Origin: Stenotrophomonas humi
GTDB lineage: Bacteria; Pseudomonadota; Gammaproteobacteria; Xanthomonadales; Xanthomonadaceae
Assembly: GCF_001431415.1 (NCBI RefSeq)
Contig: NZ_LDJI01000019.1
Location: 62,001 to 126,000 of the forward strand
Direction: 5' to 3'
DNA length: 64,000 bases
Shown here piece after piece: positions 1 through 64,000 of this stretch. The first letter of the stretch is position 1. Every line of letters begins with the position of its first letter. A program made the position numbers and the translations under genes. The notes beneath the pieces are model-generated. The model saw only the letters and a list, made by a program, of their open reading frames with translations, was not told the DNA's origin and searched no databases.

Positions 1-285
1 GGACGTGCGCGCGGCCTGTTGCAGACCACGTCCAATGGCAATGCGATCTACGTCATCCGTGGTTCGGGCGATGTGCAACAGGTGCCGGCGCGCGTGTTCC
101 ATCTGGAAGCCCGCTCGCCGGCGGCTTTCGCGGTGGCCAGCCAGTTTGAACTGCTGCCGGGTGACGTCGTGTTTGTCGGCGCCGCAGGCGTTACCCGCTG
201 GAGCCGCTTCGTGAATCAGTTGCTGCCGTTCTCGGCGGTCATCAGCAACGCGGCGAGCACCCGCAACGATCTCGATGGCAACTGA
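1..285 (+). CDS. C-terminal end of outer-membrane polysaccharide export protein (Wza/GumB type), partial
   Basis: The reading frame is open from base 1, so the start lies outside the window; about 94 residues are visible. They end in a segment (FELLPGDVVFVGAAGVTRWSR, then VNQLLPF) typical of the last SLBB/soluble-ligand part of polysaccharide export proteins, where 'L.PGDVVFV' precedes a short tail. Proteins of this family form the outer-membrane channel for capsule or exopolysaccharide export. The Wzc-like kinase, flippase and GumD-like transferase encoded nearby on the other strand support this role. Family assignment rests on a short fragment. It is followed by broken genes of a gfcB/gfcC/yjbH-like set, so this may be the last intact gene of a decaying plus-strand operon. 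Confidence 0.72.
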   Translation, partial: GRARGLLQTTSNGNAIYVIRGSGDVQQVPARVFHLEARSPAAFAVASQFELLPGDVVFVGAAGVTRWSRFVNQLLPFSAVISNAASTRNDLDGN

Positions 286-297
286 CGCAGCTGAATG

Positions 298-973
298 ATG
301 GCAGGAACACACCGATCACTCCGTCGCCGCGCCTTGCCCTTATGTCGCTCCCTGCGATCGCGATAAGCGGCTGCGGGATGATCGGCCAGTCCAGAGTGAA
401 AGCGGTTCGCTTGGCGATCCAAGGCACGCCGGACGTGCAGGCCACCGCGGAAAAGGTCGCAGCCAATCACTTTCCACAGGTCAAGGTGACCGGTCCGAGC
501 GGCGGCGCCATCCTGGTGCTTGGCAATCTCGATGAGGGGCGCCAAGCCTGGTACAGCAGCGAACGCAGCATCGTGTTTCTGCGCGATGGTGTCGTGGTTG
601 CCACCCATGGCGGCAGCCCCGAACTACGGCAGATGGCGATCATCGGCGCCAATCCCTTCCATGACCTGCGCCAGCTCAAGTCGGGCACGCAGGTGGAACG
701 GCACCATGACGTAATGCCGGTCACCGCTACGGCATGCACGTCACCGGAACATTGCAGTTACAAGGTCGTGAGCTGGTGCAGATTCTGGGACGCACGCGCG
801 AACTGCTGCATGTGCGCGAAAGGCTGAGCGGCAGTGGCTGGAAGCGCGACAACCACTACTGGGTAGACCCTGCCACCGGCTTCATCTGGAAGAGCCTGCA
901 GGCCATTGCGCCCGACACCCACCTGGAAATCATCCAGCTCAAACCCTACGCCCCGGATCTCAGATCGCCATGA
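298..973 (+). pseudogene. yjbF/gfcB-like lipoprotein gene, frameshifted
   Basis: Two consecutive reading frames give one YjbF/GfcB-like lipoprotein. The first (ATG at 342, running to 827) has a lipobox-like end of signal peptide (LPAIAISGC) and then the family body (ILVLGNLDEGRQAWYSS, FLRDGVVVATHGGS). The family continues in another frame from about 728 (YGMHVTGTLQLQGRELVQIL, then YWVDPATGFIWKS) to 973, so there is an indel around 700-730. The positively charged N-terminus expected before the signal core (SLRRRALP) lies in a third frame from ATG 298, suggesting a further frameshift near 335. Family members are periplasmic lipoproteins of group-4-capsule/Yjb exopolysaccharide operons. Sequencing error could mimic one shift; two make decay more likely. 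Confidence 0.7.
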
Positions 974-1407
974 AGCTGCACCTGCCCGCCATGATGCTTG
1001 GCATGCTGCTGGTCACCTCGGCGCATGCGACCTCACCGATCCACGTCGAAGCCCACGGCAGCGTTCGCCATCCTGGCATGCACACTTTTCCAGCGGATGC
1101 GCGCCTGAGTACCGCAGCACTTGCTGCCCGCCCTGACGATAGCGCCTGCATGCTGGCCGCCGCATTGCTGCGCGCACATGCCATCCCCGCGCAATCCAGA
1201 CTGAAAGCGGGGCTGCTGTTCGACCTTGATTTGCTCGCGGCCCACCCGATTGCGCGCCAATCTCAACTGGAATCCTCTCTATCGCGATGGCGGCGCGCGA
1301 CTTTCGCGTACGCACAGCCTCTATCCGCTTACCGCAGAGCGCGAAAATCTGATCTCGGTGGAAGCTCTCGACGCATGGGAGAGATAGAAGCCACGCAGCA
1401 GACATGA
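970..1407 (+). pseudogene. gfcC-like capsule gene, truncated and fused to the end of a yjbH-like gene
   Basis: The start (ATG 970, overlapping the previous frame) gives a signal peptide and a GfcC-like N-terminus (VEAHGSVRHPGMHTF, then DARLSTAALAARP and [14 protein letters not shown]). After about residue 90 the frame turns to arginine-rich nonsense. In another frame, from about 1250 to the TAG at 1385-1387, a different protein tail appears ([31 protein letters not shown]), which resembles the conserved C-terminus of YjbH outer-membrane proteins. The simplest reading is one deletion that removed the end of gfcC and nearly all of yjbH. GfcC identity is fairly secure; YjbH is inferred from a short segment. 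Confidence 0.62.
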
Positions 1408-1487
1408 ACTAGCAGCGATTCCAGCGCGCGGGAAACCCCCAAGCAGTGCGACTCCATGGCGAAACCATCTCAACGGAAAACCCATTC

Positions 1488-2525
1488 TCAAACGATGCGT
1501 CGCTGGTGAGCCTGCAGATAGATAAGCAAGGGCATCGCCATCATGAAATGCCGGAAAGCGGAACCGAAGTCAGGCTCGAAAATCGCCTGCGTGATGGTAA
1601 AGGCGAAAACACAGCATGCAGCGATACGCACCCCGCCTGACTGCGCCATCGCCTTGATCATCAGCAAAGTCGCGTAGCATCGGAACAGAACGAACGGCGC
1701 GTACACCGGCGACTTCAGCAGCAGTTCAAGCGGAAAGGCAAGCCGGAACATTGCGCTTACGCGATTGATCGTGAATCCAAGCGCAGAGTAATCACCAAAG
1801 AAATAGCTTATTCGTGTATTCGAAACATCCTCAAGATACTCCGCACGACCGATATCAATCAGTGCACGCGGAATGTAGGGAAATGAGAAGTACACAACCG
1901 CGGCGCCTGCAACCATCGATGCCACCACCTTTCGGCGACTGTCAATTGTGAAAAGTGCTACCAGAAGCACTGCCAGAAAGATCAGGAAATATTGCCGCAC
2001 CACCAGCCCATAGGCCAATGAAAGCACAATGAGCAGCAGCACTGCCATGCGATGCCGCCTTGCCAAAAGCGCGACGACCGCCGTAAACGACATGAAGGTC
2101 GGGACGATATCCTTGTTGATACTGCCGTAGAAAGGCGCATACAGAACCAGCGCACAGAACATAACGAACAGACTACTCAAGTCCGAAAGGACACCCGCCT
2201 GCCAGACCACGATCCAGATCATGATCAGATAAGGCATTGTCCACAGCAGGTTCATCGCGAACCATTGCCCATCGAACCTGCTCGAATACGCCGACAGGTC
2301 CAAGCCCAGATACTCAGCCAATTGGAATACGGGGGAGAATATCCAGGCCGTTCCGCGATACGAACCTGCAAACAGTTCCGCCGACGGTGATGCACTGAGC
2401 AGCCCCTGCCCATCCAGATAGAACTTTGCGTGCCAAAGCGACGGCATCTCATGAACCAGGAACAACCCGGCCACTGAGAATAGCGCTACACAGAACCAGA
2501 CAATCGCATTGCCTCGGTGCGTCAT
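1488..2525 (-). CDS. Wzy-like polysaccharide polymerase / multi-pass membrane protein
   Basis: This 345-residue protein is almost entirely hydrophobic, with roughly nine or ten membrane segments and a larger loop near residues 50-90 (GQGLLSASPSAELFAGSYRG, SSRFDGQW). Length and topology fit an O-antigen/exopolysaccharide polymerase (Wzy), which joins lipid-linked repeat units at the periplasmic face. Sequence motifs for Wzy are weak, so the call rests on topology and on being the last gene of a Wzx/Wzc-containing operon with no other polymerase candidate. It overlaps the upstream glycosyltransferase by four bases (ATGA), implying translational coupling. An EpsG-like or sugar-transfer membrane protein is an alternative. 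Confidence 0.6.
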   Translation of the reverse strand: MTHRGNAIVWFCVALFSVAGLFLVHEMPSLWHAKFYLDGQGLLSASPSAELFAGSYRGTAWIFSPVFQLAEYLGLDLSAYSSRFDGQWFAMNLLWTMPYLIMIWIVVWQAGVLSDLSSLFVMFCALVLYAPFYGSINKDIVPTFMSFTAVVALLARRHRMAVLLLIVLSLAYGLVVRQYFLIFLAVLLVALFTIDSRRKVVASMVAGAAVVYFSFPYIPRALIDIGRAEYLEDVSNTRISYFFGDYSALGFTINRVSAMFRLAFPLELLLKSPVYAPFVLFRCYATLLMIKAMAQSGGVRIAACCVFAFTITQAIFEPDFGSAFRHFMMAMPLLIYLQAHQRRIV

Positions 2526-3643
2526 GACACGCGGTCGTAAGCGCTGCGCAGCATCCCGGCATTGGTAGCGACATTGAAATGCGAAGCAACCCGGCGCCGC
2601 GCCGCATCCCCCAGGCGCGCCCTCTGGTCAGGCTGACTGATCAGCCTCTGAAGCTGGTCTACGAATGCAGCGCAATCATCGCCAGCCACAAGGAATCCAG
2701 TAACACCGTCATCGACTACGTCCTTCAGGCCATCTACATCCGTGGCCACAACGGGAAGCCCTGCCGCGCCGGCCTCAGCGGCGACATAACCGAAGCTCTC
2801 GTATCTCGAAGTCACCACGCATATGTCCGATTCCTCAAACAACTCCTGCACGGCTGCATGACTAAGCCAGGGAATGACCTCGACCATCTCCATATCCACG
2901 GACTCTCGTCGCAACAGCTCATCCAGCATCCGTCGATCCTCCCGATAGTGCCCCACGCCGACGATTCTGAAATGCACATCTGCTCGCCCTCGGAACGCCG
3001 AGATCACCTGCACAAGCAGATCGATATTCTTCTGGTAGCAGATTCGCCCGACAAAAATCACATTGAGCGTGGCATTGGCATCTGTTGTCCGATCTGGACG
3101 TTCAAACAACGAAACTCCATTGGCCACGGCGCATACCTTTGCCTCCCGGTAACCCACGTCGACCAGACTCCGCTGGCCCTCACTCGGAGATGTAGCCAGA
3201 AGCAGGTCCGTGAAACCCGCCAGAATCCTTTCGACCTGCAGATACAGCACACGCCGCCACCCCTTCAGCGCGAGGTAGTAGTAGGCGTGTGGCGTGTACA
3301 CCACTGCCGTTCGCAGGCCAAACAGCCTGCAGGCAAAGACGGCCAACCGGCCCACCGCGCCAGCTTTGGAGCTATGCAGATGCACCACGTCGGGACGATG
3401 TTTTACGAGAAGATTGCCGATGCGAAGTGCCGAGCCAACGTCTGCCAGGACACCAATCTCCCGGCTCATCCTGACCACTTCGACCGTTCCTCCTGCGGTC
3501 CTCCACTCGTCAGTCAATGCGCATTCCTCGGGCACCACCAGCACGCGCTCAGCGAAACCATCAAAAGCACCATGCGCGTGAAACGAGCTCAGATACGTTT
3601 CAACGCCCCCCAGGCACTGTGTCACATGCATGATGCGCGTCAC
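2522..3643 (-). CDS. GT4-family glycosyltransferase
   Basis: This 373-residue cytoplasmic protein has the two-domain GT-B layout. The N-terminus (MTRIMHVTQCLGGVETYLSS) is the acceptor-side glycine-rich loop, and the C-terminal nucleotide-sugar domain carries LNVIFVGRICYQKNIDLLV and the E-x7-E region (ESFGYVAAEAGAAGLPVVAT) of family GT4 retaining transferases. It presumably adds a sugar to the undecaprenyl-linked repeat unit started by the GumD-like enzyme. It is the only classical glycosyltransferase in the operon, which suggests a short repeat unit. Four-base overlaps with both neighbours place it inside one transcript. The sugar cannot be predicted. Confidence 0.88.
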   Translation of the reverse strand: MTRIMHVTQCLGGVETYLSSFHAHGAFDGFAERVLVVPEECALTDEWRTAGGTVEVVRMSREIGVLADVGSALRIGNLLVKHRPDVVHLHSSKAGAVGRLAVFACRLFGLRTAVVYTPHAYYYLALKGWRRVLYLQVERILAGFTDLLLATSPSEGQRSLVDVGYREAKVCAVANGVSLFERPDRTTDANATLNVIFVGRICYQKNIDLLVQVISAFRGRADVHFRIVGVGHYREDRRMLDELLRRESVDMEMVEVIPWLSHAAVQELFEESDICVVTSRYESFGYVAAEAGAAGLPVVATDVDGLKDVVDDGVTGFLVAGDDCAAFVDQLQRLISQPDQRARLGDAARRRVASHFNVATNAGMLRSAYDRVS

Positions 3644-4863
3644 TTGCGCTTCCTTCTGTCGAGAACCAGAGACGCCACACGCGCTGCGTTGCCCTCGCTG
3701 CCGAATGGGTGATAACGAACCGCCATACCGCGACTCAGGCCGGCGTACTTGTCTGCCAAGGGAGAATTGCCCGCGCAGAGTGCATACAACTCCATCAGCC
3801 CATCGGTCCAGGAAGTGAAATTCATATTCGCGCTGAAGTCGCAGTAGTCCTCGTACAGCCCAGGGGATGTGACGTACGCATTCAAGTCCGGTGCGACCAG
3901 AATGATCGGGCGCCCCAGCACCGAGAAATCCATCGCAATGCTGGAATAGTCCGTCAACAACATATCGAAGCCCGCAAGCAGGCTCGTCACATCGGGAAAC
4001 ACATCGGGCGGCAGCGCGATGACATTCGACATGTCGGCAAGCACCTCCATCTCCGCCGAATGCGGGTGTGCCCTGAAAAAGATCACCAGATCAGAACGCG
4101 CCGCAACGAGCAATCGCGTCTTCTCGTCCGCATTGACCGATGCCTCTCCGCCATCGCGCCACGTAGGGGCAATAATGGCAAAAAAACTTCTCCCGCCAAG
4201 GCCGCTCCGCTGTGCGAGTGCTTCCAACATTCGGCGTGATTCAGGCGCCCCCTGACCCAGCAGGTCCATCCGCGGATCGCCTGCCACGACCACTTTTTCT
4301 GGCGCGAGCGACATTGCCGAAGCAAGGCGATCGGCGGCCAATGGCGAACCGGCAATCACATACGTGTAATGGCTGTTCCAGAACACCTCGAACCGATCGA
4401 TCATCGCCCTCAGAAGTCCAGGCGATCTTCCGCCGTGCCCTACCCGATCCCTGCCAATTCGCTTAAGAGGCGCGCCGTGCCACAGCTGAACCACCACCGC
4501 ACCCCAGATTGCGGGGCCACGAAGATCGGAGAACCCATTGGTCATGACGCCCACACCGGCACGCAAGCAGATTCGCAAAGCCTTCCACGAGTCGCGCCTG
4601 ACAAACTCCAGCTGCTGGGCCGCAGCCAATTGGTCGTCCCGCAGATTCTGCGTCAACCACACAATCCTCACCTCCGGATTGCTCGTCCGAACCTTCAATG
4701 CCAATGACAGCGGCCCATCACCCACCCCGGAACGACGGCTGAAGACCCAGAGATTCTTGTCGCGACGGCCAAGCATGGCCAAACATGAGAGAACCGCAAA
4801 CCACGGCAACTTAACTGCCTTGACCAGGCTATCGCTCAGGAAGGAAAAGCCATCGGCTGACAT
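3640..4863 (-). CDS. CDP-glycerol glycerophosphotransferase family protein (TagB/TagF-like)
   Basis: From the preferred ATG at 4863 the protein has 407 residues and matches the Glyphos_transf family, which transfers polyol-phosphate from CDP-polyol to a lipid-linked glycan. Visible motifs are the first catalytic His region (VVQLWHGAPLKRIG), APTWRDGG in the middle and TDYSSIAMDF near the C-terminus. An ATG ten codons upstream (4893) would overlap the flippase gene by 29 bases; the ATG at 4863 lies immediately after the flippase stop and is the simpler start. With a TagD-like cytidylyltransferase two genes upstream, it suggests a glycerol-phosphate or similar decoration or backbone. Such enzymes occur in some Gram-negative capsules; the substrate here is inferred. 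Confidence 0.85.
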   Translation of the reverse strand: MSADGFSFLSDSLVKAVKLPWFAVLSCLAMLGRRDKNLWVFSRRSGVGDGPLSLALKVRTSNPEVRIVWLTQNLRDDQLAAAQQLEFVRRDSWKALRICLRAGVGVMTNGFSDLRGPAIWGAVVVQLWHGAPLKRIGRDRVGHGGRSPGLLRAMIDRFEVFWNSHYTYVIAGSPLAADRLASAMSLAPEKVVVAGDPRMDLLGQGAPESRRMLEALAQRSGLGGRSFFAIIAPTWRDGGEASVNADEKTRLLVAARSDLVIFFRAHPHSAEMEVLADMSNVIALPPDVFPDVTSLLAGFDMLLTDYSSIAMDFSVLGRPIILVAPDLNAYVTSPGLYEDYCDFSANMNFTSWTDGLMELYALCAGNSPLADKYAGLSRGMAVRYHPFGSEGNAARVASLVLDRRKRK

Positions 4864-4864
4864 A

Positions 4865-6088
4865 TCAAGCCGCCCTTCGGGCGCTGCCCACAAGCAGATA
4901 GGTCGACATCATTGCGACTTGGATCACGACAAAGGACATCATCACGGCGTTGTCGCCAAGTGATAGCAAGCAAAGAAGAGACAATGGCAAGCCAACCAGC
5001 AACCCGGTCGCATTGATAAGCAGCAGACCGTGAAGCTCCCCAGTCCCGCGAAAATAGGTCCTGCATAGCGTGATCACCGCCCAGCACAGCGGCAGTGCCA
5101 TCGCTCCCAAGCGCATCCAGCCCTCAAAGCGGCGGTACTCGGTACCGTAGATCAGTTCAAGCAGATAGCCCGCAAGTGGATAGACCAACAAAGAGAAAAG
5201 CACTGCCAGGACAACGCAAGCCACGAGCAATCTAGCCAACAGACGCTTCGTTCCAACCGGATCATCTGATTGATGCAACCGCGCAAATCGCGGGAGCAGG
5301 AAGGCGGACAGCCCAATCAGCACCTGATTCACCGGGAGCAGCAACGTCAACACGGAACGGAGCCCGGCGATGTCATCGAGTCGGCCAAAGTGTCCAAGGA
5401 AGAGCATCGAAGCATTTCCCGCCAACCACACCAATCCAGCGACGAGCAGCGCCGGCGCCACGCGCTGGGCAACCTTTGCTTCTGACGAAGACGCTCCGGC
5501 AGGGACCGTTCCGTGGCACACCGCCGCTCCTACACCGCCCAAGGCAGCTATCGCCATTGAGATGAGCGCTGCCCGGAAAGGCTCAACGCCCACACGCAAC
5601 AGTCCAATCAGCGCAATCAGCAAGAAAAGCGTGCCCAGACTGCTGGTCGCAAATGCTCCCCTGTGATTTCCCGTACTGTGCAGCGCGCTCCTGGCAGACC
5701 AATACAGCGATGAAAGAACTGCGGCCGGTATCAACAGAAAGATTGCGTCGACCACGTCAACCACCCCTGTCACTGCCAACACGCAAACGCCAAGAATGGA
5801 GAGCGGCGAAAACAACAGCGCGGTGGTAGTCAAGGTCGCGGAAAGCGAAGCCCTCCTGCCCGAAGCTGCCCTCACTACAAGGGAATCGTTTATCAACGGT
5901 GCGTGGATGAAGTTCAGCAGAACTATGAATGCGTAGAACAAGCTGAACTGCGCAAACTCCTCAAGAGAGGAATTTCTGGCAACTAGCATGCTCAACAGAA
6001 AAGTGCCCGTAACCGCCGCAAGCTGGTCACCAACGGCGTGAACCGGTGAGCTTCGCCCAAACGAAGGCCTGAAACGATGCCACCTCAT
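4865..6088 (-). CDS. Wzx-like polysaccharide flippase (MOP superfamily)
   Basis: This is a 407-residue membrane protein with about 12 predicted segments and the N-terminal pattern of Wzx/RfbX transporters (LSMLVARNSSLEEFAQFSLF). It probably moves the undecaprenyl-diphosphate-linked repeat unit across the inner membrane. It overlaps the upstream cytidylyltransferase by four bases, and its stop lies two bases from the preferred start of the TagF-like gene, so all are co-transcribed. No other flippase or ABC exporter is present, making this a Wzy-dependent rather than ABC-dependent pathway. Specific substrate contacts cannot be read from sequence. Confidence 0.82.
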   Translation of the reverse strand: MRWHRFRPSFGRSSPVHAVGDQLAAVTGTFLLSMLVARNSSLEEFAQFSLFYAFIVLLNFIHAPLINDSLVVRAASGRRASLSATLTTTALLFSPLSILGVCVLAVTGVVDVVDAIFLLIPAAVLSSLYWSARSALHSTGNHRGAFATSSLGTLFLLIALIGLLRVGVEPFRAALISMAIAALGGVGAAVCHGTVPAGASSSEAKVAQRVAPALLVAGLVWLAGNASMLFLGHFGRLDDIAGLRSVLTLLLPVNQVLIGLSAFLLPRFARLHQSDDPVGTKRLLARLLVACVVLAVLFSLLVYPLAGYLLELIYGTEYRRFEGWMRLGAMALPLCWAVITLCRTYFRGTGELHGLLLINATGLLVGLPLSLLCLLSLGDNAVMMSFVVIQVAMMSTYLLVGSARRAA

Positions 6089-6555
6089 TCAAAGCGACGC
6101 ACGATCGTGGAGACAATATCCAACGCCGCCTTCAATTCGACTACGTGCTCCGAATCCAGAGCACTGAGTACCCGTTTGATCTCGGTACTCGATATGTCCT
6201 TGGTCCGCGGCAGATAGACAACCTCGCAGTAACCACTCAGATGATCGAACTTACCTTCCCAGTCATCGCCCATGCCGAGCACATCGGCGCCCAAGGATTG
6301 AATATCCGACGCCTTCTGCGACCAGTCATTCTCTGCAATCACCTGATCGACATATCGGACACCCTGGACGATAGCGAAGCGATCCTTGAAAGGAACGACG
6401 GTCTTTTTTCCCTTCAACGCATTGAATTCATCTGTCGACACACCCACGACCAGCCGATCCCCCAAGGCGCGCATTCGGCGCAGGAGATTCAGATGCCCCA
6501 CATGGAACAGATCGAACGTACCGTAGGTCAGTACCGTTCGCGGCTTTCTTTCCAT
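6085..6555 (-). CDS. TagD-like cytidylyltransferase (glycerol-3-phosphate cytidylyltransferase family)
   Basis: The protein carries the nucleotidyltransferase signature TYGTFDLFHVGHLNLL with the HxGH motif, and the ISSTEIKR motif near its C-terminus, both hallmarks of TagD/GCT-type CTP:glycerol-3-phosphate cytidylyltransferases. They make CDP-glycerol (or a related CDP-polyol) in the cytoplasm. The longest frame begins at 6630, but the ATG at 6555 (MERKPRTVLTYG) places the catalytic motif at the usual distance from the N-terminus, giving 156 residues; the ribosome-binding site is weak at either start. The downstream TagF-like transferase is the likely user of its product. Activation of another polyol phosphate is possible. 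Confidence 0.82.
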   Translation of the reverse strand: MERKPRTVLTYGTFDLFHVGHLNLLRRMRALGDRLVVGVSTDEFNALKGKKTVVPFKDRFAIVQGVRYVDQVIAENDWSQKASDIQSLGADVLGMGDDWEGKFDHLSGYCEVVYLPRTKDISSTEIKRVLSALDSEHVVELKAALDIVSTIVRRFE

Positions 6556-6650
6556 CAATGCAACCACTCTGTTACCGCTCCTATCAACAACCACGACACC
6601 CATGTGCCAACGGCCCGGCTGCAGCTTCAACCGGACTCATCGGCAATCCT

Positions 6651-8849
6651 CTATTTGTATTCGTAGTAGCCGTAGCTGGAATGTCCCAACACACGCGGCA
6701 ACACGGCGTTCAGGATGGCTCCATTCAGCTTCACGCTGTTCTGCTCGAATCTTGTCTTGGCAAGCTCCAACTCCTTCGGCTGGTTCACGCCAAACCGAGC
6801 AATCAGGAAACTGGTTCCCGCGTGATGTGCGATCACCGCCGCATCGGTTACTGCAAGAATCGGCGGGGTATCAATCAGCACGAGATCAAACATACCCTGC
6901 ACCCGGTCCAGCAGTCGGGTGAAGTTCTCATGCATAAGTAGCTCCGAGGGATTGGGCGGGACATCCCCCCGGGCAATGAAGCTTAGAGCTTCCAGCTCCG
7001 GTTGCTGCCGGATGACGTCGACCGCAGTGCACTTTCCCGACAGCACATCCGACAAGCCGGGCGTCGGCGCGGCACCAAGTGCCTTGTGCAGGGTTCCCTT
7101 GCGCATATCCGCATCGATGACCAACACACGCTGTCCCGCTTGTGCGGTCACTGCGGCCAGGTTCGTTGATACAAATGTTTTCCCTGCGCTGGGGCTGGCA
7201 CCGGAGATCAGAACGATATTGTTCTTGGCTTCAAGTCGCGCAAAATGGAGACTGGTGCGAAGGCTTCGCACAGCTTCAACCGCGACATCTCCAGGATCAG
7301 TGAACGCCAACAGGTTGACCTTCCGCGTATCGCGTCTGCGCCGTGTCGAATCATTCACCTGGCGAGTGCTCACCGGAATGGATGCGTACACCGGCAATCC
7401 CAGCTCCTCCAGCTGCGCAGGATCTTCCACGCCACGATTGAACACCAGCTGCAGCAAAATCAAACCAATCGACAAGAAGATTCCCAGCATCGCACCACCC
7501 AGAACAATCAGTACTCTGCGCGGCTTTACCGGATCAAATTTGTCTACCTGAGCGGTGTCCACGATGCGCACATTGCCGACGGTTCCTGCACGCGCAACAT
7601 CCAGCTGCTGTGCCTGATTGAGCATGGCTGTATACATTTCATTGCTTACCTGCAGGTCCCGCGTCAGCCGCAACAGTTCCTGCTGGGCCTCAGGGAGCTG
7701 CCGCACCTTTCCCTGAAAGCCGCTCTTGCGTCCTTCCAGATCAGCCAACTGCCGCATCAACGCCTGGTAGGCCGGATGATCCCGGGTAAATTTCCTGTCC
7801 ATCTCGGCCTGCTGCATGCGCAACTGCTGAATACTGACCTCCGAAGCCACCTCCTGGTCCAGAAGTCCCTTGGTCTGCAGAGTCAGATCAACCGAGTTCG
7901 CCTTTGTCTGATAGGTACTCAATGCGGCCTGGGCGCTGTCGACCTGGGTACGCAGGCTTGGCAACTGTTCCTTCACGAACTGTAGTTGCGCAGACGCCTC
8001 GGCAGAGTTTCGCTCCACGTTCTGTCGCACGTAAGCCGTCATCACATGCTGGAGAAACTGCTGGGCCAGCTCGGGGTTCGCACTCTGGTAAGCGACCCTT
8101 AGAATTCCTGATTCCTTGCCTGACTCTGATGCAACAACCTCCTTCTGGAGCTTGCTCACTACCTTGAGCCGCGGTTGTTTTGTCAAGTTGAAGCGCATCC
8201 CCGGGTGCGCACGCAGCTCTGCGACCTGAAGAACAACGCCATGCCCGTACGCAGCTTGCCCTTCAATACCGACAAGCAACTGAGTACCCGCTTCGTCGTA
8301 CAGGGCATATCCCCCCTGACCAGTCGCTACCAGCCGAAGTTGCGCACCCAACATGTCATCCGGCACATCCAACCGAAACACACCCAGCGCTTCGCCACCC
8401 CAGCCAAATCGCGACATTGCAAGTCGGGTGTCCATTAACCTTCCCGGCGCAGCGGCTTCGGCACGGCGAGCAAGTGCTCCACCCACCAAGGGAAAATGTT
8501 TGGGTTCAATCACCACATCCAGTTTCAACGCGTCCACTGCACTACCGATCACTGCACGTGACGTGATCAGTGCGATCTCGGTTGTCGCTTCGGTCGAACG
8601 CGTGCCCAGACCCAAGGACTGATTCACATCGGCCAATCCCGGCAGCGAAGGCACTTTTGACTCCACCTGGGCAATGGCGTCCGCGCGATAGACGGGAGTA
8701 GCCAGCCATGCATACAGCAGCGAAACCGCCACGAACACGGCGGTTATCGAAATCAACCACCACTTGCGATCAAACAGAGCACCCAGTAGTTCACGAAGAC
8801 GAATTCCGTCGGTACTTTCTTGATTGAGCGAGCGCGAATCGGTTGTCAT
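6651..8849 (-). CDS. wzc: Wzc-type polysaccharide co-polymerase / BY-kinase (tyrosine autokinase)
   Basis: This 732-residue inner-membrane protein combines a Wzz chain-length domain (first membrane helix near residues 30-50), a long coiled-coil periplasmic region, a second helix after PVKPRRVLIVLGGAM, and a cytoplasmic P-loop kinase. The kinase shows Walker A (SGASPSAGKTF), Walker A' (VLVIDADMRKG), Walker B (LVLIDTPPI) and a C-terminal tyrosine cluster (SSYGYYEYK) for autophosphorylation. Such proteins control polymer length and export together with a Wza-type channel, whose 3' end lies at the left edge of the window. The cognate phosphatase is encoded just upstream. Length and domain order are normal for Wzc/EtK/ExoP types. 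Confidence 0.95.
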   Translation of the reverse strand: MTTDSRSLNQESTDGIRLRELLGALFDRKWWLISITAVFVAVSLLYAWLATPVYRADAIAQVESKVPSLPGLADVNQSLGLGTRSTEATTEIALITSRAVIGSAVDALKLDVVIEPKHFPLVGGALARRAEAAAPGRLMDTRLAMSRFGWGGEALGVFRLDVPDDMLGAQLRLVATGQGGYALYDEAGTQLLVGIEGQAAYGHGVVLQVAELRAHPGMRFNLTKQPRLKVVSKLQKEVVASESGKESGILRVAYQSANPELAQQFLQHVMTAYVRQNVERNSAEASAQLQFVKEQLPSLRTQVDSAQAALSTYQTKANSVDLTLQTKGLLDQEVASEVSIQQLRMQQAEMDRKFTRDHPAYQALMRQLADLEGRKSGFQGKVRQLPEAQQELLRLTRDLQVSNEMYTAMLNQAQQLDVARAGTVGNVRIVDTAQVDKFDPVKPRRVLIVLGGAMLGIFLSIGLILLQLVFNRGVEDPAQLEELGLPVYASIPVSTRQVNDSTRRRRDTRKVNLLAFTDPGDVAVEAVRSLRTSLHFARLEAKNNIVLISGASPSAGKTFVSTNLAAVTAQAGQRVLVIDADMRKGTLHKALGAAPTPGLSDVLSGKCTAVDVIRQQPELEALSFIARGDVPPNPSELLMHENFTRLLDRVQGMFDLVLIDTPPILAVTDAAVIAHHAGTSFLIARFGVNQPKELELAKTRFEQNSVKLNGAILNAVLPRVLGHSSYGYYEYK

Positions 8850-8943
8850 TAATGCGAATTACCGGAAACCATGGATTGGGGCGACTCGAGGCGGGCTACG
8901 GAAGTGGCAGCATGGCCGGCACACTCTTCTGCCGAGCCATGAG

Positions 8944-9384
8944 CTAGAGATGACGCGACCACGCCTCAACACCTTCAGCCATCATTTGATGCACATACTC
9001 AAACATCTGACGTGACTGTTTGTAGGGGTCGGGGATACTCCTGTCTGCTTGCCACTTTCCCAGCAGGAAGGTCTTGCCTGATGCCTGAGGTGCAATTGCT
9101 GCCACCCGATGCAAATGACTACGTTCCATCACCAACACCAAGTCTGTTTCGGTCAACATCGCGGCATCAACCTGTCGGGCGCGATGACCTGCACCGTCCA
9201 GTCCAGCCCTCAGTAGCAGCTCCTGAGCCGAGGCGTCGATGCGATGGCCCACGATCGCACCCAACCCAGCGGATGCAATGCGAAGCCTTCTACTGCCCAA
9301 TGCACTCCGCAACATCACTTCAGCGGAGGGGCTTCGGCAGATATTTCCAACACAGACAAACAGTACGCTCTCGAACACATTCAT
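8944..9384 (-). CDS. Low-molecular-weight protein tyrosine phosphatase (Wzb type)
   Basis: This 146-residue cytoplasmic enzyme has the CX5R phosphate loop at the N-terminus (FVCVGNICRSPSAE; Cys11, Arg17) and the DPY general-acid loop near the C-terminus (SIPDPYKQSR). It should dephosphorylate the C-terminal tyrosines of the Wzc-like kinase, the next gene in the operon, thereby allowing cycles of assembly. Position between the initiating transferase and the kinase matches the wza-wzb-wzc logic, although the order differs. Length is typical of the family and no key residue is missing. Confidence 0.93.
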   Translation of the reverse strand: MNVFESVLFVCVGNICRSPSAEVMLRSALGSRRLRIASAGLGAIVGHRIDASAQELLLRAGLDGAGHRARQVDAAMLTETDLVLVMERSHLHRVAAIAPQASGKTFLLGKWQADRSIPDPYKQSRQMFEYVHQMMAEGVEAWSRHL

Positions 9385-9512
9385 CCCGCAGCCGACAATG
9401 CGGCGCCACTCTCATTCAGACCACGCAAGAAAGTTTCCTTGCGTATCCCGACAGGCATCACCGGGATCGGAAGCGCATGTGGGTACCCCATGGGGGAAAT
9501 CCCCTTGGAGCA

Positions 9513-10967
9513 TCAGTACGCCGATTTCTGGCCAAGTACTTTCACCGCAGTCAGCACAATAATCCGCAGGTCGAGTATCGGGCTCCAGCGACGGATGTAG
9601 TCAATGTCATACTGAACGCGCTTTTTCATTGACCGCAGATCAGGGGTTTCGCCACGCAGACCGTGCACCTGCGCCCAACCGGTGATACCCGGCTTGACGT
9701 AATGCCGATGCATATAGCGTTCAATCAATCGCTCATAGTGATTGTTGTGCTGAATCGCATGTGGCCGCGGGCCCACCACCGACATGCTCCCGCCGATCAC
9801 GTTGAACAGCTGCGGCAGTTCATCCAAGCTCGTTCGCCGCAGGAATGCGCCAAACGGCGTGACACGCGGATCCTGTCGGGACGCCTGGGTAACCTGACCC
9901 GGAACATCCTGATGGACATGCATGGAACGGAATTTGAGCATCCAGAATTCCTGTCCGCCAAGTCCGTGTCGACGCTGCCTGAAGAGCGCGGGGCCGACAG
10001 ATGTCAGCTTCACGACCACTGCCAGCGTCGCCAGCAATGGCAGCAGTAGAATCAGTGCCGGCACTGCAATCACGAGATCAAGAACCCGTTTGATCACGCG
10101 ATAGTCCTGCGTGACCAGTCCTTGACGAATGCCGATCATCGGTACGTCGGCGGTGAAATGCACGCCTGGATTCAGCATACCGAGACCACTGATGTCGGGA
10201 ATAAGACGCACCGGCACCGGAAAGCGATCAATCTCCTTCAATACAGTTCTTACTGGGGCGACACCACTCAACGGCAGCGACACCCAGACTTGATCGAACT
10301 CGCCACGATGCCTTTCCATGTACCCCGTCAACTCTTCAAGACCACCCAGCCGCGACGGCGCAGCGGCGGTGGCGCGCAACGGCACATCGTCGCCACTTGA
10401 GAAATAGCCAATCATCCTCTTCCCGATTTCTGGCTTTCCAATAAAAAGGCGGTGCAATTTCAAGGCAGGGGCGCGCAGACCGATCAGCAGTACACGCTCA
10501 CAATCCAATCCGCGAGACCGCAGCCTGTGCAGTTGAACGCGCACGGCCGCTCTGGACAAAACCATCATCGAACCGCCGATCACGTACCACAGCATCAACC
10601 AAAAGCCGGACGTCGATCTCTCCATGCCTGACAACAGCAAGTACATTACAAATGCAGCGAACGCCGCACTCCACGCCAACAAGAGCAGTACGGCGTCAGC
10701 CGCAAAGCCCCGTAGCCACCATCTCCGGTACACCGGAATCACGGTAAAGCACACCGCTACATTGAGCAGATTCACACCAAAAGCCATACGAACCAGAGGG
10801 CTCGGCACCTCCGCGCCACTGAACACGAAGTGCGCCATGACTGCCGCAGCGGGCACAGCAAGGCCATCAGAAAGACGCAGCGCGATATCCAATGCAATCC
10901 GACCATCCACGCGCAATCGCGCTTGCCCCCGCCTAGCCTGTGCCTTTTCTGCAACTCCAAGCGTCAC
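9513..10967 (-). CDS. Undecaprenyl-phosphate hexose-1-phosphate transferase (GumD/WcaJ type)
   Basis: The first step of polymer synthesis, transfer of a hexose-1-phosphate to undecaprenyl phosphate, is assigned to this inner-membrane polyprenyl-glycosyl-phosphotransferase. N-terminal membrane segments are followed by a central CoA-binding-like region and the C-terminal sugar-transferase domain with [22 protein letters not shown] and VVGPRPHAI. The frame opens at 11075, but a GTG at 10967 follows an excellent ribosome-binding site (AAGGAGAG, eight bases before) and gives 484 residues, the usual GumD length; upstream residues look non-coding. It is the promoter-proximal gene of the operon. Glucose is the likely substrate by family analogy, but galactose is possible. 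Confidence 0.92.
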
Positions 10968-11540
10968 CCGACACTCTCCTTCAAGATCGCGGCGACGAAG
11001 CCCAACGTACGCAGGTCGACCGAATGGCGCCGCAAAACAACACGCAACGCAGGGGAATCGTGACGCAAGGTTCATCTCGAAAAATCGGGAATGCAGTCGC
11101 GTTCACATCATTGATGGGCGGCATTTAACCAACTACTTTCTGCGCATACCAGCGCTCAACAACAATTTCAGACCACACTTAAGCATCGACATCAGCAGCG
11201 TCCTATACGCGAAGCAATAGCACTAGGAACCAGGACATTTTCCACCTCAGCACACTGCCCTGAACCACTCGCGACACGAAAAGAGCCGCCGACCCTGTAC
11301 TCGCGCATACACCGGTCATGTCGGGGCTACTCATCGAGCTGCCCCGCTTCACACACTGCCTGATCGGTCTATTCGATGCCCCACAGAAACTGAGCCATTC
11401 CAGCGGACAACAGGAACCAGGATGGTCAACTGAAGCCATCGGCTCATCCTTCATGATCCCGACCACATATCCCGTTCACTACTGGCATTATTCCGCATAG
11501 ATTCACTTGCGCTTCCCGCCCGCTCAAACGGCGCCGTTCA
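10968..11540. other. Intergenic region upstream of the polysaccharide operon
   Basis: This stretch must hold the promoter of the minus-strand operon that begins at 10967. I see no convincing gene: short frames on either strand lack ribosome-binding sites and recognisable families. No ops/JUMPstart-type octamer (GGCGGTAG) was found on either strand. Base composition is lower in GC than the flanking genes. The right end adjoins a degenerate galE, so part of the region may be eroded coding sequence. Confidence 0.5.
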
Positions 11541-12400
11541 TTGTTGAAACCCAAGCCTTCCAACATTCTCATCTGTGCCGGTGCCGGCTGCATGGGCAGC
11601 TATATGACTCACTCGCTAAGCGAAGACGGCCACACTGTCACCTTGCTGGATAACCTCTCCACCGGGCCTCGCGATGCGAAGCGTTGGGGCGAGTTCGTCA
11701 AGGCGTACTACCGAATCCCACCTCGCATCGTGCTCTCCTCGACTGCCACTGCGTTCTGCACCGCCATCAGTGAACGGATCAAAGAGGATCACCCCAAGAA
11801 TCCCATCCATCCCTACGGTGCCAGCAAGTTGATGGCCGAGCGCATCCTGGCCGATGCCGCAACCGCATACGGTCTGCGCTCAGTCGCGCTTCGCTGTTTC
11901 AGTGCCGCTGGCGCCCTGCCCGATCACGGGATTGATGAAGCCCATGCCTGCGAGACCCACCTGATCCCCAGCGTGCTGCGTGCCGCGCTTGGCACTGGCC
12001 AGCACTGAAGGTGTTCGGCGATGACTACCCAACTGCGGATGGCCCTGCATACGCGACTATGTGCATATGCAGGATCTGGCACAGGCACACGCACTCGCAC
12101 TCACCTACCTCGCACTCACCTACATGGACAACAATGAGGGCGCCCATGCCTTCAACCTTGGCAATGGTCGCGGCTTCTCCGTGCGCGAGGTGATCGACTG
12201 CGCGCGCCATCTCCGGGCATGCAATTCCCTATGAAGCCGCACCGCGGCGTGGGGGCGACCCCGCAACGCTGGTTGCCTCCAGTCAGAAGGCCCGCGAGCA
12301 ACTGGGTTGGCAATCACACCGGACCGAACTGGCACCCATCATCGAGAGCGCCTGGCACTGGCATCGCGACCCACCGGGCTGGTTCCCGCGTCACGGCTGA
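11541..12400 (+). pseudogene. Degenerate galE-like UDP-glucose 4-epimerase gene
   Basis: Fragments of an extended SDR epimerase appear in order but in different frames. The N-terminal NAD-binding loop is altered (ILICAGAGCMGSYMTHSL, TLLDNLSTG), then about 40-50 residues of the family are missing. Next come VLSSTATAF, the YxxxK catalytic pair (HPYGASKLMAE) and LRCFSAAGA. After 12008 the frame shifts; [33 protein letters not shown] and finally REQLGWQ and WHWHRDPPGWF can be read piecemeal to about 12400. The normal GxxGxxG is also damaged (GAGCMG). The gene once supplied UDP-galactose-type precursors; it cannot encode a working enzyme now. Confidence 0.82.
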
Positions 12401-12647
12401 TCGGCTTTTACTGATTTCGAATGGAAAAGCAGCACTACCGTGATCACGGGAGTCCGGCATCTGCCCGTTCGTCATTCAATGCGTTGATTGACGGATTCGG
12501 CGTCAGCAGAACCCGTACGCAGATCAATATCCGTTGACCGAACATTCCACGTCCGCCGCGTTGCGCGTACGGACGATGATTCTCCCGGAAACCGCGCAGG
12601 CCGGCTGTCACATGGACACTCCGGCCGCGACACCCTCCTCGCCGTAC

Positions 12648-13634
<987 letters not shown>

Positions 13635-13752
13635 TCAACCAGCTCCGCCCGCGCGGGGCCATCGGTTCACTCTGATACTATGTGGCGCTCACCCCGTCGC
13701 CCCCACCTCACCCACGACGGCGCCAAAATAACGTTAAGAAACAGGAGTTTGC

Positions 13753-15285
13753 ATGTCTTCTGAGCTACTCAAGGCTTTGGCTCTGGATGTCACCAACGCT
13801 GGCACCTATCTGGGTAACGGAGAGTGGTCGACCGCCACCGGCGCGGGCGTCCTCAAGCCGCAGAACCCGACCACTGGCGAAGTGATCGCAGAAGTCCAGG
13901 CTACGACCGAGGCTGATTACGAAACCGTGATCGCCCGAGCGCAGGAAGCCTACAAGGTATGGCGCACCACCCCGGCCCCGCGCCGCGGCGAAGCCGTACG
14001 CCTGTGCGGCGAAGCACTGCGCAAGCACAAGGACGCGCTGGGCTCGCTGGTCGCACTGGAAATGGGCAAGTCCAAGCCGGAAGGCGACGGCGAAGTGCAG
14101 GAGATGATCGACATCGCCGACTTCGCGCTGGGCCAGAGCCGCATGCTGTACGGCTACACCATGCACTCCGAGCGTCCGGGTCATCGCATGTACGAGCAGT
14201 ACCACCCGCTGGGTCTGGTCGGCATCATCTCGGCCTTCAACTTCCCGGTCGCGGTGTGGAGCTGGAATGCATTCCTGGCCGCCATCTGCGGTGACATCTG
14301 CATCTGGAAGCCGTCCAACAAGACCCCGCTGACCGCCATTGCCACGATGAAGATCTGCAATGACGCGCTGAAGGACGCCGGCTTCCCGAATCTGTTCTTC
14401 CTGATCAACGATGCCGGCACCGCGCTGTCGGAAAAGATGGTCGAAGACCGCCGTGTGCCGCTGATTTCCTTCACCGGCTCCACCCAGGTCGGCCGCACCG
14501 TCAACCAGAAGGTCGCCCAGCGTCTGGGTCGCTGCCTGCTGGAGCTGGGTGGCAACAACGCCATCATCATGGACGAGACCGCCGACCAGAAGCTGGCCGT
14601 GCCGGGCATCGTGTTCGGCGCCGTCGGCACCGCCGGCCAGCGCTGCACCACCACGCGCCGCCTGATCGTGCATGAATCCATCTACGACAACGTGCTGGCC
14701 ACGCTGGTCAAGGCGTACACGCAGGTGGAAGGCAAGATCGGCGATCCGACCGATGCCGCCAACCTGATGGGTCCGCTGAACAGCCCCGAGGCCGTGCAGC
14801 AGTTCCTGGCCTCCATCGAGAAAGCCAAGGCCGCCGGTGGCAACGTCGAAATCGGCGGTACCGCCATCGACCGTCCGGGCAACTTCGTATTGCCGGCGAT
14901 TGTTACCGGCCTGAAGAACAGCGACGAAATCGTCCAGCACGAAACCTTCGCCCCGATCCTGTACGTGATGAAGTACAGCACGCTGGACGAAGCCATCGAC
15001 ATGCAGAACGGCGTGCCGCAAGGCCTGTCCTCGTCCATCTTCACCACCAACCTGAAGACCGCCGAGAAGTTCCTGTCGGCTGCCGGCAGCGACTGCGGCA
15101 TCGCCAACATCAACATCGGCACTTCCGGCGCCGAGATCGGTGGCGCCTTCGGCGGCGAGAAGGACACCGGCGGTGGCCGTGAGTCCGGCTCCGATGCCTG
15201 GAAGGTGTACATGCGTCGCCAGACCAACACCATCAACTACTCCGACTCGCTGCCGCTGGCCCAGGGCATCAAGTTCGACCTGTGA
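13753..15285 (+). CDS. ALDH7-type aldehyde dehydrogenase (alpha-aminoadipic semialdehyde dehydrogenase family)
   Basis: This 510-residue NAD(P)-dependent aldehyde dehydrogenase belongs to the ALDH7 (antiquitin/AmaB) branch, which oxidises L-2-aminoadipate 6-semialdehyde in lysine degradation. Visible features are [13 protein letters not shown] and [11 protein letters not shown] for coenzyme binding, the catalytic-Glu motif LLELGGNNA, and the catalytic Cys in [11 protein letters not shown]. The C-terminal [20 protein letters not shown] region is diagnostic of ALDH7. ATG 13753 follows AGGAG at six bases. It is divergent from kdsA and followed by a hairpin terminator, so it is monocistronic. The substrate is inferred from family membership; betaine- or other semialdehydes are less likely. 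Confidence 0.93.
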
Positions 15286-15292
15286 TGGGAGC

Positions 15293-15317
15293 GGCTCCCG
15301 CCCCGGCGGGAGCCTTT
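15293..15317 (+). terminator. Rho-independent terminator after the aldehyde dehydrogenase gene
   Basis: A ten-base stem (GGCTCCCGCC at 15293-15302 with GGCGGGAGCC at 15305-15314) has a two-base loop as written and is followed by TTT. It begins eight bases after the stop codon. In practice fewer pairs with a larger loop would form. Confidence 0.8.
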
Positions 15318-15372
15318 GCATGCCGCGGACGGATTCTCCGTCCGCAGTCCGCATCTACAAGGAGGTCCAACC

Positions 15373-15660
15373 ATGAGCATTCCCGCCCCCCGCCAGACCA
15401 GCAGCTATGCCGTGATCAGCCTGGTTGCCGGCATCCTCGGCTGGACCCTGCTGCCATTCCTGGGCAGCATCTGCGCCATCATCTTCGGCCACATGGGGCG
15501 CGGCGAGATCCGCCGCAGCGACGGCCAGATGGAAGGTGACGGGCTGGCAATTGCAGGTCTGATCCTGGGCTGGTTGTCAGTGGCGATGTGGGTCATCGGC
15601 ATTCTGCTTTTCATCGTGTTCTTCGGTGGTCTGGCCTGGATCGCAGCCCTGAATTCGTGA
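15373..15660 (+). CDS. DUF4190 small membrane protein
   Basis: The start is ATG 15373, seven bases after GGAGG, giving 95 residues. The protein has two membrane segments (YAVISLVAGILGWTLLPFLG and a C-terminal helix) with the connecting motif FGHMGRGEIRRS and GDGLAIAGLILGWLS, characteristic of DUF4190. Function of the family is unknown; proteins are located in the inner membrane. It is followed seven bases later by a methyltransferase gene and may be co-transcribed with it. Confidence 0.85.
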   Translation: MSIPAPRQTSSYAVISLVAGILGWTLLPFLGSICAIIFGHMGRGEIRRSDGQMEGDGLAIAGLILGWLSVAMWVIGILLFIVFFGGLAWIAALNS

Positions 15661-15667
15661 GGTCCGC

Positions 15668-16438
15668 ATGAGCCGCTCTGATTCAACCGAACGCTTCAGC
15701 AGCCGCGTCGCCGACTACGTCCGCTACCGTCCCGGCTACCCGCCTGCATTGCTGGAATGGTTGCATCGTGACATTGGCATACCGGCCGAAACGCAGGTCG
15801 CCGATATCGGCGCCGGCACCGGCATTTCCACCCGGCTTTTTCTGGCTGCCGGTCACCCGGTGATCGCGGTGGAGCCCAATGGCCCCATGCGTGAGGCTGC
15901 CGCGCAGTGGCTGGCCAATGACTACCCGCACCTCACGATGGTCGACGGCACTGCCGAAGCCACCACGCTGGCAGATGCCAGCGTTGGCCTGGTCGCCGCA
16001 GCGCAGGCCTTCCACTGGTTTGACACCAACGCGGTGCGCCGCGAATGGGCGCGCATCCTGCAGCCTGGTGGCATGGCGCTGGTGTTCTGGAACTCACGCC
16101 TGCTGGACGCCTCGCCTTTCCTTGTCGGCTACGAGCGGCTGTTGATCGACTACGGCACCGATTACACCGAGGTCGCCGAGCGTTACCAGAGCGATGACGA
16201 GATGCGCGCCTGGTTCGGTGACGGCCTGCGCGGCATCGCGCGCTTCCCGAACGTGCAGCATCTGGACCTGGACAGCCTGCGTGGCCGCCTGCTGTCCTCC
16301 TCGTACGCACCGCAGGCCGGGCATCCACGCCACCTTCCCATGCTGGCTGCCCTGCAGCAGTTGTTCGACACCTGCGCCGTCAACGGCCAGGTCGCCTTCG
16401 AGTACCAAACCCGTGCCTTCATCGGCACGTTGAACTGA
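15668..16438 (+). CDS. Class I SAM-dependent methyltransferase
   Basis: This 256-residue cytoplasmic protein shows SAM-binding motif I ([16 protein letters not shown]), the acidic residue after strand 2 ([10 protein letters not shown]), and [10 protein letters not shown] followed by [12 protein letters not shown], the arrangement of the Methyltransf_11 group. The opening ([18 protein letters not shown]) is typical of a broadly conserved small-molecule methyltransferase family whose substrate is unknown. It ends four bases before pyrD and probably shares its transcript, although no functional link to pyrimidine synthesis is evident. Confidence 0.87.
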
Positions 16439-16442
16439 GCTT

Positions 16443-17498
16443 ATGTATTCCATTGCCCGCCCCTTTCTGTTTGCTTTAGACGCCGAGCGCGCGCACGGCC
16501 TGGCCCTGTCCGCGCTGGACCTGGCCTGGCGCACCGGCACCACACCGCTGGTCGCAAGCCGCGCCAAGCCGCTACCAACCAGCGTCTATGGTTTGAATTT
16601 CCCCAACCCCGTTGGCCTGGCCGCTGGCCTGGACAAGAACGGCGAGCACATCGATGCGCTGTTCGCGCTGGGTTTTGGCTTTGTCGAGATCGGCACCATC
16701 ACCCCGCGCCCCCAGGAAGGCAATCCCAAGCCGCGTTTGTTCCGGCTGCCAAAGCATGGCGCCATCATCAACCGCATGGGCTTCAACAACCTGGGCGTGG
16801 ATGTACTGGTGAAGAACGTCGAGCGCGTACGCAATCGGCCCGGCCCGCTTGGCATCAACATCGGCAAGAACAAGGACACCGCCAATGAAGACGCGCTGTC
16901 CGACTACCTGATCTGCATGGAAAGGGTTTATCCGCTGGCCGACTACATCACGGTCAATATTTCCTCGCCCAACACCGCCGGCCTGCGCGAGTTGCAGGAA
17001 GAGCAAGCGCTGCGTCGACTCGTTGGCGGGCTGCGTGAAGCGCAGGAACGGCTGGCCAGCCAGCACGGCCGCCGCGTGCCGATGCTGGTCAAAGTTGCAC
17101 CGGACCTGAGCGACCGTGACATCGATGCCGCCGCGCGCGTGCTCGGCGAGCTCGGTGTGGATGGTGTCATCGCCACCAACACCACCATTGGCCGTGGAAC
17201 GGTTGAAGCCGACCCGCTGGCAAAGGAGGCCGGCGGTTTGTCCGGCGTTCCGCTGCTGGGCCAATCCACGCTGGTGCTGCGTCGTCTGCGCGCACGCCTG
17301 CCGGAATCGGTGCCATTGATCGGCGTGGGCGGCATCAGTTCCGGTGCCGACGCCGTGGCCAAGATGGCCGCTGGCGCTTCGCTGGTGCAGTGCTATAGCG
17401 GCTTGATCTTCCAGGGCGCGGGCTTGATCGGTGACTGTGTGGAGGCGATCCGTCGCCGCCGCGAATCTCCCTCCGGAGGCGCCGTCGCACCGCTATGA
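16443..17498 (+). CDS. pyrD: Dihydroorotate dehydrogenase, class 2 (quinone-dependent)
   Basis: The enzyme oxidises dihydroorotate to orotate in pyrimidine synthesis, passing electrons to quinone at the inner membrane. The 351-residue protein has the N-terminal membrane-associating helix of class 2 enzymes, the FMN-binding segments [12 protein letters not shown] and [10 protein letters not shown], the catalytic-serine loop [12 protein letters not shown], and the final phosphate site [13 protein letters not shown]. The start at 16443 gives the expected N-terminus ([15 protein letters not shown]). Its stop overlaps the murB start by four bases. Confidence 0.96.
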
Positions 17499-18541
17499 CG
17501 ACCACTCCCCCCGCTTGGTCGCTCACCGAAAACGCTTCGCTGCAGCACCTCAATACCTTCCACGTCACCGCGCATGCACCCCGCCTGCTGCAGGTGAACG
17601 ACCCGGCCTCGCTTCCCGAAGTGCTGGCCACCATCGTCGGCAACAACCCGCTGCTGGTACTTGGCAGCGGCAGCAATGTGCTGCTGGCTACCGACCCGGA
17701 AGGCACGGTACTGACCTTCGCCAACCGCGACATCACCATCCTCGAGCATCGCGCCGATCACGCCATCGTGCGCGCGGGTGCCGGCGTCAACTGGCATGAG
17801 CTGGTGGTGTGGTCACTGGGCGAAGGCCTGTCCGGCCTGGAAAACCTGGCCCTGATTCCCGGCACCGTCGGTGCCGCGCCGATCCAGAACATCGGGGCCT
17901 ATGGCGCACAGGTGGGTGACTTCATCCAGACCGTTGAAGCCTGGGACACCCAGGAACAAACCTGGGCGCGACTGGACCAGGAAGCCTGCCGCTTCGGCTA
18001 CCGCGACAGCCTGTTCAAGCACGAAGCCGACCGCTATCTGATCATCGCCGTCGAGTTTCGCTTGCCGTTGCTGCATGAGCTGCGACTGGATTACGCCGGC
18101 ATCCGTGATGAGCTCAAGGCCATGGGCATTGATCTGCCCGCCGCCGCCGATGTCGCCAACGCCGTCATCGCCATTCGGCGTCGCAAGTTGCCCGACCCCG
18201 ATGTGCTCGGCAACGCCGGCAGCTTCTTCAAGAACCCGGTGCTGCCACTGGACCAGGTGAACGTGCTGCTGCAGCACTATCCGGAGTTGCCGGTGTTTCC
18301 TGGCAATGACGAAGGCAACCGCAAAGTCTCCGCCGCCTGGATGATCGAAGCCAGCGGCTGGAAGGGACAGCGTGACGGCGATGCCGGCATCTCGCCCAAT
18401 CACGCCCTGGTGCTGGTCAACCATGGCAGCGCGACCGGTGCGGAGCTGCTGGCGCTCGCCCGCCGCGTCTCCGCGTCCGTGCTCGAGAAGTTCGGCGTCC
18501 CCATCGAGCCGGAGCCACGACTGGTCGGCGCGCAGTGGTGA
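17495..18541 (+). CDS. murB: UDP-N-acetylenolpyruvoylglucosamine reductase (type I)
   Basis: MurB reduces UDP-GlcNAc-enolpyruvate to UDP-MurNAc for peptidoglycan. The 348-residue protein has the FAD-binding [23 protein letters not shown] with the type I extension, and the catalytic-serine segment [11 protein letters not shown]. The C-terminal PN.. segment ([12 protein letters not shown]) is conserved. Length matches the E. coli-like type I enzyme. ATG overlaps the pyrD stop (ATGA), so the two are translationally coupled. Confidence 0.96.
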
Positions 18542-19464
18542 GCCGCACTGCAACGCCTTCTGCCATGTCCATCCCGGTACGCGCAGCGCTGTTGATGTTT
18601 GGCAGCGCGATGGCGTTTGGCCTGATGGCCATCGCCATCCGCTACGCCACCCGCTACGTGCCGACCCAGGAAGTGGCCTTCTTCCGCAACGCCTTCGGTC
18701 TGCTGGCGCTGTTGCCGATGCTGCTGCGGCCGGGCCACGGATCGCTGCGCACCCAGCAACTGCCCCGTTATTTCCTGCGCAGCGCCATCGGCCTGGCTTC
18801 GATGCTGTGCGGCTTCTGGGCGATTGGCCACCTGCCGCTGTCGCAGGCCATCTCGCTGTCGTATTCGACGCCTCTGTTCGTGACCATTGCCGCCGTGTTG
18901 TGGCTGGGCGAAAAGGTGCGCATCCGCCGTTGGGCGGCCGTGATCGCCGGCTTCATCGGCGTGCTGGTGATCGTGCGCCCGGGATCACATGGCTTCGAGG
19001 CGGGCAGCCTGATCGCAGTGCTGGCCGCCCTGCTCAGCGCACTGGTCGCCATCCAGATCAAGCAACTGACCCGCATCGACGGGCCTGACACCGTGGTCTT
19101 CTACACATACGTGTTCTGGGTGCCGCTGTCGTTGGTTCCCGCATTGTTTGTCTGGGTCTGGCCCACCGGCATCGCCTGGTTGTGGCTGCTGCTCACCGGC
19201 GTGATGGGTACCGCCGGCCAATTGTTGTGGACCCGCGCATTGAAGCTGGGTGAAGTTTCCGCGCTGACGCCCATCAGCTTCACCCAGCTGCCCCTGGTGG
19301 TGGTGATGGGCTGGCTGCTGTTCGGCGAGACCCTGGATCGCTGGACCGTGCTCGGCGCGCTGATCATTCTTGGCTCCAACGCCTACATTGCACATCGCGA
19401 AGCCGTGCTGGCCCGCAGGTCCGCCACGCAGCAACCCACCGCTGCGGCCAAGCCCGGCGAGTAA
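18535..19464 (+). CDS. EamA/DMT-superfamily exporter
   Basis: This inner-membrane transporter has about ten segments and two EamA repeats (first beginning [20 protein letters not shown], second at [20 protein letters not shown]). The [19 protein letters not shown] and [19 protein letters not shown] ends of each repeat are typical of the drug/metabolite transporter family. The frame opens with overlapping GTG codons at 18535/18538 inside the end of murB; an ATG at 18565 would also give a complete first helix and may be the true start, as no strong ribosome-binding site decides. Substrate unknown. Confidence 0.88.
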
Positions 19465-19669
19465 GCCTGGCATTAGAAGAACCTGCTCGCACAACGAACC
19501 GCAGAGCGCGCAGGCAGTGCCGAGCCATGCTCGGCGTGGCCTCACCAACAATCTTCCGGCCCAGCACGCTAGCGCGCTCTGTCGCCACCATGGCGTAGGC
19601 ATGCCCCGCCCCCTCGCGGGAACGCCATAACCTGCAAATGAAAACCGCTTCCGCTGCAAATCCAGCCAA

Positions 19670-19936
19670 TCAGCCAGCCGGCTTTGGATTATCGCGTCGG
19701 AACAATTCCCACTCCTCGATCTGCGATCCGTCAGGCAAGTGGCACACGCCGAACTCACCGCCGTCCTTGTCTTTGCTGATCTCCAGCTTGCCGCCCTTGC
19801 GGACGCAATGTTCCGAGGCAGGATTAGCCATGCCGATTCGCTGCGGCCCCGTATCAACCTTGGCTTCCTTCGGTGCGCAGCCCAGCAGAACTCCAGCGGC
19901 GGCGACCAACGCAAAACAGTACGCGAACGATTTCAT
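19670..19936 (-). CDS. DUF333-family lipoprotein
   Basis: ATG 19936 begins an 88-residue lipoprotein with signal peptide FALVAAAGVLLGC (lipobox LLGC). The mature part contains the DUF333 consensus: MANPASEHCVRKGGKLEI, GGEFGVCHLPDGS and EEWELFRR. DUF333 proteins are small periplasmic or envelope lipoproteins, some annotated as hemolysin-like or protease-inhibitor-like, without a firm function. A longer frame to 20272 exists but has no start-site support. The two cysteines in the domain probably form a disulphide. Confidence 0.87.
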   Translation of the reverse strand: MKSFAYCFALVAAAGVLLGCAPKEAKVDTGPQRIGMANPASEHCVRKGGKLEISKDKDGGEFGVCHLPDGSQIEEWELFRRDNPKPAG

Positions 19937-19982
19937 GCTCCAGCACCTCAAGCGTATTGGATGACAGATAACGACAGCCAAG

Positions 19983-20468
19983 CTAGCAAAGAACAGGCCG
20001 AGGATCGGTGAACGAACAATGGCCCGGGCCTGATTTTGGCGAGGGATTCGGAGCGTTCCTCGGCAGTGACCGCATGGTCCGTGGAAGCCCCTCCCTGACC
20101 TGCTTGGCGACGCCCAGCTCAAGCAAAAAGGCAAGACCACCGGTGAACCACACCTTGTGAGAGACCTCCGATCCACCACATGCCGGGGAAACCGTATGCT
20201 CGAAGTGCATGCGAAACAAAGGGATGTGACCTTCAACTGTGAACGATCAACCTGCGAAGCGCTCAGTGGCAACTATCGGAACGCCAATCCCTTTGCGTGG
20301 AACGATACGGCCCTTGGCTCCAACTGCTAATGGCCCATTGAGCCAGGCCTGCTTTGTGTCCGGATCCCAAAGGTGCCATTGGCCGACCTCACTCCAAATG
20401 CGGTCAACGACCATGGGCGGGACTGAGATGACAATGCGATCTTCAATATGCGTAAGCAGGCTGACCAC
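19983..20468 (-). pseudogene. SRPBCC (polyketide cyclase-like) protein gene, frameshifted
   Basis: The N-terminal part (20468 to 20247) encodes a START/SRPBCC start: DRIVISVPPMVVDRIWSEVG, WHLWDPDTKQAWLNGPLAVG, PRKGIGVPI. It stops at 20247, but the family continues in a second frame from about 20245 (SFTVEGHIPLFRMHFEHTV, then WFTGGLAFLLELGVAKQVRE, GLPRTMRSL) down to 19983. A small indel near 20240-20250 therefore breaks one gene. The last 25 residues do not look like the family and may be run-through. Proteins of this fold bind small hydrophobic ligands; no specific role is known for this one. Confidence 0.7.
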
Positions 20469-20755
20469 AGCGATACCTCAATAGCAGCGATCATATCCGG
20501 TTTGTCTGCTCGCACTCGAACGAATTGATGAGCGATCACCAGTCCAAGCCCGGATCTGCCGCCCGTGGATCGATCGTTCAGATCTGCAAGCGCTGCATTC
20601 CCAGCTAACTCAAGTGCCCGAGCGTCTCCGCAATGTGGCATAGACGGAGCACTGTCTGGCTAGCCATGAGGCACCATGGCAAGCACGATTCGCTGTGAAG
20701 CGTTCTCGATGATTCGATCCAATTGAAAGTAAAGCCCCCCCGCAAGAAGCCCTAG

Positions 20756-20885
20756 AAGAAGCCGAAGATCACCGAGAAGCAGATGGTCTGCATCCTGGAT
20801 GGCCTGCATCCTGAAAGAGGTCGAGGCCGGCGCGAAAGTGATTGATACCTGTCGCAAGCACGGGATCAGCGAGCCGACGTATTAG
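20756..20885 (+). pseudogene. IS3-family transposase OrfA remnant with internal tandem duplication
   Basis: The DNA encodes the start of an IS3-type helix-turn-helix OrfA in two frames: KKPKITEKQMVCIL, then KEVEAGAKVIDTCRKHGISE, ending at a TAG after PTY. The break coincides with a short tandem duplication, CTGCATCCTG being repeated on either side of GATGGC at about 20788-20813. Only about 40 residues remain. No terminal inverted repeats or OrfB are visible next to it. Confidence 0.7.
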
Positions 20886-21167
20886 TGTGGAGTTCTTAAT
20901 ACGCCGGCATGAAGGCGTCGCAGCCAGGGCAAACGGACGCCGAGCCAAAAATTGGCTCGAATGAAACGCATGCATACCGAGTTACAGCCCTGGCTGACGC
21001 CCACCGCGTTCCGCCAGCATCACAAACCGGAAAACCTCGAATCCAACCTGACATTGAATTACCGGAGTCAACAGCGACCTCTTGGCCAACCTGCGAATGA
21101 GCCATATCACGGCGCCATTTCCAATGCGCAACAGGAAAACTGATCACCGAATACGACTTGCGTTGAC

Positions 21168-22355
21168 CTAAATCGGCTTGCGCAAGACGAAGTTGAGATT
21201 AGCGCGGGTGAAGGCGCGATGCGCCTCGACTCGATGAATATCGAATACTGCACGAAGCAAGCCATCGTCAATTCGGAGCGGCGCGTAATCACAGATAGCC
21301 GACTCGTACCCATCGAGCACAACGTGCTGATGAATGTCGCGCCCCAGCACCAACTCGAAATCGTGATATGAAACCCCACGTCCCCACCTAGTCAGCAGCA
21401 GCTCTCGCTCGTTGTCGGGGGCTACAGCGATAGCTTCGGCGAACCCACTGCGCGGCGAATGAGCGGCGTAGGATTGCATGACCTCCATCGGCAGCGCAGT
21501 AAAAAAAGGCAGCAAGCTAGTGTGCTCATCAAAACTACTAAGTCGATTGGGCGTATCAGCAACGAGCAGTAATCCCCCGGGGGAGAGCACATCCCATGCG
21601 GTGCGCAACGCCTGAGTCAACTCCTGGTATGTCATGTGTTCAAGCACGGCGCAGAAAACCACCAAATCTGCTCTTCTGCCCGACGTAACGAACTGGCTTT
21701 GAGGACCAAATAATTCCTGCCGTTGCTCGATATTATTGAGTCCGAAATAGGCTGCGCGTTGCGCAGCCGCCTGGACGGACGCAGGGTCTATCTCGAAACA
21801 GATCACCTCACGGACGTGAGGCGCAAAAGCCAGCGTGCTCGACCCCGTTCCAGAGCCGACTTCCAGCGCAACCATGTCACCCATGTTTGGCGCGACGCTC
21901 TGCACCCAAGGCAGCACATGATCGGAGAAAAACGTGAATCGCTTTTCGATGTGATCATCCAGATCTGCCTCAAACTGCGCGGTGCCCTTGACCGATTCTG
22001 ACCAGCCCGCAAAGAAAGTATTCAACAAAACTTCGCGAAAGTGGCGACGATACTTGCCATCAAGAACCATCTTGCGCGATGGCTGGACCGCACTTGTCGT
22101 CTTGGAAGATACATCCAAACCATAGCGCAACAGCATCCGCTGTACGCCAGCCAAGTCCAAGGCTGCGGGGCTAGGATCAGACTTGTCACCGGCACGCTCA
22201 TCGTCCTGAGCGAATCGATAGGCGTCCAACTGTGCATTCAGTTGCGCGATCCGCTCCAAATGCATGGCGCGCTGCTGCAGCAAACGATTGAACGGATAGA
22301 CTTTCTTGATGATGCGCTCCAGGGCTCTCATTTGGCGTCCTTTGATGGTCAACAC
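21168..22355 (-). CDS. Class I SAM-dependent methyltransferase, probably glycan or cell-surface modification
   Basis: This is an intact 395-residue protein. After an N-terminal coiled-coil-like stretch, the SAM-binding core shows motif I (MVALEVGSGTGSSTLAF), the acidic ribose contact (VICFEIDPAS), and DLVVFCAVLEHMTYQELTQA plus LSPGGLLLVADTP. The C-terminal 120 residues are a separate region (RWGRGVSYHDFELVLG). Similar layouts occur in methyltransferases of O-antigen or lipid-linked glycan gene clusters, but I recognise no specific family. It is flanked on both sides by transposase and integrase remnants, so it was probably brought by a mobile element; the start at 22355 has no strong ribosome-binding site, and ATG 22331 (MRALERIIKK) is an alternative. 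Confidence 0.78.
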   Translation of the reverse strand: MLTIKGRQMRALERIIKKVYPFNRLLQQRAMHLERIAQLNAQLDAYRFAQDDERAGDKSDPSPAALDLAGVQRMLLRYGLDVSSKTTSAVQPSRKMVLDGKYRRHFREVLLNTFFAGWSESVKGTAQFEADLDDHIEKRFTFFSDHVLPWVQSVAPNMGDMVALEVGSGTGSSTLAFAPHVREVICFEIDPASVQAAAQRAAYFGLNNIEQRQELFGPQSQFVTSGRRADLVVFCAVLEHMTYQELTQALRTAWDVLSPGGLLLVADTPNRLSSFDEHTSLLPFFTALPMEVMQSYAAHSPRSGFAEAIAVAPDNERELLLTRWGRGVSYHDFELVLGRDIHQHVVLDGYESAICDYAPLRIDDGLLRAVFDIHRVEAHRAFTRANLNFVLRKPI

Positions 22356-22804
22356 ATCATAATACTTTCGATCTTCAGTCCCGCCGCACCATCAAGCATT
22401 GGACGCTCGATGACCTCACGCGCATCACTGACCATGCAGGGCCTGCGATGTGCGCAATCAACCAAGTTGTATCGCAAACGCTGGCGCCCGGAACTGACCG
22501 CGGAGCCGCATCGCGTTAATGGTAGCGACGCTGCACTCCACAACACCACATTCGACTTCCATGACCGGCCTATCAAATTATCAGTCGGATGCTGCTTCAT
22601 GACCGCTGGGCGGATGACTGTTGCTCCCATCGGCAATGAGGGCAACGGGGCCTGCCATTGCAACCTTCATGACATGCTTGAGCGAATGCCTCACAGCTTA
22701 CATATCCCAACTCTTCGACCTAGGCCCAGACAGATGGGCTCTTCCCTTCGCAGGGTGAACACTTCCAGGAAAGCCGATGATCGGCAAAAAAGGAGCGCCT
22801 CTCC
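22356..22804. other. Non-coding or eroded stretch
   Basis: No convincing gene is visible between the methyltransferase start and the transposase remnant. Frames on both strands are arginine- and proline-rich and lack family motifs. The region probably holds the methyltransferase promoter plus eroded mobile DNA. Confidence 0.45.
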
Positions 22805-23078
22805 AAGGGTAGAAAGTTCAACGCCGAGTTCAAGCATGAGGTCGTTGACCCTATCCGCCACACAGGTGCCGGCATCAATCAGATGACCCGGCATTGGCGT
22901 TCGTGTCAGGTCCTGGACCCTTGGCGAGACGAACGGGAGAGGGCCAAGACGAATGCGTTCACTAGCTCGCCTCGTGTGATCAAGAGATGGCTCCGCTCAA
23001 GCGTGAGCTGGCAAGGGCAAGGGAGAGAGCGTTTTCGGATGATACGGGAGCACATTTCGCCAGGGAATCGAGCTGGAG
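22805..23078 (+). pseudogene. IS3-family transposase OrfA remnant
   Basis: KGRKFNAEFKHEVVDPIR begins a typical OrfA helix-turn-helix. The end of OrfA appears in another frame (PLKRELARARERAFSDD, GAHFARES), matching the LKRELAR...FFAKES leucine-zipper tail of IS3-type OrfA. The two halves are joined through garbled sequence around 22900-22975. No OrfB follows, so the element is dead. It is distinct in sequence from the remnant at 20756. Confidence 0.7.
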
Positions 23079-23216
23079 TTCCAGACAACCCAATGCTGTC
23101 GCGACCTCTATCCCGCTCAGCTACTGTTGATGCGTGAAAGTGTCGACCAATGGATTCCATTGCCCTGGGAAAATTGACTCAGGCTCACTCACAAGATCAA
23201 TAGCCAAGCTCCTCTG

Positions 23217-23750
23217 ATGCAGATACGCACCTACCATGAGGCTGGTGGCGATTTCATGGGCAGGCCGATCGTGCAAGGAGCCACTTTGAACGAGACCTCG
23301 TGGCGCTGGAACCTGACACCAGATGCCTCCTCCAATACGAAGGAGTATCTAGTGCGATTGGAAATCGCCGTGGTCGGCACGCTGGCTGAGCTACTCGCCC
23401 AGTGCCGAAACTCGGTAGTCTCCCCGTTCCTGATTCACCGACTGCCGGAGAAGGCGCGCCCCAGCAACATGCGGGCGAAGGACCGAGAGCATCCCACACA
23501 GGCCCTACCGGAGCAGCTGTCGCGCGCGTTCGCGACTGCATGCGACAACGCAGATGTCGACATGGAGAACCCGCCGACGTTCCATTAAACCCACAGCTCG
23601 GGCGGCGCGTTCTTGAAAGATGAAGGATGGACGAACGAGCAGATCCAGGCGTTGATGGAGCACAGCACCGTGGCGATGACCAAGCACTATCTCGGTGACC
23701 AGGAGGCACCTTGACAGGCTGTAACCACTGGCATTTCGTTGCCGCGATAG
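23217..23750 (+). pseudogene. Tyrosine-recombinase (phage integrase) C-terminal remnant
   Basis: The frame from 23217 contains integrase-like sequence: VVGTLAELLAQCRNSVVSPF, LPEQLSRAFATACDNADV, then the catalytic region. There, the expected FHELRSLGG has become FH-stop-THSSGG at 23586-23588 through a small change. It resumes with LKDEGWTNEQIQALMEHST and the tyrosine segment VAMTKHYLGD; the expected Trp after EAP is a TGA stop, followed by QAVTTGISLPR and TAG at 23748-23750. Two nonsense changes in one frame indicate decay. It ends 84 bases from the tRNA-Pro fragment, suggesting an older element that used the same tRNA. Confidence 0.82.
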
Positions 23751-23783
23751 TGGACGAATAGTAGACACTTAGTGACCACAACG

Positions 23784-23816
23784 AAAAAGGGCCTGCGCAA
23801 TGAAGCGCAAGCCCTT
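23784..23816 (-). terminator. Terminator downstream of the tRNA-Pro 3' fragment
   Basis: Read on the minus strand, AAGGGCTTGCGC pairs with GCGCAGGCCCTT around a six-base loop and is followed by TTTTT. It lies 17 bases past the CCA end of the tRNA fragment, where a native tRNA terminator would be. Confidence 0.82.
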
Positions 23817-23833
23817 GTCCGTGTTGCAGTAAT

Positions 23834-23882
23834 TGGTCGGGACGGCCGGATTTGAACCGACGACCCTCTGCCCCCCAGGCAG
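23834..23882 (-). repeat. 3' half of tRNA-Pro(GGG): attachment-site copy
   Basis: On the minus strand this reads CTGCCTGGGGGGCAG (anticodon arm with GGG), a T-arm (GTCGG-TTCAAAT-CCGGC) and the acceptor end CGTCCCG-A-CCA. The 5' half of the tRNA is absent: sequence to the right of 23882 does not form a D-arm or acceptor strand. This is what remains at one end of an element that integrated into the 3' part of tRNA-Pro, with the intact tRNA regenerated at the other end. Because the 3' end and terminator point left, the element lies to the right, and the intact tRNA should be beyond base 64000. Confidence 0.85.
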
Positions 23883-23892
23883 TGGTTCTAAA

Positions 23893-23994
23893 CCGGATAA
23901 GGCCTTCATTTGTATATGAAATGCCTAGCCATGATGTTGGTCTGAACCTATCAATTCCGACACATATGCCTCAATGACTTACAGCCGGATAAGG
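23893..23994 (+). repeat. Direct repeats CCGGATAAGG next to the attachment site
   Basis: The decamer CCGGATAAGG occurs at 23893-23902 and 23985-23994, both just inside the element boundary. Short direct repeats beside an att core often serve as arm-type integrase or accessory-factor sites; that role here is inferred only from position. Confidence 0.4.
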
Positions 23995-24178
23995 TGGGAA
24001 ATCAGGCCGCTCCATCCGGCTCCCACCGAGCGGCCATCGCCTCAAATCTGGCCGCCTCCCGCCTGAGCCGATCAGCACCGGCACGGAATCTCGCCCCCAC
24101 TATCCCGCTCATCACATCCGATCGTCACGGAGAGCCTATGGTGAAGGGATGGGCGCCCCTCGCGTCCGAGGTAACACC

Positions 24179-24439
24179 GTGGACTACGATGAGGCTCGTG
24201 CGGACCTGGACGACTTTGCACAAGAGATGACCGTCGCGTCACATACTTGGACTTACTCCCAGCGACTCGAAAAGCTGCGCTTCCTTCAAATTCTCACGAA
24301 ACGCGCTTTGCGAGCGGCAGTGGGCACCGGCAACGAGGCAGAGCTACGCAGCGGCATAGAAACCTTGCTTGACCGCATCAGAAGCACGACAGCCGTTGCC
24401 GAGCAGCTTCAAAAATTGAGGGACAGCTATCGCAGCTGA
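24179..24439 (+). CDS. Hypothetical helical protein, 86 aa
   Basis: GTG 24179 lies eight bases after CGAGG and begins VDYDEARADLDDFAQEMTVA; an ATG at 24149 in the same frame is an alternative adding ten residues. The product is predicted almost wholly alpha-helical and charged (LEKLRFLQILTKRALRAAVG), with no cysteine and no membrane segment. I recognise no family. It precedes cho by 56 bases, on the same strand. Confidence 0.55.
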   Translation: MDYDEARADLDDFAQEMTVASHTWTYSQRLEKLRFLQILTKRALRAAVGTGNEAELRSGIETLLDRIRSTTAVAEQLQKLRDSYRS

Positions 24440-24495
24440 CGGCCCTCAGCCTAGATAGTTGACTGATTCATCCGGATGCGACACCTCGAGTCTGA

Positions 24496-25347
24496 ATGAC
24501 CGCGCCCTGCATCGCTGGCCGCTCGCCGGTATCCTTCCCTGCCATGGCAGCACCGTCCGACCTGCACTCTCTGGCTCGCTCCCTCCCGGATGCTCCCGGC
24601 GTGTACACCTTTCATGGCGACCATGATGCACCCCTCTACATAGGGAAGAGCATCCATATACGTCGACGCGTGATGGATCACCTGTGCACCCCTGATGAGG
24701 CCAGGCTGGCTGCCATGACGCGGCGTTTCTCATTCGTGCGCACCGCTGGAGATATTGGGGCGCAGCTTTTGGAAGCCCAGCAGGTGAAGCTGCAACAACC
24801 TCTCTTCAACAAGCGCCTTCGGCGGAACCGGCGCCTCTGCACAATTACCCTGGAACGTGGAGAGCTGCACATCAGGAACGTGCATGATGCCGGCGATGCC
24901 GCCACCTACGGCCTGTTCCCAAGCCGATACGCCGCGATCGAGATGCTTCGCGACCTGGCTGACGACCATCTCCTCTGCTATGGCGAGCTTGGTATCGAAA
25001 AGGTCACCTCGGGGCGGCCGTGCTTCCGGCATGCCCTCCGTCGTTGTGTGGGCGTGTGCTGCGATAAGGAATCGAAAGAAGACCACCGACAGCGTCTGCT
25101 GACTGCCCTGATCGATCGCCATGTACAGGCGTGGCCCTACACCGGCGCCATCGGCATCGTTGAACGCACCGAAGACATGCAACAGATCCACGTCGTGCGG
25201 AACTGGTCTTACCTTGGAAGTGCTGACAATAAGAACGCAGCCAAGCGCCTAGCCAAACCCACACCTTGGTTTGATCGGGACGGTTACAAGATCCTCGTGC
25301 GGCCCTTGCTCTCAAACGGGTGCGAGCTGGTCGACCTCAGCCTGTAA
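24496..25347 (+). CDS. cho: Cho-type excinuclease (UvrC N-terminal homologue, GIY-YIG)
   Basis: The 283-residue protein is a stand-alone UvrC-like incision nuclease. The GIY-YIG core is visible as PDAPGVYTFHG and LYIGKSIHIRRRVMDHL, followed by LLEAQQVKLQQPLFNKRLR (UvrC-type Glu and Asn) and a short UvrC-like extension with a Cys cluster (GRPCFRHALRRCVGVCCDKE). Cho makes the 3' incision in nucleotide-excision repair when UvrC is blocked. In E. coli it is SOS-induced, but I see no LexA box (CTGT-N8-ACAG or the xanthomonad TTAGTA type) upstream. It lies near the left edge of the integrated element, so it may be cargo. Confidence 0.9.
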   Translation: MTAPCIAGRSPVSFPAMAAPSDLHSLARSLPDAPGVYTFHGDHDAPLYIGKSIHIRRRVMDHLCTPDEARLAAMTRRFSFVRTAGDIGAQLLEAQQVKLQQPLFNKRLRRNRRLCTITLERGELHIRNVHDAGDAATYGLFPSRYAAIEMLRDLADDHLLCYGELGIEKVTSGRPCFRHALRRCVGVCCDKESKEDHRQRLLTALIDRHVQAWPYTGAIGIVERTEDMQQIHVVRNWSYLGSADNKNAAKRLAKPTPWFDRDGYKILVRPLLSNGCELVDLSL

Positions 25348-25644
25348 ACCTCGCAAGCCAGGGTCAGACCTAGCCTCCCAGATCGGTTCGCCTGGCAAGA
25401 CTCCGCCGTAGACGCCCCCCCTTCCCCTGCTCGCAGGATGCAGCGCCAAGTTCTCCAGCATCCACTTCTGTTTGCGCGCGACCTTAGCACGCAGCTCCGC
25501 CTCATGGCGCATCACCCACAGCTCAGCGCCATGCCGGCCGGCCGCAAAGTCGGTACAACGGCGCGTGAGAAGCGGAGCGCTGACGCCGTCGTCCAGATGC
25601 AGCCGGGCAACCCTGCCGCCACCGAGACGATCGAGCATAGACAC
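25312..25644 (-). CDS. Hypothetical protein, 110 aa
   Basis: GTG 25644 follows GAGG at six bases and starts MSMLDRLGGGRVARLHLDDG. The protein is basic, with a helical middle (MRHEAELRAKVARKQKWMLE), and no recognised domain. It lies 21 bases downstream of the small membrane protein gene and probably shares its transcript. Its 3' end overlaps the 3' end of cho on the opposite strand by 36 bases, a convergent arrangement. Confidence 0.55.
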   Translation of the reverse strand: MSMLDRLGGGRVARLHLDDGVSAPLLTRRCTDFAAGRHGAELWVMRHEAELRAKVARKQKWMLENLALHPASRGRGGVYGGVLPGEPIWEARSDPGLRGLQAEVDQLAPV

Positions 25645-25665
25645 CAGCGCCTCACCCTTGCCTTC

Positions 25666-25872
25666 TCAGACACAGGCCAGCCATACGAACGCGGCGACTC
25701 CGATGATCTGAACCGCGATTACCACCCAGTAGATCACCGGCTGCTGAGCACGACTAATTTCAATGAGTGATGAAGCACTCAGCACTTGGCCAGAACGAAT
25801 TGCAATCAGGGTTAGGACACCCAGCAGCAGAGCCGCCGTCGAAAAAATGAATGATTCGGTCGAGGGGTGCAT
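25666..25872 (-). CDS. Small two-helix membrane protein, 68 aa
   Basis: ATG 25872 follows TGGAG at seven bases. Two hydrophobic segments (SFIFSTAALLLGVLTLIAIR and PVIYWVVIAVQIIGVAAFVW) are separated by a short polar loop, so the product is an inner-membrane hairpin protein. No family is recognised. It heads a two-gene unit with the 110-aa protein downstream. Confidence 0.62.
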   Translation of the reverse strand: MHPSTESFIFSTAALLLGVLTLIAIRSGQVLSASSLIEISRAQQPVIYWVVIAVQIIGVAAFVWLACV

Positions 25873-26285
25873 TGCAGTCTCCAGTCTGAGCTATATCACC
25901 CGATCCAATTCGAGCAACGAGGCGGCTATGCCCATCACTCCGCTTGATCCTCAAGCAATAGCAGTAACAACAATTATGTCGTTTGTCGTCGAAGTAGGCC
26001 TAAAGCCGTTGAAGGCTCTTCGAGTCGGGAGCGAACCGAGGCCAGCATGCCGCTCGTAACCTTGGTCGAACTAGCGCCCCCATCAAAGAGAGCCTAACGA
26101 TCAGTAGAAATGGGGGGCGCATAGCTCGTAAGCGCACATTGCACCTTTCGCTCTGAAGCGCATATAACGTGGTCCAGTTGGGCGGCGCGCAACCTGAGCC
26201 TCCCAATGAAACTCACACCCTAGTAACGCGCGACGGTCCATACAGGAGCTTAAAGGAACTGGGGGGACCCACAAGGAGGTCCCGA
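25873..26285. other. Stretch without a supported gene
   Basis: This region separates divergent small genes. Frames here have no ribosome-binding site or family resemblance, and composition is less GC-rich than the flanks. It must contain the promoters for the minus-strand pair at 25872 and the plus-strand gene at 26286. Confidence 0.45.
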
Positions 26286-26528
26286 ATGGGAAGCGTAGAG
26301 CTGTATTTAGAAGGTCCTGGGCAAGAACGACGCCCAGTCACTCAGAATTCAACAGAGACGATATCCGGGGATGAAGCGGGTCAGATTTTAGACCTTGCGG
26401 TAATCAGCCCTATTCAATTCAACGTGCTCGTCGATGCTGACGGAAACCTCGCTCGACAGGTTGATCGCGAAGGATATCGCTACAGGTTCAGCGGCTCGGA
26501 AATCACCTGGTCGTTGAGCGTTGGATAG
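26286..26528 (+). CDS. Hypothetical protein, 80 aa
   Basis: A strong ribosome-binding site (AAGGAGGT) lies five bases before ATG 26286, which makes this start clearly better than the ATG at 26169. The product (GSVELYLEGPGQERRPVTQN, FNVLVDADGNLARQVD, YRYRFSGSEITWSLS) is predicted as mainly beta-strand and soluble. I recognise no family. A good terminator follows at once, so it is transcribed alone. Confidence 0.68.
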   Translation: MGSVELYLEGPGQERRPVTQNSTETISGDEAGQILDLAVISPIQFNVLVDADGNLARQVDREGYRYRFSGSEITWSLSVG

Positions 26529-26531
26529 AAC

Positions 26532-26560
26532 AAGGGCCCCTTCATAGGGGCCTTTGCTTT
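26532..26560 (+). terminator. Rho-independent terminator
   Basis: GGCCCC (26535-26540) pairs with GGGGCC (26547-26552), extended by AAG/TTT pairs, around loop TTCATA and followed by TTTGCTTTT. It starts three bases after the stop codon of the 80-aa gene. Confidence 0.85.
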
Positions 26561-26614
26561 TGGGTACCAACTAAGGACAATACCCCCTGCCCAAAGTCTG
26601 TATGACGGCCTTGG

Positions 26615-27292
26615 ATGGTTCAGGGAAAACAACCTCAACGTGTACGGCATCACGCTATGACCCCAGACGGTGCACTTCCCACCTTTGCCGAGCAGATGTT
26701 CCTGTCCAACGCGACAGTGAGGCAATACTCAAGGGGTGACCTGATCGTGCGGCGCGACTCGAGGACATCAGGATTTCTCGGGGTACTAGACGGTCACGTC
26801 CGATACGCAACCGAAGCGGGAGCGGCCAAATATTTCAGCTCCCTACTGGGGCCGCGACAGTGGTTTGGAGAGACAATCCTATTGGACTCGCACGCCCTGC
26901 CATTCCGCGCTGTCGCCGCCGATGATTGTGAGATCGCTGCCGTAAGTCCCCGTTCTTTTCAGAAAATCATTCAATCGGACACGAGAGCCTTGCTCGCGGT
27001 CACGCGCTTGATTTGCGTGCGACAACGGCAGGTTCTCGCATCAGCTGCCGGCGACGATGATGGCGTGGTGTCTAGCCGACTTGCGCGGCGGGTGATTGAA
27101 GCAAGCGACACCGGAACAAGGATGTCGCAGAGCGATCTGGCCGATCTCATTGGCGTACAAAGACTCAAGGTCAATCGCCTGTTGATGCGCTGGACCCAAG
27201 CAGGAATTGTAGAAACAGGCTACGGCTCTGTGCGTGTTATTGATCGCGAAGCCTTGGAAGAAATCAGTGCTTCTCGCCGCGACGCCTCCTGA
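26615..27292 (+). CDS. Crp/Fnr-family transcriptional regulator
   Basis: The protein has an N-terminal cyclic-nucleotide-binding-like beta barrel (QYSRGDLIVRRDSRTSGFLG, GPRQWFGETILLDSHALPFR, AAVSPRSFQKII) and a C-terminal winged helix (TRMSQSDLADLIGVQRLKVN, RLLMRWTQAGIVE). The cysteines of Fnr-type iron-sulphur sensing are absent, and residues for cAMP binding are not obvious, so the effector is unknown. The longest frame gives 225 residues; ATG 26657 (MTPDGALPTFAEQMF) is a credible later start. It stands alone near the edge of the element. Confidence 0.87.
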   Translation: MVQGKQPQRVRHHAMTPDGALPTFAEQMFLSNATVRQYSRGDLIVRRDSRTSGFLGVLDGHVRYATEAGAAKYFSSLLGPRQWFGETILLDSHALPFRAVAADDCEIAAVSPRSFQKIIQSDTRALLAVTRLICVRQRQVLASAAGDDDGVVSSRLARRVIEASDTGTRMSQSDLADLIGVQRLKVNRLLMRWTQAGIVETGYGSVRVIDREALEEISASRRDAS

Positions 27293-27663
27293 GCCACCCC
27301 CAAGGTCGACGACACTCCCCCAGGAGACTTGGCCCTTTGGCCAAGGGAAGAACACTGGAAGGAAATAGCCGGTTCACGACGAGCCTTTCGGGCGTCAACC
27401 GCTGAGGCTAGTCAGAGGCCCGGCTCTGCGGAGAACAGGGGGACTGTCACCGCAGTGGGATTACAGGTCAGACAGGTCATTCATTGACGGTGACCTGACC
27501 CGCTTGTTGTCAAATATCTAAGGACGCGACCGCGGGTTCGCGCGACCGGCAAGCTGAGGCCTTGCCTTCGGCTTCACAGGACGAGGTCTAGATTCACCCC
27601 TCAAGCCGAATTGTTCGCAGCACAGCAGTCGTCATGAAGCCAGACAAAGACAGAGAGTTCACC
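27293..27663. other. Non-coding stretch with a hairpin
   Basis: No gene is evident. A stem CTTGGCC-CTTT-GGCCAAG lies at about 27328-27345, 36 bases past the Crp/Fnr stop; without a T-run it is a weak terminator candidate. The rest is GC-rich with no family match. Confidence 0.4.
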
Positions 27664-27780
27664 ATGCGCGCGCTTGTCGCATTCATCGTCTTTGGAATCC
27701 TCTGGATAGTATTCCTGTACGCAACCATTGCCTGGTCGCCGGGCGCGCTCAGTGACCTATTCGGAGCGCTGCCTCCGTAA
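27664..27780 (+). CDS. Small membrane peptide, 38 aa
   Basis: ATG 27664 starts a short frame encoding RALVAFIVFGILWIVFLYAT followed by IAWSPGALSDLFGALPP and TAA. One clear membrane helix follows a single positive charge. GAGAG lies seven bases before the start. Such one-helix peptides are common and often functional, but chance cannot be excluded at this length. Confidence 0.4.
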   Translation: MRALVAFIVFGILWIVFLYATIAWSPGALSDLFGALPP

Positions 27781-27857
27781 ACACCAAGCATAGTTGGTAC
27801 CCATGGAGTCCTCGCCCGCGCGCACCCAGAGAGTGAGCTTCAGGGGAAGGTCTGAAG

Positions 27858-29321
27858 CTACAGGCCAGCAGCGGCCAGCCTTCGCTCTACGGCATCAAGC
27901 CGATGCGCAAGCCCGCGCGCAATGAAGGCCAGCAGCTCATCCATCCGGAAGCTGTATCGGTCGCCAGCGGTTCGATGCTCCTGCACCACTTCGCCTTCAT
28001 CGCCCAGCACCTCCAGAAGCTCGTCCCACGCGTCGTAGCAGATGAACCCACGGGCGAACGGATCGAGTCCATGCGACCGCATGACCTCGATAGCGCGTTG
28101 CACGGTTAGGCCGATATGCTCCCGGGCAGCCTCGCCCTTGGCGCCGACCATTTCCAGCCACTTATAGGCGCCGATCTCCCCGCCCAGCTCGATGGCTGCG
28201 GCAAGCTCTGCGGCAGTCAGCGGACGAACCGGCGTCTTCTCCCGGGCATCCGAAGTGTTGATCGTGCCGGTCCCGGCATAGACAACTGAAAAGCGCGCGC
28301 TTGCGGTGCCTGCGCTGTAAAGGTTGTCATCGCTCTGGTAGAGAGGGCCATTGAATAGGAAGCCATCGGATACCAATCGGAAGCGGCGACTGAAATTAAA
28401 CGCGGAGACTTCAAGAAATCCCGCGGCGTTACGGTTCGCGATGTAGCCGTTCCGGTCGGTCGCGGTACCGTACCCGGCTCCGACATCGATTACAGGCACG
28501 TCCAGGTTGTCGTCGTAGAAGACAAATCGAGAGGAGTTCCCCCGCAGACTCACCGCGCCTGTGATCGAGCCCCCCGTCTTGTCGTACTTTCCCGCAAGCG
28601 CAGACGCATCGGCTTTTGTAGCAGGGGCAATCCCTGCCCAGGCAGTGAGGTTCGCTGATGCCGGCTGCGCCCCCACATCGGCCGCACCGAGCACAACCGC
28701 CCCTGCCTTAGTGTTCACCGACTGCACTGGTGCGGCAGCTGCCGCCTCGGACACCGTGGTGTACTGCGCGTGCGGATCCGTCTGGGCTACGTGTGCGGCG
28801 ATGGCCACTGCAGCCCGAGCATCGGCCCGACCATCGGTGTAGTACAGGTTGGCCGCGCCCTCGCTCAGATCGTCCGTCGTCGCCACGCTGGTGCCGGTCT
28901 TGCGCCCCTTCGCGTCGAAGGCCGTCTTCTGCAGCGTGCCGCCGCCTCCGTCTGGAACATCGGCAAGGGCGACAGCCGGATTCCCGGCAACGCCGTCGGC
29001 GTTCTCGACCTCGATGCCCTCGCCTGCCTCAATCGTGCGCTGGTACCACTCACCATCGGCATCGCGCGTGGTGAACCCAACGCCGGCAAGCTTGGCGAGC
29101 TTCTGGATGTTCGACGGGATCTCGCGGATCAACTTCCAAAGCGTTGGAGCCATGCCGCCGGTCGAGCTATCAACCGCAGGATTCTTGATCTCGCCGAGTT
29201 TCACGATGGTTCCGTCGGGCCAGCGCAGATCACGGCCCACGGTAGCACCAGGCGTTGCCTCTCCACCGACTCGGACGACTCGCCCGAGCTGGTCCTTCAG
29301 CTTGATCTTGCTGCCGGCCAT
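27858..29321 (-). CDS. Phage tail fibre/spike with C-terminal S74 intramolecular chaperone
   Basis: This 487-residue protein ends the late operon. The N-terminal two thirds is repeat-like, fibre-forming sequence (AATKADASALAGKYDKTGGS, ITGAVSLRGNSSRFVFYDDN). The C-terminus is a Peptidase_S74 chaperone of adsorption: INTSDAREKTPVRPL contains the conserved Ser and Lys for self-cleavage, followed by GLTVQRAIEVMRSHGLDP and YDAWDE. The domain drives trimerisation and is normally cleaved off. It is expected to set host-receptor specificity. The start overlaps the Rz stop by one base. Confidence 0.9.
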   Translation of the reverse strand: MAGSKIKLKDQLGRVVRVGGEATPGATVGRDLRWPDGTIVKLGEIKNPAVDSSTGGMAPTLWKLIREIPSNIQKLAKLAGVGFTTRDADGEWYQRTIEAGEGIEVENADGVAGNPAVALADVPDGGGGTLQKTAFDAKGRKTGTSVATTDDLSEGAANLYYTDGRADARAAVAIAAHVAQTDPHAQYTTVSEAAAAAPVQSVNTKAGAVVLGAADVGAQPASANLTAWAGIAPATKADASALAGKYDKTGGSITGAVSLRGNSSRFVFYDDNLDVPVIDVGAGYGTATDRNGYIANRNAAGFLEVSAFNFSRRFRLVSDGFLFNGPLYQSDDNLYSAGTASARFSVVYAGTGTINTSDAREKTPVRPLTAAELAAAIELGGEIGAYKWLEMVGAKGEAAREHIGLTVQRAIEVMRSHGLDPFARGFICYDAWDELLEVLGDEGEVVQEHRTAGDRYSFRMDELLAFIARGLAHRLDAVERRLAAAGL

Positions 29322-29887
29322 CAGCGTGCGGTCTCCACCGCGCAGCCGGCGGCAATCACCGCATCGCGGTCAGCCTTCCAGCCGCTCCACAGCCAATCGA
29401 TCACTGCGGCATCGGCGTCGCCTGCTGCAACAATTCGTGCCGCGCTGTTGAAGCGCCCTGCGGCACTGGCTTGGACGGCATTGGGGGCAGCACCACCGGT
29501 GCCGGTTCCGGGCGCAGTACAGGACCACTGCGGCTGCAGCTGCACATCACCGCGGCGGAGAGCAGCAGCAAGATCGCCTTTGGCACGTTTCGCATCTTTG
29601 AGGGCCTCCTGGTAGCGGGTGTCGTTCTCTTGTCGGCTGGTGGCCAGCGTCTGGGATGCAGCCTTCGCCTTGGCGGCCACAGCAGCGGTGGCGTCGGCCA
29701 GGCCCTGCAGGGTTGCTGCGTGGGCAGCGTTGTCGTCGGTGTGCGCCTTGGCTTCGGCCTCGTACTTGCCCTGCCAATGCGAAGCGCCCCAGCGGTAGCC
29801 CAGCACCACCAGCGGGACGGCAAGCGCTGCGATCAGCCCCCAGCGGATCAGGTCGGCATATGGCCGCAGGGGATCGAGATTGATCAC
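29321..29887 (-). CDS. Rz: Rz-like i-spanin
   Basis: The 188-residue protein has one N-terminal membrane helix (LIRWGLIAALAVPLVVLGYR) followed by a long helical periplasmic region (ATAAVAAKAKAASQTLATSR), the layout of Rz inner-membrane spanins that fuse inner and outer membrane in the last step of lysis. It contains, in another frame, an embedded Rz1 gene, strongly supporting the call. It follows the holin-like gene by a four-base overlap. Confidence 0.85.
   Translation of the reverse strand: MINLDPLRPYADLIRWGLIAALAVPLVVLGYRWGASHWQGKYEAEAKAHTDDNAAHAATLQGLADATAAVAAKAKAASQTLATSRQENDTRYQEALKDAKRAKGDLAAALRRGDVQLQPQWSCTAPGTGTGGAAPNAVQASAAGRFNSAARIVAAGDADAAVIDWLWSGWKADRDAVIAAGCAVETAR
29401..29595 (-). 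CDS. Rz1: Rz1-like o-spanin lipoprotein, nested in Rz
   Basis: ATG 29595 opens a 64-residue frame inside Rz: RNVPKAILLLLSAAVMCSCS forms a lipoprotein signal with Cys at the end of an MCSC lipobox, then a proline-rich mature part (GPVLRPEPAPVVLPPMPSKP). Proline-rich, short and outer-membrane-anchored is the Rz1 pattern, and nesting within Rz is characteristic of lambda-like phages. It ends before Rz does. Confidence 0.83.
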   Translation of the reverse strand: MRNVPKAILLLLSAAVMCSCSRSGPVLRPEPAPVVLPPMPSKPVPQGASTARHELLQQATPMPQ

Positions 29888-30177
29888 TGCGGCACCTCGA
29901 TGTTGTGCTTCTTCAGCTCGAACTCCAGCCGCATGATTCGCATCGTCAGCTCGTAGACCTTCGTCTCAGCTTCGCGGCGGGCCTTGCGTTCTTCGTCCAG
30001 TCCCGTTTCCAGCGTGACGAGCCGCGCCTCCTGGGACGCAATGCGCTCACCCAACTGGCCGATCAATCGGTCGTTTGCCTTGGCCTCAGGCGACAAGAAG
30101 CGATCCCATGCCATCTTGCCCAGCAGGAAGAGAACGCCAAGGCCGCTGCCCACGCCCCACATGTTCGTGTCTTCCAT
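29884..30177 (-). CDS. Holin-like or lysis-associated small membrane protein
   Basis: The 97-residue product has one N-terminal hydrophobic segment (MWGVGSGLGVLFLLGKMAWD) followed by a long charged coiled coil (ERIASQEARLVTLETGLDEE). It lies between endolysin and Rz with one- to four-base overlaps, the place of a holin. A single helix plus coiled coil is unusual for classical holins but seen in phage lysis cassettes; an accessory lysis role is the alternative. Confidence 0.6.
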   Translation of the reverse strand: MEDTNMWGVGSGLGVLFLLGKMAWDRFLSPEAKANDRLIGQLGERIASQEARLVTLETGLDEERKARREAETKVYELTMRIMRLEFELKKHNIEVPQ

Positions 30178-30665
30178 CAGTCGCGCACCTCGCCACCGGC
30201 TTGGCGATACACGTCCAGCAGGCGGTCCAACTTCTGCTCATGCTGGCCATAACCGGCGCCTGGCAGGCTCGCCCAGATGTTCCGCACTTTGGCGATAGCC
30301 TCTGTGATCTTGCCAGCCTGGATCAGAGGCAGCGCCCGCCTTTCGCGGATCTGCTGCAGCGCGATCAGGTCTTGGCTCAACGGCGAGAAGTCGCGCAGGT
30401 TGAGCGTCTTGCGGTAGGCGTCGTAGTAGCGGCGCAGCAGCTGGTAGCGTCCGGCAGCCGTGGACTGGATGCCGAGCTTAGGCAAATCGACCAACACGCG
30501 CGGGTGATCAGCGTAGCTGCGGAACAGCTGGCCGCCGACGATTACGTCGTATCCGCGGTCCCGCGTCGGCTGCCTGCCGTTATCCGTGCCCTCCGACCAG
30601 GCGAGCATCTGGAGGAACGCTGTGACGTTGCGCCCCCCTGCTGCGGTCTCTGAAATCTCGGCCAT
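30177..30665 (-). CDS. Endolysin of the lambda R type (GH104 lytic transglycosylase)
   Basis: The 162-residue protein closely follows lambda R: FLQMLAWSEGTDNGRQPTRD with the catalytic Glu, RGYDVIVGGQLFRSYADHPR, STAAGRYQLLRRYYDAYRK and NIWASLPGAGYGQHE. It cleaves peptidoglycan by transglycosylation, leaving 1,6-anhydro ends. No signal peptide is present, so export depends on a holin. It is separated from the upstream gene by 71 bases, unlike the tightly packed genes downstream. Confidence 0.95.
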   Translation of the reverse strand: MAEISETAAGGRNVTAFLQMLAWSEGTDNGRQPTRDRGYDVIVGGQLFRSYADHPRVLVDLPKLGIQSTAAGRYQLLRRYYDAYRKTLNLRDFSPLSQDLIALQQIRERRALPLIQAGKITEAIAKVRNIWASLPGAGYGQHEQKLDRLLDVYRQAGGEVRD

Positions 30666-30736
30666 CTGTCTGCATGCCCCTGTTGGATTGGGGACATGCT
30701 GAGCTCACAGAGAAGGGGTTCAACGGGTGCTAGACG

Positions 30737-31558
30737 CTAGCTCGTAGGCGCGAAGACTAGGCCACGCAGGTAGTTCGGATCACTGAAGAAGGCGCCGACA
30801 AAATGCCCCGTGCGAGCATCAAACTCGAACGATCTCGCGACGGCTCCATCGATACCCTTCAAATTCAGGACATTTCCCTCAACAAACCAAAATGCCAAGT
30901 CCTGAGGCAATGAGGCACCCTGACCACCCAAAGTCCCAACAAGCGAACCATCTGAATTGAACTCAATCGCCACCCTGTGCGGCGACCTCAATTCAATAGA
31001 TGTGTACACACCGAATTTCTGCCCAAGCAAGTGATCCCTAATATTGCTCTCTACCGATTTTTGGCGGAATACGGATACAACCGCCTTATATGCAGCCACC
31101 TTGACCTGCAATTTTTTATTCTCTCCCCGCAGCTTTTCAGCCTCCCCAACATGAGTCGCAAGCGCGCTTCGCAAGGCAATGACATCCTTCATAGGAAGGA
31201 CTTCAATATTCTTCGAAGCAAGCTGACGCGCGACACTCTTGCGTTCGACCCACAGATTGAACCTCTCTACCCCCATACCCAAAATCGGCCACAAGAATGC
31301 AAACAGAAGCGCAGCCCCCAGCGGAATCCAGAGCATATGTAGCTGCGATTCATTGGCATTTGCGGTGATCGCGGAATCGAGGTATTTGAATTTTTCCTCG
31401 ATTGACATTCCAGATAGCAAGACCATCACTACTCGGTGATTTACTAGAAGCCAAGTCAATGCAAATGACCCCAGCAGCGGATTCGATAGCCTCGCCTTTA
31501 CGGCGTCCTTGAAGCCTTCCGTAGCCTCGTCCACCGCCCCTTGCACATCCTTTGCCAT
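30737..31558 (-). CDS. Unknown membrane protein with coiled coil and C-terminal sensor-like domain (273 aa)
   Basis: I do not recognise this family. The N-terminus is amphipathic and charged (DEATEGFKDAVKARLSNPLL), followed by two membrane helices (GSFALTWLLVNHRVVMVLLS and LWIPLGAALLFAFLWPILGM), a coiled coil around residues 125-165 (EKLRGENKKLQVKVAAYKAV) and a beta-rich C-terminal domain (VYTSIELRSPHRVAIEFNSD, GHFVGAFFSDPNYLRGLVFA). It is lower in GC than the phage structural genes and sits between virion and lysis genes with the toxin-antitoxin-chaperone cassette, so it looks like a lysogenic-conversion gene. Membrane anchoring plus a coiled coil and a cytoplasmic tail is compatible with exclusion or defence, but this is speculation. 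Confidence 0.72.
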   Translation of the reverse strand: MAKDVQGAVDEATEGFKDAVKARLSNPLLGSFALTWLLVNHRVVMVLLSGMSIEEKFKYLDSAITANANESQLHMLWIPLGAALLFAFLWPILGMGVERFNLWVERKSVARQLASKNIEVLPMKDVIALRSALATHVGEAEKLRGENKKLQVKVAAYKAVVSVFRQKSVESNIRDHLLGQKFGVYTSIELRSPHRVAIEFNSDGSLVGTLGGQGASLPQDLAFWFVEGNVLNLKGIDGAVARSFEFDARTGHFVGAFFSDPNYLRGLVFAPTS

Positions 31559-31610
31559 GCTCGCCCCTGCTTTCCATTAGATGTTCGGATTCTAGGCTGA
31601 ACCTGAATAG

Positions 31611-31639
31611 AAAAGAAGAAACCCCGCTCTCGCGGGGTT
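31611..31639 (-). terminator. Terminator, minus strand
   Basis: AACCCCGC pairs with GCGGGGTT around a four-base loop (31620-31639) and on the minus strand is followed by TTCTTCTTTT. It lies just after the orphan gene fragment ending at 31647. Confidence 0.8.
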
Positions 31640-31646
31640 CGTCGTT

Positions 31647-31826
31647 TCAGGCGGCTTTGGCCAGAAGTGGATCGGCTAGTTTCACCAACTCCCCCTGCAA
31701 TTCCTCCTTCCAGAGGTCCACCGTATTGGCCCAGTCGTCGGCGACGTATTGACCGAGCTCGGCCAGGTGATGGGCCCTCGCCTTCTCGTCTTTCAGGGCG
31801 TGGAACAGCGCCCCAAAGAAAAACCC
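31647..31826 (-). pseudogene. Orphan C-terminal gene fragment (~58 codons)
   Basis: One minus-strand frame ends at TGA (31647-31649) and reads ALFHALKDEKARAHHLAELG, QYVADDWANTVDLWKEELQG, ELVKLADPLLAKAA, clearly protein-like and helical. No usable start codon lies upstream: the frame runs straight into the terminator hairpin of the chaperone gene at 31815-31843. It is therefore the surviving tail of a gene whose 5' part was replaced when the neighbouring cassette arrived. I do not recognise the parent family. Confidence 0.6.
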
Positions 31827-31843
31827 CGCCAGTCGGCGGGGCC
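31815..31843 (-). terminator. Terminator of the toxin-antitoxin-chaperone operon
   Basis: On the minus strand CCCCGCC pairs with GGCGGGG around a four-base loop and is followed by TTTTTCTTT. It begins 16 bases after the stop of the SecB-like gene. Confidence 0.82.
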
Positions 31844-31858
31844 TTTAGGAAATTGACG

Positions 31859-32431
31859 CTATTCCTTGCTTGTCTTCTTGGATGGCTTCTTTTGGGCACC
31901 TTTCTTCCCAGAAGCCTCTGCCTCCGCCTGACGCAGCCTCCTCTGCTCCCGAAGATCTTCAATTTCCTCTTCGGTCATCAAGAACTGCTCGCGCAAAATA
32001 TCTTCGCGATGCTCCTTGGTGTACCGGATTGCAACATCAGCAGGCTCAAGAAGGATCGTCGGGACCTTAGCAACCTCCCAAGGCGATCGAGCGGTAATGC
32101 TTGCAATCATGTCGCGTACCGACGAAAACAAAATGCGCGCAACATTGACGCCCACTACGCGAGGGTTGAATGCCCCCTTGTAAGCTTCCCTGCACCCCTC
32201 AGCATCAAGAGTAAAAGAAGCGAACGCAGAGATTTCGATCACATACGGGTACGATTCGTCGCTCTGCGCGACATTCAATGTTGCAAAATTGTTCTTGTCC
32301 AGATCATAGAAAACAGCTGCTTCTGCGGTAACAGGCAGATCTTCGCGCAGCATTTCCTTCGCATTCGGCCGGGCTCGAATTACGACGTCTGTATAGACAA
32401 CCTGATCGATCTGAAGCGGACTCTTCTTCAT
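31859..32431 (-). CDS. SecB-like chaperone of a toxin-antitoxin-chaperone (TAC) system
   Basis: The 190-residue protein has the SecB-fold pattern: an N-terminal strand (QIDQVVYTDVVIRARPNAKE), a central strand pair (SYPYVIEISAFASFTLDAEG) and the helix NVARILFSSVRDMIASITAR, the counterpart of SecB's NILFPYARECITSMVSRG, followed by a Pro-rich turn (VAKVPTILLEP). The C-terminus is a lysine-rich tail. In TAC systems such as M. tuberculosis HigB1-HigA1-Rv1957 a SecB-like protein folds and protects the antitoxin. Gene order toxin-antitoxin-chaperone and four-base overlap with the antitoxin support that. General SecB of the host is expected elsewhere. Confidence 0.85.
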   Translation of the reverse strand: MKKSPLQIDQVVYTDVVIRARPNAKEMLREDLPVTAEAAVFYDLDKNNFATLNVAQSDESYPYVIEISAFASFTLDAEGCREAYKGAFNPRVVGVNVARILFSSVRDMIASITARSPWEVAKVPTILLEPADVAIRYTKEHREDILREQFLMTEEEIEDLREQRRLRQAEAEASGKKGAQKKPSKKTSKE

Positions 32432-32970
32432 GCGGCCATACCGAATTCAAGCGCTTGGTAGTTCTGATCATTTGCACACAAGAAATTGATCTCATCCGAG
32501 ACCCTTCCGCCACGGGCTGACCTCCCATCATGCAGCCAGAATTCGCGATAGCGACTCTGGCAAACATCTTCCTCATCGTTATGCCCTAGGTCGGCGCTTG
32601 CGTAGATGATCGCTGGCGAAATTTCCAGGCGCTCTTCGCGGCGAAGCCTGAAAGCCAGGCAGTCGTCATGCTCCGGCACGAATTGGAATTCCTCCTCGTT
32701 CAATCGAACGGAAAGGTGAGCTTCGCCCCCCAACGCAGACACATAACGGAAGACGGACGACAAAAGCATGTCGCTGCGCGCCTCCATCTTCGACACGGCC
32801 GCCTGACTGGTTCCGAGGAGCCCAGCCATATCCGCCTGCGACAGGCAGGATGCATTGCGAAGTTCCGCCAACGGAAAAGCTGCTCGCAGCTCCCGATAGC
32901 GCTTCTCAGCTTTTACACGCACCGCTTCCGGTCTGGAAGCCAAGAAATCATCAAAATTCATATTTGCCAT
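32428..32970 (-). CDS. higA: HigA-like antitoxin with C-terminal chaperone-addiction extension
   Basis: The 180-residue protein has a Xre-type helix-turn-helix at about residues 35-90 (RNASCLSQADMAGLLGTSQA, AVSKMEARSDM) of the HigA antitoxin group. Unlike ordinary HigA (about 100 residues) it carries some 90 extra C-terminal residues (FQFVPEHDDCLAFRLRREER, ending YQALEFGMAA), the position of the ChAD region that makes TAC antitoxins depend on their SecB-like chaperone. It should bind toxin and repress the operon through the palindrome at 33410-33425. It starts two bases after the toxin stop and overlaps the chaperone by four. Confidence 0.87.
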   Translation of the reverse strand: MANMNFDDFLASRPEAVRVKAEKRYRELRAAFPLAELRNASCLSQADMAGLLGTSQAAVSKMEARSDMLLSSVFRYVSALGGEAHLSVRLNEEEFQFVPEHDDCLAFRLRREERLEISPAIIYASADLGHNDEEDVCQSRYREFWLHDGRSARGGRVSDEINFLCANDQNYQALEFGMAA

Positions 32971-32972
32971 GA

Positions 32973-33404
32973 TCAGCGCCCCCGCCCTTTTCCACTTCCC
33001 CGTGGTACCACTTTCCCTGAACCCCCTGCCTGAGAGGCCTTCAAGCCGGCCTCATGTTGCTTAAGTAGCCCTTTAGCTTTCTTGATGTACTTCGGATACC
33101 AGAGCTTTTCGCCCATTGGCACCTTGTCACCACCTACGAGCAGAATGGCGTTCTGCTGCGTATCAAATACGTAGATGATCCGGAACTGCTTCCGCTCGAA
33201 CTTGATACGAAGCTCCTTGAGCTTCGACAACCTCTCGCTCTTCGGCGAACTCTTGTCCTCCAATGTTCCCGAATGAGGGCGATCAAGAGCTGGTCCGAAC
33301 TCCCGAAGCAACTTGATCTTTGCGATGACTTCAGTCTCTTCATCCGGCGTCAATCCCCTGATGAATTCCTGCACTTCGGGAGTTAGCGTGACGTTCCATG
33401 CCAT
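32973..33404 (-). CDS. higB: HigB-like RelE-superfamily mRNA interferase toxin
   Basis: From ATG 33404 the toxin has 143 residues. WNVTLTPEVQEFIRGLTPDE begins the RelE/HigB fold, followed by LREFGPALDRPHSGTLED, LKELRIKFERKQFRIIYVFD and ILLVGGDKVP, the strands carrying the catalytic basic residues. The C-terminus has a basic extension (GSGKVVPRGSGKGRGR). Such toxins cleave mRNA on the ribosome. An upstream in-frame ATG (33509) would add 35 residues across the operator and is unlikely. Toxin-first order is typical for higBA. Confidence 0.88.
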   Translation of the reverse strand: MAWNVTLTPEVQEFIRGLTPDEETEVIAKIKLLREFGPALDRPHSGTLEDKSSPKSERLSKLKELRIKFERKQFRIIYVFDTQQNAILLVGGDKVPMGEKLWYPKYIKKAKGLLKQHEAGLKASQAGGSGKVVPRGSGKGRGR

Positions 33405-33409
33405 GAAAT

Positions 33410-33425
33410 ATAACTCAGGAGTTAT
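33410..33425. promoter_or_regulatory. Palindromic operator upstream of higBA-secB
   Basis: ATAACTC-AG-GAGTTAT is a perfect inverted repeat with seven-base arms ending five bases before the higB start codon. A likely -10 (TATATT on the minus strand) overlaps it. It is the expected autoregulation site for the HigA-like antitoxin. Confidence 0.72.
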
Positions 33426-33427
33426 GC

Positions 33428-33449
33428 GAACGAAACATGTGTCTCGTTC
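33428..33449. promoter_or_regulatory. Second inverted repeat in the higBA promoter
   Basis: GAACGA and TCGTTC are separated by ten bases, immediately upstream of the main palindrome and around the expected -35. It could be a second operator or a repressor contact for another factor. Confidence 0.4.
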
Positions 33450-33624
33450 ATTCTGTGCGATCGATTCACTTAGCGCGCCCAGGCTTCCCCCCTGGTGCAA
33501 ACAGATCATAGCATTGTGAAGAAATCATCACATTTCATTACAAATCATATAGTTGTGCGTGTGATGCGGCCAACACCTCCACAGCCCCTTGCAAGACTTC
33601 CCACCTTGCAAGCCGCAACTTCTT

Positions 33625-33668
33625 AGCCCTGCTACCATCCCGGTCAACGGATAGGAGCAGGGCTTTTT
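33625..33668 (+). terminator. Terminator-like hairpin ahead of a plus-strand gene
   Basis: AGCCCTGCT (33625-33633) pairs perfectly with AGCAGGGCT (33656-33664) and is followed by TTTTT. It sits directly before the GTG start of the 65-aa gene and contains its ribosome-binding site (GGAG) in the loop side, so it could also act as an attenuator. Confidence 0.55.
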
Positions 33669-33669
33669 C

Positions 33670-33867
33670 GTGAAGGACTGGACCAAAACCAACTACGGTA
33701 CCCCGAAGTCCTGGGACGAGATCCAGCGGGAGAAGCTGGACGCGGAGCTTGACCGTGTGATCGATGGCCCCGGCCCCCGAATTTCCACGCTCGTCATCGG
33801 ATTCTTCGTGGCGGCCATTGTCACCGCCGCCTGTTTCATTGGCCTGATTTACCTTCTTCTTCGCTGA
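33670..33867 (+). CDS. Small single-helix membrane protein, 65 aa
   Basis: GTG 33670 starts a protein with a polar N-terminus (KDWTKTNYGTPKSWDEIQRE) and one C-terminal membrane helix (RISTLVIGFFVAAIVTAACF). It is on the opposite strand to all surrounding late genes, and its end overlaps the end of the 934-aa virion gene by 32 bases. A GGAG lies 12 bases upstream within a terminator-like hairpin. I recognise no family; lysogenic expression as a moron is plausible. Confidence 0.6.
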   Translation: MKDWTKTNYGTPKSWDEIQREKLDAELDRVIDGPGPRISTLVIGFFVAAIVTAACFIGLIYLLLR

Positions 33868-36640
33868 TCTGCGTCTGCAACTCATCAGCAAGCTCTAGCA
33901 GCTCCGGCTCTTCGTGGTTCCTACCAATTCTGCGTAGCGTGTTGAGCTGTGCAACGATATCCCCAGCCGGCGCTTTGGTGGACCTGGCCAACCATGCAAC
34001 CGCCTTCGGGTGGGTGAAGACCCTGGACAGCAAGTTCGCTGAGACGGCAGTACCGGCCGACCCCAGCAGCGCCAGCATCGCAACCCCCGTATTGCCTGTG
34101 GCTGCTGCAGCGCCTGCCGACGACAGCGTGCCGGCCACCTGACCGATCAGCGCCCCCTGCCGAGCTGTACCCGACGGATTGGCGAACACCTGCGATCCTT
34201 CCCGGATCTTCGACGTCGCCTTGGCGATGGTCTCCATGTTCTCCGCGAACTCCGGGCCGTAGTTCTTGAACAGCACCTGCTTAGCCTGCGGACTCATGTT
34301 CGCGTAGTTGGTCAGGTAGGTATTCATCGAGAACAGGCTGCCGTCGGCGTCCTGCTGACTGCCAACCGCCCGGCCCATACGTCGAATGAAGACAGAGGAC
34401 ACCAGCTTTTGATCCTCCACCGGCAGCGAGCGCATGACCTCGCGAAGCATCGTGGCGCCCTCCTTCAGGCCACGCGTTGCTGCGTTGTAGATGTCTTCGC
34501 CGCCGTTGCGGTTCAGCACGGTCTCGATGCGCTCCAGACGCTGGATGTAGTCGGCATGGTGCTTGTTGGCAGCTTCAAAGGTCTGGACGGCCTTCGGATT
34601 ACCGGTGGCCTTTACCGCCTGCTCCATGTCAGCAGACAGTGCGCCGTACAGGCTGCGCCACTTGCTACGCGGCACGTCGCTGACCAGGCTGGAATTGTCG
34701 ATTTCTCGGCCGACCAGCGTGCGCAACTTTTGCAGCGCCTCGTAAGGCAGCTTGCCGTCGACCTGCGACTGCAGGAACTGCTGCACCTGCCCTTCGACAT
34801 AGTCCTGCCCGAAGTTACTGCTGGTGATCGAGGACTCCGGCGTAATCTGCTGGTCGATTTGGCGTGTCGAAGGGAGCTGAGCATCGATGTCGGCGGACGA
34901 TAGGAGTTGTGCCTCGATGTCTGCCTGGGTGGGCAACTGCGCATCAATCTGCGCCCGCGTCGGAATGCGCGCTGCGATCTCAGCGTCACTCAGCTCCGGA
35001 TCCATGTTGTTCATACCAAGCAACCGGCGCCGCTCGTTCTCCTGTTGCACGCGGAACCGCTCCGTATAGAGCGCCTTGGCCTGATCATCGGCCTGCTGGA
35101 CCAGCTCAGCCCGGCGGGTTTCGATCATGTTGGCGAGACGATCTCGCAATACCTGCTGCTCTGCCTGCAAAGCTTGGCGCTGCTCACCGCTGGCAGCGAG
35201 CATGTCTTGTCGCTGCAGGTTCGCCTCCTGTGCCAGTTCTCCCCGACGCGCGGCAGCCTGCCCCTGTAGGTCGCTGCGCAGATCCGCAACTTGATCGCGA
35301 ATGCCCGGGCGACTCAATACCCCTTCGATGCCCTGGGTATCTTGGCCAAGCGCACCCTCGATGCCTTGCAACCGGCCGTTCTGGAAGAAGCGCGACGTGC
35401 TGGGTGCACCGGGGATCGTGGCGTTCAGGTCCGCAAGCGCCGCCTGCGCGTTCGATACATCAACGCGTGCGTCCTGCGGAATCAGCTCATCTAGCTGGCG
35501 ATACAGAGCGTTGCTTTCCGCGCGCGACAGCTCCTTGAAGCCTCCGGCGCCAGTGATGCCGCGCTGTATGGCCAGACCGGCAGATTCCGGATCGATGGTC
35601 TGTCCGCCGGGCGCAAGGCCGCTGGCGATTTCGTCAATGCGGCTGCCGAACTGCGATGCCTGCCCTTGGGCGAACTTGTCGATGCGACCGGCAGAGCCCG
35701 GAACACTGCCCAACATGGTTTCAGCCGCCTGCAGGAAGCGGTTGCCGGTGGCCTGGCCTACGCTCGGCTGCACGCCTGCATCACTGAAAGTCTTGAGGGT
35801 CTGCTCAATCACCGACGGGTCACTGCCGCGTGCGACACGACGCACCGCCGCGCTTGCAGCTGCCGGAACAATGCCGCTGGCGGCGCGAGGGATCACCGCC
35901 GTCGCAGCACCAGGCACCAAACCACCAGCCAGCGCGGCTGCCAGCTGCGCACCGGTTCCGCCGCCGGCCTCACGGGTGGCGCCAGCGGCACCTGATCCCG
36001 TAGCCGTTGCCACGCTCTGCAGCACCGGCTGCGCGGTCAGGAAGTCCCCCACCCGGCCGGCCACTGTTGGCGACGCTGCAGCAGACCGACCCGCATTGAG
36101 CAGACCGCCCACACCCATGGTCAGCGCGGTGCCTGTCAGCGCCTCACTGATGTCGTTGTAGACCCGCTCCTTCGAACTCTGTGGCTTGGGCAGACCAAGC
36201 TTGTCAGCCAACCAGCCGCCGGTGTCTCGGTAAGAAGCCGTCGGCACGAAGCCGTCACGGCCAGCGACAACGTCTGCCACGTCCGGCGAGTGGAACGCCT
36301 TGCGGATCGGATCAGTCACCGCGTAGTTGATCGCATCGCCGCCAAAGGCGCCCAGCAGCGAGGCGGCGCCCTGGAGAACCGAGCGCCCACCCATGGCAAC
36401 GTCACGCAGGAGCCCGGGCTTCCACCCATCGCCCATTACCTGATCTTCGGTGCTGGTCACAGCAGTGCCCACATCCGAGAAATCCGGCCGCGCCGCCTGC
36501 ACAACAGGCAGAGCGGTGATTGGCATGCCACCGGCCGGGCTCGGAAACTGGCGCTGGATTACGGCTTCGATTTCCGCATCGGGCATCCCATCCGGGAACT
36601 CGGCAATGCTGCCGTCGGGCAGCTCGATCTCGATGGGCAT
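33836..36640 (-). CDS. Large internal virion / DNA-ejection protein (934 aa)
   Basis: The N-terminus (MPIEIELPDGSIAEFPDGMP, DAEIEAVIQRQF) is a small domain common at the start of podovirus ejection proteins. It is followed by alanine/glycine-rich helical sequence with membrane-like stretches (SAAASPTVAGRVGDF) and a long coiled coil around residues 450-560 (AAARRGELAQEANLQRQDML). It lies downstream of two smaller virion proteins and upstream of the lysis genes, as gp-type internal core proteins do in T7/P22-like and BPP-1-like phages. Overlaps of one base with the preceding gene support co-transcription. Precise family name not certain. Confidence 0.78.
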   Translation of the reverse strand: MPIEIELPDGSIAEFPDGMPDAEIEAVIQRQFPSPAGGMPITALPVVQAARPDFSDVGTAVTSTEDQVMGDGWKPGLLRDVAMGGRSVLQGAASLLGAFGGDAINYAVTDPIRKAFHSPDVADVVAGRDGFVPTASYRDTGGWLADKLGLPKPQSSKERVYNDISEALTGTALTMGVGGLLNAGRSAAASPTVAGRVGDFLTAQPVLQSVATATGSGAAGATREAGGGTGAQLAAALAGGLVPGAATAVIPRAASGIVPAAASAAVRRVARGSDPSVIEQTLKTFSDAGVQPSVGQATGNRFLQAAETMLGSVPGSAGRIDKFAQGQASQFGSRIDEIASGLAPGGQTIDPESAGLAIQRGITGAGGFKELSRAESNALYRQLDELIPQDARVDVSNAQAALADLNATIPGAPSTSRFFQNGRLQGIEGALGQDTQGIEGVLSRPGIRDQVADLRSDLQGQAAARRGELAQEANLQRQDMLAASGEQRQALQAEQQVLRDRLANMIETRRAELVQQADDQAKALYTERFRVQQENERRRLLGMNNMDPELSDAEIAARIPTRAQIDAQLPTQADIEAQLLSSADIDAQLPSTRQIDQQITPESSITSSNFGQDYVEGQVQQFLQSQVDGKLPYEALQKLRTLVGREIDNSSLVSDVPRSKWRSLYGALSADMEQAVKATGNPKAVQTFEAANKHHADYIQRLERIETVLNRNGGEDIYNAATRGLKEGATMLREVMRSLPVEDQKLVSSVFIRRMGRAVGSQQDADGSLFSMNTYLTNYANMSPQAKQVLFKNYGPEFAENMETIAKATSKIREGSQVFANPSGTARQGALIGQVAGTLSSAGAAAATGNTGVAMLALLGSAGTAVSANLLSRVFTHPKAVAWLARSTKAPAGDIVAQLNTLRRIGRNHEEPELLELADELQTQISEEEGKSGQ

Positions 36641-37797
36641 TACTCGATCCTCCCGGTGGCCGGGTTGAACCTACGGCGAGTGCCGGGGGATGCCGGCGCC
36701 GCCGGAGCGGACAATTGGCCCCCAAAGACGGCACCAGCGGTCGGCGCGGCCATTGCGGCACGCTCGGGGCCGAGGCCGGTGGCAATTGCCTCCAGCGCAA
36801 CCTCGCGGGCACGAGCCTTCTGCTGCAGCACCTGCGGCGAATCACCCGGCTGCGGCAGATAGGTCTGGCCGTAGATGTCAATTTCCTGCGACGTGATAGC
36901 CGCGCCGGTGTCCTTGCGCAGCACCGCAGAAAGGAACTCTTTGGATGCCTGCTCGGCCTGTTGCCGTTCGGACGACACCAGTGAATTGACGGCGGAGGAA
37001 TCGCCGACACCAGGAAGTCCACGCAAGAACACGTCGGCCGCGCCACGCACCGCCCCTTGCTGACCGTGACCTGCCGTCATGTTGTTGGCCAGCGTCTCCA
37101 GCAGCTTGTTGGCTTCGGAGCCACGCCGCAGGTACACCAAGTCCTTGGATTGCCCCTCGGTCAGTTTCAGGCCGCCACCGGCAGCGCCGGCACCCGTGCC
37201 TGTCGAAGCGCCACCGGGATTCCACTGGCCGCGCCGCTGCAGATCGAACTGCTGCTGAGCGATACCGAGACGCTGACGGGTAGCATCTGCGGACGCATAG
37301 CTGCTCGCTGCGCTGGCATCAGAAGCACGCGCGCGGGCGGCGTCAGCGGCCATACCTGACCTGCCCTGGTCCGTCGTGGTGATACCACCGCCGCCGGTGA
37401 GGAAGCGGTTCGCCAGGAGGTTCTGGCCCTCAATGGTGCCCAACTGCTGCGGACCATTGGCCACGCCCATCAGCGCGGCGTTGGCGCTATCCCAGTCGCC
37501 TGCCAGCGCACGCGACGCAGCATCACCCCGAAAGCCCTGCTCTTGGACATCGCCCGTGTAGCCGGAAAGTTGCCGTGGATCGATACCGGCGGCGAACAGC
37601 GTCGCGAGATCCGCGGGTGCGTCCAGCTTTGTCAGCGCGCCGGGCAAGTTGGCGCGTGCATCGGCTTCGGACTTCTTGATCCGCGCTTGCGCGATCAACC
37701 CTTCCAGTTGCGCGGTCCGACTGGCCCCGCGACCGTAGGCTTCTTCGGTATTCACACCGCCGCCAAGCACGCGGCCCAGATCATCCCAGCCAGCCAT
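36640..37797 (-). CDS. Phage virion-associated protein (386 aa), probable ejection protein
   Basis: ATG 37797 overlaps the previous stop (TAATG) and follows GGAGG, giving 385-386 residues; a longer frame to 37812 is unnecessary. The sequence is low-complexity and helical (ADAARARASDASAASSYASA), with a short acidic C-terminal domain around TYLPQPGDSPQVLQQKARAR. It lies in the cluster of internal virion genes between tail hub and lysis. The end reads RRRFNPATGRIE, a motif shared with several phage ejection proteins. I infer function from position. Confidence 0.65.
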   Translation of the reverse strand: MAGWDDLGRVLGGGVNTEEAYGRGASRTAQLEGLIAQARIKKSEADARANLPGALTKLDAPADLATLFAAGIDPRQLSGYTGDVQEQGFRGDAASRALAGDWDSANAALMGVANGPQQLGTIEGQNLLANRFLTGGGGITTTDQGRSGMAADAARARASDASAASSYASADATRQRLGIAQQQFDLQRRGQWNPGGASTGTGAGAAGGGLKLTEGQSKDLVYLRRGSEANKLLETLANNMTAGHGQQGAVRGAADVFLRGLPGVGDSSAVNSLVSSERQQAEQASKEFLSAVLRKDTGAAITSQEIDIYGQTYLPQPGDSPQVLQQKARAREVALEAIATGLGPERAAMAAPTAGAVFGGQLSAPAAPASPGTRRRFNPATGRIE

Positions 37798-38462
37798 TAC
37801 GAAGTCCTCCACAAGGACGGATCACTGAACCAGCTGCCGGCCTGGTTGCCGAAATTGGCCGTGCTGCCCGCTGCAGCGCCGGACATACCGCCACCACCAC
37901 CAGCACCGCTGGCGGCACCCTGGGCAGCACCGCCCATCAGAGAAGCCGCAGCAGTGAGCCATGGGTTTGCACGCACGTTGCGGAGCTTCAACTGGGTGAT
38001 GTAATCGTCACCTTCCGACATGCGCCCAAGCAGCCCCAACTCCGACTGCAGGCGATCAGATGCCCGGGCCTCTCGCTGGCGCTGCTGCACAGGAGCATCG
38101 AGGCGCGCCATCAAGCCAGCGGTCTTATCCGCATAGTCACCAATGCCCAATGCCGCGTCGTTCGCGGACTGGCGGTATGCGTTGCTCACCGCGCCCACTT
38201 GGCCAAGGCCTTGAGTTGCGCCCGCCTGCGCTGCGCGCACCTGATCTAGGTACTGGCCGGCAGTGCTGGAACGATCCTGCTCGCTGGTCGATAGCGCGCG
38301 ATCTCGCATTGCGTCGGAAACCGCCTGATCAGCAGCATCCTGGCGCTTGCCCTTCTGCGTGATCTGCGCAGCCAAGATTTTGTCCTGCTTCTTCGCGACC
38401 TGCTTCTGGTTGACGTGATTGGCCGCAGCAGCAGCCAATGCCAGAACAATTCCAACGCCCAT
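37797..38462 (-). CDS. Phage virion-associated protein (221 aa)
   Basis: The N-terminus is a short hydrophobic segment (MGVGIVLALAAAAANHVNQK) followed by a helical, Gln/Ala-rich body (QVAKKQDKILAAQITQKGKR) and a glycine-rich linker near the C-terminus. This architecture, hydrophobic head plus helical body, is common among podovirus internal proteins that enter the host envelope. One-base overlaps on both sides place it within the virion gene block. Confidence 0.62.
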   Translation of the reverse strand: MGVGIVLALAAAAANHVNQKQVAKKQDKILAAQITQKGKRQDAADQAVSDAMRDRALSTSEQDRSSTAGQYLDQVRAAQAGATQGLGQVGAVSNAYRQSANDAALGIGDYADKTAGLMARLDAPVQQRQREARASDRLQSELGLLGRMSEGDDYITQLKLRNVRANPWLTAAASLMGGAAQGAASGAGGGGGMSGAAAGSTANFGNQAGSWFSDPSLWRTS

Positions 38463-39073
38463 CAGCGGCCCCCTTGCCCGAATCCGGGCGTGTACAACAG
38501 GTTGTAAATATCCCGGTTCCCGCGGCGCTCGGCAGCAGTGTTCCGGCTCGTTTCATAGACCTTGGATAGGCCACCGAATACGTCGCCCAAGGCATCAGTG
38601 GTGAGGTTCGCGTTGGCGCCCGCGAGGTTTGCCTGCAGCTGCTGCGCTGCCCGCGTGCCGCCGGTCGTCATATCCGCACCGGATTGGGCGAGAGAAATCA
38701 TGTTCATGCGACTCTGTTCGTCCGCATCACGCAGACCGCCAACGGCCCGCTGCGCGAGACGATCTGCTGCCAGGACGCCTTGCTGGAAGTCCTGCCCCAG
38801 CTGCCTGTTCGCGTCGATAGAGGCCGAGCCACCGGTCTGGCCGTTGCGCGCCATGGCGAACTTCAGACTGCGGTCGGCCGTGGCCTTCTGCTTGTCCAGG
38901 TTCTGCCGATAGAAGCTCCGACTCGCTTCGAGGAAGTCGTTGATATCGGCTTCGCGCTGCGCGCCGCCATAGACCTGGTTCACCAAGCCGACGTTGCGCC
39001 CGATGTTCGCCTGTTTCAGGTTTTCAGCCTGCGTGGCCCTATTGGTAGCGCCGTCAGATCCGCCGCCCATCAC
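38462..39073 (-). CDS. Phage virion-associated protein (203 aa)
   Basis: The product is wholly helical and polar (NLKQANIGRNVGLVNQVYGG, FLEASRSFYRQNLDKQKATA, RSLKFAMARNGQTGG), ending NLLYTPGFGQGG. It resembles the body of the neighbouring 221-aa protein in composition and is likely a partner in the internal core. No enzymatic motif is visible. Start at 39073 overlaps the previous stop by four bases. Confidence 0.62.
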   Translation of the reverse strand: MMGGGSDGATNRATQAENLKQANIGRNVGLVNQVYGGAQREADINDFLEASRSFYRQNLDKQKATADRSLKFAMARNGQTGGSASIDANRQLGQDFQQGVLAADRLAQRAVGGLRDADEQSRMNMISLAQSGADMTTGGTRAAQQLQANLAGANANLTTDALGDVFGGLSKVYETSRNTAAERRGNRDIYNLLYTPGFGQGGR

Positions 39074-39579
39074 TCACCTCGCAGTCGGGAAAAGTGGGCG
39101 ACGTCCTCGCCCCGGATGCCGTAATGGCGCCATACACCTTCCGGCTTGAAGCCCAGCGAGCGCTCGAACCATTCGATGGCCAACTCTCTGCTGGTGATCG
39201 CGGACGTCTGCACGCGGTGCACGTCACCCTCAAAAATGCGGTCGATCATCCAGCGCGTGACCTTGGTCAATGAACGCCATTGCTCCGACCAGCCCTCAGT
39301 GGTGCCGAGCATCCAAGCCTGTAGAACTCCCGTTCCTGCAGGGTGGAATCCGCCAGCTGCTGCAGGCAGGTTGTCGTTTTGCAGGATGGTCACGGCAAAC
39401 ACGCCGCTCTGGAATGCCGCATCGATAAACCACCGCGCGGCCACATCCTCTGAGAACTCGTCCAGACCGCTGAGCGCGATGAACTGCGCGCGCTCGTCCT
39501 CGCGCATCTTCTTGGCCAGATAGACGATGTGTTCCGGTCTGCACGGGATCACATTCGATGGGAGGCGGGCTGTTTTCAT
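39070..39579 (-). CDS. T7 gp13-like / GNAT-fold phage protein
   Basis: The 169-residue protein looks like the acetyltransferase-fold family found at the start of podovirus internal-protein clusters (gp13/DUF2833 type): IPCRPEHIVYLAKKMREDER, WFIDAAFQSGVFAVTILQND, QAWMLGTTEGWSEQWRSLTK and the C-terminal AIEWFERSLGFKPEGVWRHY. The last segment is the GNAT helix-4/strand-6 pattern. In T7 the homologue is needed for assembly of virion cores rather than acetylation. Confidence 0.72.
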   Translation of the reverse strand: MKTARLPSNVIPCRPEHIVYLAKKMREDERAQFIALSGLDEFSEDVAARWFIDAAFQSGVFAVTILQNDNLPAAAGGFHPAGTGVLQAWMLGTTEGWSEQWRSLTKVTRWMIDRIFEGDVHRVQTSAITSRELAIEWFERSLGFKPEGVWRHYGIRGEDVAHFSRLRGE

Positions 39580-39620
39580 GCCGCTATGCTCGGCCTGCCC
39601 GCCTCACGTTCAACGGAGCA

Positions 39621-41453
39621 TCAGGCCATGGGCCTTGCGTCCTGCAGATACACCTGCAGCGCGTTCCATTGCCACTTCTCGCTACCGTCGTAGGTCAGCC
39701 GCACAGACAGTGCCGGCGCTGCCAGCGGCATGGCGATCACCATCCCCGGCACGGTATCGGCTGGCACCACATAGCCAGGCGTGAACAGACCGCCGTTGGT
39801 TTGATCGATGCCGAACGACACGGATACCGCGCCGTCCCCGACGATGTCGAAGCCGTAGATCATCTTGGTTACGCCAGGCTGGCCGAAATCGAGCCACGGC
39901 CACTGAATCACGCCTTGGAAAGGCACCACCTCAAACGTCCATCCGTCGTTGTTGATGCCAATCTCATCGCCCACCAGATCCTCATCAACTCGATGGATGA
40001 AGTCACCCGAACGCAGGTACAGCGTGTCGCCGGCAATAGCCCAGTCCTCGATCTCGAACGGGAAGTCGTATCGAGACCACGCGCCAACCTGGCCAACGCG
40101 CGTCATCGTGTAAACGAACACCTGGGTACGACCATCGACCGGAAACATCAGCCAGTACTGACCAGCCGCGGGGAAGTAGAGGCCCATCGGCGCCGCCATT
40201 TCCTTCATGGCTGCTTGAACCAATGGGTCGATGGGCATACCCACATCGCCGGCCTGGAAATTGGTGCTGCTCGCAGCGATGCCGACCGTGCGCACGCCCT
40301 GCGACGCAAGGAAGAACAGATCATTGGAGACCGGCGCCATTGCGTGGTGCTGTGTGCTACCCATCGGTAGCGCATCCAGCAACGCCATGCTGGCCGGGTC
40401 TTCATCCACCTGCCAGAGCTGGAACGCCTCGGCATTGAACGGAATTAGATTGCTCCGATACAGACCCATCGCGGCCACAGGATTGGAGCCATAGTTCTGC
40501 AGGCCGGTGGGCAAGTAGCCCGCGTCGTCTGCGCCGGACCAATCCAGCGGATTCACTGTCGCGCTGTACCTGACGATGTCGTCGTCGGCGCAGAACACCT
40601 TCGACGCGGCAATGGCCACAATCGTGGTGTTCGGGCAGTTTGGATCCTCTACCCGACGAGACACACCGCGGAACAGAACGCTCCCATCGAGCACGTATTC
40701 GCCCGCACCATCCGGCCAATCTGGCTCCGTACCACCACTGACGTAGAGCGGTTGAGCCGTCCAGGTGACGCGCGTGGAGGTGATGGCCTCCCACGTGACC
40801 TCGTTGTCGACCACGCTTTGACCGAGCACCGGCGGCCAGGCAGGTTCGTTGGCCGCCGAGAATCCCGATTCCGGTTGTACTGCCCGGTATGCGAGGCTGT
40901 CAGGAAGGCCCGCGAAAGTCCCCTGCACCTGCAGTTCGTCGCCCCACACCGGATGGCTATGGTCAGCCACGGACCAGAGCGTGATGCCGGCGCGGCAGTA
41001 GGTGGCGCCTGCTGGGCAAGTGGAAGTGACTGACGATCTGTTCCAGCGGCCGCCTCGCCCGTCATCGACCACATTGCCCTTCCAGGGCGAGCCAAGCGGC
41101 ACGTCGCCGGCGTCGAACCACTGCACCTCAACCCAGCCGCGCGTTGCACCGACGATTGATGCACCCTGCTGGATCATGCACGACGCGGTGATCTGCTTGC
41201 CCACCGGCACAACCAGCTTGGTCTGATTGAGCGCGGTACCCGTGGGCTGATTGCCAGCCAATCGCAGGGACGCGTTTCCGCTGAAGCCGTACCCATTGAA
41301 GTACGTGACATCGCCGATGTAATCCCAGCCCTCCTGCCCCGAATTGAATCCCCCGTTCTCAACAACGGTGGAACTCGGCGGCGGCATTGTGATGGGCAGG
41401 ACGATATCGCCGGGTTGATAGAGCGTGCCTGGCTGCCAAGTGGGGTATGCCAT
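39621..41453 (-). CDS. Tail hub / DNA-stabilisation protein (gp10-like), 610 aa
   Basis: The protein begins with a short carbohydrate-binding-like module (VENGGFNSGQEGWDYIGDVT) and continues as a beta-propeller-like protein. FCADDDIVRYSATVNPLDWS, NAEAFQLWQVDEDPASMALL, GSTQHHAMAPVSNDLFFLAS and YWLMFPVDGRTQVFVYTMTR are recurrent features of the P22 gp10 / tail tubular protein B group, which plugs the portal after packaging. Gene order just after head-completion genes fits. The N-terminal insertion module is not found in P22 gp10. Confidence 0.75.
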   Translation of the reverse strand: MAYPTWQPGTLYQPGDIVLPITMPPPSSTVVENGGFNSGQEGWDYIGDVTYFNGYGFSGNASLRLAGNQPTGTALNQTKLVVPVGKQITASCMIQQGASIVGATRGWVEVQWFDAGDVPLGSPWKGNVVDDGRGGRWNRSSVTSTCPAGATYCRAGITLWSVADHSHPVWGDELQVQGTFAGLPDSLAYRAVQPESGFSAANEPAWPPVLGQSVVDNEVTWEAITSTRVTWTAQPLYVSGGTEPDWPDGAGEYVLDGSVLFRGVSRRVEDPNCPNTTIVAIAASKVFCADDDIVRYSATVNPLDWSGADDAGYLPTGLQNYGSNPVAAMGLYRSNLIPFNAEAFQLWQVDEDPASMALLDALPMGSTQHHAMAPVSNDLFFLASQGVRTVGIAASSTNFQAGDVGMPIDPLVQAAMKEMAAPMGLYFPAAGQYWLMFPVDGRTQVFVYTMTRVGQVGAWSRYDFPFEIEDWAIAGDTLYLRSGDFIHRVDEDLVGDEIGINNDGWTFEVVPFQGVIQWPWLDFGQPGVTKMIYGFDIVGDGAVSVSFGIDQTNGGLFTPGYVVPADTVPGMVIAMPLAAPALSVRLTYDGSEKWQWNALQVYLQDARPMA

Positions 41454-42233
41454 TTAGTTGGCCTCGGTCTGGTTGGAGGACGCGCCGTTTCCATAGCGGT
41501 CGCTGACATTGGGCGGAACAGTGGTGCCGGTGCCGCCGCCATTGATCGGGGTTGCAGCGCCTTGGCCATTCACGTCTTCGACGACCGTTTCTCCGGTGTT
41601 GCTTGGCCACGTCGGTTCCGTCGTTCCTGATCGCGGGCTATCACCAGACAGTTCAGTCACCACGTAGCTGTAGCCGTTGTCCGTGGTCGGTACTACGACA
41701 TCACCCATTGCCCTTGCCACATTCGCCGTCCACGGCGTCATGCCTGCGCGGTTGGATTCCACGCGGTACGCGATGCCATTGCCGCTTGTGGAGCGCACCA
41801 ATTGCCCGGGCAGGTAGACATGATTCGGCTCCCAGACCTCGCCTTTCTCCAGCCAGTAGTGGCGCACCAGACCGTCTTCGAACTCGGCAACCACGTACAG
41901 GTAGCCAAGAAACGGCAAGGCGAAGTGGATGTCCTTGATGGGCATGTCGTCAGCCGTTGGATGGCGGATAACCTCCACCTCCACAGCCGGATCAGTCGAT
42001 GTCGTCACCGTGTGTGAGAAGACGACGAAAGCCCCCTGAAACCACACCAAGCCCTTGGTTCCCGCAGGCAACTGAACATCGATGCGAGTGCCCGGACGAC
42101 AGGCAATCGTGCGCGCGGCCGTGACGTACCCATTCAACAGCTCGAACAGCGATTCAGCCGACGCCCCACCCTTGTCGCGCAGACGGGTGATGCCGGCCTT
42201 CACTGCAGAGAGTGCTACTTGCCTCATTCTCAA
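41454..42233 (-). CDS. Phage structural protein (259 aa), tail/adaptor region
   Basis: The N-terminal half (IACRPGTRIDVQLPAGTKGL, VWFQGAFVVFSHTVTTSTDP) is beta-rich. The second half includes a short module WEPNHVYLPGQLVRSTSGNG also hinted at in the start of the downstream 610-aa protein (WQPGTLYQPGDIVLP). It ends in a threonine/glycine-rich tail. The shared W.P...Y.PG.(I/L)V motif suggests both proteins carry the same small carbohydrate-binding-like fold. Position between adaptor and tail hub suggests a tail component. Confidence 0.6.
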   Translation of the reverse strand: MRMRQVALSAVKAGITRLRDKGGASAESLFELLNGYVTAARTIACRPGTRIDVQLPAGTKGLVWFQGAFVVFSHTVTTSTDPAVEVEVIRHPTADDMPIKDIHFALPFLGYLYVVAEFEDGLVRHYWLEKGEVWEPNHVYLPGQLVRSTSGNGIAYRVESNRAGMTPWTANVARAMGDVVVPTTDNGYSYVVTELSGDSPRSGTTEPTWPSNTGETVVEDVNGQGAATPINGGGTGTTVPPNVSDRYGNGASSNQTEAN

Positions 42234-43465
42234 TTCTCCTTCAGCAGCGGACGCACGGCCGGCGCTGGCGTGCAGCTACCCGGCACATAGCGCCTTGTCT
42301 GGTGAGATGCAGCGATCAAGCTACGGATGTACGCCGTGGCCTGGCTCGCGTAGTTCGCAGCGTCAGCCATGCCGTAGTGCGCCTTTGCGTTTGCCAGCGC
42401 CTGCAGGAACACCGCCTCGGGATCGACGGTCAGAACGTCGTCGTCGATGTCCAGTGGCGACATACCGAAGTCACCCTTGATGCGCAGTTGCCAGCTCTCA
42501 TCCGTTGGTGCCGGCCACACCTCGATGCACTGGCGGACCTCGTAGTGCGAGGGAATGCCCATGCTGTGCGAGCCGTACAGCACCGGGTTAATGCCACACA
42601 CCAGCGGACGCCAGCTGCTATCGCCCTGCGAGATACCCACCCACTCCAACTTGCCCGGGTCGAGCTTGCGCGGACAGTCGTCCGAGTTGCCTTCCAGGTC
42701 GTAGAAGCGCACTCCCGGCACCATGTCCCACGTGAACATGCGGCGCAGGCGCATCACCGAATAGCGGTGGTAGAGCAGTTCGTGGGCGCTGCGCGTGAAG
42801 TCGTCCAGCAGCTCCGGCATGCCTGGCGGCAGAGCGCCCATGGAAACCTGCACCGAGAAGCCAAGGCGACGCGCCAGTCGTTCCCGCATCTGCTTCAGGG
42901 TGACGGTGGGCTGCGCGTCGTCGCATTCGCAGTTGTAGCCAGTGCTGACATCACCGCCGCCATCGTCTCCCTCGACCTCGAACTGGATCTTGGCGGTGTA
43001 ACTGCCGGGCATCGGGATCGTCGATCCGCCTGGCCCGCCTTCATAACGCGAGGGCCAAAAATCAACGTACTTGTCAGCACCACCGCCCCATGCGCTGAAT
43101 GGGATGCGCAGAGGATTCGGGCTGAACTGGACGACCTCACCCCCGGCCGGAATGACGTTACTCGGGTACGGTGCCGCCTCGTTGTAATGCTTGGCGAACG
43201 TCTCGTTGTCCTCCAGCATGGCCTCGTAATATTCCAAATCATCGCCGGTCGGGTTCTGTGCGTTGAACTGGATGAAGTCCACGATGACCACCAGATCAAC
43301 CACGTTCTGGAAGTTCATGATGAACAGCCCGTCACCAGATACAGGCGATGAACTGGTGAATGTGAGGGTGCCGTTCCCGCTCTCAGAAACTCCGCCGCCG
43401 AGCACGACATCGGTCACGACCGCCACATCGGCAGGAACGCTGTCAAAGTTGTATTTGATGGCCAT
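42230..43465 (-). CDS. Head-completion / tail-adaptor protein (411 aa)
   Basis: The N-terminal 170 residues are a beta-sandwich-like module (LTFTSSSPVSGDGLFIMNFQ). The C-terminal half (LKQMRERLARRLGFSVQVSM, LLDDFTRSAHELLYHRYSVM, EVRQCIEVWPAPTDESWQLR, EAVFLQALANAKAHYGMADA) resembles podovirus gp4/gp11-type adaptor proteins that attach to the portal ring. ATG 43465 has GGAGG in front, directly after a terminator hairpin. Overlaps the next gene by four bases. Confidence 0.68.
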   Translation of the reverse strand: MAIKYNFDSVPADVAVVTDVVLGGGVSESGNGTLTFTSSSPVSGDGLFIMNFQNVVDLVVIVDFIQFNAQNPTGDDLEYYEAMLEDNETFAKHYNEAAPYPSNVIPAGGEVVQFSPNPLRIPFSAWGGGADKYVDFWPSRYEGGPGGSTIPMPGSYTAKIQFEVEGDDGGGDVSTGYNCECDDAQPTVTLKQMRERLARRLGFSVQVSMGALPPGMPELLDDFTRSAHELLYHRYSVMRLRRMFTWDMVPGVRFYDLEGNSDDCPRKLDPGKLEWVGISQGDSSWRPLVCGINPVLYGSHSMGIPSHYEVRQCIEVWPAPTDESWQLRIKGDFGMSPLDIDDDVLTVDPEAVFLQALANAKAHYGMADAANYASQATAYIRSLIAASHQTRRYVPGSCTPAPAVRPLLKEN

Positions 43466-43474
43466 GCAACCTCC

Positions 43475-43512
43475 AAAGAAAAAGGCCGGCCGGAGTCACC
43501 CCCGACCGGCCG
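43475..43512 (-). terminator. Terminator inside the late operon
   Basis: GGCCGG (43484-43489) and CCGGCC (43506-43511) form a strong stem, followed on the minus strand by TTTTTCTTT. It lies between the 184-aa gene and the adaptor gene, so it probably dampens read-through from capsid genes into tail genes. Confidence 0.8.
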
Positions 43513-43537
43513 CCGTCACCGCCGCCAGCGGGTCGGG

Positions 43538-44092
43538 TTACTGCTTGCGGGACTCGCTCTCGTCATCGATCGCGGCCAGCAAATCGTCACGGCTCTGGCC
43601 TTCGGTTTCTGCCGCTTCGAGGGCAACGAGATCCGCATCGGTCAGCCCCTTCAGCTTCGCAACGATGGACGGCACGTCACCGGCCAGCAGCTCGGTGAAG
43701 TCGACTAACTCAGGTGCGCCTGTTTTTGCAGCCTTGGTCGCTGCCTTCTTCTCGGCCGACGTCTTCGGTGCAGCCTTGGTCGCTGCCTTGCCTTCACTCG
43801 GCTGCCGATTGGCAATCCAGCGTTCAAGGTCACGCTGACCGTGGAAGTGATGGGAGCGCGCGGCGTCGGAATCCGCATTGCCGCCGTACTTCTTGACCAA
43901 GCCGGCATACGCGATACCGAAGTCGAAGTCAGTCAGCTCCACGTCCTTGGATTCGATCTCGGTGACCAGTTCTTCACCGTAGATGTCTTCGAGGATCGGC
44001 CGCTCGTATTCCAGAACGGTCGTGGGCAGTTTGGTGCTGGCGTCACGGTCGATCAGCAGCGTGATCAGCAACAGGTTGATGGACTTGGCCAT
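43538..44092 (-). CDS. Phage head-region protein (184 aa) with Ala/Lys-rich linker
   Basis: The N-terminal part (LLLITLLIDRDASTKLPTTV, LEYERPILEDIYGEELVTEI) is a small folded domain; residues 100-125 are an Ala/Lys-rich linker (EGKAATKAAPKTSAEKKAAT). The C-terminal part (VAKLKGLTDADLVALEAAET, EGQSRDDLLAAIDDE) is a helical HeH/LEM-like module. Found between capsid and adaptor genes, it may be a head-associated or connector protein. I cannot name the family. Confidence 0.62.
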   Translation of the reverse strand: MAKSINLLLITLLIDRDASTKLPTTVLEYERPILEDIYGEELVTEIESKDVELTDFDFGIAYAGLVKKYGGNADSDAARSHHFHGQRDLERWIANRQPSEGKAATKAAPKTSAEKKAATKAAKTGAPELVDFTELLAGDVPSIVAKLKGLTDADLVALEAAETEGQSRDDLLAAIDDESESRKQ

Positions 44093-44400
44093 TACTGCAC
44101 GCCCTCCAGAGTGATGGGATCAGTTGCCGCGGCGCCCAGCTTCACGAACTTGGGCAGGTCGGCGATTTCTGCGACGGCGCCCTGCGTTGCAGTGGCACTC
44201 AGCAGCGTGACCCAACCGGGGTCACCGGCAGCCGGAGTGGCACCACTGGCCAGGCCGGGATGACCCTGCAGCAGCACGCCGGTGGCCACGGCAAGGTTGG
44301 CGCCAAGATGGGCCAGACCTTCGCGACCGAAGCCGCCCAGCAGCGGGGTCTTGTTGAGCGCAACGATGTTCGCGCCCGATACGGTGATGGTGTTCAGCAT
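44092..44400 (-). CDS. Phage head protein (102 aa), possible decoration protein
   Basis: The protein is short, neutral and beta-rich (ITVSGANIVALNKTPLLGGF, AGDPGWVTLLSATATQGAVA), without cysteine or charge clusters. It lies directly downstream of the major capsid gene, where decoration or head-stabilising proteins are encoded. A one-base overlap joins it to the next gene. Function is inferred only from position. Confidence 0.6.
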   Translation of the reverse strand: MLNTITVSGANIVALNKTPLLGGFGREGLAHLGANLAVATGVLLQGHPGLASGATPAAGDPGWVTLLSATATQGAVAEIADLPKFVKLGAAATDPITLEGVQ

Positions 44401-44449
44401 TTTTTTCTCCTGGCCGGCGAGGCACTCCCCGCCGGCACGTTGGTGGCGA

Positions 44450-45511
44450 TCAGGCGATGCTGAAAACCGCGTTCGAGTTGCGCTTACGGCAGGTCAGGCC
44501 GTAATCCGCCGTCTGGCCGAAGTAGTACGTGTAGCGGTCGTACACGCGCGGCGGAGTGCGACGGATCATCCAGCGACCCTTCACCGGGCGCAGGCGAACG
44601 GCTTTGCTGTTGAGGAAGTAGCCGCGCTTCTTCCACGGATAGGTGATCGGGCCCAGCTCTTCATCCAGAGCGTCAAAGGTCGGATCCCACACAATCGGCA
44701 CGCCCTTGAAAGCCAACGCCTTGGTGCTCGGGTCGAGCGTCACGCCACCGGTGGATGACTGGCCCAGGTTGATCTGACGGCCCATGACCTTCAGTGCATC
44801 AGCCTGGATGGCGTCGTACATGTCCGAGCCCACGGGGATGAAGTCGGGGTTTCCCAACTTGCCGTAGGTGATGGTCTGCCGCCACAACGTTTCCAGCGCG
44901 GAGATCAGTGCACCGGCAGCGCCAGTGGCGATGCCCATGCTGGCGAAGTTGCGCCACCACGGCGCATTGGCCGCATCGATGCCACCGATGACGCCGACGT
45001 TCGGCGTGGTGCTGACCAGTGCGTCCAGACCCGGCGCAGCCTTGGCGTTGGCCGAACCGTCCAGGTGCATTTCGCGATCCCAGTTCTCCTGGAAGCCGTC
45101 CTTCAGCGTGGTCCAGCCTTCATCCAGCAGATTGACGATCTGGATCTTCTCGGCATCGGTCATCTGCGCCGACTTATCGTCGGTCAAGATGATGCCGTTG
45201 TTGGCCAGCTCGGTTTCGTTGAGGCTGAAGCCATCGTGCGCTTCGTAGTGCTGATACGGCGCCAGGCGCACCGTGTCCTTCTTGTTGTAGCTGACCTGGT
45301 CGTCGCCGGAGTAGTTCTGGTAGTTGCTGTCGTTCGTGAAGCGCACCTTCTCGTTGAAGATGCCGTTACCGAACACGCTCTCGATCTTCTTTTCGGTCAG
45401 CCACTTGGCAAGCGGACGCTCGCTGGTGAACTGATCGATGGGGGCATCAGTCGCGTAGGACTGCATCTGGTAGTTGGCGCCGCTGGCCAACTGGGCGGGA
45501 GTCAAAGGCAT
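44450..45511 (-). CDS. Major capsid protein
   Basis: The 353-residue protein starts LTPAQLASGANYQMQSYATD and contains VRFTNDSNYQNYSGDDQVSY, HYEAHDGFSLNETELANNGI, LWRQTITYGKLGNPDFIPVG and the C-terminal WMIRRTPPRVYDRYTYYFGQ. Length, position after the scaffold gene and absence of enzymatic motifs identify it as the HK97-fold capsid subunit of BPP-1-like podoviruses. No Walker or protease motif is present. It is followed by the probable decoration gene. Confidence 0.85.
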   Translation of the reverse strand: MPLTPAQLASGANYQMQSYATDAPIDQFTSERPLAKWLTEKKIESVFGNGIFNEKVRFTNDSNYQNYSGDDQVSYNKKDTVRLAPYQHYEAHDGFSLNETELANNGIILTDDKSAQMTDAEKIQIVNLLDEGWTTLKDGFQENWDREMHLDGSANAKAAPGLDALVSTTPNVGVIGGIDAANAPWWRNFASMGIATGAAGALISALETLWRQTITYGKLGNPDFIPVGSDMYDAIQADALKVMGRQINLGQSSTGGVTLDPSTKALAFKGVPIVWDPTFDALDEELGPITYPWKKRGYFLNSKAVRLRPVKGRWMIRRTPPRVYDRYTYYFGQTADYGLTCRKRNSNAVFSIA

Positions 45512-45682
45512 ATCGCACCTCGGAGGGAAAGAGGAAGCCCAAACGGGCGTGGTCTCTCGCGTTCCGAGGGCGCGACTCTCGTTTCAGCGCTACCGGCGGC
45601 GAACCCGGCTTACGTCACTCGCGATGCCGACAGTTGCCGGCTGGAACGCAATATGCGCCAGCCGGCATGCCAGTCAACGGGG

Positions 45683-45802
45683 TTATGCGGTGGGACGCGG
45701 CTCACCAGCCAGATCGGCTTCGGAATCGGCAAGGGTCAGTAGCTGCCGAACATGCGGCTCGCCAATCTCTTCATTGGGATGTTCGCTCGTTTCTTCGCTC
45801 AT
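45683..45802 (-). CDS. Small acidic phage protein, 39 aa
   Basis: ATG 45802 follows GAGAGGA at seven bases and opens a 39-codon frame (SEETSEHPNEEIGEPHVRQL, LTLADSEADLAGEPRPTA) ending in TAA at 45683. It fills the gap between scaffold and capsid genes on the same strand. Codon use suits the neighbours. Acidic, disordered and short; role unknown, possibly capsid assembly. Confidence 0.55.
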   Translation of the reverse strand: MSEETSEHPNEEIGEPHVRQLLTLADSEADLAGEPRPTA

Positions 45803-45823
45803 CGCGCAGTCCTCTCGGGTTGG

Positions 45824-47002
45824 TTACCGGCCCGCAGCCTTGGCGGCCTGCACACCGAAGTCGAAGGCGTTCTCCTTCGTCGGCGCTCTGCTCAGGTCGA
45901 TGCCGGTGGCGCGCGCGGGGTTGTTGGGTGCTGCTGCAGGCTGGCGCTGTACTGCCGTAGCGACGGGTGCAGGCGCGGCCAGATAAGCCTGCTGGATTGC
46001 CGCTGCCCACTGCTGCGGCGGCAACGTGCTCTGGATGACGGCAACCATCGGCTGGATGGCCTTGAACTTGGCCTCGAACTGCGGATCGGCAGCGCGCAGT
46101 TGCTGGCCGAGGGCGCCCACCTGCTGCAGCGCGTCTTGATGGGCCTGCTGCTCTGCTCCCTGCTGCTCGGCCTGCTGCCGCTGGCGCTGCTGGCTATCTT
46201 GCTGCAGAGCCGTAGCGCGGCGGGTGCGGATCAGCTCCTCCGCAGCGGCGCGCGTCATGTCGCCGTCGGTGACCTGCTTGGACAGGTCTGCGTGTTCGCT
46301 CAACGGATCGTAGCCGGGCGCCGGTCGGCCCAGCTGCTTGGCCAGCCAGGCCATCTCCTGCTGCATGAAGTCATAGGCCTGCCCCATGGCAGCCGGGTCA
46401 CGCGAGTTGATCGCGGCCAGATAGTTCAGGGCATTGCCCATCTGCTGCGGGTCGGCGCCGGTGGACTTGATCGTCTCTTCCCACTGCCGGCCTCGTTCGG
46501 CATCGGGGCGTAGGGTTTCCACCTCGGCGGCGCGCTCGCTCAGCTCACGGAATCGCTTCTGCGTACGCTCGTTGGTGATGCCCAGATCCTTGAGCTCGGC
46601 ATCGACTGCGTCGGGTTGGTTGGTTGCGGTTGCGGCTGCAGCAGCAGCTGCTTCGACACCTGCAGTCTTTCCGCCGTCGGCAGCGGTAGTGGACGCAGCA
46701 TTTGCGTCTGCATCAGCATCAGTTCCGGCAGCAGCATCCGCATTATCGGCAGCAAGCTGGCCATCAGCGGCAGCAGCTGGCGTGCCGCCCTCTTCCAGCA
46801 CTTCCTGTTCGCGGGCCTTCTCCACGCCCTGACTGAAGGCATCAAGCGCTTCGGTGGCAGTGGCGCCGTCGTTGGTGGCCTCAGTTGCTGCGGCCTGTGC
46901 AGCGGCTGCTGCGGAGCCGTCATCCTCGACGACGGTGGTGGTGTCAGGTTCGTTGTGTTCAATACGCACGTGTCTATCCTCGCTGGCGGCGTTTCGGGTC
47001 AA
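45824..47002 (-). CDS. Scaffolding / head-assembly protein
   Basis: The 392-residue product is acidic, very rich in Ala, Gln, Asp and Glu (DDGSAAAAAQAAATEATNDG), and predicted mainly helical and coiled coil (QQDSQQRQRQQAEQQGAEQQ), without cysteine. A short conserved C-terminal region (AIQPMVAVIQSTLPPQQWAA) likely contacts the capsid. These are scaffold features, and it lies between portal and capsid genes. Start at 47002 overlaps the portal stop by four bases. Confidence 0.8.
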   Translation of the reverse strand: MTRNAASEDRHVRIEHNEPDTTTVVEDDGSAAAAAQAAATEATNDGATATEALDAFSQGVEKAREQEVLEEGGTPAAAADGQLAADNADAAAGTDADADANAASTTAADGGKTAGVEAAAAAAATATNQPDAVDAELKDLGITNERTQKRFRELSERAAEVETLRPDAERGRQWEETIKSTGADPQQMGNALNYLAAINSRDPAAMGQAYDFMQQEMAWLAKQLGRPAPGYDPLSEHADLSKQVTDGDMTRAAAEELIRTRRATALQQDSQQRQRQQAEQQGAEQQAHQDALQQVGALGQQLRAADPQFEAKFKAIQPMVAVIQSTLPPQQWAAAIQQAYLAAPAPVATAVQRQPAAAPNNPARATGIDLSRAPTKENAFDFGVQAAKAAGR

Positions 47003-49041
47003 GCAGGGGTGATTGCCGGCGGCATCATTGCGGCCGGGTCAGGCATTGCGGATGGATCGATGGGCAGCTGGCCGCCTTCGTCACCGAGCATCAGTGCGGG
47101 ATCGCCAGCCATTTGGTCGGCGCCAAGCGGCATGGCCATCGGGTCAACCGGCGCAGGCGGCTGCGGAATGAAGGTGTAGGGGTCGATGCCGGTATCACCG
47201 GCCCGCTTCACCGTTTCCACCGCCAACTGCTCAAGACAGTTGGCGATATCCAAAGGCGACGATTGGCGCATCTGTCCAATCTGGATGGCGGCCTGTTGCA
47301 GCTGCGGCAAGAGGATCGACCATTGCTGCTGACGAAGCGCGGTCGCGGGCTTGCCAGAGGAGCCAGCGCGGATATCGACCTGCACAACCATGTCGAGCAT
47401 TTCCGGCTCGGGCACGTTGAACCACATGGCTTCATCGCCGGCCATTGCCGCGGCGTCTTCGTAGGCCAGGCCATTGGGCGACGTCGCCAGCTCAGCCGTG
47501 TAGGCCGCAAGCTCCGACAGCATTTCGTCCAGGCCGTCGCGTGCGTAGCCGATGCGCGACTCGGTCCCCTGCTGCTGGATGTCCGCTTCGGTCGCGGTCT
47601 TGGCCACCTGGATGCTTGAGGACAACGCCTCCTGGACGCCCCAGATCATTTCCAACTCCGCGCGGATCACCTGCGTGTCGTACAGCGCGGGGTCGATCTG
47701 GTTGTAGCTGATGGGGAACAACGTCTGTTCCGGCCGCTGCCCCTGAAGGTCAAGACCGACCATTTCGCCTGAGGACGCATCCTCCAGCCGCTTGGCGTCT
47801 TCCGGGGTCAATGTGCCTCGATCAAACCCGGTCTTCGGGATGGCACGGCGGCGGTGCGTCTTGAAGTTCGTGCGGACGCGGTTGTATTCGTCCAACAGCG
47901 AGCGCGAGCGGTCGACCAGCGATTGCGGGTGACGCGCGCCATCGTTCCAAATCACCGCCCAGTTGAAGAATGGGTAGTAGCGCGTGCTGCGCTGCTCAGG
48001 TTGGAACGGCTGCCGCAGGTAGCGCGAGCAGCCCTCGGCAACAGTAACCACGTGGCCGGTCTGCTTGTTCCAGATCTCCCAGATGCACACACAGGCCTTG
48101 CTGGCATCCACGGCGCCGGCTGCGCCCTTCGTGAACGCATCAGCCTGATCGCCCGGGGTTGCGCCGCCGAACCCAGCGCCTTCGGCAGTACGACCTGGCA
48201 CACGGAAGTAGGACATGGCCGAACCAAGGAACTCAGCCGCGTCCGGATATGTGGCTTTGGCCTTGTCCATCGGCATGAAGAGCCGCTGGGCGATCCAAGG
48301 GCTGTCGGCGTAGCTCTGCAGGCTCGCGCACTCCGGCGCCACCTGGATGTCTTCAGCGCGCACGAAGTCGATGCACAGGGCGTTGAAGATGATGCGCTGC
48401 GCTTCGTCCTCTGCCTGCTGCAGCTGCTGCTCCAACTCAGCGCGCTGGGCAGAGTCATCGCCAACGATGCCTTCGGCCAAGCTCACCTGCAGCTGGTCGA
48501 TCGCGGCAAGGCTGGACTGCAGGCCGACGATGTCCTGCTGCAATGCCGCGTTGTTGCCCGTCTCGCGATGCCAAGCAGCCTTCATCCAGCCAATACCAAC
48601 ACTCAGGCCCGAGCGCACCAACGGATCAGCAGCTGCCTTCAGCTTGCCCTTCTTCCACAGGCGACCGATGACGATCTCCAGCGTGGTGGCGAAGGCCTTG
48701 GCGTCCTCTTTGATGCGAGCCGATACGGCCTCGGCCAGCTCAACGCTGGTTTCAGGATCACGGGCGTACAGGAACGTCGTCAGGATGCCGACGTAGGTAC
48801 CAGCAATGGGCACGCGCACGTCGAACACGTCTGCGTTTGCCTGCTCCTGGCAGTAGGTCCGATCCTTCGCGTAACCCTCGCGGGCAGCCTTGTCGAACTC
48901 GCGGGACTCTTCGATACGCTTCAGCCATGCCTTGACCGCGCCCTCTTCTTCCATCTGGGCAGCAGCGCGGCGCTCGGCTTCCGCCTGCTCCAACTCGTCC
49001 GCTTCGATTGCCTGCGCCAGCTGGTCGCCTGGACCGGTCAT
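46999..49041 (-). CDS. Portal protein
   Basis: ATG 49041 follows AGAGGG at eight bases and gives 680 residues; a frame to 49098 would run back into terL. The sequence is of the P22/BPP-1-type portal: WLKRIEESREFDKAAREGYA at the N-terminus, IGWMKAAWHRETGNNAA, VRAEDIQVAPECASLQSYAD, YYPFFNWAVIWNDGARHPQS and a helical C-terminus with AELEMIWGVQEALSS. It forms the 12-mer ring through which DNA is packaged. Order terL-portal-scaffold-capsid is classical. Confidence 0.88.
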   Translation of the reverse strand: MTGPGDQLAQAIEADELEQAEAERRAAAQMEEEGAVKAWLKRIEESREFDKAAREGYAKDRTYCQEQANADVFDVRVPIAGTYVGILTTFLYARDPETSVELAEAVSARIKEDAKAFATTLEIVIGRLWKKGKLKAAADPLVRSGLSVGIGWMKAAWHRETGNNAALQQDIVGLQSSLAAIDQLQVSLAEGIVGDDSAQRAELEQQLQQAEDEAQRIIFNALCIDFVRAEDIQVAPECASLQSYADSPWIAQRLFMPMDKAKATYPDAAEFLGSAMSYFRVPGRTAEGAGFGGATPGDQADAFTKGAAGAVDASKACVCIWEIWNKQTGHVVTVAEGCSRYLRQPFQPEQRSTRYYPFFNWAVIWNDGARHPQSLVDRSRSLLDEYNRVRTNFKTHRRRAIPKTGFDRGTLTPEDAKRLEDASSGEMVGLDLQGQRPEQTLFPISYNQIDPALYDTQVIRAELEMIWGVQEALSSSIQVAKTATEADIQQQGTESRIGYARDGLDEMLSELAAYTAELATSPNGLAYEDAAAMAGDEAMWFNVPEPEMLDMVVQVDIRAGSSGKPATALRQQQWSILLPQLQQAAIQIGQMRQSSPLDIANCLEQLAVETVKRAGDTGIDPYTFIPQPPAPVDPMAMPLGADQMAGDPALMLGDEGGQLPIDPSAMPDPAAMMPPAITPA

Positions 49042-50393
49042 AGCATTTCCCTCTTTCGTTCCATTGCGTCGGCTGCCTCGCCCGTGTGTTCGAGCCATTG
49101 GCGGCTATAAGGCTTGATGACCCGAGGCTGTTCAACGGAGATTGGCGCGCGTGCGCTGGCCACTGCGGGGAATCGGCTATGGATGAAGTAGCCAATGGCA
49201 TCAGGCGCGTGATCGAACCCGGTGGTCTTGTCCGGCAAGCCGTTGGCATCGAACGCCTGCTTCTCCAGCGACTCGGTCAGCTTCGGACAGCCCAACGGGT
49301 TCACGCGTAGACGCCGCACGCCTCGGGCGTTGCACAGCATCGCGTTGACGCTGACCACGCGGGCACGGATGCGGGGATTGGAGGGAGGAACCCGCACGAT
49401 GAAGCCAGCCGCACGCAGCAAGCCCAGGTCGGACACGCTCGCGTTGTTGGTGTGCGTGCTCTCGCCGCTGGCATCTGGATAGACCGCGATCTGCCGCTCC
49501 CCGAATCGCTCCCGCAGCGCAACTATCATCGCCGGGGTGTCGCGGATGCCGGTGAACTCTTCCAGCGCATATGGCTGTCCGGCGCGGATTACGCACGCTA
49601 CCGCCGTCATGTTCATCACGTTGAAGTCCATGCCGACATGCAGCCGGTCCTCATCGTTGATCGTGGCCAGCGTGCTGTTGAGCTTACGGTCGTACGCCGG
49701 GTACACCGAGCCGCTGGTCAGGTTGACGAACAGTCCGTTGATGTAAGCCTTCACCAGTTGCGCCGGGTACGTCTCGAATAGGGATTCGATGTAGTCGTCG
49801 GGCAGGAAAGCTTCGTTGTCGTAGGTGCTGGCATGCACCTTGCCGTACAGCTCGGCCTTCTTCGGGTACTCGCCGGGGATCTGCTCGAACTGCTCGTATA
49901 CGAAGTTGAAGCCCTCAGGCGTCGTCGTGACATCGATGCCGTTCTGCAGCCCCGGGGCCTTCACACGCAGACGGGCAATGATCTTGCGCCAGGCTTCGTG
50001 CGCCTTCTGCTTCTTCAGCGTGTCGATCTCATCGACCAACGCCTTGCCGACCTTGAAGCCCACGATGCTCGATGGCTTGTCCATCGAACGGCAGATCACT
50101 GTGCCCCGGTACTGGCGACCGGCGTACAGGTGAACTTCCTTGTTGGACTGCGCGATCTGAGCGCGCAGCCCCCAATCGAAGGCAACTTCCTCGATGGTCG
50201 GGTAGAAGATGTCGCGGATCTGCGGGTAGCTGGGAGCGAAGTAGCCAGCGGGAACGCGCGGGAACTCCCAAGCGTGCTGGCACAGCGAACCGCAGCCCAC
50301 CCAGGTCTTGCCGGAGCCAAAGCCCCCTACGAACGCCCGGAACTTATGCGGCAGTTGGAGGAAGTCCGCCTGGGGCTCGTTAAGCGTCGGCAC
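49038..50393 (-). CDS. terL: Terminase large subunit
   Basis: The 451-residue packaging motor has Walker A (FVGGFGSGKTWVG), Walker B (ALVDEID) in the ATPase half and the RuvC-like nuclease half with GMDFNVMNMTAVACV, VYPDASGESTHTN and the last acidic HAPDAIGYFIHSRF. These acidic residues coordinate metal for DNA cleavage. It overlaps terS by 14 bases and the portal gene by four. Intactness supports a functional packaging module. Confidence 0.93.
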   Translation of the reverse strand: MPTLNEPQADFLQLPHKFRAFVGGFGSGKTWVGCGSLCQHAWEFPRVPAGYFAPSYPQIRDIFYPTIEEVAFDWGLRAQIAQSNKEVHLYAGRQYRGTVICRSMDKPSSIVGFKVGKALVDEIDTLKKQKAHEAWRKIIARLRVKAPGLQNGIDVTTTPEGFNFVYEQFEQIPGEYPKKAELYGKVHASTYDNEAFLPDDYIESLFETYPAQLVKAYINGLFVNLTSGSVYPAYDRKLNSTLATINDEDRLHVGMDFNVMNMTAVACVIRAGQPYALEEFTGIRDTPAMIVALRERFGERQIAVYPDASGESTHTNNASVSDLGLLRAAGFIVRVPPSNPRIRARVVSVNAMLCNARGVRRLRVNPLGCPKLTESLEKQAFDANGLPDKTTGFDHAPDAIGYFIHSRFPAVASARAPISVEQPRVIKPYSRQWLEHTGEAADAMERKREML

Positions 50394-50790
50394 GTTTGCG
50401 CCCGCTCACTATCGTGACAGTTACAGCGGCTGGAGGCGGAACGTTGTCCTCACCCTTGTCGCCATCATCCAACCCCGCCAGCTTTGCCTTGCCCATGGTG
50501 GCCTGCACCATTGCGGCGCCCTGCTCCTTCTTCTTCGCAACCTGCCGGGCTTCTTCCAGCTCTGCCACCAGGCCGGCAATCGTCACCCCATGGGCAGCCA
50601 ACGCCACCCCACGGAGCTCGACGAGCCTTGCGGCGATCTTGGGGTTATCCAGTAATTCCTTCGCCGAGCGATTGATCGTCTCGGGTTTGGCCTTCGCTGC
50701 GCTGTAGCACTGGCGGTAGGCTTCGCTGGCGTTGCCGCTCTCCAGGTACCGCTGACAGAAGGCCTCCTGCTTCGGGGTCAGTCCTGCCAT
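50380..50790 (-). CDS. Terminase small subunit
   Basis: The 136-residue protein starts LTPKQEAFCQRYLESGNASE, AYRQCYSAAKAKPETINRSA, the helix-turn-helix of the Terminase_2 family, followed by LLDNPKIAARLVEL and a coiled coil (AELEEARQVAKKKEQGAAMV) for oligomerisation. It recognises the packaging site. Overlap with terL and order are normal. Confidence 0.9.
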   Translation of the reverse strand: MAGLTPKQEAFCQRYLESGNASEAYRQCYSAAKAKPETINRSAKELLDNPKIAARLVELRGVALAAHGVTIAGLVAELEEARQVAKKKEQGAAMVQATMGKAKLAGLDDGDKGEDNVPPPAAVTVTIVSGRKRADA

Positions 50791-50794
50791 GGGG

Positions 50795-51001
50795 TCAGCC
50801 CCCTACGGCAGTGAATCGCCGATTCCCGGAAGGCATGGCGTCACCAAGGGTCATGGTCCCCGGCCGGCCGCACGCGGCCCCTTCCGTGTCGGCTGCGGGC
50901 TGTTGTCGACACCTGCCCGCTGGTCGTGCCGGTACCCATTGCGCCTCGGCCGGCGCTCCTGTGATCGATTCGTTGGTAGTGGGCGTCTGGCGGTCGCTCA
51001 T
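50795..51001 (-). CDS. Hypothetical phage protein, 68 aa
   Basis: ATG 51001 follows the upstream stop by overlap and the frame (SDRQTPTTNESITGAPAEAQ) runs to 50795, four bases from terS. The ribosome-binding site (GGCGG) is weak and the protein is low in structure, rich in Pro, Arg and Gly. It fills an otherwise empty gap within a tightly packed operon, the main reason to list it. Confidence 0.4.
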   Translation of the reverse strand: MSDRQTPTTNESITGAPAEAQWVPARPAGRCRQQPAADTEGAACGRPGTMTLGDAMPSGNRRFTAVGG

Positions 51002-51008
51002 GCCGCCA

Positions 51009-51479
51009 TTACGCGGCAATGGCCAACTCATGCAACGGAGGGAATTCAAGCTCCATCTGCTGCGGCGCCCTACCCACCTCGCACGGCAGGCTCACGGTCT
51101 CAGCCAGCGCCCAGGCAGGAAGATGAAACCGGATGTCGTCTTCCAACTCACACAGGTCCGGAACAGACGCGCTCTTCCCGCCCATGTGCTGTTCGGCATA
51201 GACACCCATCACCCAGTCGTAGTTATCCGCGAAGAACTTGTCCGTGCGCGCCTCGCCCGCCATCAGGAGATAGACCTCGTCCAGGCTGTTGATGGCCACT
51301 AGCGTTCCAGCGCCGCGAGCGTATAGCGTCTGTCGCATGCGCTTCTGCAACCGGCAGGCCAGCTCCTGCACAGTAGTGCAGCTGGAGAGCTGAAAGGCCG
51401 GCTTGATCCGGCGCTCTATCTGCCGGCGAGGGGTTGGGTCGTTTGCGCGGGATTCACTGATCGGCTTTCCCATCGCCAT
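51009..51479 (-). CDS. Hypothetical phage protein, 156 aa
   Basis: The product is a soluble, helical protein ([40 protein letters not shown]) with a hydrophobic middle ([20 protein letters not shown]) and [20 protein letters not shown]. It lies between the RusA-like gene and terS; its start overlaps the RusA-like gene by 26 bases. Late-regulator genes (Q-like) often sit here, but no zinc finger or DNA-binding motif is visible. Family not recognised. Confidence 0.62.
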
Positions 51480-51843
51480 TTCCTCCAGGCCCTGCTGAAA
51501 TCCTAATCACCACCTGTCCACCCTTGCGCGGCTCGTCGCGCACATAGGGATGGCTCACGAATCGCTTGTCGTCGATGCCCAGGGCGTCGGCAATCCCGTC
51601 GCGGGCCGGCTTGAACCGGGCCAGCATGTTGTCGTCGTCCGGCCGCATGCGCGTCGGCGGGTAGAAGTCGATCTGTAGATGTACGCGGCCACCGGGTAGC
51701 GCAGCACCCTTCCAGCCAGCGGCAATCGCGGCCACGCCAGCAAGGTGCCGCGCAGCCTTCGCCGCCTTGGCCTTCCGCGACCAATGCACCCGCGCGTTCG
51801 GCGACAGGTCTTTGTGCGGCCACGGCAGGATCAGCTCCTTCAT
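51454..51843 (-). CDS. rusA: RusA-like Holliday-junction resolvase
   Basis: ATG 51843 gives 129 residues starting [20 protein letters not shown]. The metal-binding core [20 protein letters not shown] followed by [15 protein letters not shown] matches RusA, whose conserved aspartates cut four-way junctions. It should resolve recombination or replication intermediates before packaging. It starts within the stop of the DUF1364 gene. An alternative longer frame from 51873 lacks support. Confidence 0.88.
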
Positions 51844-52148
51844 GCAGCCACCCGGATAAGTCCGAGTTGCCACAGCTGCAGCATCGTTCTCTCGTGGGCG
51901 CGTTGCCAGATATCGGCCCTTTCCTCGCGACTGAAGCGCTTGCCCTGGTCAAGCTCTCGGTGGCAGGAGCGACAGCCGCTGGCAAAGAAGCAGTCGTGCG
52001 CCTTTAGCGCCCCGCCCTTGCCGTGGCGCGATTGATTACTGTGGCATGGCTCGCCCGGGCCTCCTTCGCACAGGCCGTCGATCTGAAGAGTGCAGTCGAT
52101 CTGGTAAGCGAGATCCAGCAGGTTGCGGTCGCGGTAGTTGCCGTGCAT
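51840..52148 (-). CDS. DUF1364 phage nuclease-like protein
   Basis: ATG 52148 overlaps the ninB stop (ATGA) and gives 102 residues: [60 protein letters not shown]. The Cys/His pattern and NYRDR.LLDLA start are the DUF1364 signature, found in lambdoid and other phages next to ninB and rusA; an HNH-like role is suspected. Confidence 0.87.
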
Positions 52149-52621
52149 CACGCAGCTCTCCGCACGGGCGCCCACGTCGCCAACTCTTCCTCGGCCTTGG
52201 CCGACCACTGCACGCCGCGCTCCGATCCCTCTGCATGCACGAACTCGATGAACTCGCCCATCTTCCGCCGGCTGTACTGCGACGTGCGCGCCCCGAGCAT
52301 GACCATGCCGCCGTCCAGGCCCTGAGCCTGCCGCACCTGCTGCTCGAACGCCGCGGTCAGCACTGCCTTCCAGCTATCAGCCGGCATCTTGCCGATCACG
52401 ATCTTCCCGCCCGCGTCGGTGTGCGGCCAGTCCAGTTGCTTGGCGATGTCGCCCAGCGTCGCCCACATGCACGCATTGGCATCCAGCGTCCGGCGTGGTT
52501 CGCGGATCTCGATCTCGGTGTCCTGCCCCGCCCCCACTCGCTCCAGTAGCTCGGCGATGGCGCGGTCGGCGATGACCAGCCGCTGCGGGTTGTCGTGGCG
52601 CATCTGGAACAATCGCTTCAT
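52148..52621 (-). CDS. ninB: NinB-like recombination protein
   Basis: The 157-residue protein reads EIEIREPRRTLDANACMWAT, LGDIAKQLDWPHTDAGGKIV, QYSRRKMGEFIEFVHAEGSE, matching NinB (lambda Orf), a single-strand-DNA-binding recombination mediator that can replace RecFOR. It is coupled to the following DUF1364 and RusA genes by overlaps, forming a recombination module. Length is normal. Confidence 0.9.
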   Translation of the reverse strand: MKRLFQMRHDNPQRLVIADRAIAELLERVGAGQDTEIEIREPRRTLDANACMWATLGDIAKQLDWPHTDAGGKIVIGKMPADSWKAVLTAAFEQQVRQAQGLDGGMVMLGARTSQYSRRKMGEFIEFVHAEGSERGVQWSAKAEEELATWAPVRRAA

Positions 52622-52815
52622 AGGTTACCTCCAGAAATCTCATCGGCCCGTTGCATGCAGCGCTCTTTCGCGCCTTCGCCGTAGTGGGTGCAGATGCGCG
52701 TCGTGCCATCCACCAGCACGTAGACCGGGCCGTTGATGCCATTGAACTTCGGAAGGTAGAACCGTCCGCATTCGGATCGAAGGTGCTGCTTGTTCTCGCC
52801 GAGAATCCAGCGCAT
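52618..52815 (-). CDS. Small phage protein, 65 aa
   Basis: The frame begins RWILGENKQHLRSECGRFYL and contains a compact beta-rich core (GPVYVLVDGTTRICTHYGEG) with three cysteines. It overlaps the helicase stop by one base and ninB by four, so translation is coupled. Homologues of this kind accompany phage DnaB genes, but the function is unknown. Confidence 0.72.
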   Translation of the reverse strand: MRWILGENKQHLRSECGRFYLPKFNGINGPVYVLVDGTTRICTHYGEGAKERCMQRADEISGGNL

Positions 52816-54296
52816 CAGAAGTTCTCCACTGCAGGTCCGCCTGCTTTTCGTTTACCACTGAAGAATCCGCGCGGTCTTGGTGCGCCATCAGCCTGTGGTG
52901 CCAGGGGAAGAGGTCCATCCCAGTCATCGATGCGCATCTGATCGAAGCGATTTCGGAAATGGATCCGCTTGCCTGCGCGAACGTTGCGGCCTTTGGCGAT
53001 GTGCATTTCCACTACGCCCTGCAGGTGCGATTGCCGCTCGGGTGTGTCGTAGTAGTCCTCGCGATGCAGGAACACGATCACGTCGGCCTTCTGTTCCAGC
53101 TCACCCGACTCGCGGAGGTCCGTCAGCGTTGGTCGGCGCTCAGTACGCCCGGCGACGTTGCGGTTGAGCTGGGCGAGCATCACCACCGGGATGCCCCATT
53201 CCTTGGCCAGGGTCTTTCCGGCCTGGACGATGGCGCCGTACTCGAAGCGGGCCTCCTTCGCGTTGATCTTGAAGTCGTGAATGTGATCGACCACCAGCAA
53301 GTCCAGCGGATTGCGGTAATGCAGCCGGCGGGCGCGGGCCTCGAACTGACGCACGGTGATGCCAGCGGTGTCGTCTATGAAGAGGCGCGCACCCTTCAAC
53401 TCACGCAGCGCGGCGTGCATGCGAGTCGCGTAGCCGTCAGCATCCTCAGCCCCCATGTCGGGAACCTGCAGCCAGTCATGCGGCACGCCGCCCAGCGAGG
53501 CCACGTTGCGCGTGTGGCAGTCGTCCTGGCTCATTTCAAGTGAAAACAGGCCAACCGTCTTGCCTCGCAGGGCGTTGAAGGCAGACAGGTTCAGTCCGAA
53601 CACGGACTTGCCCATGCTTGGCCGCGCCGCGACCAGATACAGCGTTGAGGGTTGCAGGCCGTGCGTGGCCTCGTTGAATTCCTGCCACTGCGTCGGCAGC
53701 CCGGTGATCCGCTCGCCGCGTTCACTGCGCTCGTTGAACCGCGTGAACCAGCCCTTGAGGCTATCGGCTGCCAGCAACAGCCCACCCTTTTGCGCCGGCT
53801 GCAACTCCCCGAACTGCTGTCCCGCCTCGGTGATGATCTCCGACACGTCGCGGCCATCGCGCTCGAACGCGGCATCAGCCAGGCCATGCCCGAACTCAAT
53901 CAGCCGGCGGCGCGTGGCCATGCTGCTCACGATCCCGGCATGCGCCACGATGTTGGCGGCCGACGGCGTGGTGCTGGCCAGTTCGATCAGGTACGCGCCA
54001 TCACCGACCTGGTCCAGCAGCCCGCGCGCCTCGAACCAATCGCCCATCGTCACTGCGTCGAACGGCTGGCCGGCATCTGCCGCCTCCCGGATGCTACGGA
54101 AGATCAGTGCGTGATCGCGGCGGTAAAAGTCACCCTCGGTCAGCGAGTCGGCCACCAGCGGCCAGGCCTCGGGCGCCAGCATCAACCCACCCAACACTGC
54201 CTGTTCGGCGTCAACGCTGTGCGGTGGCACACGGACGGCGGGCTCGTCGTGGTTGTAGAGCGCCGCAAGGTGCTCAATCTGATCGCTGGAATTCAT
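52815..54296 (-). CDS. Replicative DNA helicase (DnaB type)
   Basis: ATG 54296 overlaps the upstream stop (ATGA) and yields 493 residues. The N-terminal domain VPPHSVDAEQAVLGGLMLAP is followed by the RecA-like core with Walker A (VAARPSMGKSVFGLN), LFSLEMSQDDCHTR, Walker B (LLVVDHIHDF) and VVMLAQLNRNVAGRTERRPT, the H4 motif. The hexamer unwinds phage DNA at the origin. The phage thus brings its own helicase, loaded by the upstream initiator. Confidence 0.93.
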   Translation of the reverse strand: MNSSDQIEHLAALYNHDEPAVRVPPHSVDAEQAVLGGLMLAPEAWPLVADSLTEGDFYRRDHALIFRSIREAADAGQPFDAVTMGDWFEARGLLDQVGDGAYLIELASTTPSAANIVAHAGIVSSMATRRRLIEFGHGLADAAFERDGRDVSEIITEAGQQFGELQPAQKGGLLLAADSLKGWFTRFNERSERGERITGLPTQWQEFNEATHGLQPSTLYLVAARPSMGKSVFGLNLSAFNALRGKTVGLFSLEMSQDDCHTRNVASLGGVPHDWLQVPDMGAEDADGYATRMHAALRELKGARLFIDDTAGITVRQFEARARRLHYRNPLDLLVVDHIHDFKINAKEARFEYGAIVQAGKTLAKEWGIPVVMLAQLNRNVAGRTERRPTLTDLRESGELEQKADVIVFLHREDYYDTPERQSHLQGVVEMHIAKGRNVRAGKRIHFRNRFDQMRIDDWDGPLPLAPQADGAPRPRGFFSGKRKAGGPAVENF

Positions 54297-55069
54297 GCGT
54301 CGTTCTCGTACTTGCCTTCGATGACCTTGGCGAAGTTCGACGGGCGAACAAGCCATTCCAGATCGCAATCGAAGGGCCGACCATCACGGCCGGTCGTCTT
54401 GCCCATCAGGAAATCCGAGCCACGGATGTATTCGAAATACCCCCGCCACCAATCCAGGTTCTGCCGGCCGAACTCTTCGGCCCAGCGGCGCTGCAGCAGC
54501 TTCCGGCGCGTTTCGTTCCAGTCGCGTACCTGCCGCAACTCGGGCAGGACTTCGTGGTACAGCGCGACGATGCGCTGATGCGGGCATGCCGGACGAGCTG
54601 GCTGCTGGTCACCGCTGTCGCCATCGACTGACGATTCGTCGTCCTGCGGCGCAGCCGTGGACAAAGAGGCGTTAGCCTCTTCTTCTTTCTCTGTATCTGT
54701 ATCTGTATCTGTATCTAGGGCGCCACTATTCGTCACCTGTGACGTCACAACCTTGTCGCGCTTCCTGTCACGATAGGCGCGAGTCCTTGCGGCGCTTGAG
54801 TCCGACGAGAACTGGCGCTTCTCCCAGTTCTTAATGTTCCACTTGGAATCGATGAATCCCTTGGCGATAAAAAGGGCCTTTGTTTCGGCCAAGTCGGTGT
54901 CACTGATACGCAAATGGAACGCGATCTCAGCGTCACCGAGCGTCACTGTGACGTCACCGCAGCGCATACAGAACAGCATCACCAATCGGCGCTGCATAGC
55001 CTCCGGCAGCATCTGTACCTTTGGGTCGGTGGCGAACTCGGAGTACATGCGGAACCAGGCATTAGCCAC
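54293..55069 (-). CDS. Phage replication initiator / helicase-loader protein
   Basis: From GTG 55069 the protein has 258 residues: ANAWFRMYSEFATDPKVQML, PEAMQRRLVMLFCMRCGDVT and SDTDLAETKALFIAKGFID form a winged-helix N-terminal domain of the lambda-O/DnaT-like type. A variable linker follows (RDRKRDKVV, then Asp-Thr repeats and acidic residues), then a C-terminal domain (LYHEVLPELRQVRDWNETRR, WWRGYFEYIRGSDFLMG) seen in phage replication proteins preceding dnaB. GTG 55078 is an equally possible start. Pairing with DnaB supports the role. Confidence 0.78.
   Translation of the reverse strand: MANAWFRMYSEFATDPKVQMLPEAMQRRLVMLFCMRCGDVTVTLGDAEIAFHLRISDTDLAETKALFIAKGFIDSKWNIKNWEKRQFSSDSSAARTRAYRDRKRDKVVTSQVTNSGALDTDTDTDTEKEEEANASLSTAAPQDDESSVDGDSGDQQPARPACPHQRIVALYHEVLPELRQVRDWNETRRKLLQRRWAEEFGRQNLDWWRGYFEYIRGSDFLMGKTTGRDGRPFDCDLEWLVRPSNFAKVIEGKYENDA
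54692..54715 (-). repeat. Hexanucleotide tandem repeat inside the replication gene
   Basis: TGTATC is repeated four times on the plus strand, encoding Asp-Thr four times on the minus strand. Unit length is a multiple of three, so changes in number would vary linker length without a frameshift. Confidence 0.85.
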
Positions 55070-55241
55070 GACTGTCACCCAGCTCAAGCTGCGGCGTAGG
55101 CTCGCGCCTGCGCTCCGCACGGGCATCTTCTTCAGCGCAGCGCGCGAGATGCTCACGGACTTCTTCGGAGCTCATTGCAGGGCCGTGCAGCGCCTCCAGG
55201 CACACGTCGCACATGCCGATCTGGTCGCGGATTGCGGTCAC
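55062..55241 (-). CDS. Small Cys-containing phage protein, 59 aa
   Basis: GTG 55241 lies seven bases after AGGAG and opens TAIRDQIGMCDVCLEALHGP, AMSSEEVREHLARCAEEDAR. A CxxC pair plus a later Cys suggests a small zinc-bound knuckle. It overlaps the start of the replication initiator. I recognise no family, but the ribosome-binding site and codon use support a real gene. Confidence 0.6.
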   Translation of the reverse strand: MTAIRDQIGMCDVCLEALHGPAMSSEEVREHLARCAEEDARAERRREPTPQLELGDSRG

Positions 55242-55253
55242 GTTGCGCTCCTG

Positions 55254-55451
55254 TTAGCCATGGGGTTCACCTGCTCCGTCACTTTTGAGTCCCTTAAAAG
55301 GGACCACTCGACCCGGGCGAACCGGGAGGCGGTAGCGACGGTTCGTTTCCGTGCGCACCGCATGGGTTACTGCTTCTTCCAGCGTCATCCCAAGGGACTC
55401 GGCGTACTTCTTGAACTGCTCCAGCTCAGGGCCGGACAGAAGTAGTTCCAT
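55254..55451 (-). CDS. Small phage protein, 65 aa, possible DNA-binding
   Basis: ATG 55451 follows GGGAGGG and gives ELLLSGPELEQFKKYAESLG, MTLEEAVTHAVRTETNRRYR, LPVRPGRVVPF. One helix-loop-helix followed by an arginine-rich tail resembles a ribbon-helix-helix-like or small regulator fold, without certainty. It is co-directional with the replication genes downstream. Confidence 0.58.
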   Translation of the reverse strand: MELLLSGPELEQFKKYAESLGMTLEEAVTHAVRTETNRRYRLPVRPGRVVPFKGLKSDGAGEPHG

Positions 55452-55480
55452 AGGCCCTCCCCAGGGACTCAAAAGCCCCT

Positions 55481-55666
55481 TCAGGCGACGCAGTCTTCAT
55501 GGAACCCTTTGTCCTGAGACGGGATGGCTGAAAGCGCCAGCTCGCGAACGAAAACTGCCGGCTGCATTCCATTGAGGTTTGCCAGTGCAATCAGGGCCGC
55601 GTACTCAACGTCGTTGAGCCGCACCTTGATTGCGTTGTCTCTGATGTGGATGGGATCGGCGTACAT
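55481..55666 (-). CDS. Ribbon-helix-helix-like small protein, 61 aa
   Basis: The sequence IKVRLNDVEYAALIALANLN, GMQPAVFVRELAL has the strand-helix-helix pattern of MetJ/Arc or MobC-type DNA-binding proteins: an alternating IKVRL strand and a helix followed by a turn. It may regulate the replication operon of which it is near the promoter-proximal end. The DNA target is unknown. Confidence 0.62.
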   Translation of the reverse strand: MYADPIHIRDNAIKVRLNDVEYAALIALANLNGMQPAVFVRELALSAIPSQDKGFHEDCVA

Positions 55667-55692
55667 GGGGTCAATCCGTTGAGGTGTCAGTG

Positions 55693-55863
55693 ATGGGTGT
55701 TGCGAGTGGTTCGACCAACGTGATTACGCTGGTGGTGGTATCCGGCCGGCTCTATGCGATGAGTCGGCGGAATGGGCGGACGCGCGTGAGATTCGTGCAG
55801 CGCCCGAAGCGGGAGCGCCCCACCCTGCCCGGCGTTGTTGTGCAGTTCCCAGGAGGTCGCTGA
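55693..55863 (+). CDS. Possible small basic protein, 56 aa
   Basis: ATG 55693, eight bases after GAGG, opens GVASGSTNVITLVVVSGRLY, AMSRRNGRTRVRFVQRPKRE, ending at TGA 55863. It diverges from the small gene at 55666 with only 26 bases between. A beta-rich first half and basic second half are compatible with a nucleic-acid-binding peptide, but a chance frame cannot be excluded. Confidence 0.35.
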   Translation: MGVASGSTNVITLVVVSGRLYAMSRRNGRTRVRFVQRPKRERPTLPGVVVQFPGGR

Positions 55864-55942
55864 GTGGCTCGGGTAATTGGGGGATCCCCCCTCGCGGTAG
55901 GATGCGATTTCCACACCACTACCCACCAACGAGGGGAAATCT

Positions 55943-56095
55943 ATGAGCAACAAAACGACGGGCGAGATCTCTGCGGAAATCCTGGTTGCCTTGATCGACA
56001 AGACGCCTTCCACCGGCAACATCAAAGAAGACGCTGCACGCGCGGCCGAGGCGTTCAAGGTCATATATGCGGCCGTCATGCGCCCGGTCGGCTAA
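55943..56095 (+). CDS. Small phage protein, 50 aa
   Basis: GAGGGG lies six bases before ATG 55943. The product (SNKTTGEISAEILVALIDKT, NIKEDAARAAEAFKVIYAAV) is a compact amphipathic two-helix peptide. Good ribosome-binding site and protein-like sequence argue it is real. Its 3' end overlaps a minus-strand gene by 20 bases. Confidence 0.55.
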   Translation: MSNKTTGEISAEILVALIDKTPSTGNIKEDAARAAEAFKVIYAAVMRPVG

Positions 56096-56303
56096 GGGCG
56101 ATACGCAGTTCCTCGTACGCTTCAATCAGGTCGCGCACGGTTTCGAGAAAGCCACCGCCGTGGGCGACCACCCGCTCCCTGGCCATCGCCATGATGGTCA
56201 GGGGGTCGAGCGCCGGCATTTCAACCTGCATACGCTGGCTTGTGAGCGAAGCAACACGACGCTCCAGTTCGGCGAACCGGAATTCGATTTCGTCAGGAGA
56301 CAT
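56076..56303 (-). CDS. Hypothetical phage protein, 75 aa
   Basis: ATG 56303 follows AGAGGA at nine bases. The product is helical (PDEIEFRFAELERRVASLTS, MAMARERVVAHGGGFLETVR, DLIEAYEELRIAL) and soluble. It lies downstream of the Cro-like gene on the same strand, where cII-type or small early proteins are located. No family recognised. Confidence 0.55.
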   Translation of the reverse strand: MSPDEIEFRFAELERRVASLTSQRMQVEMPALDPLTIMAMARERVVAHGGGFLETVRDLIEAYEELRIALSRPGA

Positions 56304-56386
56304 GCGAGGAATCCTCTTTGTTGTTTCCGCGTCGATGGGTGCTGGGCGTGCAGTGGTTCGACGGCTGCGGGAGGCGTGCTGACATG

Positions 56387-56608
56387 TCAGACCGCCTCGC
56401 CTTCAGGGGCCGGGCCGAAGACGTCCGGGCGGAGGTCGTGGCGGGAGACGCCGAAGCTCTGTTCGATAGCGCGCGCATATTTCGGCGCTACGGGCCTTCG
56501 GCCGGTCACCCATTGGCTTACGAAACTGGGGGCAGCCCCGATGCTTTTGGCGAGTGCGGACTGCGTTCCAGCCAGATCAACTGCTTTTCGGATGTGGGTC
56601 GTGTCCAT
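56387..56608 (-). CDS. Cro-like repressor (YdaS/Cro helix-turn-helix)
   Basis: The 73-residue protein is a single Cro/YdaS-type helix-turn-helix: TTHIRKAVDLAGTQSALAKS, IGAAPSFVSQWVTGRRPVAP, KYARAIEQSFGVSRHDLRPD. It diverges from the larger CI-like gene with the operator region between them, the standard lysis-lysogeny layout. It heads the minus-strand replication operon and should repress the CI-like promoter. Confidence 0.88.
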   Translation of the reverse strand: MDTTHIRKAVDLAGTQSALAKSIGAAPSFVSQWVTGRRPVAPKYARAIEQSFGVSRHDLRPDVFGPAPEGEAV

Positions 56609-56617
56609 GTCGAGAAC

Positions 56618-56630
56618 ATAGCACCGCTAT
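56618..56630. promoter_or_regulatory. Operator site O1 (ATAGC-ACC-GCTAT)
   Basis: A perfect inverted repeat with five-base arms sits ten bases upstream of the Cro-like start. The same arms recur at 56643, 56678, 58555 and 58580. Confidence 0.75.
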
Positions 56631-56642
56631 CTACGTGTGTAA

Positions 56643-56656
56643 ATAGCTTTGCTCAT
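56643..56656. promoter_or_regulatory. Operator site O2 (ATAGC-TTT-GCT-C-AT)
   Basis: The left arm ATAGC is intact and the right arm is interrupted by one base. It starts exactly 25 bases from O1, in the middle of the divergent promoter region. Confidence 0.62.
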
Positions 56657-56677
56657 CGCGCCATCGATCAGCCGTTA

Positions 56678-56692
56678 ATAGCATCGCTCTAT
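56678..56692. promoter_or_regulatory. Operator site O3 overlapping the CI-like start codon
   Basis: ATAGC-ATC-GCT-CT-AT has an intact left arm and a split right arm; its last bases are the ATG of the CI-like gene. Binding would block that gene's own expression. Confidence 0.55.
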
Positions 56693-57209
56693 GCCTAGAC
56701 CAGCCAACCCCAAAACCCCGGAAGGGGCAGCACTCACCCACGCCATTCCTGCGTCCGGCTTCACACAGGCGCAACTGGCTGAAAAGCTGGACGTGACTCC
56801 GGGCTTTATTTCCCAGTTCGCTAGCGGGCACCGGCCGGTTCCATGGGATAAGGCGGCAACGCTTGCCCCACTTCTAGGGCTACAACCAAGTCAGATCAGT
56901 GCTGACTACCGTCGCATGCAAGATCACTTCAGCGCGTCTCAGCCCCAGCGACTCGACTTCGGGATCATGGCGGCTACCGTCACCGTGCTGCGGAATTACT
57001 TACAGGAAGTTGGTGATCCACCGAACTTCGTAGAGGATCCGATCATGCTGGAGGCGGCCTATGAGGTCGTGATCGACTATGGGCATCCCGTTACGCCCAC
57101 CAACGTCATTGACCTCACCAAGATTCTGAAAGAGAGGGTGAGGAGAGCGATTGATGGGGAAGACCAGGTTCGAGGAATTGGCAAGAAGGCTGGCGGCAAG
57201 AAGCGCTGA
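56691..57209 (+). CDS. CI-like phage repressor without peptidase domain
   Basis: The 172-residue protein has an Xre-type helix-turn-helix at its N-terminus (FTQAQLAEKLDVTPGFISQF, ASGHRPVPWDKAATLAPLLG) and a C-terminal helical part (ATVTVLRNYLQEVGDPPNFV, YEVVIDYGHPVTPTNVIDL). The LexA/CI S24 peptidase domain with its Ser-Lys pair is absent, so RecA-driven self-cleavage is not expected and induction must use another route. ATG 56691 overlaps an operator half-site. It diverges from the Cro-like gene. Confidence 0.82.
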   Translation: MPRPANPKTPEGAALTHAIPASGFTQAQLAEKLDVTPGFISQFASGHRPVPWDKAATLAPLLGLQPSQISADYRRMQDHFSASQPQRLDFGIMAATVTVLRNYLQEVGDPPNFVEDPIMLEAAYEVVIDYGHPVTPTNVIDLTKILKERVRRAIDGEDQVRGIGKKAGGKKR

Positions 57210-57543
57210 GTTGCACGCAGAGCGTGGTTCCGCGCCACCTCTTGCGCTTGTAAAAGACCCTGCCGAGGAGCCAGCAGAGGAGCCTCCCTCGCGACTGCCG
57301 GACTGGACATCATTCCAGGCTGTGGACGTGTCAGAGCGGGCGCTGATGATGCACAAGATCATGGTCATCGCTAACACGCATGGCTGGCAGATCGCCGTTA
57401 CGCACTTCCTCATGACCAAGGGCGTGCCCTACCTGTCCGACCTGACGACGCCGCAGCTCGATGACCTTCTAGACAGGATGCACGGCTACGTTGATGCTGC
57501 CGAGATGGGCGCGTGCATGCATGACGCGATGCCAACGACGTAG
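57154..57543 (+). CDS. Hypothetical protein following the repressor, 129 aa
   Basis: ATG 57154 is nine bases after AGGAG and lies within the end of the CI-like gene (56-base overlap), so the two are expressed together in the lysogen. The product has a charged N-terminal helix (FEELARRLAARSAELHAERG) and a helical C-terminus (LMMHKIMVIANTHGWQIAVT, LTTPQLDDLLDRMHGYVDAA). No family is recognised. Co-expression with the repressor suggests a role in lysogeny or its control. Confidence 0.65.
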   Translation: MGKTRFEELARRLAARSAELHAERGSAPPLALVKDPAEEPAEEPPSRLPDWTSFQAVDVSERALMMHKIMVIANTHGWQIAVTHFLMTKGVPYLSDLTTPQLDDLLDRMHGYVDAAEMGACMHDAMPTT

Positions 57544-57616
57544 CCCTTCCCTGCCCCGCTAGTAGGGGCTTCTTGTTAGCTAGCTTTTCCAAGCAACTAC
57601 ATTGGCTTGGATAGTA

Positions 57617-57635
57617 GTGTCCCAATTTGGGACAC
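57617..57635. promoter_or_regulatory. 19-bp palindrome between convergent genes
   Basis: GTGTCCCAA-T-TTGGGACAC has perfect nine-base arms. It follows the 129-aa gene by 73 bases and precedes the terminator at 57641. It has no T-run of its own, so a protein-binding site or a processing hairpin is more likely than a simple terminator. Confidence 0.55.
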
Positions 57636-57640
57636 GCCAA

Positions 57641-57665
57641 CAAAAAACCCCGCCGGAGCGGGGTT
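57641..57665 (-). terminator. Terminator of the toxin-antitoxin pair
   Basis: AACCCCGC pairs with GCGGGGTT around loop CGGA; on the minus strand the stem is followed by TTTTTT. It lies 19 bases past the antitoxin stop and may also stop plus-strand transcripts. Confidence 0.8.
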
Positions 57666-57683
57666 CGTTCTGTGGGTTACCAA

Positions 57684-58049
57684 TCAGCCGCATGCGGCCC
57701 TGGCTCTTTGCATGAAGGCCTCAACAGGCGCACTAACCTCTTCAGCGCTCTGGGTTGCCTTCATCTTTTCATCCATTTCATAAACGATCTGACTAAATTC
57801 AGACCGAGCGAAACGGGTAAGGAGATCCCGAATCATGGGCTGGTAGGCGATTCCATGGTGCTCAGCGATCATCTTCAAGCTTTCAATCAAAGCCGATGGA
57901 AGCCGGATAGATACCAACTTCATCGCCATCGCCTTATCGAATTCTTCATGGACACTCTGCGGCGCCACGGCCACATGGTCCTCGCTACGCCCATACTCGC
58001 CATCTTCCCATTTGGCGGTGATTGACTGATCAATCATGTGCGTCGTCAT
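57684..58049 (-). CDS. Ribbon-helix-helix antitoxin
   Basis: The 121-residue protein carries a ribbon-helix-helix in the middle: KLVSIRLPSALIESLKMIAE, HHGIAYQPMIRDLLTRFARS, the BrnA/CopG pattern of strand, helix, turn, helix. Flanking residues are acidic and disordered, suited to wrapping a toxin. It follows the toxin gene by nine bases. The toxin-first order and repeated promoter sites support a type II system. Confidence 0.83.
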   Translation of the reverse strand: MTTHMIDQSITAKWEDGEYGRSEDHVAVAPQSVHEEFDKAMAMKLVSIRLPSALIESLKMIAEHHGIAYQPMIRDLLTRFARSEFSQIVYEMDEKMKATQSAEEVSAPVEAFMQRARAACG

Positions 58050-58058
58050 GTTGCTTCC

Positions 58059-58355
58059 TCAAAAGTCTGTGGGTTTCCCGTGCTTCCGATAGATCGCCAT
58101 CTCGGCATCATTCGGCGGGTAGCAAGTTCGTATGTAAAAGTCGCCTCTTGGGACGTAACACACCTTGAGAAGACGCCCCTTATTTGTGGGCGCAATGAAC
58201 CAGATGGTACGAGGATCAGTCTTGTGCTCCTCGCGCAAATCAACCAGCAGTTGTCCGGTAATGTTTGCGAAGCATTGATGCACATCAACCTCGCTGACAC
58301 CGTGCTTGGATGAAAGCTTCCTACTTATCTCTTTTGAAATGATGATCTGCGCCAT
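58059..58355 (-). CDS. BrnT-like / RelE-fold toxin
   Basis: ATG 58355 follows GGGAGGG at eight bases and gives 98 residues. AQIIISKEISRKLSSKHGVS, EVDVHQCFANITG, LREEHKTDPRTIWFIAPTNK and GRLLKVCYVPRGDFYIRTCY match a small toxin family frequently mis-annotated as an ADP-ribosyl-(dinitrogen reductase) hydrolase and related to BrnT. A downstream ribbon-helix-helix protein is its expected antitoxin. The mechanism, probably mRNA cleavage, is inferred. Confidence 0.78.
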   Translation of the reverse strand: MAQIIISKEISRKLSSKHGVSEVDVHQCFANITGQLLVDLREEHKTDPRTIWFIAPTNKGRLLKVCYVPRGDFYIRTCYPPNDAEMAIYRKHGKPTDF

Positions 58356-58400
58356 CTGTCGGCCCTCCCTGCCAAGCCACATAGTCTAACGACTGTTACG

Positions 58401-58466
58401 CGTATATACAACGATCAAAGTTCGCCACGAAACCATTGGTGCACAAGCCTATGCAACGTATATACA
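58401..58466. promoter_or_regulatory. Paired CGTATATACA repeats upstream of the toxin gene
   Basis: The decamer CGTATATACA (core palindrome GTATATAC) occurs at 58401-58410 and 58457-58466, 56 bases apart in direct orientation, in the AT-rich region upstream of the toxin start. Likely operator sites for the ribbon-helix-helix antitoxin. Confidence 0.6.
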
Positions 58467-58554
58467 CCAACGAAAGTGAAGATTCACTGTCGAGCGAAAC
58501 CTGAATCTAAACAATGAACGTCGTGTTATGGATTCAGAAAGTATGTGCCCGTAG

Positions 58555-58592
58555 ATAGCTGTGCTGTTGCAATTGATAGATAGCGTCGCTAT
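58555..58592. promoter_or_regulatory. Operator pair O4/O5 upstream of the early operon
   Basis: ATAGC-TGT-GCTGT (58555-58567) and the perfect ATAGC-GTC-GCTAT (58580-58592) begin 25 bases apart, the same spacing as O1-O2 near the repressor. They lie 42 bases before the first gene of the plus-strand early operon and probably place it under the same repressor. Confidence 0.68.
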
Positions 58593-58633
58593 TCTTCACC
58601 CATCGCCTCACCCTGAGGCCGAGGGATGCAGAG

Positions 58634-58978
58634 ATGGCACTTCAGCAGCCGACCAGCGACCAGCACGCCAGTGCAGCTCGCCACTTCGACAACCAGGAAT
58701 GTCCTCGTTACGCGGCCAGGGCTGCGATTGACGACACCGCACTCGACGCACTCCGCGCCACGCCGTCGATGCTGGAGGAGATGTTCGGCGCGCAGATGGC
58801 GGAGTTCTTCGCACAGGCCGCTCGCCTTCTTGATTCGCACAAGGACGCAGAGTTCGCCGCGCTGATTCGCTCGACCCGCGACTCCTACGTCAACGGACAG
58901 GTCGAGGACGTTGCTGAGTACGAAGAGCTGTCGATCAACGGCGCGATCAACCACCTGCTGCGGGAGTGCGCGGCATGA
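58634..58978 (+). CDS. Early phage protein, 114 aa
   Basis: ATG 58634 opens the plus-strand early operon. The product is helical and acidic (HASAARHFDNQECPRYAARA, MLEEMFGAQMAEFFAQAARL, DEFAALIRSTRDSY-like end). I recognise no family. Its promoter region carries the O4/O5 repressor sites, so it should be silent in the lysogen. Stop overlaps the next start by four bases. Confidence 0.7.
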   Translation: MALQQPTSDQHASAARHFDNQECPRYAARAAIDDTALDALRATPSMLEEMFGAQMAEFFAQAARLLDSHKDAEFAALIRSTRDSYVNGQVEDVAEYEELSINGAINHLLRECAA

Positions 58979-59127
58979 GCGCCCGCCGCCTCAACGCATG
59001 GCTTCGCTTCTTCTGCCAGTCCGCCGAGTACGACCTGCTGCTGTTCGCCGGCTGGGTGTTTATCGCCGCTGCGGTTGTTCTGTTCGTACCGCTGCGTCTG
59101 TTGCAGATCACTGGGGGTGCCTTGTGA
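58975..59127 (+). CDS. Small membrane protein, 50 aa
   Basis: ATG 58975 overlaps the previous stop (ATGA). The product has a polar N-terminus (SARRLNAWLRFFCQSAEYDL) and one membrane helix (LLFAGWVFIAAAVVLFVPLR). It overlaps the next gene too, forming a chain of coupled early genes. Function unknown. Confidence 0.65.
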   Translation: MSARRLNAWLRFFCQSAEYDLLLFAGWVFIAAAVVLFVPLRLLQITGGAL

Positions 59128-59360
59128 TCCGCCTCCTGATCTACGCGGCGCTGCTGACCTTCTTCGCCGACATGCTCCGCAAAGCTTGGATGGTGCGCGC
59201 CGATTCGCTGGTGCTGCCAATCGCTGCGGCGGTGATCGTCTTCCTAGTTCTGACTGTCCGCCGCTGCCGGTTCCTCTACCGCCGCCTGCGCCGCAACCGC
59301 ATCGCCTTCATTCGACCGCGTGGCGAATTCCCTCCGCAACGCAAACACGACGTTCGCTGA
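59124..59360 (+). CDS. Small membrane protein, 78 aa
   Basis: GTG 59124 overlaps the previous stop. Two hydrophobic segments (IRLLIYAALLTFFADMLRKA and SLVLPIAAAVIVFLVLTVRR) are followed by a strongly basic tail (LRRNRIAFIRPRGEFPPQRK). Together with the preceding gene it forms a pair of membrane proteins in the early operon; early exclusion or host take-over functions are plausible but unproven. Confidence 0.65.
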   Translation: MIRLLIYAALLTFFADMLRKAWMVRADSLVLPIAAAVIVFLVLTVRRCRFLYRRLRRNRIAFIRPRGEFPPQRKHDVR

Positions 59361-59499
59361 TTCCCCTGCCCTGCGCACCTCCCCAAGCGCAGGGCGTATC
59401 GCGGCAACTGGCCTCCCCACCAGAAACCGCACCCGCGCCGGCCGGGCAACGCCGGCACCTATTCCCCAAACGCCGGCAGCGCCGGCTGGAGCCAACCAC

Positions 59500-60354
59500 A
59501 TGAATCTCCCTGCACAGCAGCAGAGCGCGCTTGTACCCCAGCCGCGCCAGCAATTTGACCTTAGCCCGCAGACGTTCGAGCAGGCGCTGACCTTCTGCGA
59601 CTACCTCGCCGACAGCGACTTGGCCCCCAAGGACTTCAAGGGCAAGCCGGCCAACTGCCTGATCGCCATCCAGTGGGGTTCCGAGCTTGGCCTGAAGCCG
59701 CTGCAAGCCGTGCAGAACATCGCAGTGATCAACGGGCGCGCAGCGCTTTGGGGCGACGCGGTGATCGCCCTGGTGCGCAGCTCGCCGCTGTGCGAGTACA
59801 TCACTGAATCGGACGACGGCAATGCCGCGATCTGCAAGGTGAAGCGCCGCGGCGAGGCAGAGGAGATCCGCACCTTCAGCATGGACGATGCGAAGGCTGC
59901 AGGCTTGGCCGGCAAGCAGGGTCCGTGGACCCAGTACCCGAAGCGCATGCGGCAGATGCGGGCCCGTGCCTTCGCCCTGCGCGACGTCTTCCCGGACGTC
60001 CTGCGCGGCATGCCCATCGCCGAAGAAGTGATGGACATCCCGGCATCGGAGCCACACCGCACGACGGCTACTGTCGTCTCCACCGAGCCGGCGATCTACT
60101 CGGCCGAAGAGTTCGCCAAGAACCTGCCGGACTGGAAGGCGGTGATCGAGTCCGGTCGCAAGAGCGCCGACGACCTGATCGCGATGGTCGAAGCGAGGGC
60201 GAAAGCCCGCATGACCGACGAGCAGCGCCAGCAGTTGCGCAACTGCGAAGCCGTCGACGTGGCCGAGGAAGTGCCGCCGGCACCGGCTGCCAACACCGAA
60301 GCCACCACCAAAACCGATCCCATTGACTGGGACGCCGAAGGAGACCGCGCATGA
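59500..60354 (+). CDS. RecT-family single-strand annealing protein
   Basis: ATG 59500, eight bases after GGAG, gives 284 residues. The annealase core is visible: FCDYLADSDLAPKDFKGKPA, NCLIAIQWGSELGLKPLQAV, QNIAVINGRAALWGDAVIAL, YPKRMRQMRARAFALRDVFP. This matches phage RecT-like proteins that pair single strands during phage recombination. The exonuclease partner is the next gene with a four-base overlap. A start at 59320 would prepend a Pro/Ala-rich stretch overlapping the previous gene and is less likely. Confidence 0.87.
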   Translation: MNLPAQQQSALVPQPRQQFDLSPQTFEQALTFCDYLADSDLAPKDFKGKPANCLIAIQWGSELGLKPLQAVQNIAVINGRAALWGDAVIALVRSSPLCEYITESDDGNAAICKVKRRGEAEEIRTFSMDDAKAAGLAGKQGPWTQYPKRMRQMRARAFALRDVFPDVLRGMPIAEEVMDIPASEPHRTTATVVSTEPAIYSAEEFAKNLPDWKAVIESGRKSADDLIAMVEARAKARMTDEQRQQLRNCEAVDVAEEVPPAPAANTEATTKTDPIDWDAEGDRA

Positions 60355-62087
60355 AGATCATCAACCTGATCCAGGGCACCCCGGATTGGCACGCCCACCG
60401 CGCCCAGCACCACAACGCCAGCGACGCACCGGCCATGATGGGCTGCAGCCCGTACAAGACCCGCGCGCAGCTGCTGCGCGAAGTGGCCACCGGCGTTGCC
60501 CAGGAAGTGGATGCAGCCACGCAGCGCCGCTTTGACGACGGCCACCGCTTCGAGGATCTGGCCCGGCCGCTGGCCGAGCAGATCATCGGCGAAGAGCTGT
60601 TCCCGGTCACCGGCACGAACGGCAAGCTGTCGGCCAGCTTCGACGGCCTGACCATGGATGGCGAGACGGCGTTCGAGCACAAGAGCCTCAACGACCAATT
60701 GCGCCAAGCAATGCGCGACGAACTGGAGTTCGGCGGCGATCTGCCCTTGCACTACCAGGTGCAGATGGAGCAGCAGCTGCTGGTTTCTGGCGCCGAGCGT
60801 GTGCTGTTCATGGCGTCGAAGTGGAACGGCGAAGAGCTGGTCGAGGAACGCCACTGCTGGTACGTCAGCAACGCCGAGCTGCGCGCCAAGATCGTGGCCG
60901 GCTGGAAGCAGTACGAGGTAGACGTGGCTGCCTACGAGCCGGAGGCACCTGCAGCACTGGTCGCCACCGGCAGCGCTCCAGACCAGATGCCTGCCTTGCG
61001 CATCGAGGTCACCGGCATGGTCACTGCGTCGAACCTTGCCGAATGGAAAGAGCAGGCCATCGCGGTGTTCCAGAACATCAGCAAGGATCTGGTCACCGAT
61101 CAGGACTTCGCTGACGCGGAGAAGACCGTGAAGTGGTGCGGTGATATCGAGGACCAACTCAAGGGCGCCAAGCAACATGCCCTGAGCCAAACCGAGAGCA
61201 TCGATGCGCTGTTCCGCACCATCGACGCTATCAGCGAGCAGGCCCGCTCCACTCGGCTTGCGCTGGACAAGCTGGTCACGAAGCGGAAGGAGGAGCGTCG
61301 CACCGAGATTGGCAATGCAGCCCGCCGCGCGGTGCAGGACCATGTACGTGCCATCAACGACACGCTGGGTGAGCATGGCCTGCAGATGCCGTCGACGCTG
61401 GTCGCGGACATCGCCGCAGCAATGAAGGGAAAGCGTTCGTTCGCCAGCATGCAGGAGGCCGTCGACACGGTGGCCACCAATGCCAAGATCGACGCCAGCC
61501 AGGCCGCAGACCGCATCCGCGCCAACATTGCGATCATTGTCGAGCAGGCCGAGTACTCCACGCTGTTCGCCGACCGCGTGCAGCTCTGCGCCACCAAGGC
61601 GCCGGACGACCTGCGCAACCTGGTGGCCACTCGAATCGCGGCACACAAGCAGGCGGAACAGGAAAAGCTGGACGCCGCATGCGAGAAGATCCGCGAGGAA
61701 GAGGCGGCCAAGGCGCGCAAGCAGCTGGCAGACGAAGCGCTAGCGAAGCAGAAGCAGGAAGACGCCGAGCGAGTTGCTGCAGCTTCAGTTCCCAGCACCA
61801 CCGTCCAGCACCAGCAGGCCGTTGAGTCCTTGCTGGTTTCTCGCCCTGCAGCGGTCGCTTCGGCACCGCCCACTACCAGCACCGGCAAGCGCATCAAGCT
61901 CGGCGAGATCAACGCGGCGATCAGTCCGTTGTCCATCACCGCCGATGGCCTGGAATTGCTCGGATTCAAGCCGGTGGCACTGGAACGCAGCGCGAAGCTC
62001 TACGACGTTGGCCAGCTGCCGGGCATCTATGAAGCCATGCGTTCGCTGATCGTCGACGCCGAACACAACTACCCCCTGGCGGCCTGA
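60351..62087 (+). CDS. YqaJ-type phage exonuclease fused to a coiled-coil domain (578 aa)
   Basis: Residues 1-200 are a lambda-exonuclease/YqaJ-like nuclease: LIQGTPDWHAHRAQHHNASD, APAMMGCSPYKTRAQLLREV, DDGHRFEDLARPLAEQIIGE, SFDGLTMDGETAFEHKSLND and the catalytic region HYQVQMEQQLLVSGAERVLF. Residues 230-470 form a long helical DUF1351-like domain (VKWCGDIEDQLKGAKQHALS, AAHKQAEQEKLDAACEKIRE). The C-terminus GKRIKLGEINAAISPLSITA, DGLELLGFKPVALERSAKLY is a separate small module. It degrades one DNA strand to feed the RecT-like protein. Such a fusion is longer than the 200-220-residue stand-alone nuclease. Confidence 0.85.
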   Translation: MKIINLIQGTPDWHAHRAQHHNASDAPAMMGCSPYKTRAQLLREVATGVAQEVDAATQRRFDDGHRFEDLARPLAEQIIGEELFPVTGTNGKLSASFDGLTMDGETAFEHKSLNDQLRQAMRDELEFGGDLPLHYQVQMEQQLLVSGAERVLFMASKWNGEELVEERHCWYVSNAELRAKIVAGWKQYEVDVAAYEPEAPAALVATGSAPDQMPALRIEVTGMVTASNLAEWKEQAIAVFQNISKDLVTDQDFADAEKTVKWCGDIEDQLKGAKQHALSQTESIDALFRTIDAISEQARSTRLALDKLVTKRKEERRTEIGNAARRAVQDHVRAINDTLGEHGLQMPSTLVADIAAAMKGKRSFASMQEAVDTVATNAKIDASQAADRIRANIAIIVEQAEYSTLFADRVQLCATKAPDDLRNLVATRIAAHKQAEQEKLDAACEKIREEEAAKARKQLADEALAKQKQEDAERVAAASVPSTTVQHQQAVESLLVSRPAAVASAPPTTSTGKRIKLGEINAAISPLSITADGLELLGFKPVALERSAKLYDVGQLPGIYEAMRSLIVDAEHNYPLAA

Positions 62088-62089
62088 CC

Positions 62090-62210
62090 ATGGCCACCAG
62101 CATGCCCACCGCACACAGCAGCTACGTGCTGCCCCAGCACCACCGGAACCGGACTGCAGCGACGGTGCGCCGCATTGGAGGAAGCAGCATGAGCAACTGC
62201 TCAGCGCGCC
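62090..62210 (+). pseudogene. Truncated early gene, interrupted after a few dozen codons
   Basis: ATG 62090 follows the exonuclease stop by two bases and reads ATSMPTAHSSYVLPQHHRNR. A second in-frame ATG at 62189 has GGAGG seven bases before it and starts MSN. Immediately afterwards the DNA becomes the antisense of the 257-aa gene ending at 62201. The frame stays open to 63064 only by chance overlap. The early gene therefore seems to have been interrupted by insertion of the opposite-strand gene. Confidence 0.4.
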
Positions 62211-62974
62211 CTCTTTATCAACGACTCTTCGTGATCATACGTACTCAGGTGGGAGCCGGTGAACTTGGCGAAGTTCCTAGCCGCCGCAATGCTGTGAGCC
62301 AGCAAGCTGAGCAGGGAAGTTCGAAGGAGCATGTAGTCATTGAAGCCGTTTGCGTTCTTAGGAATCACCACTTCTGTCGCGGAATCAGCTTTGGGAACGC
62401 GTCCAGCTGCTCTCTTGGCGGCAACTCCAATGGTCTTCCACAAACCAATCAGTTGGGCGACCTGTTCGCCGAGTCCTTGCTCGAGACAATGAAGGCGATC
62501 CAGAGCGCTCTCGGCGGCTGGCAAGCAGGGGTGCGAAAGCTCTGCAAAAATCCAGTTGAGCTCTTCTCGCCCAATAACGGTTCCATCGGGCGCAATAGTT
62601 GCTTCGTCCAAAGTCTCGATGATCGACCCAAGCCTTACAGGGAGCATTGCGATTTCCGAATGGAGCAGGCTGCCAAGAATTTGGGCCGTCATCCGTCGCT
62701 GGTTGATCGTCTCTTCGTGCTGTCGCTCAGCAATAATTTTCGCCTCTTCAGCAATCCTTGCCGAGTCCTTGGCGATCTCTGCAGACAACAAGGTGATTTT
62801 CGCCGTATCGGAAGCAATATCGGCGGCGCGATTCGAGGTCAACCAGCTGCGAGCTGCTACAACCACGGTAGCGATACCAACGAACGCGCCAACAAGCACC
62901 GCCCAAGCGTCCCACCAAACCACGCACGTCTCGCTAAGCAACCAACACTGGCTCACGCCATCCAACATGCTCAT
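62201..62974 (-). CDS. Unknown membrane protein with coiled coil (257 aa), opposite-strand cargo gene
   Basis: ATG 62974 follows GGGGATCAGGGA. The N-terminus SMLDGVSQCWLLSETCVVWW is short, then one clear membrane helix (AWAVLVGAFVGIATVVVAAR). A long charged helix predicted as coiled coil follows (ITLLSAEIAKDSARIAEEAK, IIAERQHEETINQRRM), then a helical C-terminal domain (LNWIFAELSHPCLPAAESAL, LRTSLLSLLAHSIAAARNF). No family recognised. It is the only minus-strand gene within the early operon, with lower GC, and has its own start region, all signs of a lysogen-expressed cargo gene. Confidence 0.7.
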   Translation of the reverse strand: MSMLDGVSQCWLLSETCVVWWDAWAVLVGAFVGIATVVVAARSWLTSNRAADIASDTAKITLLSAEIAKDSARIAEEAKIIAERQHEETINQRRMTAQILGSLLHSEIAMLPVRLGSIIETLDEATIAPDGTVIGREELNWIFAELSHPCLPAAESALDRLHCLEQGLGEQVAQLIGLWKTIGVAAKRAAGRVPKADSATEVVIPKNANGFNDYMLLRTSLLSLLAHSIAAARNFAKFTGSHLSTYDHEESLIKRAR

Positions 62975-63056
62975 TCCCTGATCCCCCTGTGGATTGGGCG
63001 GCATTCTGCCATGCGTGCGAAAAATCCTCTCGCCGCCCGCCCGCAGGGGGTGAAGG

Positions 63057-63263
63057 ATGTCTGATGTGCAACTCGCTGTCCGAGAAGCCGTCACGGCTAT
63101 CTACCTCAGCGATTCCAGCGATTACCTGCCAGCGCTCTACAGCGTCGTGCAGGCACTAGACCCTGAGATGGCCGCGCTGATGGATTCGGATATGGACGCC
63201 GCTCTTGCACTCGCTGCGCCTGATCTGGTTGCGGACAGCCCGCAGGAGGCGAGCGATGCATAA
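63057..63263 (+). CDS. Small acidic early protein, 68 aa
   Basis: ATG 63057 follows GGGGGTGAAGG. The product (SDVQLAVREAVTAIYLSDSS, DYLPALYSVVQALDPEMAAL, MDSDMDAALALAAPDLVADS) is very acidic and helical. It resumes the plus-strand early operon after the interrupting opposite-strand gene. Acidic small proteins of this kind can be DNA mimics, but no specific evidence supports that here. Confidence 0.62.
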   Translation: MSDVQLAVREAVTAIYLSDSSDYLPALYSVVQALDPEMAALMDSDMDAALALAAPDLVADSPQEASDA

Positions 63264-63267
63264 ATAC

Positions 63268-63492
63268 TCAGGCAATCCCTTCAGCAGCATCCATCATTCT
63301 GCGCGCTGCAGCCCGCGCAGCGCTGATACCAGCGGCGAGCGCTTCGTCCTGAGTGCTGTATTCCCCAGAAGCCTCAACCATCGCCAGCACTCGGGCCTCA
63401 TAGCCAAGGTGGACATAGCCTGTTGCTGTGTACGGCCCAGAGCCGTTCCGAATGGCAATCAGGCGGCACGGACCCTCGAAATGTTGAGCCAT
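63268..63492 (-). CDS. Hypothetical protein, 74 aa
   Basis: ATG 63492 follows a very good site (AGGGGAAGGGGA). The product AQHFEGPCRLIAIRNGSGPY, TATGYVHLGYEARVLAMVEA, YSTQDEALAAGISAARAAAR has a beta-strand half and a helical half. It is convergent with the acidic early gene, four bases apart. Family unknown; the pattern Y.T.DEAL.AG also appears loosely in the next minus-strand frame. Confidence 0.65.
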   Translation of the reverse strand: MAQHFEGPCRLIAIRNGSGPYTATGYVHLGYEARVLAMVEASGEYSTQDEALAAGISAARAAARRMMDAAEGIA

Positions 63493-63588
63493 TCCCCTTC
63501 CCCTGAGTCGCCTGATGTAACGCATGTTTACGACTTTGAACTGCAGCATGCAAGCCCACCACCCCTGCCCTCTTTTAGGGGAGGCGCG

Positions 63589-64000
63589 ATGGATGATTTA
63601 GAACTGAAGGGAACCGTCGTCACCAACCCCAGTAACGGACTCCACTTGCCTTTCGATAAAGCCGGCTGCCTCGTTATAGGACTCGAAGGAGAGCCCAGTG
63701 TAGTAATGAGGACGCACAGCTGCGCGCGCGAAATGTCGGGCGACGATCAAAACACTAATGCTGCCGATCAGATCAGCTTCGACACATCCGTGAAGCTCCC
63801 AACCGCCGACGTATCTGAACATCGCCCATGTCCATCAATCTCTGATTGCGAGAGATTCATCGAGCGGAATTGTGCTGTCAAGCAACGAGGTATGAAGGTT
63901 GCTGCAGTAGCAACGCCGTGCCGCATGAGCACCAGCGGAGGCGTCGACCACGTCGCCCTCGGACACAGTCTCGCCCGCAAGGTCGGCGTGAATCTGGACA
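63589..64000 (+). CDS. Possible gene running off the window (partial; conflicts with a minus-strand frame)
   Basis: GGGGAGG lies five bases before ATG 63589 and the frame stays open for the remaining 137 codons: DDLELKGTVVTNPSNGLHLP, FDKAGCLVIGLEGEPSVVMR, later STSGGVDHVALGHSLARKVG. Third-codon GC is high, especially in the last 30 codons, in favour of coding. The many Cys and His residues in the middle are unusual. It competes with the minus-strand frame at 63598-63822. Confidence 0.42.
   Translation, partial: MDDLELKGTVVTNPSNGLHLPFDKAGCLVIGLEGEPSVVMRTHSCAREMSGDDQNTNAADQISFDTSVKLPTADVSEHRPCPSISDCERFIERNCAVKQRGMKVAAVATPCRMSTSGGVDHVALGHSLARKVGVNLD
63598..63822 (-). CDS. Possible hypothetical protein, 74 aa (conflicts with a plus-strand frame)
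   Basis: The frame reads FRYVGGWELHGCVEADLIGS, ISVLIVARHFARAAVRPHYY, LSFESYNEAAGFIERQVESV. Strand-then-helix layout and the FES.NEA..F pattern resemble the 74-aa gene downstream on the same strand, suggesting a related pair. The ribosome-binding site is modest. It overlaps entirely with the plus-strand frame from 63589; normally only one would be real. Confidence 0.42.
   Translation of the reverse strand: MFRYVGGWELHGCVEADLIGSISVLIVARHFARAAVRPHYYTGLSFESYNEAAGFIERQVESVTGVGDDGSLQF

Follow-up and report, generated by a model that had tools for sequence, protein, structure and literature searches.

A cargo gene between the virion and lysis genes of a Stenotrophomonas humi prophage encodes a predicted membrane protein whose N-terminal part belongs to an uncharacterised phage and plasmid family

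Prophage cargo is a rich source of defence genes, and the 273-aa protein presented in this work can be set beside several described systems. PdpSau is reported as a 278-aa membrane protein of a Staphylococcus aureus prophage, whose gene is linked to holin/amidase genes and which causes abortive infection with changed membrane polarity and permeability (PMC10127798). Its size, position and design, with an N-terminal membrane anchor and a cytoplasmic C-terminus, are similar to those of our protein; compared by description, its single membrane helix and its OB-fold-like, positively charged C-terminus are not (PMC10127798). By analogy, PdpSau is the closest worked precedent in position and design. 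P22 SieA and HK97 gp15 are described as prophage-encoded inner-membrane proteins (predicted for gp15), like the candidate studied here; SieA, again compared by description, has three predicted transmembrane domains in 162-164 aa, unlike our protein (PMC10883804). SNIPE (DUF4041 and GIY-YIG) is reported in the inner membrane, where it probably contacts tape-measure proteins during injection; it shares with our protein the order of an inner-membrane anchor, a middle domain and a cytoplasmic C-terminal module, but is single-pass, with a periplasmic N-terminus and a nuclease domain (PMC13190303). As described in these sources, SieA and SNIPE are precedents for a block or a cut during DNA entry at the inner membrane (PMC10883804, PMC13190303). 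The S-2TMbeta effectors Cap15 (CBASS) and OptE (Panoptes) are described with two N-terminal membrane helices and a C-terminal beta-rich domain, likewise (PMC12657218), whereas our protein has a long helix between the membrane and beta parts. Identity with Cap15 or OptE was rejected, as Pfam gave no match and hhalign reached 0.5-0.8% against five Cap15-family proteins. Indeed, Cap15_CD_rec (PF18153) matched neither the 273-aa protein nor anything in its own genome, and no SMODS or mCpol (the cognate nucleotide cyclase) was matched in this genome, a draft of 91 contigs.

The gene lies in a 64,000-nucleotide stretch of S. humi DNA, hereafter the window (Table 1). The location and the 273-aa size given in the original prediction are exact; the coding strand is the minus strand, on which the ORF call starts with ATG and runs over 273 codons, and the plus strand read in frame is interrupted by stops. 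The host prophage is podovirus-like, with terminase, portal and capsid-type genes (ORFs named by eye) on the same strand, and the same element is present in IMG/VR as a 37.6-kb viral contig. The 273-aa gene is co-directional with the late genes.

Table 1. Features of the cargo slot and of the 273-aa gene, in window coordinates
Feature	Position	Strand	Basis and remarks
Variable cargo block: TA-type genes, remnant and 273-aa gene	30728..33624	.	Alignment to L024 and L025
Toxin, Gp49/HigB-like (PF05973, 2.5e-15)	32973-33509	-	Pfam; upstream of 273-aa gene
HTH antitoxin (HTH_37, 7.3e-6, slightly below family cut-off)	32428-32970	-	Pfam; upstream
Putative chaperone, 190 aa	31859-32431	-	Position and eye; upstream
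TA-type genes, separate cargo upstream of 273-aa gene	31859..33509	-	Pfam, PHROGs, SecB model
54-codon orphan 3' end of a different frame, ending in LVKLADPLLAKAA and a stop	31647..31811	-	Between TA module and 64-bp block
64-bp terminator/promoter-like block	31586..31649	-	61/64 identical in L027/L028
273-aa protein: 2TM, long helix, beta domain	30737..31558	-	ORF call and full-length homologue L028:15058-15861
Membrane segment 1, weakly hydrophobic (residues 28-46)	31421..31477	-	Hydropathy
Membrane segment 2 (residues 75-93)	31280..31336	-	Hydropathy
Long helix, presumed coiled coil (residues 123-165)	31064..31192	-	Low-confidence AlphaFold2 model; coiled coil by eye
C-terminal beta-rich domain, predicted (residues 182-273)	30740..31015	-	AlphaFold2; common to window protein and L028
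Endolysin, 97-aa protein, Rz-like spanin, S74 tail fibre	27858..30665	-	PHROGs/Pfam; bound slot downstream

A search with a 934-aa virion protein found eight related viral loci, the prophage's own contig included. L024 and L025, the closest relatives found, both lack the 2.9-kb cargo block: on the virion side their alignment to the window stops at 33625/33628 (80%/78% identity) and on the lysis side it resumes at 30727 (85-88% identity), with no alignment inside the block, which judging from these alignments is swapped as a whole. In the seven loci other than the own contig, the slot holds a homologue of the 273-aa protein in two (L027 and L028, which carry the same homologue and are probably one phage) and other genes in four (L024, L025, L026 and L030); L029 ends before the slot. 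Moreover, L026 and L028 share flanks of 88% identity upstream and 94% downstream, and differ in content from the terminator to the presumed holin (a by-eye assignment), where L028 has the homologue and L026 a different, opposite-strand ORF. The original prediction that the gene had been inserted is borne out by both sets of flanks, 78-88% identical in the two relatives without the gene and 88%/94% in the second pair. Its own counter-case, a core gene conserved in all related phages, is contradicted by the homologue in 2/7 loci and other genes in 4/7.

The lower GC that had been pointed out is equally clear, with a GC of 0.511, the lowest of 25 prophage genes (z = -5.2 against 21 core prophage genes), and a GC3 of 0.573 (z = -4.3 against the same 21). 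Given the slot variation together with the low GC, the 273-aa gene is prophage cargo and not core, moron-type by presence/absence and composition. The homologue in L028 occupies the same slot, has both the N- and the C-terminal part and is 29% identical to the window protein; on this comparison, a same-slot homologue with both parts is an observation that seems more than chance.

The slots without the homologue hold genes of other kinds. In L024 there is a GIY-YIG-like frame (by eye) with other ORFs; this frame (L024:14295-15005) starts with the first residues of the window endolysin, MAEISET, and an endolysin frame with another start comes after it, an arrangement that a homing endonuclease inserting at the start of the endolysin would leave. 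In L025 a DUF6338 membrane protein (12979-13626, 6e-17) is a candidate for a further cargo gene; no link of DUF6338 to phage was found in the papers searched.

The gene had also been placed next to a toxin-antitoxin-chaperone (TAC) cassette. The toxin and the HTH antitoxin are recognised, and the third gene as a SecB-like chaperone is not: its 190-aa product had no Pfam match, and a SecB model used at E <= 10 found one SecB only, elsewhere in the genome, so that the label "chaperone" rests on position and inspection by eye. This neighbour has a GC of 0.513 and a GC3 lower than that of the 273-aa gene. The 273-aa protein might thus be read as a fourth component or an immunity part of the upstream toxin-antitoxin(-chaperone) module, being adjacent, on the same strand and similar in GC (0.511 vs 0.513-0.552 for the TA genes). 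We regard this as highly improbable, since 300 bp with two hairpin terminators (one by scan, one by eye) and a gene remnant separate it from the TA genes, and since the L027/L028 homologue has no recognised TA module beside it in the ORF lists; the gene therefore does not look co-operonic with them. The remnant is the orphan frame of Table 1, for which no good match was found among the compared loci except in copies of the window prophage. It is apparently what is left of an earlier cargo gene, beside a terminator. Its position between the TA genes and the 64-bp block suggests that the 273-aa gene and the TA genes were acquired separately.

The 64-bp block upstream of the gene has a 9-bp terminator hairpin in its first half (31640-31619), followed by a -10-like hexamer, TAGAAT, at 31594-31589 (read by eye); no good -35 was found in the block, and no terminator directly downstream of the gene. 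The 61/64 identity of the block with L027/L028 contrasts with the 29% identity of the proteins. The first 30 nt of the block recur in L026 and 21 nt in L025, both without the gene, and the promoter-like half, as an exact 22-nt pattern, is found in three viral contigs, all with the gene, one of them the own prophage. The arrangement fits a terminator of the old unit followed by a predicted promoter of the cargo.

The position of the gene, directly upstream of the endolysin here and of the presumed holin in L028 on the same strand, raises the possibility of a lysis-timing or holin-partner protein belonging to the lysis cassette. The downstream endolysin matches phrog_90 at 5e-57, and in the same PHROGs search, where endolysin and Rz are matched, the 273-aa protein gave no match to lysis families (holin, spanin). 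Unrelated genes replace the 273-aa gene in relatives with similar lysis genes, and its N-terminal relatives lie away from lysis genes in other phages and occur also in filamentous phages. Filamentous phages do not lyse their hosts. A lysis role is thus very unlikely.

Hydropathy recovers the two membrane helices that had been proposed for the protein. Segment 1 stands within a family motif seen in alignments, R-x-x-x-P-x-x-G-S/A-F...W...N-W/H; it is below the hydropathy threshold in 6/16 family members (both segments pass in 10/16), so that some members may lack a two-pass membrane half. The balance of K/R to D/E is 3/4 before segment 1, 2/4 in the loop between the segments and 5 to 2 within 25 residues after segment 2, a charge distribution which, by the positive-inside rule, suggests an N-in/C-in topology. 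The AlphaFold2 model of the window protein and L028 places helices at 72-113 and 123-165 and then seven short strands at 196-266, and with a mean pLDDT of only 48.5 this assignment of helices and strands is indicative only. Seven strands were obtained again with the C-terminal part alone (mean pLDDT 45.7). The coiled coil and the beta-rich C-terminus that had also been announced therefore stand in part: a long helix and seven strands are predicted at low confidence, and the coiled coil is recognised by eye only.

The membrane half can be placed in a family. PHROGs 4780, 13369 and 22645, of unknown function, match within residues 10-119 of the window protein (E 1e-6 to 3e-9), and the L028 homologue matches phrog_4780 over residues 21-159 (1e-14). 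By these profile matches, the N-terminal part is a member of this uncharacterised phrog_4780/13369/22645 family. The likeness covers the 2TM/helix part and not the whole profile with its tail; the tails of the examined PHROG members are coiled-coil or apparently disordered, whereas that of the window protein is a predicted beta domain. No meaningful match was found in Pfam, NCBIfam or PADLOC, whose profiles of known anti-phage defence systems thus do not include the 273-aa protein, and no PDB sequence matched below E 0.04. In the papers searched, we found no published function for the family and no mention of the three PHROGs; titles and abstract openings in the literature on Cap15, Panoptes, integron cassettes and morons, and likewise on TA-chaperone modules, SSB and epsilon15 morons, contain nothing on it.

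The family is thinly spread at the level of single sequences and better seen with profiles. With tblastn at E <= 1, the protein matched 1 of 50,697 phage records and 8 of 72,556 plasmid records, all within its first 133 residues. A whole-protein search matched four of 297 genomes of the bacterial family and phrog_13369 six of the 297, the own genome included in both; the two-sequence profile (window and L028) matched three of 395 including the own, the other two in the N-terminal part only. Viral contigs were scanned with the window protein, the L028 protein and two alignments, and nothing beyond the window prophage and the L027/L028 phage came up; two scans of genome contigs gave no relatives. 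In profile comparison by hhalign, the window and L028 profile reached 98.6% against six enterobacterial and Vibrio phage and plasmid proteins, 97.7% against a Leptospira set and 94.9% against a set of L013, L015 and PE002, compared with 0.5% for the control of five Cap15-family proteins. Several candidates were discarded: a match to residues 176-248 in L004 (730-aa frame, RHS-repeat-like reading, E 3e-4) was taken as chance, and L016 (897-aa frame), L022 (1165-aa frame), L018 and L019 were set aside as probably spurious. L021 is cut by the contig end.

The settings of these relatives differ between phage groups. Both neighbours run opposite to the gene in BUCT711 and in E. coli EC.W1-9, where it lies between terminase-type and connector/tail genes, in the nin/replication region of Klebsiella KO-TP1, in a plasmid-form phage of K. 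pneumoniae and in a Klebsiella plasmid record that also carries tail-fibre and replication genes. In Klebsiella ST11-VIM1phi8.2 the nin genes lie on the other strand and a short co-directional ORF precedes the gene. Relatives in two Vibrio filamentous phages, on a Vibrio plasmid with DUF3265 and GNAT genes alongside, on Leptospira plasmids and on a Klebsiella plasmid (beside a DUF1778/GNAT pair) share the direction of one or both neighbours, which restricts the antiparallel placement to the enterobacterial phages. Viral contigs scanned with the aligned BUCT711, EC.W1-9 and KO-TP1 proteins yielded 47 loci with 35 distinct proteins of this enterobacterial clade, and by mechanical neighbour calling the gene is antiparallel to both neighbours in 39 of these loci, to one in 7 and to none in 1. 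These antiparallel settings in the enterobacterial phages fit independent expression. In the loci L055-L101 (gene at about 4001), an opposite-strand ORF of 489-491 aa follows in six of the eight whose neighbours were inspected, which is the size of the terminase following the gene in EC.W1-9, and a cargo site beside the terminase is likely there. Even close relatives in these loci diverge in about the last 45 residues.

Conservation in this clade was computed on 34 sequences, namely 33 of the 35 distinct proteins and BUCT711, the truncated L059 (100 aa) and L094 (62 aa) being left out. Mean pairwise identity is 0.78 in TM1, 0.59 in TM2 and 0.70 in the next helix, and falls towards the C-terminus to 0.47, 0.21 and 0.15; the EC.W1-9 protein, of 201 aa, has little past the membrane half and the helix. 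We infer from these identities that a shared function would reside in the membrane half and helix of the enterobacterial clade and that the tail would be the adaptable part. Between the window protein and L028 identity is 29% over the whole length and 29% over the C-terminal part; this split is thus not seen in the window's own clade.

The C-terminal domain common to the window protein and L028 carries the motifs FEFD..G.F and W..GN.L (alignment), and outside these two it was found in none of the phage, plasmid, viral and genome scans made. Its last 114 aa gave tblastn matches only at E >= 4 in one case and E 9 in the other against phages and plasmids; in 299 genomes of the order, two matches besides the own (E 0.003 and 0.009) fell in 934- and 3593-aa frames and were taken as chance. 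The structure prediction and remote-homology search that had been proposed for this domain gave the low-confidence seven-strand model and a mixed signal towards Inh/Omp19, with no Pfam match. A PDB profile search with the two C-terminal sequences found nothing below E 0.5, and a Foldseek search of PDB and BFVD with the model gave no row at E <= 0.001 (in BFVD the best, a 494-aa protein, had E 0.01 and TM 0.32); its top PDB row, 7mhw at E 0.25, is the source of the Inh lead. When 991 PDB chains were re-aligned to the model with VIA-align, in which rows within 1 Z are tied and a Z below 8 may reflect no more than a widespread arrangement, the two Inh-type chains 6iy4 (Z 5.8) and 7mhw (Z 5.3) came first, and a third row from a different protein (Z 4.6) was within the tie range of the second. 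In a single hhalign comparison, the domain matched one Inh domain with a probability of 25% (E 7.5e-4), a score reached by 0/200 shuffles and 0/153 window ORFs. Pfam searched by hmmscan, Inh (PF02974) included, gave no match for the C-terminal part up to E = 10, and a mixed profile with one Inh domain added ranked a beta-propeller chain first (E 0.0014), then C1q chains, with 7mhw at E 0.98. The Inh/Omp19 barrel is therefore kept as a tentative lead on fold, and not on function, with the balance somewhat against it. The domain resembles this barrel weakly in a low-confidence model, and unlike it would follow a long helix in one polypeptide and is predicted to lie in the cytoplasm. Inh inhibitors use a free N-terminal arm to act, which a fused Inh-type domain would lack.

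This weak likeness to protease-inhibitor barrels, together with the cargo slot, might indicate a host-directed lysogenic-conversion protein with no anti-phage role, acting on envelope stress, protease control or another fitness trait. We consider such a protein quite unlikely, given that the likeness comes from the model with pLDDT 45.7 and that Pfam, the mixed profile's preference for a beta-propeller chain and the other family members, in which no Inh-type domain was found, all speak against it.

With its own upstream block, its membrane protein and its relatives in unrelated phages and plasmids, the gene is most simply explained as a prophage-expressed protection gene. To the more precise prediction, that it is prophage-expressed moron cargo for an inner-membrane exclusion or abortive-infection protein, we give an even chance. 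Expressed from the prophage, the protein would sit in the inner membrane with both ends in the cytoplasm; its two-helix membrane half would be the working part and oligomerise via the coiled coil, and its cytoplasmic tail, here the beta domain, would detect a superinfecting phage at the inner membrane through one of its components. Upon recognition the membrane half might disturb the membrane so that the infected cell aborts, an outcome that is possible but somewhat doubtful, or else it might obstruct DNA entry, which appears rather unlikely. A membrane effector with a variable sensor is preferred because the membrane half is more conserved than the tail in the enterobacterial clade. We infer the sensor/effector split, the anti-phage role, the oligomerisation, the cytoplasmic topology and the expression from the prophage.

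A pure superinfection exclusion in the style of P22 SieA or HK97 gp15 would block DNA entry with no cell death, the coiled coil and tail binding ejection or tape-measure proteins of incoming phages. A membrane protein with a presumed cytoplasmic coiled coil, from a podovirus-like prophage, would suit such a role, as does SNIPE, reported in the inner membrane and probably in contact with tape-measure proteins at injection (PMC13190303). It is nevertheless unlikely, because the family is also found in filamentous phages, on the Vibrio plasmid beside DUF3265/GNAT and on Leptospira plasmids, which makes a target limited to short-tailed ejection proteins implausible, and because the three transmembrane domains of SieA in 162-164 aa are unlike the window protein (PMC10883804).

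Under the preferred reading of a protection gene, the family shows tails of several kinds: besides the predicted beta domain, which may be a barrel of protease-inhibitor type, there are hypervariable coiled coils, C-termini that look winged-helix-like by eye, and a Vibrio tail that matches the SSB tip. The family might represent an unrecognised class of single-gene phage and plasmid immune proteins, with a conserved two-helix membrane effector and interchangeable cytoplasmic "bait" tails; each tail would respond to its own kind of phage activity, and all would set off one common membrane response. We hold this wider proposal to be speculative and doubtful. The winged-helix-like C-termini belong to membrane-half relatives in L013, L015, L009 and L010 (the last two on Leptospira plasmids), and Pfam gave no winged-helix match for L009 or L015. 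In L008:5962-6747, on the Vibrio parahaemolyticus plasmid NZ_CP133902.1, a membrane-half relative ends in an SSB-tip-like sequence, its residues 244-261 matching the C-terminal tip of SSB (PHROG SSB family, E 5e-5). The C-terminal tip of SSB is the peptide that recruits replication and repair proteins, and the L008 protein may be an SSB-tail mimic anchored in the membrane. An SSB-type tip is absent from the C-terminus of all 47 viral relatives in the enterobacterial clade.

The type of cargo gene is known; the protein is a variant, as yet uncharacterised, whose predicted beta domain has been seen in two phages so far. The 273-aa gene links an unannotated protein with a family that turns up in plasmids and in phages of unrelated types. 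Should the sensor/effector split hold, exchanging tails among members could be used to find out which target each one recognises, and a single assay would then open a whole group of "hypothetical" phage genes to testing. Further cargo in this phage group can be sought in the same slot, between virion and lysis genes. At the virion edge of the slot the window has a 65-aa opposite-strand ORF (33670-33867, plus strand) with one membrane helix by eye, which has close counterparts in L024 and L025 (12660-12857); opposite-strand ORFs of similar size are present in L026, L028 and L030.
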